A stretch of 34,514 bases of DNA from positions 1 through 34,514 of the forward strand of contig JAEZHY010000158.1 in NCBI GenBank assembly GCA_023416335.1. Reading direction: 5' to 3'. Below the pieces are notes generated by a model. The model was given only the letters and a program-made list of their open reading frames with translations. It had not been told where the DNA came from and made no database searches. Numbering within the stretch: position 1 is the first letter of the stretch; every line of letters begins with the position of its first letter. This DNA is from Pseudomonadota bacterium (GTDB lineage Bacteria > Desulfobacterota > Syntrophobacteria > Syntrophobacterales > Syntrophobacteraceae). Shown piece by piece: positions 1 through 34,514 of this stretch. Made by a program: the position numbers and the translations under genes.

Positions 1-409
1 CTACCATGAGCGCGCGGATCGGAAATCTTCCCTCAACGCGGTCGACGCACAAACCATCGTAGCCGGAGCGGATCAGAAGAAAGACCGTGTCTTCGGTCTC
101 CTGTGCGATTCTTTGGAGAATGGGACGGAACTGGTCCCTCAGTGTAAACTGCTGAGCGGAGGAACCGAGATGGTAGAGGGCCATTCCCAACCTGTATAAC
201 CTGGTGACCGGGTCGTAAGCAGTGAATCCATTGAGAGTCAGAACCGAAAGGAGTCGGCGGGTGGTGGCTACATGCAGATCGACTTCTCGCGCGAGCACCG
301 AGAGTTTAACGCCATGCTGATTATGCCGAGCCACAGCCCGGAGGAGGGCAAGAGCACGGTGAATGCTCTGGGTGCCTGGCAGTTCCTTCTGGGTTTTGGG
401 CTTTGTCAT
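1..409 (-). CDS. IclR-family transcriptional regulator, N-terminal part (cut by window edge)
   Basis: The minus strand reads open from an ATG at 409 to the left edge, giving about 136 residues. It begins MTKPKTQKELPGTQSIHRAL, followed by a winged helix-turn-helix typical of IclR regulators (LSVLAREVDLHVATTRRLL). The start of the effector-binding domain follows, with the family-typical stretches FRPILQRIAQETEDTVFLL and CVDRVEGRFPIRAL. It closely resembles the second IclR protein at 3869-4633, so the two are paralogues. It is transcribed away from the tctCBA cassette and shares the 410-848 control region with it. It probably senses a small carboxylate or aromatic acid and controls the neighbouring transporter (inference). 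The C-terminal effector half lies outside the window. Confidence 0.9.
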   Translation of the reverse strand, partial: MTKPKTQKELPGTQSIHRALALLRAVARHNQHGVKLSVLAREVDLHVATTRRLLSVLTLNGFTAYDPVTRLYRLGMALYHLGSSAQQFTLRDQFRPILQRIAQETEDTVFLLIRSGYDGLCVDRVEGRFPIRALMV

Positions 410-539
410 AAAAATCTCACGATCTCTTATCGATCCTGATTTTCAGGAAGGCGTCATTGCGACTTCCCGCTGTGGTTTCAATTAATGCGGGAACACCCGA
501 TCGAAGTCAATGGAATTGTTATCAGAATATGAATATTTA

Positions 540-556
540 TTATCACAATGTGATAA
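540..556. promoter_or_regulatory. Perfect 17-bp palindromic operator candidate
   Basis: TTATCACAATGTGATAA is a perfect palindrome around a central A at 548. It lies in the control region between the divergent IclR gene and tctC. Two imperfect copies of the same motif are centred at 689 and 710. It is a good candidate binding site for one of the two flanking IclR regulators, though another regulator is possible. Confidence 0.55.
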
Positions 557-680
557 AAGTGCTTTTGGCAGTTTTCTTCCGGAAAGAATCGAAACTCGCG
601 ACATAGCTCTAAGTAGAGGAGATAACAGACATATCGGCTTCTGAGGAATTTTAGCGGTCATTATTGCGCGAGCCGTCAAT

Positions 681-720
681 ATTCCACATTGTAAAAACGC
701 TATCCCATAATGTGAGAAAA
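681..720. promoter_or_regulatory. Paired imperfect copies of the 540-556 operator motif
   Basis: Two imperfect versions of the palindrome at 540-556 lie here. One is at 682-696 (left half TTCCACA, right half TGTAAAA, centre 689). The other is at 703-717 (left half TCCCATA, right half TGTGAGA, centre 710). Each keeps 5 of 7 complementary half-site positions. Their centres are 21 bp apart, about two helical turns, so proteins bound at both would sit on the same DNA face. They lie just upstream of a possible -35 element at 726. Confidence 0.45.
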
Positions 721-725
721 TATAT

Positions 726-753
726 TTGACGCAGCTTTGTACAGCATGGTAAT
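726..753 (+). promoter_or_regulatory. Possible sigma-70 promoter for tctCBA
   Basis: TTGACG at 726-731 is followed after 16 bp by GGTAAT at 748-753. The -35 match is good and the -10 match is weak (4 of 6), which would fit a promoter that needs an activator. The paired operator motifs end just upstream of it. No second strong promoter was noticed in the 410-848 gap. Confidence 0.3.
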
Positions 754-848
754 GTGATCGCACCCAGAATATTCAGGCCCACCGGTCCGGCTAATCCGCC
801 GGAGAGAGCACAATGAGCGCACGAACTGTTTACGAAGGAGTAAGCCCC

Positions 849-1826
849 ATGAGGAAAGGACTGTTTCCCCTTTGTGTGTGCATGATCTTAGGTTTTCTTC
901 TAATCGCTCATGTTCCTCCGGCCCGCGCGGAGGAGTATCCCTCCAGACCGATAAGTCTCATCGTGCAGTTTACGGCCGGGACCTCCACAGACATAATCGC
1001 ACGCAAACTTTCGGATGAAGTATCCAGGAAACTGGGGCAGCCGGTGGTCTGCGTAAACAAACCCGGGGGAGGAGGGACGATAGGAGTGGCCGAAGTCCTG
1101 CGTTCCAAGCCCGATGGCTATACCATCGGCTGTGCGAATATGCCCGCCCTGGCAATCATTCCTCAGATGCAACCGGTATCCTACGATCCTTTGAAAGATG
1201 CGGCCCATATTTGTGCTATCGGGCCTTATGAGTATGCTTTTTACGTCAAGGCCGATTCCCCCTGGAATTCGCTGAAAGATTTCGTCGAGTTCGCCAAGGC
1301 CCATCCGGGCGAGGTCATCTACGGTTCGCTCGGGGCCGGATCAACGAACCATCTTATCTTTGCAAGACTTGCCCAGGAGCACGGCCTCAAGATGAAGCAC
1401 GTCGTCTTCAAAGGTGACGGCGAACTCATTCCGGCCGTGCTCGGCGGTCACGTCGCCATCGTGTCCGGTTCGCCCGCAGCCGTTGTGCCTCAGGTAAAAG
1501 CCGGGCAGTTAAAGCTTCTTGCCATTACGAACAAAGACCGCTGGCCATACCTGCCGGAAGTGCCGACCCTGCTTGAGCTTGGCTACAGTTTTTATCAATC
1601 TTCGTATTTATCCCTGGTAGCACCCGCCGGCACTCCCGAACCCATAATGAAGAAGCTCGAAGATGCGTTTCGACAGGTGCTGGAGAATCCGGACCTGAAG
1701 AAGGAAATGGAGGAAAAGTTCTTTACCACTCTGGGCTATCAGAGCGGGAAAGACTACGGCCGGTACATCGAAGAGCAGTTTGCCTTTTACAAGGACTTCC
1801 TGAAACAGGAAGGACTTATAAAATGA
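849..1826 (+). CDS. tctC: Tripartite tricarboxylate transporter substrate-binding protein (TctC/Bug family)
   Basis: This periplasmic receptor captures a carboxylate and delivers it to the TctAB membrane complex. The protein has 325 residues, normal for the Bug/TctC family. It has a signal peptide of about 27 residues (basic start, hydrophobic core, ARA cleavage site before EEYPSRPI). The family landmark YPSRPISLIVQFTAGTSTD follows, along with later conserved stretches such as FVEFAKAHPGEVIYGS. I chose the ATG at 849 because a clear ribosome binding site (GAAGGAG, about 834-840) precedes it; an in-frame ATG at 813 lacks one. The gene overlaps tctB by 4 bases (ATGA), so the two are translationally coupled. 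TctC receptors bind citrate, other carboxylates or aromatic acids; the ligand here cannot be deduced. Confidence 0.93.
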   Translation: MRKGLFPLCVCMILGFLLIAHVPPARAEEYPSRPISLIVQFTAGTSTDIIARKLSDEVSRKLGQPVVCVNKPGGGGTIGVAEVLRSKPDGYTIGCANMPALAIIPQMQPVSYDPLKDAAHICAIGPYEYAFYVKADSPWNSLKDFVEFAKAHPGEVIYGSLGAGSTNHLIFARLAQEHGLKMKHVVFKGDGELIPAVLGGHVAIVSGSPAAVVPQVKAGQLKLLAITNKDRWPYLPEVPTLLELGYSFYQSSYLSLVAPAGTPEPIMKKLEDAFRQVLENPDLKKEMEEKFFTTLGYQSGKDYGRYIEEQFAFYKDFLKQEGLIK

Positions 1827-2290
1827 ACTCGCTGGACAAAGCCGCATCTCTTGTCTGGCTTGCACTGGGGGTGTTGCTGGCGGTGCTTTCCCTCAGGCTC
1901 GATGTTGGTTCGTTCCATGAACCGGGCCCCGGCTTTTTACCCCTGCTGACCGGCATCATGCTGAGTCTGAGTTCCGGCGGACTGTTGCTCAAGCAGTGCC
2001 TGAAGCAGGGGGGCGGCGGTTCCGCCAATCTGTGGGCCGGGCTTCACTGGGGCAGAGGAGTGACGGTTCTTTTGGCCCTGGTTGTCTATAGCCTCACGCT
2101 GGAGTTCCTGGGTTACATAGTGGGCACCTTCCTGCTGATGGTGGGCCTTTTTTCCCTCTATGACCATAGAAGGTGGTGGGTGGCGCTCGGAGGCAGCATC
2201 GCCGTCATTTTGGTGACTTACATTGTTTTTTGCTACTGGCTCCAGGCGCAGTTTCCGGCGGGCGTTCTCTCCTGGTTTGGAGTGAGATGA
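1823..2290 (+). CDS. tctB: Tripartite tricarboxylate transporter small membrane subunit TctB
   Basis: This is the small, poorly conserved membrane subunit of the TTT transporter, which works with TctA in the inner membrane. The 155-residue protein has about four hydrophobic segments: near the N-terminus, then after FHEPGPGFLPLLTG, and two in the C-terminal half. The motif GPGFLP is typical of TctB. Its start codon overlaps the tctC stop and its stop overlaps the tctA start, giving a tightly coupled C-B-A operon. Nothing unusual is seen. Confidence 0.9.
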   Translation: MNSLDKAASLVWLALGVLLAVLSLRLDVGSFHEPGPGFLPLLTGIMLSLSSGGLLLKQCLKQGGGGSANLWAGLHWGRGVTVLLALVVYSLTLEFLGYIVGTFLLMVGLFSLYDHRRWWVALGGSIAVILVTYIVFCYWLQAQFPAGVLSWFGVR

Positions 2291-3792
2291 TGGAAATGAT
2301 CGGACAGGTTTTTACTGGTTTTCAGGTCGCATTACAGCCGGCAAACCTGCTCTACTGCTTCATAGGGGTCCTCCTTGGGACCCTTATAGGCGTCCTGCCC
2401 GGCATAGGACCGGTCGCGACGATCTCGATTCTGCTGCCGATCACGTTCAAGATCACGCCCGTTTCGGCAATAATAATGCTCGCGGGCATTTACTACGGCG
2501 CCCAGTACGGCGGATCGACTACCTCCATTCTGTTGAACATACCCGGGGAGGCGACCTCGGTTGTCACGACTCTGGACGGCTACCAGATGGCCAGGCAGGG
2601 TCGAGCCGGACCGGCCCTGGGTATGGCCGCATTCGGCTCGTTCATTGCCGGCAGTATTTGCCTTCTGGCTATGACGTTTCTGGCAAAACCATTCGCCAGT
2701 CTCGGGTTGTTGTTCGGCCCGCCCGAGTACTTCGCTTTAATGATCCTGGCGATGGTCATCCTGATCTACCTGGCTCAGGGATCGTTGCTCAAGGCTCTTA
2801 TTTCAGCTCTGTTTGGGCTGGCTCTCACCTTCGTGGGGACGGACAACCAGACGGGATCTCTTCGCTTCACGTTCGGACAAATGTACCTTGCAGATGGGTT
2901 CGACCTCGTTCCACTGATAATGGGACTTTTCGGACTCTCCGAGGTTCTGCTCAATGTCGAGCAGGAACTGACTCAGGATGTCCTGAACACCAAAATAGTC
3001 AATCTCTTTCCAACCGTTGCCGATTGGATCCGGTGCAAATGGGCCATTTTGCGAGGCACGGTCATTGGTTTTTTGCTGGGTATTTTACCGGGTGCGGGAC
3101 CGGTCATCTCCACGTTTGTCGCATACAGCCTGGAGAAGAAAATATCCAAACATCCCGAGCAATTCGGTAGCGGGGTTATAGAGGGCGTGGCGGCCCCCGA
3201 GTCGGCCAACAATGCTTCGGCCCAGGGCGCTTTCATTCCCCTGTTTTCGCTTGGAATACCCCCCAATGTGACCATGGCCATTCTTTTCGGTGCGCTCATG
3301 ATCCACGGGCTTCAGCCCGGGCCGCTTCTCATAAAGGACCACCCCGATTTCTTCTGGGGAGTGGTAACCAGTATGTATGTCGGCAATGTTATGCTGCTCG
3401 TCTTGAATCTGCCGCTCATTCCGCTTTGGGTTAAGGTCCTGAAAATCCCTTATCCGATTCTATTTCCCATGATCGTCCTTTTCTGCGTGGTCGGGGCATA
3501 CAGCCTCAACAACTCTTCAATCGATATCCTTGTCATGACCTGTTTTGGAGTCATCGGCTATCTGATGAAGAAACTGGAGTACGAAGCCGCTCCAATGATA
3601 ATGGGATTCGTTCTGGGGCCCATCCTGGAGACGAGCTTCAGGCGATCCCTGGTAATGTCTGGAGGATCTCTCGGAATCTTTGTCTCACGGCCGATTGCGG
3701 TAGGAATAATCGTGCTGGCTGCCAGCCTGCTTGCAATTTCACTTTTTTCGAATCTGCGCACGGTCAGGCCTAAAACCGATGAGGTAATATGA
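2287..3792 (+). CDS. tctA: Tripartite tricarboxylate transporter large permease TctA
   Basis: This is the main permease subunit of the TTT system. It is thought to use an ion gradient to bring in the substrate delivered by TctC. The protein has 501 residues, the normal family length, with about 11-12 hydrophobic segments. It carries two repeats of the TctA signature (GTLIGVLPGIGPVATISILLP near residue 30 and GFLLGILPGAGPVISTFVAY near residue 267), plus YYGAQYGGSTTSILLNIPGE and GVAAPESANNASAQGAFIPL. The frame is open upstream to 2173. I chose the ATG at 2287 because it overlaps the tctB stop and begins at the conserved N-terminus; ATGs at 2290 and 2296 are also possible. Confidence 0.93.
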   Translation: MMEMIGQVFTGFQVALQPANLLYCFIGVLLGTLIGVLPGIGPVATISILLPITFKITPVSAIIMLAGIYYGAQYGGSTTSILLNIPGEATSVVTTLDGYQMARQGRAGPALGMAAFGSFIAGSICLLAMTFLAKPFASLGLLFGPPEYFALMILAMVILIYLAQGSLLKALISALFGLALTFVGTDNQTGSLRFTFGQMYLADGFDLVPLIMGLFGLSEVLLNVEQELTQDVLNTKIVNLFPTVADWIRCKWAILRGTVIGFLLGILPGAGPVISTFVAYSLEKKISKHPEQFGSGVIEGVAAPESANNASAQGAFIPLFSLGIPPNVTMAILFGALMIHGLQPGPLLIKDHPDFFWGVVTSMYVGNVMLLVLNLPLIPLWVKVLKIPYPILFPMIVLFCVVGAYSLNNSSIDILVMTCFGVIGYLMKKLEYEAAPMIMGFVLGPILETSFRRSLVMSGGSLGIFVSRPIAVGIIVLAASLLAISLFSNLRTVRPKTDEVI

Positions 3793-3868
3793 TCGGCCGG
3801 CGTGGGATATGAGTTCCTGCAACCCGGTGCGGAAACGATGAAATTATTAACTCTATACGAGGTGCTCA

Positions 3869-4633
3869 GTGCCTAAAGGCGATAACGTTACAACCAACTC
3901 CGGCGGCGTGCAGAGCCTGCAGCGCGGAATTGCCGTGCTTCGCGCCGTCGCCAAATCCAATGAGCATGGCTCAACCCTTTCGAGCATTGCCGCCGAACTA
4001 AACCTGAATGTAAGCACAACGCACAGGATGCTCAGGCTGCTTGTGGCGGAGGGGCTCCTGAGCTTCGATAACAATACCAAGCTGTACAAGCTGGGGATGG
4101 ATCTTTTTCTGATGGCCGGAACTGCGCAGCAGTTCACGTTTCGCGACCGGTTCAGGCCGGCCCTTGAACGAATCGCCCTTGAAGCCGAGGACATGGTCGC
4201 ACTGCTTGTTAGAACCGGCTACGATTCGATCTGTTTGGACAGGGTGGAAGGAAAGTATCCAATTCGGGCCATCACAATCGAGATTGGAACGCGCCGGCCG
4301 CTGGGTATAGGTGCCGGCAGCCTGTCTCTTGTCGCATTCCTTCCGGAAGAGGATCTCGAGGCAGTTCTGCGCGCCAACGAGCCGCGCTATCCCCAGTTCC
4401 GCAATCTCACCAGTGCCGATATTAAAAGCATCGCCGAGACTTCCAGATCCCGGGGATATGTTCTAAGCGACGGGGTCTTCCACAGGGGAATCGCTTCGGT
4501 TGGGGTGCCGATCTGCGAAGATGGACAGGTGTTGGCTGCCATCTCGGTTTCGGCAATCCAGGAGAGGATGGACCCCGATCGCGTAGGAAGGATTGTGAAG
4601 CTGATCAGAGATTCCGCAGAAGTTTACTTATAG
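3869..4633 (+). CDS. IclR-family transcriptional regulator
   Basis: This 254-residue protein has the usual IclR length. It has an N-terminal winged helix-turn-helix (LSSIAAELNLNVSTTHRMLR, about residues 38-57) and an effector-binding domain with FRPALERIALEAEDMVALL, CLDRVEGKYPIRAI and the C-terminal GIASVGVPICEDGQVLAAIS. The start is a GTG at 3869 with GAGGTG about five bases upstream. It lies between tctA and the flavoprotein gene on the same strand, about 75 bases after tctA, so it may be part of one long transcript. Its paralogue at 1-409 lies on the other side of the transporter. One or both probably control this locus in response to the imported acid (inference). Confidence 0.92.
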   Translation: MPKGDNVTTNSGGVQSLQRGIAVLRAVAKSNEHGSTLSSIAAELNLNVSTTHRMLRLLVAEGLLSFDNNTKLYKLGMDLFLMAGTAQQFTFRDRFRPALERIALEAEDMVALLVRTGYDSICLDRVEGKYPIRAITIEIGTRRPLGIGAGSLSLVAFLPEEDLEAVLRANEPRYPQFRNLTSADIKSIAETSRSRGYVLSDGVFHRGIASVGVPICEDGQVLAAISVSAIQERMDPDRVGRIVKLIRDSAEVYL

Positions 4634-4710
4634 GGGGTCAGCCGGGGCTGCATCCATGAATAGGTTCATAATAGTGCGGTTTTCATTTAAATTCAGGGAG
4701 TTGAATTGAG

Positions 4711-6570
4711 ATGTTTTCGATCGGTGAAGCAGATCTCGTTATCATAGGCGGTGGGGCAGCAGGGGCTATGGCCGCCGTTTACGCCCACAGGACCAATCCT
4801 CGGACCAGGATCGTCGTCCTGGATAAAAGCAAAATCGAAACATCCGGCTCGGCAGGCCGGGGCATGGATGCTCTAAACACCATGGCCGTACCTCCCTACT
4901 CCAGCGCAGAAGATGTGGTGGAACATCTGACCAAAGTCTCCGAGGGGATCCTTGACCAGGAAGTCGCTCACTGCTTTGGCTCGCGCTGTCCGCAGATCAT
5001 CGAGGATCTCGAAAAAATCATGAACAGGAAAAAAGGCGATCTTTTCCCGGTGGACGAAAACGGAAACTACCGCCTTTTCTATCTGCATCCCATCCAAAAA
5101 CCCCTGCTGCTGCCCATGGACGGAGAGGAAATGAAAAGGGCGCTCGGAAAGGCCGTGAGGGACACGGGAGCCCAGGTTTTCGACCGAACCCCGGCGCTCA
5201 AAATCGTAACGGAAAACGGCAGAGTCACCGGCGTATTTGCATTCAACATCCGCACCGGGCATTATTTCTACATCAAAACGAAGGCTGTTTGCCTCACCAC
5301 CGGCGCCGCCGGGAGGATAGGACTCGCCTCTTCCGGATATCTTTCGGGATGCTACGAATTTCCGGGCAATGCCGGAGACGGCTATGCCATGGCCTACGAG
5401 GCAGGGGCTGAGCTGGCGAGCATGGAATGCTTCCAGGCCAACGTTCTTTTAAAGGACCACCAGGGACCGTCCTGCGGCTACGTGGCCGCCCCTCGTGGTG
5501 CCTATGGAGTAAACCGGCTTGGGGAGCGCATCTGGAATCACGGGTACTCTTCCGGGGATGGAAGACTGGCATACTGGAAGCACTTTGCCGAAGGCAAGGG
5601 TCCAACCTATCTGAAACTGGATCATTTGCCGGAGGAGACTATCCGGGTCATCGAAAAAATACAGTTCGGAAACGAACGCACCAGCCGAGGCATGTTTCAC
5701 AAAAATCGGGGGCAGGACTACCGCCGCGAAAAATCGGTGGAGCAGGCCCTTGCGGAAGAGGTTGGAGCCTGCGGAGGGCATTCCTGCTCCGGTATACTGA
5801 GCAACAAGGATGGGGCGACAAATGTCGGGGGGCTTTATGTCGCGGGAGACGTCGACGCCGGCCTGCCCCATTCCTACCTGGGCGGAGCATTGGTAATGGG
5901 TGGACTGATCGGGGAGAGGGCCTCGCAATACGCCCTGGAAGCTTCCGGGCCTGAAGAGCCTCCGGCCCTGAAAGCCTGGATCAGGAGGGAGATTGACGAA
6001 TTCGAAGCCCCCCTCAAAAAAAACAAGGGCTTGCCGACGCACCTCGTGGAATTCAAGGCCAGGGCCAGGATTCAGTACTATTTGAAACCGCCCAAGAACC
6101 CGGAATATCTGAATATAGCCATCTGGTGGATGGAACGAATCCGCCATGAAGACCTCCCGCAGATAAAGGCTGTCGATTATCACGATCTGCTGAAAGTCTA
6201 TGAAATCGGATGTATTCTGAGGGTAGGGGAAATGATGGCCAGGGCAAGCCTTTTCCGGGACGAGAGCCGTTGGGGATACATGCACTGGCGCTCGGACCTT
6301 CCCTTCAAGAAAGAGGAATGGGAGGGACATTGGGCCATTGTACGCAAGAGCGGGGACGGAATGGAACTGTCACGGCGGGCTGTTCCTCCCCTTAAGTGGG
6401 ATTTTCCAAGGTCGTTGGAGTACTCCTACCCGAAGCTTTCTTTTGATATCGGGAAGTCTTTTGAGAAAGGGCCGCACTGGAAAAATCCCGAACGAGACAC
6501 CTGGATGGAAGAGCACCTTGAAGAACAGGGGATGACAACCCCCAGACGCTTCATGCCCGGAAAGGAATAG
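4711..6570 (+). CDS. AprA/FrdA-superfamily FAD-binding oxidoreductase, adenylylsulfate-reductase alpha-like
   Basis: This 619-residue flavoprotein belongs to the superfamily of fumarate reductase, succinate dehydrogenase and adenylylsulfate reductase alpha subunits. The N-terminus has the FAD dinucleotide-binding motif (VIIGGGAAGAMAA, glycines at 13-15 and 18), then GSAGRGMDALNT. A second FAD region near the middle reads VGGLYVAGDVDAG. There is no signal peptide or membrane segment, so it is cytoplasmic. It is followed 7 bases later by a two-cluster ferredoxin, the partner arrangement seen for AprA and AprB. True AprA is slightly longer, and no sulfate-activation gene is nearby, so I do not call it dissimilatory APS reductase. 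Its position behind tctCBA and an IclR gene suggests it acts on the imported carboxylate; the reaction is unknown. Confidence 0.8.
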   Translation: MFSIGEADLVIIGGGAAGAMAAVYAHRTNPRTRIVVLDKSKIETSGSAGRGMDALNTMAVPPYSSAEDVVEHLTKVSEGILDQEVAHCFGSRCPQIIEDLEKIMNRKKGDLFPVDENGNYRLFYLHPIQKPLLLPMDGEEMKRALGKAVRDTGAQVFDRTPALKIVTENGRVTGVFAFNIRTGHYFYIKTKAVCLTTGAAGRIGLASSGYLSGCYEFPGNAGDGYAMAYEAGAELASMECFQANVLLKDHQGPSCGYVAAPRGAYGVNRLGERIWNHGYSSGDGRLAYWKHFAEGKGPTYLKLDHLPEETIRVIEKIQFGNERTSRGMFHKNRGQDYRREKSVEQALAEEVGACGGHSCSGILSNKDGATNVGGLYVAGDVDAGLPHSYLGGALVMGGLIGERASQYALEASGPEEPPALKAWIRREIDEFEAPLKKNKGLPTHLVEFKARARIQYYLKPPKNPEYLNIAIWWMERIRHEDLPQIKAVDYHDLLKVYEIGCILRVGEMMARASLFRDESRWGYMHWRSDLPFKKEEWEGHWAIVRKSGDGMELSRRAVPPLKWDFPRSLEYSYPKLSFDIGKSFEKGPHWKNPERDTWMEEHLEEQGMTTPRRFMPGKE

Positions 6571-6577
6571 CGCGACT

Positions 6578-6820
6578 ATGGAGCAGATCAATTTTGAGGC
6601 ACTGGAAGAACCCGGCTATTCCTGGATAGAGATAGACCGGCAGAAATGCAATCGCTGTGGCACTTGTCTGGACATGTGCCCTATGGACGTCCTCTATTTT
6701 AGCCGCCAGGGGTGGCCCTACATGCGGCATCGCGATGACTGCTGGTACTGCGACATCTGCGCGTTTGTCTGTCCCAGGCAGGCCGTTACGATAAAGGACC
6801 TGCCCTACCTGATTCGGTGA
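6578..6820 (+). CDS. Two-cluster [4Fe-4S] ferredoxin, AprB-like electron-transfer partner
   Basis: This 80-residue protein has two complete cysteine sets for [4Fe-4S] clusters: C24, C27, C30, C34 (CNRCGTCLDMCP) and C55, C58, C61, C65 (CWYCDICAFVCP). The second set follows an aromatic-rich stretch, as in AprB, but the long C-terminal tail of AprB is absent. It starts 7 bases after the flavoprotein stop and is clearly in the same operon. It probably carries electrons to or from the FAD of that protein. The terminator hairpin at 6963-6992 may end this transcript. Confidence 0.88.
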   Translation: MEQINFEALEEPGYSWIEIDRQKCNRCGTCLDMCPMDVLYFSRQGWPYMRHRDDCWYCDICAFVCPRQAVTIKDLPYLIR

Positions 6821-6905
6821 TGATTCCCGACTTGGCCGGAAAAGCGAGAGCGACATGTATCATGCTCTGCTTTGCCATTGATCGGGCGGAAACGGTTCTA
6901 CTCTT

Positions 6906-7103
6906 TGGAATGGCGCCGGGCGGATTCAGGAATCCCCCGGGACCGACGGCTGGACCATGAAACCCCGGGGGGATTTTCCCCCGGGGTTTTTTGCTTTTAT
7001 CTGATTTCGGGCCATCGGAGGATTGCGGGGCTTCTCATCGTCAAAAAAAGGAAAAACGGCGGAAGAGATCGAAAAAGCTCTAAGAGATTCTGTACTCTGA
7101 CGG
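6906..7103 (+). pseudogene. Decayed copy of the aroF leader hairpins and first codons
   Basis: This stretch aligns closely with 11911-12103, which holds the attenuator hairpins and first codons of the aroF-pheA fusion gene. The terminator hairpin, the Shine-Dalgarno (GGAGG) and about 25 codons can be matched. The GTG start has become GGG. Single A insertions in two A-runs (near 7049 and 7076) break the frame, and similarity fades after about 7103. The Phe-rich leader peptide is not copied. It is a partial duplication that no longer encodes protein. The rest of the 6821-7308 gap shows no gene. Confidence 0.75.
6963..6992 (+). terminator. Rho-independent terminator (retained in the aroF leader copy)
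   Basis: CCCCGGGGG at 6963-6971 pairs perfectly with CCCCCGGGG at 6978-6986 across a short AT-rich loop, followed by six T. It is a stronger hairpin than the original at 11967-11996, which has one mismatch. It lies 143 bases after the ferredoxin stop and probably ends that operon's transcript. Confidence 0.75.
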
Positions 7104-7308
7104 TGGATCCGAGGAAGTTTAGCGCTACTGCCACTATTGTCACCGGGACAATCACTATATGAGAAGCTTTTGGCGCGCCCGGACGGGCATTGAGGCTAAA
7201 GCGACAGCCAGCGAAAGATGTTCCGAATGAGCATGTAGGTATCCGGCGGAGAAATCCACACTATGTTCAGGGAAACACCGGTAGAGAAGATGGGAGATTT
7301 TGCGTTGT

Positions 7309-9115
7309 TCAATTTTTCGGCAATTCTTTCACTTGTTCCCATACGGGGAGGAACACCCTGAAAGTTGATCCATGGCCGGGAATACTGCTTACCGAGATAG
7401 CTCCTTCAATCGTCCTCAAAAGGCCTAACACTACTGCAAGTCCAAGTCCTCGTCCTACAAACCTGGTGGAAAAAAAGGGATCAAAAATCCTGTCAAGGTT
7501 TTCCGGGGGAATCCCACAACCTTTATCCACAACCGAGATGCAGGCATACTCTTTAATCATGGGCTTCCATCCGGTCGGGAACAGTCTGGCCTCCTGAATA
7601 CCGGTTCCTGGATGGGTATCGATGGTTAGAGTGATTTCTCCTTTCTGTTCCGCGGTAGCCTCTATTCCGTTGGAAATCAGGTTCGTCAGAATCTGAGTCA
7701 GATGTGCCCGATCCGATTTAACAAAGGGACCTGGAGAAGGTATTTTTGAGTTGAGAAGCATGCTATGCGGTATCGATGCACTCAAGAGTGAACAGGTGTC
7801 ATCGATGATCTTTGCAAGATCTAAAGGCTGCGCTTTTCCGAAGTCTTGTCCAAGACAAGTGAGCATGGATCGGCTGATCGTTGCCGCGCGCTGACATGCG
7901 TGCATGGAATTGAGAAGTAATTTCTGCTGGTTAGGCTCAATGGGAGCAACGTTTAGGGCAAGCTCCAAATTTCCCATGGCTGCGCTCAGCATGTTGTTGA
8001 AGTTATGAGCAATAGCTCCCGCCATTGCGGCAAGACTTTCCGCCTTCTGTGCCTGCTGGACCCGTTGTTCAAGGCGGAGCCGTTCTTTTTCAGCCTGCTT
8101 GCGTTCGGTTATGTCGATAATACTGGAAATGCTACTTTTTTCGTTGTTGATAATGATCGTTTCAGCCGAGAATAGCCCTGTTCGCGTCTCACCAGCCTTC
8201 GTCCTGAATTGTTGCTCCAGGCCATGCACACTGCCGAGGTTGGTCAGTTTACCGAGGTATTCATCGCGCTTTTGACTGCTCCTCCAGAACTGAACGTCCA
8301 ATGTGGTTTTACCCAGCACATCCTTGCGGGAGAAGCCGGTTGTGTTCAAGAATTCTTCATTCACTTTAAGAATCCTGCCATCGGACAGGCGGGCCAACAT
8401 GATGGCGTAAGGGGCGCAATTGAAAGCCTTCGAAAACATCTCTTCCTGACCTTGCACCTCCAATAGCAGGCGTTTGTTGACCATGAGGGTGAGGCTGATC
8501 GTCAAGAGCACGCTTAATGCGAGGTACATGATGGTAGTGATGGCATCCACTGCGCCATTCCAAATGAGATCCTGAGAGGCTGGGAGACCGAAGAGAAACA
8601 GGGTAATCCTGGCCAGGTTCAAGAGAATAAACAAGCTCATCACATACCCGACAACGCAGGTCGCCTTTCGCATGTACCGGTCGACTTTTAACAGCAGCAG
8701 CCAGGTTGCCTGAGATGCAATGATGGTCGTGAGTGGCTGACATGACGACCGGTTCGACGCCGATTACCGGCTGGAAATAGATGAAATAGGTCATGAGGCA
8801 TGCACAGGCAGCCAAAATAAAAGCGTGATGCACTCTTGGGCCCTTGACATCGACGAAGCTTTCCAGCCCCAGGAGGAGCAATATCGCCCCAAAAGCCATG
8901 AGAATGTGCGGGAACACGGATGCAAAGAACACCGGCAGGACTCCATGCATGAGGATCAGAACCAGTCCGATTCCCTGGCTTGCTATGGAGCAGAGCCACA
9001 AGGATATGCCGTTATAGCGCATATGGTTCTGTATCCAGATCGTGCCGATGCCGAGGGCGTTGACTGCGCAAATAACAAGGTTCACCACAAGTAAGGTGGG
9101 AACATCAAGATGCAT
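7309..9115 (-). pseudogene. Membrane-bound PAS sensor histidine kinase, split by a one-base frameshift
   Basis: The minus strand encodes one sensor kinase in two frames. From the ATG at 9115 the first frame gives an N-terminal multi-helix membrane sensor (MHLDVPTLLVVNLVICAVNAL onward) up to EPVVMSA near 8735. The adjacent frame then continues with TTIIASQATWLLLLKVDRY and two more hydrophobic segments. A PAS domain follows (FNCAPYAIMLARLSDGRIL), then the phospho-acceptor region AIAHNFNNMLSA, the N-box (LTNLISNGIEAT), the G1 box (DKGCGIPP) and the G2 region (GRGLGLAVVLG). The 1807-base span is one more than a multiple of three, fitting a single inserted base between about 8715 and 8745. The intact protein would be about 601 residues. 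No response regulator gene is adjacent. A sequencing error is the alternative to a true pseudogene. Confidence 0.75.
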
Positions 9116-9511
9116 GGTGTCTTTTCTTTCCGTTTATTGATCCCTGAGCTGTATCGATCCGCATTCCGGCTGGACAGAATGACTTTTTCACTGTTTACGG
9201 GATAAGAGCCTCTGCCGAGACCGATCTCCCCATATTCTCTCATATATTGGATGCTCCGGGATAGAGCATAAATCGGCATTCCGGATTCATTTCGAGACAG
9301 GAATTTGTATGGAGGATCCGGACTGTTCCCGACCGGATGGAAGCCCATGCTCTTCCAGTTATAGCCGCGCCGCTGACTTTGCGGTTGATCCATTTGTACT
9401 GGATCCGCCGATTCCTATCGGCATGTGTATGGCTTGAACGGCAGTTGCGAATGGATATCGTGTCCCGGAGGGGCGGATCGGGGGACCTTTTTTATCCGGG
9501 CCGAAGATACC
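9116..9511. other. Gene-free stretch between the histidine kinase and the cytochrome gene
   Basis: No convincing gene is seen. It holds a 29-bp exact inverted copy (9321-9349) of a piece of the histidine kinase gene (7558-7586). It also has a short hairpin at 9407-9422 (GCCGAT and ATCGGC arms), downstream of the cytochrome gene but without a T run. Confidence 0.5.
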
Positions 9512-11005
9512 TCACGGCGCACCCGTGTGGCAGGTATTGCAGAGTGTCTGCGGGGGGATCGGCCCACCGGGGTGTTCGAATTTGATCCCCGTGAGACGTA
9601 CGTTCTGCTGGGTTTCCCGGCCTTGGGCAACGATGAGGTGGCAGGTATCGCAATCGGTTGAGATTGTATTGCCGGACTTGCTTACGTGATTCCCGTCGTG
9701 GCAGCGGAAGCATCCCGGCCAGATCCTGTGTCCGACGTTGTTCGGTCGCACCTTCCAGCTCGTTTTCATGTCCGGAAAGAAATTCTTTCTGTAGATGTCC
9801 TGGGCCTGGGATATAGCGTCCCCGATTTTTTGCTGATCGGCGTAATCCGCGTATTCCTTTGATATCGACTGGGCGATGCCGGCCATTCCCTGGGCCAGGG
9901 AAGCGGAATCGGCGTTCTCCAGGAGCGCAGTGCCCGCTTTTTCCCTGATGGAGGGTATGGAACTGTCGATGCGGCCCAGCCAGAGGGCGTTGTTTATCCC
10001 AGTCTCGGGAGAAGCGAATATGTGCGTGGGGCGATTATGACAATCGATGCAATCCAGGACCCGGACCTGCTGGTCGTTGCCCCCGGGAGTCAGGGAATTG
10101 CCCTTTGATTGAAAAAGGGTGGTGTTCCCGGTCTCCAGGTTCGTCATGCGCACCCAGGGTATTTCCTGCCGGGATCGATTCGCGGGGAGATACTCGATAC
10201 GATTGGCAATCACCATGTGCCAGTGAATGCCTCCGACCGGGCCATGGGCGGGGTTGGCGCCCCCGACTTTCAGGAGCATCCGTATGGCCCAGGGGGTGTT
10301 CTCTTCATCGAGCAGAAAATACTGCTGGAAAAAGTCCACCGCGCCGAAAAACTTCTCCGGCCAGTGGCATTGTTCGCAGGTGCCGCGAGCGGGCCTGAGG
10401 TTTTCAACCGGCACCGGGATGGGCCTGTCGAACGAGTTCGTAAGGACAGCATAGATCTGGTACATGCCGGATACTTTTGAGCGGACAAACCAGGATGCCC
10501 CTGAGCCGATGTGGCACTCGGTGCATCCCACTCTTGCATGGGGCGAGTTCTGGTAAGTCGTATATTGCGGCTCCATTACCGTATGGCACAGCGTGCCGCA
10601 GAATCCGACGGATTCCGTTGCCAGGTATGCCTGGTAGCTTCCCAGGGCCGAGAGAAGGAAAAAGAAAAAGCAGCCGATGAGGATAACGAGGAGCTTTCTT
10701 TTCTGGCTGGGTTTATTGAGGTCGATTATGGGAAAGCGCGACACCTCGCGTTTGTGCCGTTTCTTATACTCTATCCATGCCCCGATTGCCGCGAGGATAA
10801 GGCCGACCCAGATAAATCCGGGCAGGATCAAGTAAGTGAGAATGCCCAGGTAGGGTTGTTTGAACCCGCGCAGAAAGTCGATGGATATGAGGCTCAAGGC
10901 GGAAAACAGCCCGAATCCCGCCAGCACAAGCCCAAAAAGACCGATCCAGTTGCCGGTCAAAAGCGGGCCCCGGCTCGGCTCTTCATTCCTGTTCTCACTT
11001 ACCAT
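9512..11005 (-). CDS. Seven-heme NapC/NirT-family membrane cytochrome c (ImcH-like)
   Basis: This 497-residue protein has three hydrophobic segments (about residues 19-44, 52-78 and 104-127) and then a long periplasmic part with seven heme-binding motifs. They are CGTLCH (136-141, three residues between the cysteines), CTECH (161-165), CEQCH (210-214), CIDCH (319-323), CFRCH (432-436), CDTCH (452-456) and CNTCH (489-493). The heme count, NapC/NirT-like first hemes, multiple membrane segments and length match ImcH of Geobacter (about 513 residues), an inner-membrane cytochrome needed for reduction of high-potential acceptors. It probably takes electrons from the quinone pool and passes them to periplasmic cytochromes. 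The monoheme cytochrome 38 bases upstream is the obvious partner. No clear ribosome binding site precedes the ATG at 11005. Confidence 0.85.
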   Translation of the reverse strand: MVSENRNEEPSRGPLLTGNWIGLFGLVLAGFGLFSALSLISIDFLRGFKQPYLGILTYLILPGFIWVGLILAAIGAWIEYKKRHKREVSRFPIIDLNKPSQKRKLLVILIGCFFFFLLSALGSYQAYLATESVGFCGTLCHTVMEPQYTTYQNSPHARVGCTECHIGSGASWFVRSKVSGMYQIYAVLTNSFDRPIPVPVENLRPARGTCEQCHWPEKFFGAVDFFQQYFLLDEENTPWAIRMLLKVGGANPAHGPVGGIHWHMVIANRIEYLPANRSRQEIPWVRMTNLETGNTTLFQSKGNSLTPGGNDQQVRVLDCIDCHNRPTHIFASPETGINNALWLGRIDSSIPSIREKAGTALLENADSASLAQGMAGIAQSISKEYADYADQQKIGDAISQAQDIYRKNFFPDMKTSWKVRPNNVGHRIWPGCFRCHDGNHVSKSGNTISTDCDTCHLIVAQGRETQQNVRLTGIKFEHPGGPIPPQTLCNTCHTGAP

Positions 11006-11043
11006 GATCTATGCCTGCGGTATGGTTTTCGAGAGATGCGTTT

Positions 11044-11352
11044 CTATTTCGAGAGAGAACGAAGGTATTGGATGATTGCCTGCATCTGTTCATCGTTAAA
11101 AGGGTATGCCGGCATTTTGGTCCCGGCGCCGAAGACTTTCTGGGGTTCCTTCATGGCGGTTTTCAGCTGTTCGTCCGTCTTTCCCTTGGCAAGCACCTTG
11201 AGGTCGGGGGAAATGCCGCCCGACTTGTGGCAGGTGGCGCAATGTTCTCCCTTGACTATCGACTCTCCCTGCTTCACCGCATTTCCGGCGGCTCCAACCA
11301 TTGCCGCAAACCCGATCGACATGACTATTACGAGAAGCGCCTTCAGTTTCAT
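11044..11352 (-). CDS. Small periplasmic monoheme cytochrome c
   Basis: This 102-residue protein has an N-terminal signal peptide (MKLKALLVIVMSIGFAAMVG, cleavage near GAAG), one CATCH heme motif near residue 38 and a later methionine in TKMPAYPF that can be the sixth heme ligand. The C-terminal helix DEQMQAIIQYLRSL is typical of class I cytochromes c. A strong ribosome binding site (GGAAGGAG) precedes the ATG. It is the first gene of a two-gene minus-strand operon with the seven-heme cytochrome and probably accepts its electrons in the periplasm. Confidence 0.92.
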   Translation of the reverse strand: MKLKALLVIVMSIGFAAMVGAAGNAVKQGESIVKGEHCATCHKSGGISPDLKVLAKGKTDEQLKTAMKEPQKVFGAGTKMPAYPFNDEQMQAIIQYLRSLSK

Positions 11353-11733
11353 CGTCCATCTCCTTCCTGCTGCGATCGATAGGTCACTGGATACAAATCA
11401 TCACTGCCCGAAGGGGAATCCGGAGAAATCCTTTATCACCCGAAGGGTTCACTGTAACCTTCCCCATGTCTAAGGTGTGAGACAAGTTAGCTACCCAATA
11501 GCGGCAGGGGAAATAGGGTCAATCCCTTATTTCTTTTGGGGAATAACTGTGTTCGGCGGCGGAGTACCGCAATCGGGATCGAAAGGGACGAGAGGACCTT
11601 TCGGGGAATGCCTCGCCTTTTCACGGTCCCGGCCGTTGAGGTTGCGCCGTGATTCAGGTGTTCACAAAAGTCGGCTTGCCGCTTTCGACGAAATTGTGCC
11701 CGGTTGCATACCTATTATGCGGTTTTTGGGAGG
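11353..11733. other. Divergent intergenic region, no gene seen
   Basis: This stretch separates the minus-strand cytochrome operon from the plus-strand aroF promoter. An open frame at 11477-11737 has no ribosome binding site or recognisable protein features. No promoter for the cytochrome operon could be picked with confidence. Confidence 0.4.
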
Positions 11734-11762
11734 TTGACAAAATCCTCCGGGCAATCTATGCT
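11734..11762 (+). promoter_or_regulatory. Sigma-70 promoter of the aroF-pheA transcript
   Basis: A perfect -35 TTGACA (11734-11739) is followed by a 17-bp spacer and TATGCT (11757-11762), a good -10 element. Transcription would start near 11769, about 26 bases before the leader-peptide ATG at 11795. Confidence 0.75.
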
Positions 11763-11794
11763 TCACGCAATAACAAAAATTAGAGGAATATTCC

Positions 11795-11905
11795 ATGTAT
11801 TCAGGCAACTCTGCTCACATTTCGGATGGATGTATGTTCGACGGCCGCTTTTTTGCGCCCTTCTTCGGCTTTTTCTTTTTTAGGTGCATCCGCCTGGTGA
11901 GCTGA
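11795..11905 (+). CDS. Phenylalanine-rich leader peptide of the aroF-pheA attenuator
   Basis: This 36-codon reading frame starts at ATG 11795 after a strong ribosome binding site (AGAGGAA, 11782-11788) and ends with TGA at 11903-11905. The second half reads MFDGRFFAPFFGFFFFRC and contains nine Phe codons, four of them consecutive (11870-11881). This is the hallmark of a Phe-sensing leader such as that of E. coli pheA. The peptide has no separate function: ribosome position on the Phe codons decides which downstream hairpin forms. A second in-frame ATG at 11834 would give a 23-residue version but has a weaker ribosome binding site. Confidence 0.88.
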   Translation: MYSGNSAHISDGCMFDGRFFAPFFGFFFFRCIRLVS

Positions 11906-11996
11906 AGTATTGGAATGGCGCCGGGTGGATTCAGAAATCCCCCGGGGCCGACAGCTGGTCCAAGGACCCCGAGGGATTTTTCCCCCGGGGTTTTTT
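11888..11996 (+). promoter_or_regulatory. Phenylalanine attenuator with five alternating RNA segments
   Basis: Five segments can pair alternately. Segment 1 is 11888-11894 (ATCCGCC, inside the leader peptide), segment 2 is 11917-11931, segment 3 is 11936-11949, segment 4 is 11967-11976 (CCCCGAGGGA) and segment 5 is 11981-11990 (TCCCCCGGGG). Segment 1 pairs with GGTGGAT at 11924-11930. Segment 2 pairs with segment 3. Segment 3 contains the same TCCCCCGGGG as segment 5, so both compete for segment 4. A ribosome stalled on the Phe codons leaves 1 free, so 1:2 and 3:4 form and transcription continues. A ribosome at the stop codon covers 1, so 2:3 and the 4:5 terminator form. Segments are read directly; the switching model is inference. 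Confidence 0.75.
11967..11996 (+). terminator. Attenuator terminator hairpin upstream of aroF-pheA
   Basis: CCCCGAGGG pairs with CCCCCGGGG (one A-C mismatch) around a T-rich loop, followed directly by six T. It is a conditional Rho-independent terminator 34 bases before the GTG start of the structural gene. Confidence 0.85.
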
Positions 11997-12029
11997 GTTT
12001 TTATCTGTTTGGACCATTGGAGGATTGCG

Positions 12030-13952
12030 GTGCTTCTCATTGTCAAAAAAGGAAAAACGGCGGAAGAGATCGAAAAGCTCAAAGAGATTCTGCGCTCGGA
12101 CGGCTATCTGATCAAGGAAATCGAAGCGGTGTCCGGGACGGTCCTCGGCATTGTGGGGAAGATGTACAAGGAAACCGCCTATTATGAGTCCCTGCCGGGC
12201 GTGGAAAAGGCAGTTCCCGTCTCGAAGCCCTACAAACTGGTGAGCCGCGAGCTTCACCCCGGCCCTTCCATCATCAAGGTCGGCGATGTCGCCGTTGGTG
12301 GGGATCGGCTTGTGGTGATCGCCGGGCCCTGCGGCGTCGAGGACAGGGAGAGGACGATGGAGATCGCACGCACCGTGCGCCGCCATGGTGCAGTGCTCTT
12401 CCGGGCGGGCGCCTTCAAGCCGAGGACTTCGCCTTATTCCTTCCAGGGGCTTGGCGAAGAAGGGCTCAAGATCCTGAGAGATGTAAGGGAGGAAACCGGG
12501 CTTGGCATCGTTTCGGAAATGACTTCCCCCAGCCAGGCCGACCTTATGGTCAAATACGTGGACGTTGTCCAGGTCGGCGCCCGGAACATGCAAAATTTCG
12601 AGCTTCTGAAATCCGTCGGCCGGATCGGAAAGCCGGTTCTGCTCAAGCGCGGGCTTGCGGCCACCATCGAGGAATGGCTCATGTCGGCCGAGTACATCCT
12701 GTCCGAGGGCAACGACCAGGTCATACTTTGCGAACGCGGAATCCGCACATTCGAGCGCTACACCCGGAACACCCTCGACCTTACCGCCGTCCCGGTGATA
12801 AAGAAGCTTACCCACCTTCCCATTATAGTCGACCCGAGCCATGCGACAGGAATTCGAGAAAAAGTCAGCCCGATGGCGCGTGCATCGATTGCGGCGGGGG
12901 CCGACGGGTTGATTATCGAGGTGCACACCGAACCGGAAAAGGCACTGTCCGACGGTCCGCAGAGCCTCTATCCCGAACAGTTCGAGCAACTCATGCGGGA
13001 CCTCTACGTCATCGCGCCGGTGGTCGGCAAACAGCTCGATTACGCCTACCTGGACAAGTCGGCGAAAATGAAGTCTCAAAGGCTCGAAAGCAAGGCCCCG
13101 GCAGTCATCGCCTACAGCGGCGAGCCCGGATCGTTTTCACAAAAGGCATGTCTCCAGTTCTTCGGCCCCGACGTGCCTACGAGGAACTGCTCATCTTTCC
13201 GGGAAGTATTCGACCTCGTGAACACCGAACAGACCGCCTTCGGCATAGTGCCGGTCGAAAACACCCTTTCCGGCAGCATACATGAAAACTATGAACTGCT
13301 TCTGGAGTACGATCTCAAAATAGTGGGTGAGGTCACCTTGAGAATCAAGCATAACCTGCTGGGCCACCCCGATGCCTCGATCGAAGGGCTGGAAAAGATT
13401 TGTTCACACCCGCAGGTTTTCAGGCAATGTCGCAAGTACCTGGAAAAACACCCCGGCTGGGAGTTGATTCCGGAACGGGATACGGCGACCGCGGTCCGCA
13501 AGGTCAAGGAAGGGAATGATTTGAGGCACGCCGCCATTGCCGGCGAAGATGTCGACCATGTGTACCGGATGAAAGTGCTGAAGGAGGGGATAGAGACCGA
13601 TCCACGCAACTTCACGCGGTTTGTGGTGATCTCGGTCAATGAATCTCTTCCCGGCCCCAGGAACAAGTCTTCTCTCATCTATTCCGTGAGCGACAAGCCG
13701 GGGGCGCTCTTCGAAACGCTCCGAATATTTGCGGAAAACAATATCAACATAGTCAAACTCGAATCGCGCCCGATTCACTCCAAGCCATGGGAGTACCTGT
13801 TCTACGTCGATCTGGAAATTGACGTCGTCGAAAAAAGCAACGTATGGATCATGGAAGAGCTTGCCAAGCGGACTGAATTCCTCAAGTTTCTTGGAAGCTA
13901 TTGCAAAGGGGCGGAGGAGAAAAGTGAGTTGTCCCATCCGTCGGACAACTGA
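12030..13952 (+). CDS. aroF-pheA: Fused DAHP synthase (type I-beta) and prephenate dehydratase
   Basis: This 640-residue protein joins the first shikimate-pathway enzyme to the phenylalanine-branch enzyme that converts prephenate to phenylpyruvate. Residues 1-70 resemble the ferredoxin-like regulatory domain of Thermotoga DAHP synthase. Residues 95-340 are the aldolase barrel, with AGPCGVED (metal-binding C101), [11 protein letters not shown] (130-140), LKRG (205-208) and DPSHATG (268-274). After a short linker, residues 356-535 are prephenate dehydratase with the catalytic TRF motif (529-531). Residues 545-625 are an ACT domain with GALF (558-561) and ESRP (578-581), which bind Phe in this family. 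No chorismate mutase domain is present. The GTG at 12030 has GGAGG six bases upstream; the frame extends further upstream but runs through the attenuator. Confidence 0.93.
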
Positions 13953-13992
13953 TCAACCGTGATATCAGGGCGCTGAGTCAAACCGAGTCGTT

Positions 13993-14049
13993 CGGGAGCC
14001 GGAATCTACTTCCACTCAACTGGTTTTGGAAGTGGATTTCGGCTTCCCG
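13993..14049. terminator. Long hairpin between convergent genes, likely bidirectional terminator
   Basis: An almost perfect inverted repeat of about 22 bp per arm (left arm from CGGGAGCC, right arm ending GGCTTCCCG) fills the gap between aroF-pheA and the convergent aldo/keto reductase gene. The flanking T runs are weak, so termination may rely on hairpin stability. It could also act as an RNA 3'-end stabiliser. Confidence 0.6.
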
Positions 14050-14053
14050 ACTG

Positions 14054-15247
14054 TTATTTGCTGAATTCCACATAGGCTTCGTTCATGAGTTGCGCAATCT
14101 TCATTTTCTGCGGGCATATTTTTTCAGCATCCGAATAATCGCTGCTGTCTATTTTGTTCCGGACCTCGACCGGTATTTTTTCAAACTTTTTCGATACCAA
14201 CTCTTTTGCCCCATATCCTCTCGAATACATTAGCATTTCCATGAGATCGAATATGGGAATCCTGTCGGCATTTACTGTATCGCATACACCGCATCGCCTG
14301 CAGAAATGCTGTCCTGTTCTCTCTGCATAGTCAGCCAATAATTTTTTGATTTCAACGTTGAGCGGTTGTTCGTCCATCGCCGCGGAAGAATTTGACTGTA
14401 AAAGCGTTGAATCAGGCATGAGAGAGCAAACCGATGTCACATTGGAATTCTGCCAGATCGCTTTCAACTTCGCTTGTTCAAAGGACATATCGTGAACAGC
14501 CAATAAAGAATTCATCTTCTCTTCATTAAGTGGAAGTCTCCGCAATTCGGCCTTATGCTGGACAGTGAGTCCCATAGACTTAATGGCAAATATCCCGATG
14601 CCTTTTTCATGACATTTCTGTAAGGCATCTTCCATGTTGTTAATGCTCTGCAGCCTGTAATTATAAACAGTTTGAATCCCGTCTATCCAGCCAAGCTCGG
14701 CGCCGTCGCTGAGACATTTGGCCATATTCTTATGGGTACAGAATCCGAAAAATCTGATTTTTTTTTGTTTCTTGACCTTTTCAGCCCATTTTCTCACATC
14801 ATCAGTGAGTACTTCTATATTGTCTATAACATGTATAGCCAGAAAATCTATAAAGGTTGTTCCATTCTCATTGAGCGCTTTGTCCAGCTGGTTCTGCATG
14901 ACACTTGGATCTGTTGAATAGATCTTACCGGATAAAAAGATTTTCTCTCGCAGCTCTGGATGTATTTTGAAATATTCGCTATATGCATTCCCGGTGAAGG
15001 GAACGATTTCCCAACAGGCCACCTCGTACTTCAAGGCTTCATTCAGCAAGGCCTGACTGTCCGTGCCTGCAAAAGATCCTCCTCCAAGACAAAGTTTGGA
15101 AATCTTCACACCGGTGTTGCCGAATGCTCGTCTAGGAACGACGATATCGGTATGCAACTGATTGCCTGAGACATATGAAGACGTCAATGCAGCACCTGTG
15201 CCTGCGGCAATCGCCATGAATTCACGTCTGTTTATCTTCTTTTCCAT
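14054..15247 (-). CDS. Tat-exported aldo/keto reductase with C-terminal Fe-S cysteines
   Basis: This 397-residue protein begins with a twin-arginine signal (INRREFMAIAAGTGAAL, arginines at 7-8), so it is probably exported folded. The body is an aldo/keto reductase barrel (AFGNTGVKISKLCLGGG at the start; candidate catalytic Tyr in GNAYSEY, Lys in LSGKIY and His in AIHVID). The usual catalytic Asp before the Tyr is not evident. The C-terminal part holds CRRCGVC plus a later CP (EKICPQK), the pattern of a [4Fe-4S] site in ferredoxin-linked members of the family. Tat export would suit an Fe-S enzyme acting in the periplasm. The gene is noticeably more A+T-rich than its neighbours, which may indicate transfer. 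A LysR gene is divergent from it. Confidence 0.82.
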   Translation of the reverse strand: MEKKINRREFMAIAAGTGAALTSSYVSGNQLHTDIVVPRRAFGNTGVKISKLCLGGGSFAGTDSQALLNEALKYEVACWEIVPFTGNAYSEYFKIHPELREKIFLSGKIYSTDPSVMQNQLDKALNENGTTFIDFLAIHVIDNIEVLTDDVRKWAEKVKKQKKIRFFGFCTHKNMAKCLSDGAELGWIDGIQTVYNYRLQSINNMEDALQKCHEKGIGIFAIKSMGLTVQHKAELRRLPLNEEKMNSLLAVHDMSFEQAKLKAIWQNSNVTSVCSLMPDSTLLQSNSSAAMDEQPLNVEIKKLLADYAERTGQHFCRRCGVCDTVNADRIPIFDLMEMLMYSRGYGAKELVSKKFEKIPVEVRNKIDSSDYSDAEKICPQKMKIAQLMNEAYVEFSK

Positions 15248-15410
15248 ATGTGCCGCCTTCCGTATGTTTGTTTACAAATCGTCAGAACTTCGTGGCAGCG
15301 CGCCCTGGCAATTATCCGGCGATTGGGGCTGCCGCCGGTGTTGTCCGGATGCGGACAGGCTCTATCCTGCCGGCTGATACGGAGTTGTCTTCAAGAAGGA
15401 TCCAAATAGC

Positions 15411-15560
15411 GTGGGGACCGGCGGCCCCCACACCCCCTACGCCGCTCTGCGGCTTACTTGGCGCTTGCTGTGGCGCCCCGCAAAGGCACCGGGGCAGACA
15501 CAGCAAGCGCCGAGTGATCGGCCCAAGAGGGCCGAAATCTGGTGCAAGTGCCCGGTCGGG
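15411..15560. other. Chain of G+C-rich hairpins, candidate structured RNA or mobile palindrome
   Basis: Five hairpins follow one another. GTGGGG pairs with CCCCAC (15411-15431); GCCGC pairs with GCGGC (about 15441-15453). A strong nested hairpin lies at 15460-15511, with 13-bp perfect outer arms (GGCGCTTGCTGTG at 15460, its complement at 15499) and inner arms GCCCCG and CGGGGC. CGGCCC pairs with GGGCCG (15519-15534), and GCCCG pairs with CGGGC (about 15551-15562). The block is much richer in G+C than the flanking aldo/keto reductase gene and LysR promoter. The rest of the 15248-15805 gap shows no gene. Confidence 0.5.
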
Positions 15561-15769
15561 CGTTAACCTCTTCCACCTCGGCAGGGAATTAAATATCAAC
15601 TTGAAAGCAACTTAGTATGAAGCATTTTCTCCACCGTTCTTCTTGTCTCCTCCATGCGTGGCTTTATAATCAATCGTTAAGTTGGATTAAGACTTGTCGC
15701 CTGCGGGATTTAGTATATACACATTAGCTACCATTCATCTGTTCGTCCAATGAATCGTTTGGATTATGC

Positions 15770-15788
15770 TAATCGCATATTTCGATTA
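15770..15788. promoter_or_regulatory. LysR-type operator candidate before the LysR gene
   Basis: TAATCG and CGATTA form an inverted repeat separated by 7 bases, fitting the T-N11-A pattern of LysR boxes. It ends just before the ribosome binding site (GAGGAG, 15792-15797) of the LysR gene, so it may be an autoregulatory site. Confidence 0.4.
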
Positions 15789-15805
15789 AATGAGGAGAAT
15801 GATTC

Positions 15806-16720
15806 ATGGAACTCCAGCGTTTGCAGACCTTCCGAACAGTGGCAACCCTCATGAATTTCAACAAGGCTGCCGAGGTCCTCAATTATGCCCAGTCATCTGT
15901 TTCCGCACAGATCAAGGCACTTGAAAACGAAATAGGGACCCTGCTATTCAGAAGAATCGGAAAATCCGTTCAACTCACCGAGGCCGGCGCCAAGATGCTT
16001 GTATACGCCGATAAACTCCTGGCCATCAAGGAAGAGGCATTGGCCGAAGTTACCGGAAAAAGCGAGGCATCCGGTCTGCTGACCTTGAGGATGCCTCAGA
16101 CTATAGCAACCTATTATCTCCCTCAAATCCTCCGCGCCTATCAGCCTCGTTTTCCAAGGATGAGATTGGATATCACAAGCTGCGCCCTGCATTCACTGGA
16201 GAACGAACTGCGAATCGGGACCGTGGATGTGGCATTTCTCCTTGGCGACTCCATAAGTGCAAAGAACCTGGAATCAGAATTCCTGGGCAGCGTGCCCCTC
16301 GTCGTTGTCACTCATCCGGGTCATCCGTTAACTGCCTGCGGACAAGCCGATTTCAGAAACATCGAAGGACAGGTGCTCTTTTTGCCCAAAAGTGATTGCG
16401 GGTACCGGATGGTTTTTGAACAGACATTGGCGGCGGAAAAGATAATGCCCGCCACCATAATTGAGATGAACAGCATTGAGGCCATCAAACAATCCATCAT
16501 GGCGGGAATAGGAGTAACCGTTATCCCGGAGGTTGCCGTCCGCGCGGAAATGGAGGATGGGCGAATAGCAAAGGTATCCTGGGTGGATGATCTAGAAACC
16601 GGAATTTTAATGATCCGGCATAAGGATAAATGGTGTCCTCCGGCCTTGGAGGCCCTTATGGATACGGTAAGAGAGTTCTTCGGCGTGAACCGAAAGAGTC
16701 AACCAAAGGTCGCCCGTTAA
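15806..16720 (+). CDS. LysR-family transcriptional regulator
   Basis: The protein has 304 residues, the standard LysR length. The N-terminal helix-turn-helix is clear (NFNKAAEVLNYAQSSVSAQI, about residues 17-36, followed by LENEIGTLLFRRIGKSVQLT). It continues with a substrate-binding-protein-like co-inducer domain. The start has a strong ribosome binding site (GAGGAG). It is divergent from the Tat-exported aldo/keto reductase, the usual arrangement of a LysR gene and its target, so that gene is the first candidate for control. The effector is unknown. Confidence 0.92.
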   Translation: MELQRLQTFRTVATLMNFNKAAEVLNYAQSSVSAQIKALENEIGTLLFRRIGKSVQLTEAGAKMLVYADKLLAIKEEALAEVTGKSEASGLLTLRMPQTIATYYLPQILRAYQPRFPRMRLDITSCALHSLENELRIGTVDVAFLLGDSISAKNLESEFLGSVPLVVVTHPGHPLTACGQADFRNIEGQVLFLPKSDCGYRMVFEQTLAAEKIMPATIIEMNSIEAIKQSIMAGIGVTVIPEVAVRAEMEDGRIAKVSWVDDLETGILMIRHKDKWCPPALEALMDTVREFFGVNRKSQPKVAR

Positions 16721-16747
16721 AGAATTTCGGGGAAGCCGGCCCCTGCC

Positions 16748-17047
16748 TTTTGACACGGATGGACACGGATAGACACGGATGAAAACAGGATGTGAAGTCT
16801 AGGCTCATATCCTACAGTGAAGCAGTGAAATATTCGGCGTCTTCCCCTAAATGAATTCTATTTCTATTTTCTCCATCCGTGTTTATCAGTGTTCATCCGT
16901 GTCATAAAATGTTTTTGCCTTTTGCTTTCCAGTGGAGCACCGATAATGGCCGTAGTGAGGAATTCGACGTCTTCTCCTAAATGAATTCTGTAACTATTTT
17001 CTCCATCCGTGTCTATCCGTGTTCATCCGTGTCTTAAAATGTTTGCC
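16748..17047. repeat. 10-bp tandem repeats and an 88-bp direct repeat
   Basis: ACACGGAT recurs three times with a 10-bp period at 16753-16780. The reverse-strand form ATCCGTGT recurs in two later blocks (about 16875-16904 and 17005-17034). Those later blocks lie within a longer direct repeat of roughly 88 bp, copies at about 16832-16920 and 16962-17049, offset by 130 bp. The second copy ends at the stop codon of the GFA gene. The gap holds no gene. Confidence 0.85.
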
Positions 17048-17485
17048 TCAGGTCAGCCGGCCGCCGTGAGAATCCGGAAACTGGGGCTGTCCGTCGGTGA
17101 TTTCGTAATAATCGCTCGCCTGGGATACCCAGACGTGGCCGATTGTTTTAAGACCGGTTGGCTGATCGAGGCTTCCGGCCGCGATGCAGATGCTGTCCCT
17201 GGAATCCCGCACATCCCAGAACAGGCTGGAACCGCATTCCTTGCAGAACCCGCGATAAACGCCGGGAGTTTCGTCGGTCACTGAGCGATACCACTTCAGG
17301 CCGTCCTGCCTGATGAACAAGAGGTCTTTTCTTTTCACCGCCGTGTAGGCTCCAACGTTGCCGTGGAAGCGGCGGCACTTGCTGCAATGGCAGTTGATCA
17401 CGTTGCGCAGGGGGCCGTGGACCTCGAACTTCGTCGCTCCGCAGAGGCAACCGCCGGTTGCGACGCTCTTTGTTGCTTCATTCAT
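17048..17485 (-). CDS. GFA-family (glutathione-dependent formaldehyde-activating-like) zinc protein
   Basis: This 145-residue protein has the conserved zinc-binding cysteine sets of the GFA/CENP-V family: GGCLCGA near residue 12, INCHCSKCRRFHG near residue 31 and FCKECGSSLFW near residue 80. It is of normal family length and cytoplasmic. Founding members were linked to S-hydroxymethylglutathione formation, but most relatives have no proven reaction, so I make no enzyme call. A strong ribosome binding site (AAGGAGGAG) precedes the ATG. Two palindromic operator-like sites lie 86-138 bases upstream of its start. Confidence 0.88.
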   Translation of the reverse strand: MNEATKSVATGGCLCGATKFEVHGPLRNVINCHCSKCRRFHGNVGAYTAVKRKDLLFIRQDGLKWYRSVTDETPGVYRGFCKECGSSLFWDVRDSRDSICIAAGSLDQPTGLKTIGHVWVSQASDYYEITDGQPQFPDSHGGRLT

Positions 17486-17570
17486 GGCTCTCCTCCTTGA
17501 AGACTTTCCTGTTCCATTCGATAGCCGATGGTGGTTCCCGAATCCATATCAGAGGACGGAGCATTTTCAA

Positions 17571-17623
17571 AATGACAATTTATGTTGTCATCGGGACACA
17601 GAATGACAATTTGTGTTGTCATT
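17571..17623. promoter_or_regulatory. Two tandem palindromic operator candidates
   Basis: AATGACAA-N6-TTGTCATT is a perfect inverted repeat at 17602-17623. A near-identical copy at 17571-17592 differs at the last arm base. The two start 31 bp apart, about three helical turns. They lie upstream of the divergent GFA gene and far upstream of the transporter operon, so they most probably control the GFA gene. The regulator is not identified. Confidence 0.55.
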
Positions 17624-17767
17624 ATTACTCCGACTGCTTTCGTTGAGAGTGAGCGAAGAATATTTTTGTTCGAGCGCTATGTGCTCGAAAAAATGAAATA
17701 TATTGGTGAGATTTCTTTTTTTCGGAGGTAGGCCGGGGAACTTTCTCACACGACGAAGGTTCTTTTA

Positions 17768-17797
17768 TTGACAAATTTTTTTTCAATCTGGTATCAA
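17768..17797 (+). promoter_or_regulatory. Possible promoter of the osmoprotectant transporter operon
   Basis: TTGACA (17768-17773) is followed after 18 bp by TATCAA (17792-17797), a partial -10 match. If used, it would give a leader of about 300 bases before the first permease gene. Confidence 0.35.
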
Positions 17798-17842
17798 TCT
17801 CTTTGAATCCCCCAATCCTCACTGTGCAGAGAACCCTTTGCC

Positions 17843-18040
17843 GGGAGGAAAAATGGAGATACTCAAGGCCTGACATGTTTCGTCAATAAGCAGGCGTGCC
17901 TCAATCGAGACTGTCAGGTCGGGAATACCCCGTCCGGCAGTCGGACGGCTGTTCGAGCTGCATCTCTTCTTCTCTTTGCTGACGCGCTTTTCCCACGGTG
18001 CCTCTGAATCAGGACACGGGGGCCGGTTTCTTTTCCGGCC
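17843..18040 (+). promoter_or_regulatory. Long structured leader with a six-codon open frame
   Basis: A strong ribosome binding site (GGGAGG, 17843-17848) precedes a tiny frame at 17853-17873 encoding MEILKA and a stop. CCTGACA at 17869-17875 overlaps that stop and can pair with TGTCAGG at 17912-17918. Two more perfect hairpins follow: CCGTCCG with CGGACGG (17930-17948) and GGCCGG with CCGGCC (18021-18040). The arrangement could be a regulatory leader for the downstream transporter, but no known riboswitch was recognised. Apart from the sites listed, the 17486-18094 gap holds no gene. Confidence 0.35.
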
Positions 18041-18094
18041 TCTTCAGATATCTTCCGGAACCCCCCGGCGCTCTGTCCGGTCTTTTGCGATACT

Positions 18095-18775
18095 GTGCAA
18101 CAGAGGAAAACGGCTTTGGAAACCTGGGATTTTGTGCAGAGAAACTGGCGTGAGTTGCTGGCCCTTGCAGGCCATCACGCTTATTTCGTTTCCGTCGCCC
18201 TGGCAATTGCTATCTGCACGGGGGTCCCGATAGGCATCTGGATCACCTTCCACCGGAGGGCTGCGGAGGTCGTTCTCTATCTTGCCGGGATAATGATGAC
18301 CGTCCCCTCGATCGCCCTCTTCGGAATAATGATTCCGGTTCTTTCCATTTTCGGGAAAGGGGTGGGCGTTGTTCCAGCTATCATAGCTCTCGTGCTCTAC
18401 TCGCAGCTTCCAATCATCCGCAACACCTATGTCGCAATCAGAAGTGTGGATCCGAGCATCATCGATGCCGGGGTGGGGATGGGTATGACCCGGATGCAGG
18501 TGCTCCTGAATGTGCAGCTTCCCATGGCCCTGAGCGTAATTTTTGCCGGTGTGCGCGTGGCGGTGGTCATGTGCATAGGGATCGGCGCGATTGCGGCCTA
18601 CATAGGCGCGGGAGGACTCGGACACTACATCTTCATGGGCATTTCGCAGAGCTATGGCGCCATGACCAATGCCGGAGCGCTGGCTGTCGCAGTGATGGCG
18701 ATTGTTGCCGATTTCATTTTCGGCCGGATCGAAAATATGCTGGTGAGCAAGGGGTTGAGGGCTGCCAATGATTGA
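18095..18775 (+). CDS. Osmoprotectant ABC transporter permease (OpuC/YehW-YehY type)
   Basis: This inner-membrane permease belongs to the glycine betaine/choline/carnitine class of ABC importers. It has about six hydrophobic segments and the permease coupling region (DAGVGMGMTRMQVLLNVQLP) that contacts the ATPase. It ends with GAIAAYIGAGGLGHYIFMGI, typical of the OpuBB/ProW family. Its 226 residues match OpuB/OpuC permeases and are shorter than ProW. The frame opens with a GTG at 18095 that lacks a ribosome binding site. An in-frame TTG at 18116 has AGAGGAAA before it and may be the true start. The stop overlaps the ATPase gene start. Confidence 0.9.
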   Translation: MQQRKTALETWDFVQRNWRELLALAGHHAYFVSVALAIAICTGVPIGIWITFHRRAAEVVLYLAGIMMTVPSIALFGIMIPVLSIFGKGVGVVPAIIALVLYSQLPIIRNTYVAIRSVDPSIIDAGVGMGMTRMQVLLNVQLPMALSVIFAGVRVAVVMCIGIGAIAAYIGAGGLGHYIFMGISQSYGAMTNAGALAVAVMAIVADFIFGRIENMLVSKGLRAAND

Positions 18776-19922
18776 ACTGGAACGCGCAACCAAAATTTAT
18801 GCGGGCGGCAGGGACCCCGCGGTGGACGGGGTTAGCCTCACCGTGCCCGAAGGGGAAATCTGCGTCTTCATCGGCCCTTCGGGGTGCGGCAAGACGACCC
18901 TTATGCGCATGATAAACCGGCTGACCCCCATCACATCGGGAACGATCAGAGTGGGCGGAAAGAATGTGATGGATCTCGAACCGATACAGCTTCGCCGGAG
19001 CATCGGCTACGTTATCCAGCAAATCGGGCTCTTCCCGCACATGACGGTCTACGACAATATAGCGGTCGTCCCGAAGCTTCTCGGGTGGCCAAAACAGAAA
19101 ATCTCCAGCCGGGTGGACAACCTCCTTGCGCTTGTCGGTCTCGCTCCGGACACATACCGCCTCCGCTACCCCCGCGAGTTGAGCGGAGGCCAGGCGCAGC
19201 GTGTCGGAGTGGCCAGGGCCATGGCTGCCGACCCGCCGGTTATGCTCATGGACGAGCCTTTCGGGGCGATCGACCCGATCACCCGCGAGGTCCTCCAGGA
19301 CGAGTTCATAAAGATTCAGGGGAAGCTGAAGAAGACGGTCATCTTTGTGACCCATGACATCCACGAGGCTATCAAGCTTGGCCAGAAGATCGCCTTGCTG
19401 AAAGACGGCCGGCTTGTGCAGTACGGCTCTCCGGTCGAGCTTCTGGCGACGCCCAAAAATGAATTCGTGCAGAGCTTCGTCGGGACGGACCGGGCGCTGA
19501 AGCGGCTCGATCTGCTCAAGGTAAAGGACGCCATGATCCAGGACCCGGTGCACTGCCTGAGTGGCGACTCGTGCGAGCACATCCTGGAGTGCATGCTTCA
19601 AAACGACCTGCAATATCTGCTCGTTGCCGACGGAACCGGGAGGCTCGAGGGCTACGTCAACCTCCGCGACCTCCGGGGAAGCCCCGGGACGATAGCCGAC
19701 GTGACCCGCCCCATGACCCTGACGGTCAGACCGGACCAGAACCTCAAAGAAGCCCTCAGCAAGATGCTCAGCTACGATCTCGGAATTGTCGTGGCGGTCG
19801 ATGAGGGCGGAAAACTCTGCGGCGTGCTTAACACGGGTACCCTGGTCTCGGTTGTGGGCGAAACCTATGACGAGCGCGGGGGGCACTGGGGCAAGGTGAC
19901 CACTCAGGGGAGAATTCTCTGA
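18768..19922 (+). CDS. Osmoprotectant ABC transporter ATP-binding protein with CBS domains
   Basis: This 384-residue ATPase powers the importer. It has Walker A (GPSGCGKTT, about residues 34-42), the ABC signature (LSGGQAQRVGVARAMA), Walker B (VMLMDEPFGAIDP) and the switch histidine (THDIHEA). The C-terminal third carries a pair of CBS domains (VKDAMIQDPVHCL onward, then DVTRPMTLTVRPDQNLKEAL), the arrangement used by OpuA/OpuC ATPases to sense ionic strength or nucleotides. The start ATG overlaps the first permease gene, and the stop overlaps the second (TGATG). Confidence 0.94.
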   Translation: MIELERATKIYAGGRDPAVDGVSLTVPEGEICVFIGPSGCGKTTLMRMINRLTPITSGTIRVGGKNVMDLEPIQLRRSIGYVIQQIGLFPHMTVYDNIAVVPKLLGWPKQKISSRVDNLLALVGLAPDTYRLRYPRELSGGQAQRVGVARAMAADPPVMLMDEPFGAIDPITREVLQDEFIKIQGKLKKTVIFVTHDIHEAIKLGQKIALLKDGRLVQYGSPVELLATPKNEFVQSFVGTDRALKRLDLLKVKDAMIQDPVHCLSGDSCEHILECMLQNDLQYLLVADGTGRLEGYVNLRDLRGSPGTIADVTRPMTLTVRPDQNLKEALSKMLSYDLGIVVAVDEGGKLCGVLNTGTLVSVVGETYDERGGHWGKVTTQGRIL

Positions 19923-20659
19923 TGGATTCGGATGCCGGGAAAAGAAACGGGTTCTGGACCGTTTTCTGCCTGGTCCTGGCCTTTTGCGCCGGGGTCTTTG
20001 CGGAAAAGCAGGGGCTTCTGGAATTTGCCCGCAACAATCCCCGGGAAGTCTGGCGTCTGACGGTCCAGCACATTCAACTCGTCGCTATTGCGGGCGTTAT
20101 CACCGTCGCGGTCGGAGTCCCCGCAGGCATCGTCCTGACCCGCGGATTCATGCGCAAATACAGGGAAATGCTGCTCAATATCCTGGGAATCTGCCAGACG
20201 GTGCCCTCCCTTGCCGTAATCGCGATAGCAATGACTTATCTGGGAATAGGCAGGAAGACGGCGATCTTCGCCCTGATAGTCTACGGGCTGCTGCCGATTA
20301 TCCGCAACACCGTGGCGGGTCTGGCTGGAGTCGAACCGGTCATACTGGACGCGGGGCGCGGGATGGGCATGAGGCCGCTGCAACTGCTCTTCAGGGTGGA
20401 GCTTCCCAATGCCTCATACATTATTCTGACGGGCGTCAGAACCTCGATTGTCATCATGGTGGGAACGGCGGCCCTGAGCTTTCTGATAGGGGGCGGGGGC
20501 CTCGGCGACCTGATTTTTACGGGGATCATGATGGTCGATCCGGCTTACATGCTGGCCGGTGCTGTCCCTACCGCGCTTCTTGCTGTGATCATGAACTGGT
20601 TTTTCGGGGTCCTGGAAAGATGGATTATCAGTCCGGGGCTGGTCTATGGTGGCCGGTAG
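19922..20659 (+). CDS. Second osmoprotectant ABC transporter permease
   Basis: This 245-residue permease is a relative of the one at 18095-18775, with about six hydrophobic segments. It has the coupling stretch DAGRGMGMRPLQLLFRVELP and the C-terminal ALSFLIGGGGLGDLIFTGI. OpuB/OpuC systems carry two permeases, so the pair forms the heterodimeric channel. The start overlaps the ATPase stop by one base. The binding-protein gene follows 61 bases later with its own ribosome binding site. Confidence 0.92.
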   Translation: MDSDAGKRNGFWTVFCLVLAFCAGVFAEKQGLLEFARNNPREVWRLTVQHIQLVAIAGVITVAVGVPAGIVLTRGFMRKYREMLLNILGICQTVPSLAVIAIAMTYLGIGRKTAIFALIVYGLLPIIRNTVAGLAGVEPVILDAGRGMGMRPLQLLFRVELPNASYIILTGVRTSIVIMVGTAALSFLIGGGGLGDLIFTGIMMVDPAYMLAGAVPTALLAVIMNWFFGVLERWIISPGLVYGGR

Positions 20660-20720
20660 CCGCAGGTGGAAATGCCCGGCCGCAGATTTGAGGCTTTAAA
20701 CGACAAGAGGAGTACCGGAA

Positions 20721-21638
20721 ATGAGCAGGAAGATAGTATCCATCACCGCAATAATTTTGGCAGTCCTCTGCTTCTGGATCTTAACCCCCGCGGCATTCTC
20801 CGCCGAGAAGAAGTCTCTTGTCGTGGGCTCGAAACAATTCACCGAGCAGCGCATCCTGGGGCAGATCGTTTTGCTGCTCCTCGAAAAGAACGGTTTTGAG
20901 GCAAAGGACCAAACCGGGCTCGGCGGCACGGCTGTTGTTCGCGAAGCCCTTGTCAGCAAGCAGATAGACCTCTACGTCGAATATACGGGGACCGCGCTCC
21001 TCACTTTTCTGAAATGGAAGGAGCCGATAACCGACCCGCAGAAGTGCTTCGAAACAGTCAAGAAGGAAGATGCCGAAAAAAACGGGCTGGTCTGGCTTCC
21101 CTATATGCCCTTAAATAATACCTACTGCCTTATGATGAAGCGCGACAAGGCCCAGAAGATGGGAATCAAATCGCTCTCCGATCTGGCAAAGTACGTTCAG
21201 GCGCACCCGGATGAAATAAAGTTCGGTCTCAACGCCGAGTTCTACGCCCGCCCCGACGGCTATCGGCCTCTCCAGAAGGCCTACGATTTCCGGTTCCCGG
21301 AAGACAAGATCATCAAGATGGACCCCGGTCTGCTTTATGCCGCCCTGCGCGACGGGCAGATGGACGTGGCGATGGGGTTCGGCACCGATGGACGCATCCA
21401 GGGGTTCGACCTGATCGTGCTCCAGGACGATAAGAACTTCTTTCCGGTCTATAACGCTTCGCCGGTCGTGAGGAAGGAAACCCTGGAGAAATACCCGGAA
21501 CTGGAAAAAGCCTTTGCCGGGCTCACGCAAAAGCTCGACGACAAATCCATGACCAACCTGAACTTCCTCGTGGATATCGAGCACAAAAACCCTAAGGACG
21601 TTGCCAAAACCTGGCTGGAGGGCGCAGGTCTGCTCTAA
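20721..21638 (+). CDS. Osmoprotectant-type ABC transporter substrate-binding protein (OpuAC-like)
   Basis: This 305-residue periplasmic binding protein has a signal peptide ending in AFSA before EKKSLVVGSKQF. It shows the OpuBC/OpuCC/YehZ family landmarks KQFTEQRILGQIVLLLLE, YVEYTGTAL and DGRIQGFDLIVLQDDKNFFP. Related proteins bind glycine betaine, choline, carnitine or other quaternary amines; the ligand here is not fixed by sequence. The absence of a lipobox suggests a soluble periplasmic protein, as in Gram-negative bacteria. A good ribosome binding site (GAGGAG) precedes the ATG. Confidence 0.92.
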   Translation: MSRKIVSITAIILAVLCFWILTPAAFSAEKKSLVVGSKQFTEQRILGQIVLLLLEKNGFEAKDQTGLGGTAVVREALVSKQIDLYVEYTGTALLTFLKWKEPITDPQKCFETVKKEDAEKNGLVWLPYMPLNNTYCLMMKRDKAQKMGIKSLSDLAKYVQAHPDEIKFGLNAEFYARPDGYRPLQKAYDFRFPEDKIIKMDPGLLYAALRDGQMDVAMGFGTDGRIQGFDLIVLQDDKNFFPVYNASPVVRKETLEKYPELEKAFAGLTQKLDDKSMTNLNFLVDIEHKNPKDVAKTWLEGAGLL

Positions 21639-21677
21639 GAACAGAAAGGTCGTTGCTTTTAAGGAAAATACGCCGCT

Positions 21678-21703
21678 GGTTCCCAAGGTCCCCCTTGGGA
21701 ACC
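21678..21703. repeat. Palindromic interspersed repeat (GGTTCCCAAGG family), copy 1
   Basis: GGTTCCCAAGG (21678-21688) and CCTTGGGAACC (21693-21703) form a perfect 11-bp hairpin with a 4-base loop, between the binding-protein gene and the PrpD gene. The same arms occur at 30273-30298. It could also act as a transcript-end stabiliser for the transporter operon. Confidence 0.75.
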
Positions 21704-21840
21704 CCGCCCCGGCAGGCCGGATAGTAGTAGCCGGTACGTGCTGTGCCGCTCAGGGCAACTCTAGCGCAGCCTCTACGCTTGGCACCCGGAAACAGAGGCG
21801 GCCGGGCGCTCACTATCTTCAGAACAGGTGATTTCCACTT

Positions 21841-23163
21841 ATGGATTCGAAGCAGCGTGTTCAGGATTTTATTTCCAACCTGAAATGGCGGGATTTGACC
21901 GAACAGGTGAGACATCAGAGCAAGCGATGCCTGCTCGATACTCTGGGAGCACTCATCGCGGGGACCCGCACCCCGGTAGCCGAACTGATGGCCGCCTTCG
22001 CACTGGAGCAGTATCCGGGCAAAGAGACGACAATCCTTGCGGGCGGCTCGCGTTCCTCCGCGGTCGGGGCCGCCCTGGCCAACGGCTTTTCGGGCAATGC
22101 TCTCGACATAGACGACGGATACCGAATGGTCAAGGGCCATCCCGGGGCGTGCATTCTGCCGGTCATACTTGCGGCATGCGAGACCGCGCATTCCTGTTCG
22201 GGCGAAGAGTTCCTGACGGCCCTGGTCGTCGGCTATGAACTTGGTATCCGCGCAGGGGTTATCCGTCACGCCCTTTACCCCACCTATCATGCGTCGGGGA
22301 GCTGGGGCGCACTGGCGGGCGCCGCTGCTGCCGGAAGGCTCCTCGGGTTGGATGCGGAAACGATATGGCAGGCGATGGGGGCCGCGGAATATCATGCCCC
22401 GATTGCGCCCATGATGAAGGGGATCGATGTCCCGGCCATGGTAAAGGATGCGATAGGTTGGGGCTGCATGGTCGCAATGGCATCGGTGCTGATGGCCCGG
22501 AAAGGGTTCACCGGAATCGAACCCCTGTTCGGCGACGGTCCGGATGAGGATTGGATTGCCGGAATCGGAACACGATACGAAATTCTGAACCTCTACTTCA
22601 AGCCTTACGCGGCGTGCCGGTGGGCTCAGCCCGCTGTGGCGGGTGCTCTCAAGCTCGCGGCGGAGCACGCTCTAAGAAAAGAGGAAATCCTGTCGATAAC
22701 GATCAGGACCTTCTCTGCCGCCGCAGCCCTCAGCCGGGCCCATCCGAAAAATACGGAGGAGGCCCAGTATAATCTGTCATTCCCGGTTGCAGCCGCCCTG
22801 ACCGATGGGGAAGTGGGGCCGCGCCAGGTTCTGCCGCCCCGGATGCTGAGCGGGGATCTTCTTTCGCTTGCCGACAAGGTGGAGGTGGAAGTCGAAGACC
22901 AATACGAACGGGCATTCCCGGCCAAAGCCCGGGCCGAAGTCGTAATCCGCACGACGGACGGCAGGATGCTTCGCTCGGGTACGATGGAAGCGATCTGGGA
23001 ACCCCCGGATACTCTGCCCACCGATGAGGAGTTGCGGAAGAAGTTCTTCTGGCTTGTCGAGCCCGTGCTCGGAGGCGAGCGGGCAGGGGAGTTGGACGCT
23101 CTGATCTGGAACTTCGAGCGGGAAGCGGACGCGCGCGTTCTGCCGGGGAAGTGTGTACGTTAA
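21841..23163 (+). CDS. MmgE/PrpD family protein
   Basis: This 440-residue protein belongs to the MmgE/PrpD family, whose best-known members are 2-methylcitrate dehydratase and cis-aconitate decarboxylase. It has the family N-terminus (KRCLLDTLGALIAGTRTPV), the region GNALDIDDGYRMVKGHPGA with the active-site-like D-D-H set, and YKPYAACRWAQP-like text in the C-terminal half (FKPYAACRWAQPAVAGAL). No methylcitrate-cycle gene is nearby, so the substrate is uncertain and it is not called prpD. It lies 202 bases behind the osmoprotectant importer on the same strand, which may link it to catabolism of the imported compound (inference). Confidence 0.88.
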   Translation: MDSKQRVQDFISNLKWRDLTEQVRHQSKRCLLDTLGALIAGTRTPVAELMAAFALEQYPGKETTILAGGSRSSAVGAALANGFSGNALDIDDGYRMVKGHPGACILPVILAACETAHSCSGEEFLTALVVGYELGIRAGVIRHALYPTYHASGSWGALAGAAAAGRLLGLDAETIWQAMGAAEYHAPIAPMMKGIDVPAMVKDAIGWGCMVAMASVLMARKGFTGIEPLFGDGPDEDWIAGIGTRYEILNLYFKPYAACRWAQPAVAGALKLAAEHALRKEEILSITIRTFSAAAALSRAHPKNTEEAQYNLSFPVAAALTDGEVGPRQVLPPRMLSGDLLSLADKVEVEVEDQYERAFPAKARAEVVIRTTDGRMLRSGTMEAIWEPPDTLPTDEELRKKFFWLVEPVLGGERAGELDALIWNFEREADARVLPGKCVR

Positions 23164-23614
23164 AAAGGGACAAAAGAGCGGGGGAACCGGTTCCCCTGCT
23201 CCACCGCAGATCTCGGCCCGGTGCGCGAGCGCGCAGGGCGGAGCGCTCGACGCTGTTGGCGTTTTTGCGATTCATATCGCTCAGACAGGTACAGAGCCGG
23301 TTCTCACTCTTTATCCCGCCCAGGTACAGCCCGTCAGATTCGTAGACTCCATCGCCATCAAAAAGCCCCTATATGTCGACCGTCGTGTCTCCGGAGTTCA
23401 TCTCTGTCACGACAGACTGAATTAAACTCCACCCCATGTTTACAACCTATTAAATAGTTCTCCTTATTCGCATAACATAGCGAGAAAATTTATAATATTA
23501 TATGGAACCGGCGCAGAATTCGCTAATCATCTGTGCTCAAGGTTATTTCGAGAAAAGTCCGGATGAGTTGGGCATGTATCGGCTCAAGATTAACAAATTA
23601 CCTGGAGGTCTCGC
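23164..23614. other. Gene-free stretch with a perfect 16-bp palindrome
   Basis: GGGGAACCGGTTCCCC at 23181-23196 lies 18 bases after the PrpD-family stop. The rest becomes A+T-rich toward the response-regulator gene (about 23450-23600), the likely promoter area. Open frames across 23151-23457 have no gene-like features. Confidence 0.4.
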
Positions 23615-24493
23615 ATGAGCAGCCGGGAACTGAAAGTCCTCCTCATTGAAGATGAGGAGAACGACTATATTTGGGTCAGGGATATGCTCTCCGACATTAC
23701 GTCGGTGAGGTTCCATCTCGACTGGATTTCAACCTATGAAGACGCGGTTGCGGAAATATGCCGCTTTCAACATGATGTCTTTCTCCTGGATTATCGCCTG
23801 GGCGTGCGGGATGGCCTGGAACTCCTCCGCGAGGTGATGGAGAGGGGGTGTAATGTGCCCATTATTTTCCTGACCGGGCAGGGAGACTACGGGGTGGACA
23901 TCGAAGCGATGAAAGCCGGGGCGGTTGATTATCTGGTCAAGAACCAGATCAACGCAGACCTGCTGGAGCGCTCCATTCGTTACTCAATCAAAGGCAAGCA
24001 GATGGAGGAAGACCTCCGTGCGTCGAGAGACGAACTGAAGATGCGAGTTCAGGAACTGGATGAGAAATCTCTGAACCTGGCAGAAGCAAATATTGCTTTG
24101 AAGGTTATGCTGAAACATAAAGAAGACTATCAAAAAGAACTTGGCGAAACGATCCTCTCCAATGTCCGAAACCTTGTTTTACCTTACCTCGAAAAGCTCA
24201 AGAATACCAAGATGAGCAGCACCCAGACGACCCTGGTCGAAATATTGGAATCCCACTTCGGGGAAATCACATCTTCCTTTACCCGGACCCTCGGTATCGA
24301 GGCGGCAGACCTGACCCCCACAGAGATGCGGGTTGCCGCTTTTATCAGGGACGGGAAGTCATCCGCCGAAATAGCGGAAATCCTTTCCAGCTCCGAAAAG
24401 ACCGTCGAGACCCACCGGCTCAGGATCAGGAAGAAGCTCGGGCTCCGGAGCCGAAGATCCAACCTCAGATCACATCTTTTAAAGCTCGCCTGA
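23615..24493 (+). CDS. Response regulator with C-terminal LuxR-type DNA-binding domain
   Basis: This 292-residue protein has an N-terminal receiver domain with the acidic pair near residue 12 and the phospho-acceptor D59 (VFLLDYRLG). The switch threonine is in FLTGQG and the lysine is in YLVKNQ. A central coiled segment (about residues 130-175) and a linker domain lead to a LuxR-type helix-turn-helix (LTPTEMRVAAFIRDGKSSAE, then SEKTVETHRLRIRKKL, about residues 228-275). A ribosome binding site (CTGGAGG) precedes the ATG. No kinase gene is adjacent; the nearest is the broken one at 7309-9115. The orphan CheR gene follows 176 bases downstream. Confidence 0.92.
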   Translation: MSSRELKVLLIEDEENDYIWVRDMLSDITSVRFHLDWISTYEDAVAEICRFQHDVFLLDYRLGVRDGLELLREVMERGCNVPIIFLTGQGDYGVDIEAMKAGAVDYLVKNQINADLLERSIRYSIKGKQMEEDLRASRDELKMRVQELDEKSLNLAEANIALKVMLKHKEDYQKELGETILSNVRNLVLPYLEKLKNTKMSSTQTTLVEILESHFGEITSSFTRTLGIEAADLTPTEMRVAAFIRDGKSSAEIAEILSSSEKTVETHRLRIRKKLGLRSRRSNLRSHLLKLA

Positions 24494-24669
24494 ACAAGCA
24501 GACCCTTGTCCTGCCTTAATACTACCGTCGCGGATGGATGTGGCCGGAACCCGCAACGCTTATTTTGAATAGGTATTTCCTGCGAAAAAACTCAGGTTGT
24601 GTATGCGGGTAATCAATTTATCTTAGATAAGGACGATAGAAATCTTGGATATTGAGTCGAGTTGTGTAA

Positions 24670-25578
24670 ATGGAAGCAAACTTCAGCTATTTTGCCAAAG
24701 ACACAGGCTTTGAGACACAATTGTACCTCATAGACCGAATCTGGGGCTCCGACTTTTCTGCCTACAACTGGAGCACAGTCATTCCTAAGGTGCTTATGCG
24801 CATGCGGGCAAACTCCATCGAGTCGTTAGAGGAGTACATGAATCACCTCTCAACGCACTCGGATGAATTTGCCTTGTTATCCAATGCTATCCTGGTCCAC
24901 ATCACCGCTTTCTTTCGAGATGCGAGAGAATGGGATGCGCTCTCAGAGGAGGTTCTCCCCCGGATCACCTCTGGAAATCGTCCCAATGAGCCAATACGAG
25001 TCTGGAGTGCCGGTTGCTCTTCCGGTGAGGAAGTGTACACCCTTGCCATTGTCCTGGCCGAGGCCCTGGGAATGGATGCTTTCCGGAAGAATGTCAGGAT
25101 CTTTGCAACCGACGTAGATAGACAAGCTCTGGCCCAGGGTCGGAGGGCAACCTACAGCGAGAAAGCCGTCGCGGCCATACCGGAGGAACTGCGCAGCAAG
25201 TATTTCAACAAGGTCATCAACGGGTACGTCGTCCGAAGCGAACTGCGTGACAGGGTGGTATTCGCACGCCATGATTTGCTCCAAGACCCGCCTTTCTCAA
25301 ACATTGATCTCATCTCATGCCGAAATACCCTGATGTTTTTCAAAAGCAAGGCGCAGGACCATATTTTTGCCGAGTTCCATTTTGCCCTCAAAAACACCGG
25401 TTTTCTGTTTCTCGGCACGTCGGAAACGATCTTGAAGCACATTGACCTCTTCAGGCCCGTGAATTCGAAGCACCGGATTTACCACAAGCTCCCGGCAGGG
25501 ACCTCAAAGGTGCATTGGACCGATTCGATTCAGAACGGGAAATATGAGGACGCGAAGGACCATCCCGCTCAATATTGA
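24670..25578 (+). CDS. cheR: CheR-type protein-glutamate methyltransferase, orphan
   Basis: This 302-residue protein has the CheR layout: a helical N-terminal domain ending in ILVHITAFFRDAREWDAL, then an S-adenosylmethionine-binding domain with VWSAGCSSGEEVYTLAI, IFATDVDRQALAQGRRATY and DLISCRNTLMFF. CheR methylates glutamates on chemoreceptors, but no receptor, CheB, CheA or CheW gene is seen in the window. It may serve a distant chemosensory array or a signalling pathway together with the upstream LuxR-type regulator. The start ATG at 24670 gives a normal CheR N-terminus. Confidence 0.9.
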   Translation: MEANFSYFAKDTGFETQLYLIDRIWGSDFSAYNWSTVIPKVLMRMRANSIESLEEYMNHLSTHSDEFALLSNAILVHITAFFRDAREWDALSEEVLPRITSGNRPNEPIRVWSAGCSSGEEVYTLAIVLAEALGMDAFRKNVRIFATDVDRQALAQGRRATYSEKAVAAIPEELRSKYFNKVINGYVVRSELRDRVVFARHDLLQDPPFSNIDLISCRNTLMFFKSKAQDHIFAEFHFALKNTGFLFLGTSETILKHIDLFRPVNSKHRIYHKLPAGTSKVHWTDSIQNGKYEDAKDHPAQY

Positions 25579-25735
25579 AGATGTAATCCTACCTGTTTGA
25601 CAATATCTCCCCGATATTTAAGATGCCGTTAATTCAACAAGTCCACTTCATATTGCACAGGGGGCGGGGACGGGCTATATTGCCGTCCCGAACGAGTGCT
25701 GTCTTGAAATTATTGTAAAAAGGGATAATCGAGAA

Positions 25736-26179
25736 ATGCAATATAAAGAAGGAAATATCGGCCGCATCTTTACCCTGAGACTCGAAACCGGGGACCGCCT
25801 ACCTGAAACCGTGGAAGAGTTTGCGCGCGAGCAGGGGATTGCCGGTGCCATGGCCATATACGTGGGAGGTGCAGACAAGGGGAGCAAACTGGTTGTCGGT
25901 CCCGCGGAAAACACGGGGGAGGAAGTCGTCCCGCTCCTTCACAACCTGGCCGGTGTCCACGAAGTGCTGGCCGTGGGAACTCTCTTCCCGGACGAGCAGG
26001 GGAACCCGGTGCTCCACATGCATGCAGGAGTGGGGCGCGAAGGACGGGCAACCGTCGGATGCACGCGTGCCGGAGTCGATGTGTGGCTGGTGGGAGAGGT
26101 GATACTCCTGGAAATAACCGGGACCGGAGGTGTACGAAAGAAAGATCCCCAGACCGGGTTCGATCTGCTGCAGTTTTAG
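25736..26179 (+). CDS. PPC-domain (DUF296) protein
   Basis: This 147-residue protein is a single PPC/DUF296 domain, seen in plant AT-hook proteins and in short bacterial and archaeal proteins. Recognisable features are FTLRLETGDRLPETVEEFA at the start, GAMAIYVGGAD, and the histidine-rich core GNPVLHMHAGVGREG near residue 95, which may bind metal. Bacterial members form trimers and have no settled function. The start ATG follows the sequence AATCGAGAA. It stands alone between the cheR gene and a small membrane protein. Confidence 0.87.
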   Translation: MQYKEGNIGRIFTLRLETGDRLPETVEEFAREQGIAGAMAIYVGGADKGSKLVVGPAENTGEEVVPLLHNLAGVHEVLAVGTLFPDEQGNPVLHMHAGVGREGRATVGCTRAGVDVWLVGEVILLEITGTGGVRKKDPQTGFDLLQF

Positions 26180-26446
26180 GATTCCCGCCGTTCAAGCTGT
26201 GCGGGATCGAGTGCGGGCCGGCCTGGTTCCCTTTTGAGTCTTTTGCCTTTGCACCGAATCTTGCGCCCGCCTCTTTCCACCCTCCTGGTGACTTCTTATT
26301 ATACCTTGTTGACGACTGGCCGGTCGAATCCAGCATTTTGAATCATTTATGCGGGACGCAGCAAAATCCTCAGGGCTTAGGTCCTGTCGCCAAATCCGGA
26401 TGACCATGGCTTGTCGAATTTCGGTTCCATGCTCCAGGAGGTAGTG

Positions 26447-26632
26447 ATGATCGTGTATTTGCCAAAGAAAAAAGATAACGAGGAGAAATCCTCGGTGTGG
26501 TTAAACAACGTCTATTACTGGGGAGTGCATATCGGGGCTTTTTCCCTGCTGCTCATAAATATTATTATGGTGTTCCCGCATTTGAAAGCATGGTCCCAGG
26601 CCCTGCCGGATGTTTTCGTAGCCTTCCCGTGA
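26447..26632 (+). CDS. Small single-pass membrane protein of unknown function
   Basis: This 61-residue frame starts at ATG 26447, directly after a perfect ribosome binding site (AGGAGG, about 26437-26442). The N-terminus is charged (LPKKKDNEEKSS). One hydrophobic segment follows (WGVHIGAFSLLLINIIMVFP) and the tail is short. The strong ribosome binding site and soluble-then-membrane layout argue for a real gene. I do not recognise a family. The open frame extends upstream to 26411 without a better start. Confidence 0.6.
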   Translation: MIVYLPKKKDNEEKSSVWLNNVYYWGVHIGAFSLLLINIIMVFPHLKAWSQALPDVFVAFP

Positions 26633-26795
26633 CAGTGAAAGCCGCCCGCCTGCCGCGATTCCACGCCGGTCCCTTCCGATTTCTGCCTTCCTCGAATCAC
26701 CGGATTGAATGTCTAGAGAGGGCAATATCATTGCTGATGCTGTTGTTTTAAGGACAACTCCAGTTTTTGAGGTCCCAACTTACGACTTACGGGCC

Positions 26796-26906
26796 GGCAC
26801 GGTCGTGAAACCGTGCCTCAACTCAATGCGAAACTACGCCTCAACTCAAACGAAAATGGCGCGGTCGGAAGACCGCGCCATAACTTGGGGGGCGGGAAAT
26901 CCCGCC
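26796..26906. repeat. Cluster of three REP-like hairpins
   Basis: Three strong hairpins follow one another: GGCACGGT with ACCGTGCC (26796-26817), ATGGCGCGGTC with GACCGCGCCAT (26856-26881) and GGCGGG with CCCGCC (26891-26906). They are separated by CTCAACTC-type direct repeats. They occupy the gap downstream of the minus-strand nitroreductase gene and may end or protect that operon's transcript. None has a T run. Confidence 0.75.
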
Positions 26907-26922
26907 ACAACCTGTTGGGGTA

Positions 26923-27567
26923 CTATTTTTTGGGATAGCCGATCGACTGCGAGAGGATGATTTTCTGGTCGGGCTTCAGCTTCAATTCCTTTCCCAGCGC
27001 ATCCCGGTCTATCGCAGCTCGAATGACCGTTGCAAGGCCTTCCGACGCACAGTAGAGATATGCGTTTTCGGCGATGAATCCCGTATCGGCGCCCACCAGC
27101 ATGTTCGCGTCAAAACCGCCGGCGTTGACCCTGGAATAGTCCGCCACATAGACCAGGTTGACCGCGGCCTCCCTCACGTAAGGCTGCGTTCCGGTCAAGG
27201 CACGCAGGTCTTTTTCAACTACCGGATTGAGCACGTTTTTGTGATGGTCCCAGAGGTACATCGCTTCCGGAGTCGCGACGTATATATCGATTTCCTGCCA
27301 GTTTTTGGCAGATGGGGCGGTCCTTCTGCCGTCCTGGCGGTTTATGCCGAAGGTGGCCCACAGAAGGTTCGAGAGGACCTGCGGCGTCAGTTTCTGATCG
27401 CTGAACGCGCGGGAGGTCATGCGATCGTTCAGTGCCTGCATGAGGGGCTTTCCGCCTTCCTTCTGCGGATTGGGAAGCTGTACCGGGCCTGCGGCATAAG
27501 CGGCAACTGTGAAGACGAGCGTGAAAACGGCCATGGAAAATAGGGAGAACAGAGGTTTCATTTTCAT
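26923..27567 (-). CDS. Exported nitroreductase-family protein
   Basis: This 214-residue protein (from ATG 27567) begins with a signal peptide (MKMKPLFSLFSMAVFTLVFT, cleavage near AYAAG). The rest is a nitroreductase-like FMN domain with MTSRAFSDQKLTPQVLSNLLW, APSAKNWQEIDIYV and GFIAENAYLYCASEGLATV, which fits the SagB/nitroreductase superfamily. A GTG at 27576 is in frame, but GGAG is better spaced from the ATG at 27567. Export is unusual for an FMN enzyme. It is the last gene of a four-gene minus-strand operon, 43 bases behind the dienelactone hydrolase gene. Confidence 0.85.
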   Translation of the reverse strand: MKMKPLFSLFSMAVFTLVFTVAAYAAGPVQLPNPQKEGGKPLMQALNDRMTSRAFSDQKLTPQVLSNLLWATFGINRQDGRRTAPSAKNWQEIDIYVATPEAMYLWDHHKNVLNPVVEKDLRALTGTQPYVREAAVNLVYVADYSRVNAGGFDANMLVGADTGFIAENAYLYCASEGLATVIRAAIDRDALGKELKLKPDQKIILSQSIGYPKK

Positions 27568-27610
27568 GGAAATCACTCCGATCGGTTAATGGAAAACAGG
27601 GCATCCGGCC

Positions 27611-28468
27611 TCATTTGGAGGAGCCCTGCCCGAGGTTCTTTTTGAGAAATTCGATCGTGGCAGGCCACGCTTCTTTCGATGCCGCCAGGTTCGCGCCTTC
27701 GCGCTCGCCCTGCGCTCTCAGAAAGCCGTGCCCCGCGCCTTTGTAAATATGCGGGATAAATACTTTTCCGAGTTCTTCCATTTTCTCCGAAGCCGGACCG
27801 ACCGTCGTCGTGACCCGGGCATCGTCTTCTCCGTAAAGCCCAAGGACCGGCGCGCGGACCGTGCCAAGGGCTTCATTCGGCGGGGAAACGCCGTAGTAGA
27901 CTACCGCGGCGCCGAGTTTGGGCTGGTGCGCGGCATAATTGAAACTCTGGCCTCCTCCCCAGCAAAAGCCGATGGTTGCGAAATTGGCAGTCGCGGCCGG
28001 AAGGCCGGTTCCGTAAGCTTGCACGGCATCCAGCATGGTCATTACCTCCGGTTGCTGGAGATCTCGTACCGCCTTCACAACATCATCACGACTGGGGAAG
28101 GCTTCGGTCCCGCCGCCTCCGGGGCCCCTGCCCGAGAGCAGGTCGGGCGCAATCGCAATGAAACCGTCTGCCGCAAGCGTATCCGCCACCCCCCGGATCC
28201 AGTCGGTCAGTCCGTAGACCTCCTGTATGACAATGACCACCGGGGCCTTGTCCTTACGCTCAGGATAGGCCACGAAAGTGTTCAACTTCACATCGCTGCC
28301 CGGGACCGGGATCTTGACCCATTCATGATGTCGCGGAGACTTTTCCAGGGCGGCTTTTGCGCCGTCCTCGCCGGGAGGAACGGAGCCGGTTTCCGCCCGG
28401 GATGGAGCCGGTGAGAAAAAAACGAGGCCGACTATAAGGAACAGGAGCATGCTGTATTTCTTGAACAT
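27611..28468 (-). CDS. Exported dienelactone hydrolase-family protein
   Basis: This 285-residue alpha/beta hydrolase has a signal peptide ending near APSRA before ETGSVPP, so it is probably periplasmic. The catalytic set of the dienelactone hydrolase family is visible: nucleophile Cys in GFCWGGG, Asp in YGEDDARV and His in GAGHGFLR. Members hydrolyse dienelactones or other esters; the substrate here is unknown. A ribosome binding site (GAGGGGT) precedes the ATG. It lies between the aldo/keto reductase and nitroreductase genes in one minus-strand operon. Confidence 0.9.
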   Translation of the reverse strand: MFKKYSMLLFLIVGLVFFSPAPSRAETGSVPPGEDGAKAALEKSPRHHEWVKIPVPGSDVKLNTFVAYPERKDKAPVVIVIQEVYGLTDWIRGVADTLAADGFIAIAPDLLSGRGPGGGGTEAFPSRDDVVKAVRDLQQPEVMTMLDAVQAYGTGLPAATANFATIGFCWGGGQSFNYAAHQPKLGAAVVYYGVSPPNEALGTVRAPVLGLYGEDDARVTTTVGPASEKMEELGKVFIPHIYKGAGHGFLRAQGEREGANLAASKEAWPATIEFLKKNLGQGSSK

Positions 28469-28529
28469 GGAGAATACCCCTCATTCGAGTCTGCTGCAGT
28501 TCCTTATTGCCGGCCTGTAGCTTCAGAAC

Positions 28530-29486
28530 CTAAACAAACCGGATCGCGAGCATCTCGCAGTGGGGGGCGCAGTAGCCGCACAGGATACACATACTGTGGT
28601 CCACGGTCGCCTTGCCGTCCCGGAGCGAGAGAGCCCCGTTCTCGCAGTGGCTCACACACTCGCCGCAACCGGCGCAGAGAAACTGCAATATGTTAAGTTT
28701 TTTGCTGTGAAGGGCGGTTTGCTGCGAGAGTTCTTCCGGAATGGAAAGGCCCGAGGCAAAACGGACGTTCCATTCGACTTCGAGCGGCGTAACCATCCCC
28801 ACAACAACTGCGTCAATTTCTTCTTTGCTTAATATAAATCGCAAAGCTTTTTCGCGTTCGGGAACGAAGTTCCCCCCGGCAAGAGATTTCATCGCATAAA
28901 TGAATTTCCCTGCCGAATGCGCTTCCCGAATGGCGTCCAACATTTCTTCGGCGGTCCCGTCGATGATTCCCATGCCCTTCATGTTGATGAGCGGGTGGAT
29001 GACGTCGATTTCAGGGTGTCGAGCGGCAGTGCGAACACCCCGGATGGTATGCGAGCTTATGCCGACCATTCCGATAACGCCCTTCTCCCGAGCCTTCACA
29101 AGCACTTCGAGAGAAGGTCCCCAGAGTTCTTCCGTAAAATCGGTGCGCGCACAATGACACAGCATGATGTCGATTCTGTCGCGGCCGAGACCCCTGAGGG
29201 CTTCCTCGATATGTTCTTCGGCCATCTTGCGGTCTTTTTGGGCATGTGTCTTTGTGACTACCGTGACAGTTCCGTTCCACCCCTTTAGCCCGCGGGCAAT
29301 GTGTTCGTAAGTTCCGTACCTTGTTGCGGTATCGATGAAGGTGATTCCGCCTTCAACGGCCGCACGCACCACTTTTTCGCCTTCCTCCGGAGAGAGTTTG
29401 CGCTGGAGAGGGCCCATGGGCAGGGCACCGAGGCCAAGACGGGTTACTTCTCTTCCAAGTTTCGGGATATAACGGGTTTCAAGCAT
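28530..29486 (-). CDS. Aldo/keto reductase with C-terminal two-cluster ferredoxin domain
   Basis: This 318-residue cytoplasmic protein has an aldo/keto reductase barrel with the catalytic set in DTATRYGTYEH (Asp, Tyr), VTKTH (Lys) and MLCHCARTD (His). The C-terminal 50 residues carry two [4Fe-4S] sites: CAGCGECVSHC and CILCGYCAPHC. Such fusions probably exchange electrons between ferredoxin-type carriers and a carbonyl substrate. A strong ribosome binding site (AAGGAG) precedes the ATG. It is the second gene of the four-gene operon, 38 bases after the FMN reductase gene. Confidence 0.92.
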   Translation of the reverse strand: MLETRYIPKLGREVTRLGLGALPMGPLQRKLSPEEGEKVVRAAVEGGITFIDTATRYGTYEHIARGLKGWNGTVTVVTKTHAQKDRKMAEEHIEEALRGLGRDRIDIMLCHCARTDFTEELWGPSLEVLVKAREKGVIGMVGISSHTIRGVRTAARHPEIDVIHPLINMKGMGIIDGTAEEMLDAIREAHSAGKFIYAMKSLAGGNFVPEREKALRFILSKEEIDAVVVGMVTPLEVEWNVRFASGLSIPEELSQQTALHSKKLNILQFLCAGCGECVSHCENGALSLRDGKATVDHSMCILCGYCAPHCEMLAIRFV

Positions 29487-29524
29487 TCAACAGTTCTCCT
29501 TGAGAGTTTGGCATCTCTCTTGCG

Positions 29525-30100
29525 CTATCTCGGCAGATTCTTCAGCAACCAGGCCATGTTCTCGCCGAGTACCTTCATCGTACGAATTCCTTCGTCATCC
29601 TTTTCGACTTCGCCTATTTCCCTGCCTACGCCGATGTTCCAGTAGATGGAGCCGGGCACGATCATCTGGGAGCTGAGAAAAAGGTGGTTGATCGTATCGA
29701 AAACGTGGGTTGCGCCGGCCCTCCGGACCGCTACTATGGCTGCCCCCACTTTGCGCCTGAAAAGAAAGTTGTTTGCGCGAGACACAAATCCCGTCCGGTC
29801 GATAAGGGCTTTCATCTGAGGGGTGACATCGCTGAAGTAGGTGGGAGAGCCGAGAATAATTCCGTCTGCTTCGATCATCTTCCGTATATATTCGTTTACC
29901 GAATCGTCGTGTACCGCGCACTCCCGGTTCTTTCTTTCCCAGCATTTGTAACAGGCAATACAGGGTTGGATCTTTGTGCCCGCGAGCTGTACGAGTTCCG
30001 TTTCGATGCCTTGAGCGTTCAACTCCGAGAAGACGTGTTTGATGAGAATAGCGGTATTTCCGTCCTTACGCGCACTGCCGTTGAAAGCCACAACTTTCAT
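29525..30100 (-). CDS. NADPH-dependent FMN reductase / iron-sulfur flavoprotein family
   Basis: This 191-residue flavodoxin-like protein starts MKVVAFNGSARKDGNTA, a typical FMN phosphate-binding loop. CIACYKCWERKNREC follows near residue 45, a compact cysteine set seen in iron-sulfur flavoproteins. GSPTYFSDVTPQMKALIDR and the later GVGREIGEVEKDDEG also match the family. I chose the ATG at 30100 because AGGAGG precedes it; the frame extends to 30130 without a ribosome binding site. It is the first gene of the minus-strand redox operon and probably supplies or accepts electrons through FMN. Confidence 0.9.
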   Translation of the reverse strand: MKVVAFNGSARKDGNTAILIKHVFSELNAQGIETELVQLAGTKIQPCIACYKCWERKNRECAVHDDSVNEYIRKMIEADGIILGSPTYFSDVTPQMKALIDRTGFVSRANNFLFRRKVGAAIVAVRRAGATHVFDTINHLFLSSQMIVPGSIYWNIGVGREIGEVEKDDEGIRTMKVLGENMAWLLKNLPR

Positions 30101-30272
30101 CGTTTTCCTCCTGGAAGGGTTTGAAATCAAACATTTAGTATATGCAAACCGAAAATCGGATGGCGCTTTCGTGTATTTTGCACCTCGTTTTGCTTATTCC
30201 AAAAGCAGTGGATTTTGCTTCGCTCTTTCCATCCATTCCCCGAGCCGGAGAAGCTGGAGCTTCCAAAACCGG

Positions 30273-30298
30273 GGTTCCCAAGGAGGACCTTGGGAACC
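30273..30298. repeat. Palindromic interspersed repeat (GGTTCCCAAGG family), copy 2
   Basis: GGTTCCCAAGG and CCTTGGGAACC arms are the same as at 21678-21703, with a different 4-base loop. It lies just before the tandem 273-bp repeats. Confidence 0.75.
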
Positions 30299-30307
30299 AG
30301 CGGAACC

Positions 30308-30866
30308 TGTGCCACCCTTCTACCGTAGCTCCAGTACCTTTAGAGCCGGATGGGTGGGAGCGGAGCGGGAACCCATAGTTTTTGGAGTTTCGTTTCGATA
30401 GCAGTTGCCGGGACCGTCGGGGACCAGCGTACAGGACTTTTTCTTTCCGTTAGCAACTTTCCCGTTTCACGGTTCCGGCTCATTCCCCTCCGGCCAGTCA
30501 TTCCCGGGCGCGACGAAAAACGATGGGTTGTCACCCATCACACCCCTTTCCGGGGGCCAGATGGTGGGCACGATAAAAACTGTGCCCACCCTTCTACCGC
30601 AGTTCCAGTATCTTTAGAGCCGTAGGATGGGTGGGAGCGGAGCGGGAACCCATCGTTTTTGGAGTTTCGCTTCGATAGCAGTTGCCGGGACCGTCGGGGG
30701 CCAGCGTACAGGACTTTTTCTTTCCGTTAGCAACTTTCCCGTTCACGGTTCCGGCTCATTCCCCTCCGACCAGTCATCCCCGGGCGCGACGAAAAACGAT
30801 GGGTTGTCACCCATCCACCCTTCCCGGGGGCCGGATGGTGGGCACGATAAAAACTGTGCCCACCCT
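30308..30866. repeat. Two tandem copies of a 273-bp repeat with nested hairpins
   Basis: Positions 30308-30580 and 30581-30854 are nearly identical units of 273 and 274 bp, followed by the first bases of a third. Each unit contains a GATGGGT/ACCCATC type inverted repeat and ends in a 9-bp hairpin (GGTGGGCAC with GTGCCCACC, at 30563-30590 and 30837-30864). No gene-like frame exists; the open frames here simply recur in both copies. The 30101-30946 gap is otherwise empty. Confidence 0.85.
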
Positions 30867-30946
30867 AACGCGCTCTTGATGCTATGGCATTGTTTTCTTT
30901 CGTGTATTTCGTGCCTTTCGTGGTGAAAATCTCTGCCTTCTTTCTT

Positions 30947-32122
30947 TCAGTCCTTCCACAACCGGCCGGCCGTCAATGCGGCGGCGATCTGCATGCATAC
31001 GATTATCCCAACGCAACCCGGCCATCCGGCCCGGTCCCAGAAAAAGCCCGGGATTACCGAACCGACGCATCCGCCCAGGTAATAGATTGCAACATAGATC
31101 CCCGCTGCCGAAGATCGGGCGGTGCCTGCAGCTTTCCCGACATTGCTGGACGCAGCCGACTGACAGATGAAAACGCCCGAGGACGCAAGGGACAGGCCGG
31201 AGACCACGACGGGCACATTTTTCACCAGGGTGAGCAGTACGCCCGCCGCGACCATGCCCGCAGCTCCCATCAGGGAACGGCGATATCCGATTCGGTCGAT
31301 TATTCTTCCCGCGACCGGAGTTATAACTGCCCCGAGCAGAAAGACGGCGAAGATCGACCCGAGGGCCGTCGGTCCAAGGTGAAAAGGCTCCTCCGCCAGG
31401 TAGAAGTTGACGTAAGTAAATGTCGCCACCAGGCAGAACAGGACATCGAATCCCACGGCATAGGTTGCGAGGAGTTGAGGATTGCGCAGGTGCAAATAAA
31501 GGGACCGCATGGATGCGGCCGCGTCAGTCTGGCGGACGAATTTGGTGGATCGGGGAAGGAGGCCCCAGATGGCCAGAGCGCCTGCGAACGTCATTACTCC
31601 GAGAATAACGAAGGGTATGCGCCAGCCCCAGTGGGTTGCGATCAGGCCTGTTAGAAAACGGCCCGAGAATCCGCCGACAATTCCGCCTGTAACGTAAATC
31701 GCCATGGTCTTGCCGACCGAGCGGCCGGGCGATTCCTCGCTGATGTACGCCATCGTGACGGCAATAATGCCCGGAATGAAGAAACCCTGAAGAAAGCGCC
31801 AGATCACGAACTGGCCAAGGCCGCCCGCCGTTGCCGCCAGGCCGGTCGGAAGAGCCAGTCCGAGCATGGCTGCAACGATAACGCGTTTGCGCCCGACCGA
31901 ATCGGCCAGCATGCCCGTGATTGGGGCGGTAAGCGCAACCGCCAGGATCGTGGCGCTTACGGTGAGGCTCACCAGCAGTTCCGACGCCTGAAAGATGCGG
32001 CGGAATTCCGGCAGCAGAGGTTGAGTGGCGTAAAGGGTTATAAAAGTACCGAAACCGGCGATGAACAGTGCTGTCAGCGCTGCACGGCTGATTTCCGGGA
32101 CCTTTATCGGTTTGGATGACAT
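30947..32122 (-). CDS. MFS transporter, YnfM-like 12-helix family
   Basis: This 391-residue protein has about 12 hydrophobic segments and the MFS loop motif GMLADSVGRKRVIV between helices 2 and 3. The N-terminus (FGTFITLYATQPLLPEF) and the central region fit the YnfM/arabinose-efflux group of drug or metabolite exporters. The substrate is unknown. It follows the DHA2 exporter gene on the same strand, 127 bases away, so the two may be transcribed together. Confidence 0.9.
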   Translation of the reverse strand: MSSKPIKVPEISRAALTALFIAGFGTFITLYATQPLLPEFRRIFQASELLVSLTVSATILAVALTAPITGMLADSVGRKRVIVAAMLGLALPTGLAATAGGLGQFVIWRFLQGFFIPGIIAVTMAYISEESPGRSVGKTMAIYVTGGIVGGFSGRFLTGLIATHWGWRIPFVILGVMTFAGALAIWGLLPRSTKFVRQTDAAASMRSLYLHLRNPQLLATYAVGFDVLFCLVATFTYVNFYLAEEPFHLGPTALGSIFAVFLLGAVITPVAGRIIDRIGYRRSLMGAAGMVAAGVLLTLVKNVPVVVSGLSLASSGVFICQSAASSNVGKAAGTARSSAAGIYVAIYYLGGCVGSVIPGFFWDRAGWPGCVGIIVCMQIAAALTAGRLWKD

Positions 32123-32249
32123 TTCCCGTCTCTGCGACTCTTACGAGGTCTTTGAAGAGAATTCACCTTTGGGCGAACCCGCCGGCCGGGTCCCTCCTGA
32201 GGATACGACAGTCCGGGATTGTATTCCGCAGGGTTTGGTCAGGCAATAA

Positions 32250-33842
32250 CTAATGTGCCCCCGGAGGTGCTGCTCGCACGTGCAAACGCCTGAGCAGAAA
32301 AACCGCCGGGATGCAGAGCAGGCATATGAATGCAAGAAAACGGAAATTGTCCATGTAGGAAAGCAGGGCGGCCTGCTGCTGTACGAGGCCGTACAGGGCC
32401 TGGTAGGTTTTCTGGTTGAGGACGTCGGGCGGCCCGTTCCGGCTGAAGAGTTGGTTGAACTGGTGGACGTACTGCTGGAACCTGGGATTATACGGATTGA
32501 GATGTTCTGAAATAATCGACTGGTGGGTCTGCGCGCCTCGCGAAAGCAAGGTGGTGACCACCGAGATCCCGATTCCGCCGCCGAGATTTCGCATGAGGTT
32601 GAAGATTCCCGCAGCGTTGCCTATCTGCTCGTTCGGCAGGCCTCCCATCGTGAGGGTCGTCAGCGGAACGAAGATGAGCCCCATGGCCAGTCCCATGATG
32701 ATGTTCGGGACAATGATGTTGCTGATCGACATCTCAAGAGTGAGCCCGCTCAACTGCCACGAGATGGCGGCCAGGGTGACGAAACCGCAGGTTATGAGAA
32801 TGCGGCTGTCCAGTTTCCCGATGACCCGTCCGACGAAGAATATGGCCATAATGGCTCCGAGCCCTCTCGGACTGAGGGCCATCCCGCTGTCCATGGCCGA
32901 GTAGCCCATGAGGTTTTGCAGGAAGAGCGGCTGAAGGGTTATTGTGCTGTAGAGTACCATGCCGACAAGGGTCATCAATATCGTGCCTATCGCGAAATTT
33001 CGGTTCTTCAGCACCCGGAGATTCACGAGAGGCTGCTTCTGCCGGACCTCCCAGAAAATGAAAGCTATCATGGACAGGACTGAAACGGCGGCGAACCACC
33101 GGATCCAGGAGGCGGAAAACCAGTCGTCCTGCTGGCCCTTGTCCAGGATGATCTGAAGAGTTGCCAGCCACAGGGCCATGAGTGAAAAGCCGATGTAGTC
33201 GATCCGGCTCCCCGCCTCCTTCCTGGCAGCATCGAGGTACGGCGGGTCCTCTATGAACAACCGGCACATGTAGAATGCGAGAATTCCGATAGGCAGGTTG
33301 ATGTAAAAAATCCAGCGCCAGGAGTAGTTGTCGGTTATCCATCCTCCGAGTGTGGGACCGATTATGGGTGCGACGACGACTCCCATACCGAAAATGGCCA
33401 TAGCGACACCGCGTTTGGCGGGGGGGAAGCTCTCCATGAGGATCGCCTGCGAGATCGGCTGAAGGGCACCGCCCGCTGCGCCCTGGAGGATACGAGCCAG
33501 GATCAGTAAGGCGAGGCTCGGGGCCGCGCCGCACGCCGCGGAAGCAAGCGAGAAAAGCGCGACGCAGGTCAGGAGAAAACGCTTGCGGCCGAAATGGATT
33601 GCCAGCCATCCCGTCATCGGCAACACGATTGCATTGGATACCAGGTAGCTTGTCAGGACCCAGGTGGACTCGTCGGTACCGGCCGAAAGATTGCCGGCTA
33701 TATGCGGCAGAGCCACGTTGGCGACAGAAGTATCGAGGACCTCGAGAAAAGTGGCGAGCATGACGGCTACGGCTATCAGCCAGGGATTCGCCTGCGGTTT
33801 CCACTCGCTCCCGACGGGAGTGTTGTCAGGTGGAGGAGCCAT
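32250..33842 (-). CDS. DHA2-family (EmrB/QacA) multidrug efflux MFS transporter
   Basis: This 530-residue protein has about 14 hydrophobic segments. It has the DHA2 motifs LEVLDTSVANVALPHIAG in helix 1, GWLAIHFGRKRFLL in the helix 2-3 loop and the antiporter motif GPTLGGWITDNYSWRWIF in helix 5. It is close to EmrB, which in Gram-negative bacteria works with the membrane-fusion protein EmrA and an outer-membrane channel. No emrA or tolC homologue is in the window. The ATG follows GGGGTGAAGG. The upstream gene is the cytidylate-kinase-like gene, 99 bases away. Confidence 0.93.
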   Translation of the reverse strand: MAPPPDNTPVGSEWKPQANPWLIAVAVMLATFLEVLDTSVANVALPHIAGNLSAGTDESTWVLTSYLVSNAIVLPMTGWLAIHFGRKRFLLTCVALFSLASAACGAAPSLALLILARILQGAAGGALQPISQAILMESFPPAKRGVAMAIFGMGVVVAPIIGPTLGGWITDNYSWRWIFYINLPIGILAFYMCRLFIEDPPYLDAARKEAGSRIDYIGFSLMALWLATLQIILDKGQQDDWFSASWIRWFAAVSVLSMIAFIFWEVRQKQPLVNLRVLKNRNFAIGTILMTLVGMVLYSTITLQPLFLQNLMGYSAMDSGMALSPRGLGAIMAIFFVGRVIGKLDSRILITCGFVTLAAISWQLSGLTLEMSISNIIVPNIIMGLAMGLIFVPLTTLTMGGLPNEQIGNAAGIFNLMRNLGGGIGISVVTTLLSRGAQTHQSIISEHLNPYNPRFQQYVHQFNQLFSRNGPPDVLNQKTYQALYGLVQQQAALLSYMDNFRFLAFICLLCIPAVFLLRRLHVRAAPPGAH

Positions 33843-33941
33843 CAGCCTTCACCCCGGCCGAGGCGCCGGCAGTTCTTCTGTAAAATCGATTCAAACATCA
33901 AAGAAGACGTGTCCTGAAAATTCATAATTATCGCACAGCCG

Positions 33942-34514
33942 TCAAACAGGCTCATTTACCCAGGGCCAGGACCGGTCTTCCGGCATCTTCTCAGCCAGGG
34001 AGGCAACCATCTCCTCGGCTGTCGTAAAGTCGATAACGCCCGTATCGATCGAAAGATGATAGTTGCGGGCATCGAATCGGTTCCGGCCGAAAAAGGACTT
34101 GATATATTGCGTACGTTGCTGGTCGGATCTCTCGATCATCTCGACCGCCTCGGCTTTGTTCTTTGCATGATAGATCGTCTTCACCCGCTCGATTCGGAAA
34201 CTTAAGGGTGCGTGGACGAACACATTCAGGAGCCGCGTCCGCCCGCGAAGCAGGTGAAAAGCGCCATGTCCCAGGACGACGCACGGCCCTTTCACTGCCA
34301 GTTCCGTAATCAGGCGCCGCTCGACCGAAATGAGTTCCTCATCCGAGACCCAGCGCGGAGGCGGGGTGTATACGCCGTCCGGAACACCCACGGTGAAGAC
34401 CGCGACGAGTTTTTCCCAGAAACTCTGAAGGCGCTCCTTCCGCCTCTCCAGTTCCTCCTCCTTGACCCCCAACTCATTTGCCGCTTCTTCTAAAATTTGT
34501 CGGTCGATATAAGC
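33942..34514 (-). CDS. Cytidylate kinase-like family protein (cut by right edge)
   Basis: The minus strand is open from the right edge to the stop at 33942, about 190 residues. At the edge it reads AYIDRQILEEAANELGVKEE, the region just after the P-loop in cytidylate-kinase-like proteins (PF13189 type). Later landmarks are VVLGHGAFHLLRG, LNVFVHAPLSFRIERV and a lid-like arginine stretch (RSDQQRTQYIKSFFGRNRFD). The N-terminal P-loop lies outside the window. This family is distinct from true Cmk and its substrate is not settled. An internal TTG at 34472 is not the real start. Confidence 0.82.
   Translation of the reverse strand, partial: AYIDRQILEEAANELGVKEEELERRKERLQSFWEKLVAVFTVGVPDGVYTPPPRWVSDEELISVERRLITELAVKGPCVVLGHGAFHLLRGRTRLLNVFVHAPLSFRIERVKTIYHAKNKAEAVEMIERSDQQRTQYIKSFFGRNRFDARNYHLSIDTGVIDFTTAEEMVASLAEKMPEDRSWPWVNEPV

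Follow-up and report, generated by a model that had tools for sequence, protein, structure and literature searches.

Directly upstream of a gene for a DAHP synthase-prephenate dehydratase fusion, we found an element that most probably (about 0.88 by our estimate) acts as a ribosome-mediated transcription attenuator, which would sense charged Phe-tRNA and control the fusion gene. It lies in a 34,514-nucleotide stretch of DNA from a member of the Syntrophobacteraceae (hereafter the window), where positions 11734-12030 hold, immediately 5' of the gene, a promoter-like site, a Phe leader open reading frame (ORF), a chain of competing RNA segments and an intrinsic terminator. Judged by sequence, the element is a genuine conserved Phe attenuator of classical mechanism, with a hairpin chain longer than in textbook cases. 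Sequence comparison identified the ORF, its Phe codons, the segments of both alternative states, the terminator and the regulated gene, which are placed as follows.

11734..11762, + strand: promoter-like site, sigma-70-type, TTGACA-17-TATGCT (motif scan; pattern conserved upstream of relatives' leaders)
11782..11787, + strand: ribosome binding site AGAGGA of the leader ORF, ending 7 nt 5' of the ATG (sequence)
11795..11905, + strand: leader ORF, 36 aa, nine Phe (translation; Phe coding conserved in relatives)
11887..11900, + strand: segment B (segment 1 of the first-pass annotation), near the end of the leader ORF, pairs with C (folding; covariation)
11917..11931, + strand: segment C (formerly segment 2), pairs with B or D (folding; covariation)
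11936..11949, + strand: segment D (formerly segment 3), pairs with C or E (folding; covariation)
11963..11976, + strand: segment E (formerly segment 4), pairs with D or F (folding; covariation)
11981..11990, + strand: segment F (formerly segment 5), 3' arm of the terminator (folding; covariation)
11991..12002, + strand: U-run of the intrinsic terminator, TTTTTTGTTTTT (sequence)
12019..12023, + strand: ribosome binding site GGAGG of the structural gene (sequence)
12030..13952, + strand: DAHP synthase-prephenate dehydratase fusion gene, GTG start (domain profiles)

Translation of 11795-11905 gives the leader peptide MYSGNSAHISDGCMFDGRFFAPFFGFFFFRCIRLVS, whose first Phe codon is at 11837 and whose last is at 11879-11881. 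Among ORFs of 12 to 70 codons on both strands of the window, it is the only one with at least seven Phe in 16 codons. No ORF of that size with at least eight Phe in 16 codons turned up in 40 mononucleotide-shuffled windows, of which one strand each was scanned. A single site like TTGACA-17-TATGCT is not rare by chance (the 701 bases scanned would be expected to contain 0.6); of the 115 loci whose sequence reaches far enough, 80 carry a TTGAC-type promoter pattern 5' of the leader, where shuffles give 4.5. As evidence, the putative promoter is weak from the window alone and strong only through this conservation across loci. The fusion gene encodes a 640-aa protein in which a ferredoxin-like domain and DAHP_synth_1 are followed by prephenate dehydratase and ACT domains. 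From these domains, it is predicted to serve the first and penultimate steps of Phe synthesis, making it cognate to a Phe leader. In the protein tree, the window protein and a Syntrophobacteraceae genome share a ten-row group (support 100). Spirochaetota and a few further groups also have near-full-length matches to the protein. Elsewhere in the window, at 813-6570 and 21841-23163, lie TctC/TctA tripartite carboxylate transporter genes, a gene for an FAD-binding protein and an MmgE/PrpD gene.

Within the segment chain, TCCCCCGGGG occurs twice, at 11938-11947 and 11981-11990, and its common partner CCCCGAGGGA lies in between, at 11967-11976. Predicted helix energies in the window are -22.3 kcal/mol for B:C, -23.0 for C:D, -22.7 for D:E and -20.0 for E:F, the last being the terminator hairpin within 11963-11992 that precedes the U-run. 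The fold of 11914-12002 scored a z of -4.1 against shuffles, 1 in 200 of which was as good. A simple terminator scan of the window listed no terminator, probably because the stem carries a mismatch. The first-pass annotation, made from the letters of the window, had read much of this architecture correctly. It had claimed a consensus promoter, a 36-residue leader with nine Phe and a ribosome binding site, and a terminator in the same stretch; all three were found again, the last as a hairpin and U-run read from the sequence, folded and conserved in relatives. Its segments 3 and 5, said to share a sequence and compete for segment 4, are exact repeats with a common partner; its segment 1, placed inside the leader ORF after the Phe run, is segment B; and its five segments in two exclusive states hold for the window, with both states covarying in relatives.

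Relatives came from a scan of named genomes and three class-wide scans for the fusion protein (matches at E up to 1e-150 in 33 of 55, 92 of 241 and 1 of 42 genomes, some of them partial), giving 128 upstream regions, namely the window and 127 relatives. The element was recognised in 120 of the 128, a count that is partly selected because the recognition score includes Phe density and 16 loci of the named-genome scan (80 loci) were chosen after their leaders were known. Four of the eight element-less regions end at a contig end (L010, L089, L093, L197); in L111, L112, L157 and L170 upstream sequence is present and no element was recognised. Eight Spirochaetota fusion loci (L016, L018-L024) had no upstream ORF with at least five Phe in 14 codons; L021 has an ORF with four Phe in 14 codons, which looks dissimilar to the leader.

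Conservation of the Phe codons in relatives, on which the first-pass annotation had staked its proposal, is seen as a Phe frame kept over the 120 loci. The last 22 leader codons contain a median of six Phe (range three to nine), with Tyr in 29 loci and Trp in 22. In-frame TTN triplets in these codons encode Phe 754 times (T or C as third base) and Leu 22 times (A or G), that is, 97% Phe, while A or G is the third base in 289 of 567 TTN in the +1 frame and 38 of 391 in the +2 frame; this third-base bias of the in-frame triplets indicates that the U run is kept as Phe codons. Mixed Phe/Trp leaders occur in L158, L173 (FFFWWF) and L175, which suggests a joint aromatic sensor. Phe/Tyr-rich short ORFs (GYFYF-like) also lie 5' of a separate DAHP synthase gene in L060, L077 and L078, which are two Bacillota loci and one labelled Bacteroidetes.

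We infer that ribosome stalling, the order of folding and a response to Phe would combine as follows. When Phe is plentiful, a ribosome at the leader stop codon would cover B and C would pair with D, leaving E free to form E:F, and transcription would end within the U-run (11991-12002). With Phe-tRNA scarce, the ribosome would stall in the Phe run 5' of B, B would pair with C once C is made, and the freed D would form D:E, blocking the terminator and allowing read-through. The choice between termination and read-through would be kinetic, following the order of synthesis. In relatives that carry a further upstream segment, A, pairing of A with B should favour termination in an untranslated leader.

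Both states left a trace of covariation, which the first-pass annotation had proposed to look for in homologous leaders. In an alignment of 63 non-redundant leaders, 89.0% of cells were paired in the terminator state (A:B, C:D, E:F) and 25 of its 34 pairs had changed on both sides; double-changed cells numbered 183, compared with 59.6 in shuffles, and none of 500 shuffles, in which relatedness is retained in the counts, reached 183. For the read-through state (B:C, D:E), 90.7% were paired and 8 of 18 pairs had changed on both sides, with 21 double-changed cells against 10.1 expected and, with kinship likewise not removed, 0 of 500 shuffles reaching 21. Shifting the partners by one column lowered pairing to 54-62% in both states. 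Covariation of B:C is thinner than that of the other helices (3 of 10 pairs changed on both sides). The alignment indicates that the structures are mutually exclusive and both under selection. The earlier claim that the parity of the chain gives read-through on Phe starvation thus gains support, at the level of sequence, from the Phe codons, the gene, the promoter pattern and this covariation.

Attenuation at the leader could instead act mainly on translation or via Rho, not at an intrinsic terminator. Such modes are thought to operate in some attenuators of other bacteria, according to passages in PMC9413887 and PMC1262725. When 11769-12030 is folded, part of the sequence surrounding the GGAGG of the gene becomes paired, on which account we rate this alternative, with its translational layer, slightly higher. 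We still consider it quite improbable, given a strong, conserved terminator hairpin (11 of 12 E:F pairs changed on both sides in the 63 leaders) followed by a U-run, and a GGAGG that begins 16 nt beyond that run.

The switch proposed for the intrinsic terminator was followed by stepwise folding. In the window, the probability of B:C was 0.02 without a ribosome and 0.32 with one at the stop codon; with stalls 42, 39, 33, 30 and 27 nt before the stop it was 0.75, 0.78, 0.80, 0.80 and 0.69. It was low at the Phe codons 54, 51 and 24 nt before the stop (0.18, 0.12 and 0.23); the model of the window covers the eight Phe codons from 54 to 24 nt before the stop, the first of the nine (at 66 nt) lying outside it. 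Once C is taken, D:E forms with a probability of 0.80. Across the 120 loci, B:C passed 0.5 in 119 when the most favourable Phe codon was taken, an optimistic figure since it picks the highest of several values, and in 2 with the ribosome at the stop. High values at Phe stalls and low ones at the stop fit read-through on Phe starvation. Full-length equilibrium folding of 12 loci gave the terminator at every ribosome position tried (E:F 0.93-0.98). The folding of 11769-12030 with and without 11880-11900 masked, which the first-pass annotation had put forward, did not reveal the switch, giving the terminator state both times; the switch appears only in stepwise folding. Equilibrium folding is uninformative as a test of the switch, as the terminator wins under all conditions tried (12 loci; window), and the switch would rest on folding order. 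The same result is what an intrinsic terminator that acts constitutively, preceded by a U-rich ORF arising by chance and without a Phe response, would give, to which we assign a slighter chance still because the Phe reading frame is kept over 120 loci, the alternative state B:C, D:E covaries, the promoter pattern is conserved and Tyr- or Trp-codon leaders precede other aromatic genes.

In most relatives, the chain contains the sixth segment, A, which lies upstream over the Phe codons and pairs with B. Segment A is GGACGCTTC, covering the codons with which the final Phe run opens, and its partner B is GAAGCGTCC at the leader end. Where the third base of the A-side Arg codon changes silently, B shows a matching second-base change that alters the amino acid: of the 79 loci (among 120) in which the pattern is readable, the facing positions pair in 77 and fail in 2, the 77 comprising 56 C-G, 8 U-A, 8 U-G, 2 G-C, 2 G-U and 1 A-U. 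Silent changes matched by residue-changing ones indicate that RNA pairing is constrained rather than the peptide. This bears on an arrest peptide, in which the conserved leader ending would stall the ribosome on a ligand and not on an empty tRNA. An ending FGRFFFFRSVHPV or a near variant does recur in many leaders; however, its Ser is replaced by Asn, Ile or Thr where the paired Arg codon changes silently, the window leader ends in RCIRLVS, and endings in its clade include RSARPGC, SPIRPGG and MNPPG. Such variation with the paired codon fits a constraint on RNA and leaves the arrest peptide with as slight a chance as the constitutive terminator.

Within the attenuator, the A:B pairing is judged to have decayed in the window's clade. 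The window's own A:B reached a z of -1.9 against shuffles, short of the threshold of below -2, which was passed by 5 of 19 loci in its clade, 5 of 11 in a third group and 79 of 89 elsewhere, a difference that reflects at most a few evolutionary events, so that a Fisher test on loci does not count independent losses. The five-segment form of the window is probably a reduced six-part relay like that of the his leader, and since most relatives have the sixth segment, an odd number of segments was probably not the original state of the chain. That untranslated RNA would read through after decay of A:B is no more than a conjecture, as the stepwise model separates no clades: without a ribosome, B:C exceeded 0.5 in 16 of 19 loci of the window's clade, 8 of 12 of the third group and 71 of 89 others (95 of 120 overall), and the window itself gave 0.02. 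A CCCGGG palindrome common to C and D was rejected as a general design rule, being present in only 62 of 120 loci.

Outside the window's clade, a T-run (at least 6 T in 9) follows C:D in 73 of 101 loci, compared with 3 of 19 inside it; the window has 1 T in 9 at this place. From these counts, C:D with its T-run looks like a separate terminator outside the clade. If so, B:C would block the first terminator and D:E the second, and two terminators may be gated in tandem by one ribosome there.

Comparable relays are known. The his leader of enterobacteria has six segments, pairing as A:B, C:D and E:F or as B:C and D:E. In the trp operon leader of Escherichia coli, which has four, ribosome position selects the terminator or the antiterminator, and in gamma-proteobacteria Phe-rich leaders precede the Phe genes pheA and pheST, with an Rfam Phe leader family. 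The first-pass annotation had called the extra switch notable against four-segment attenuators; the five segments of the window stand, and the switch is less unusual than claimed, since multi-segment chains have a precedent in the his leader. The element would share with the E. coli trp leader a choice between terminator and antiterminator made by ribosome position, but has five or six segments in the window and its relatives instead of four. The gamma-proteobacterial pheA and pheST leaders follow the same logic, a Phe-rich leader before Phe genes, whereas the element in the window would control a DAHP synthase fusion in another phylum. With the his leader, the window shares a leader ORF with a codon run and the relay pairing scheme, and the whole model (Rfam His_leader, RF00514) aligned to it; unlike the his leader, it has Phe rather than His codons and a decayed A:B, and most relatives outside its clade have a T-run after C:D.

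RF00514 was the best sub-threshold match of the window (25.1 bits, spanning 11859-12000), and with a cut-off of 49 the window leader is not a member of that family. The Rfam trpB motif (RF04312) scored 20.7 bits, under its cut-off of 59. The Rfam scan of the window returned no attenuator family at the gathering cut-off, and the Phe leader of gamma-proteobacteria was absent among its 14 matches at E up to 10. Scans of relatives (8 loci and 12 loci, with L199, L200, L205, L207, L212 and L216 common to both) likewise gave no attenuator family at cut-off. Passages of PMC8632094 describe a uORFC-13-1 motif before aroF in Acholeplasma (24 sequences), for which attenuation was proposed, with a short ORF holding at least one Phe, a terminator and one further paired substructure. 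Like the element, it combines a short ORF containing Phe codon(s) with a terminator 5' of a gene for DAHP synthase; it belongs to another lineage, and those passages mention no chain of competing segments, unlike the window (PMC8632094). Titles and abstract openings among the literature matches listed, which exclude the surveys Vitreschak 2004 and Lopatovskaya 2010, do not name the element, and we make no claim of its absence from the literature.

With a covariance model of the leader, 47 of 55 and 164 of 297 genomes gave matches (E up to 0.1), many of these matches being weak. We hand-picked 20 places, mostly stronger matches away from known loci. One (L218) was the fusion gene again; an aromatic-rich leader was seen by eye in 18 of the other 19 (L199-L210, L212-L217) and was absent in L211. 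Nine of the downstream genes were identified by profiles and the remainder by likeness of their first residues. In other Desulfobacterota, the relay with Phe, Tyr or Trp leaders precedes trpE, TrpB-like and ADH synthase genes, and with an aromatic leader it is also found before genes for a PLP aminotransferase, an amino-acid-type periplasmic binding protein and phenylacetate-CoA ligase (PaaK). The U-rich columns of the model favour Phe and Tyr codons, yet Trp leaders were still found. In L204, L206 and L209, a Phe-rich leader (FAPRFFGYFFFKKSTQGSEG or near) precedes a TPR-YidD protein, which has no evident link to Phe.

Taken together, these observations allow a tentative reading, to which we give somewhat less than even odds: the lineage-specific relay may be a regulon-wide aromatic sensor of Desulfobacterota, with many tandem-terminator members, and the window's clade may have lost the first partner and the second terminator to become odd-numbered. 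The regulon of this reading, as tentatively drawn, would comprise the aroF-pheA fusion, trpE, trpB-like, ADH synthase, aminotransferase, periplasmic-binding transporter and phenylacetate-CoA ligase genes. If it is true, the odd-numbered relay of the window's clade may alter the outcome when the leader goes untranslated. Attenuation is best understood in a few model groups. Present at 120 loci and covarying in 63 leaders, the element would offer a clean test of how hairpin chains decide termination, and the same loci a test of two terminators gated by one ribosome and of the loss of parts in relay evolution. The covariance model could be used to find aromatic-amino-acid genes in Desulfobacterota.
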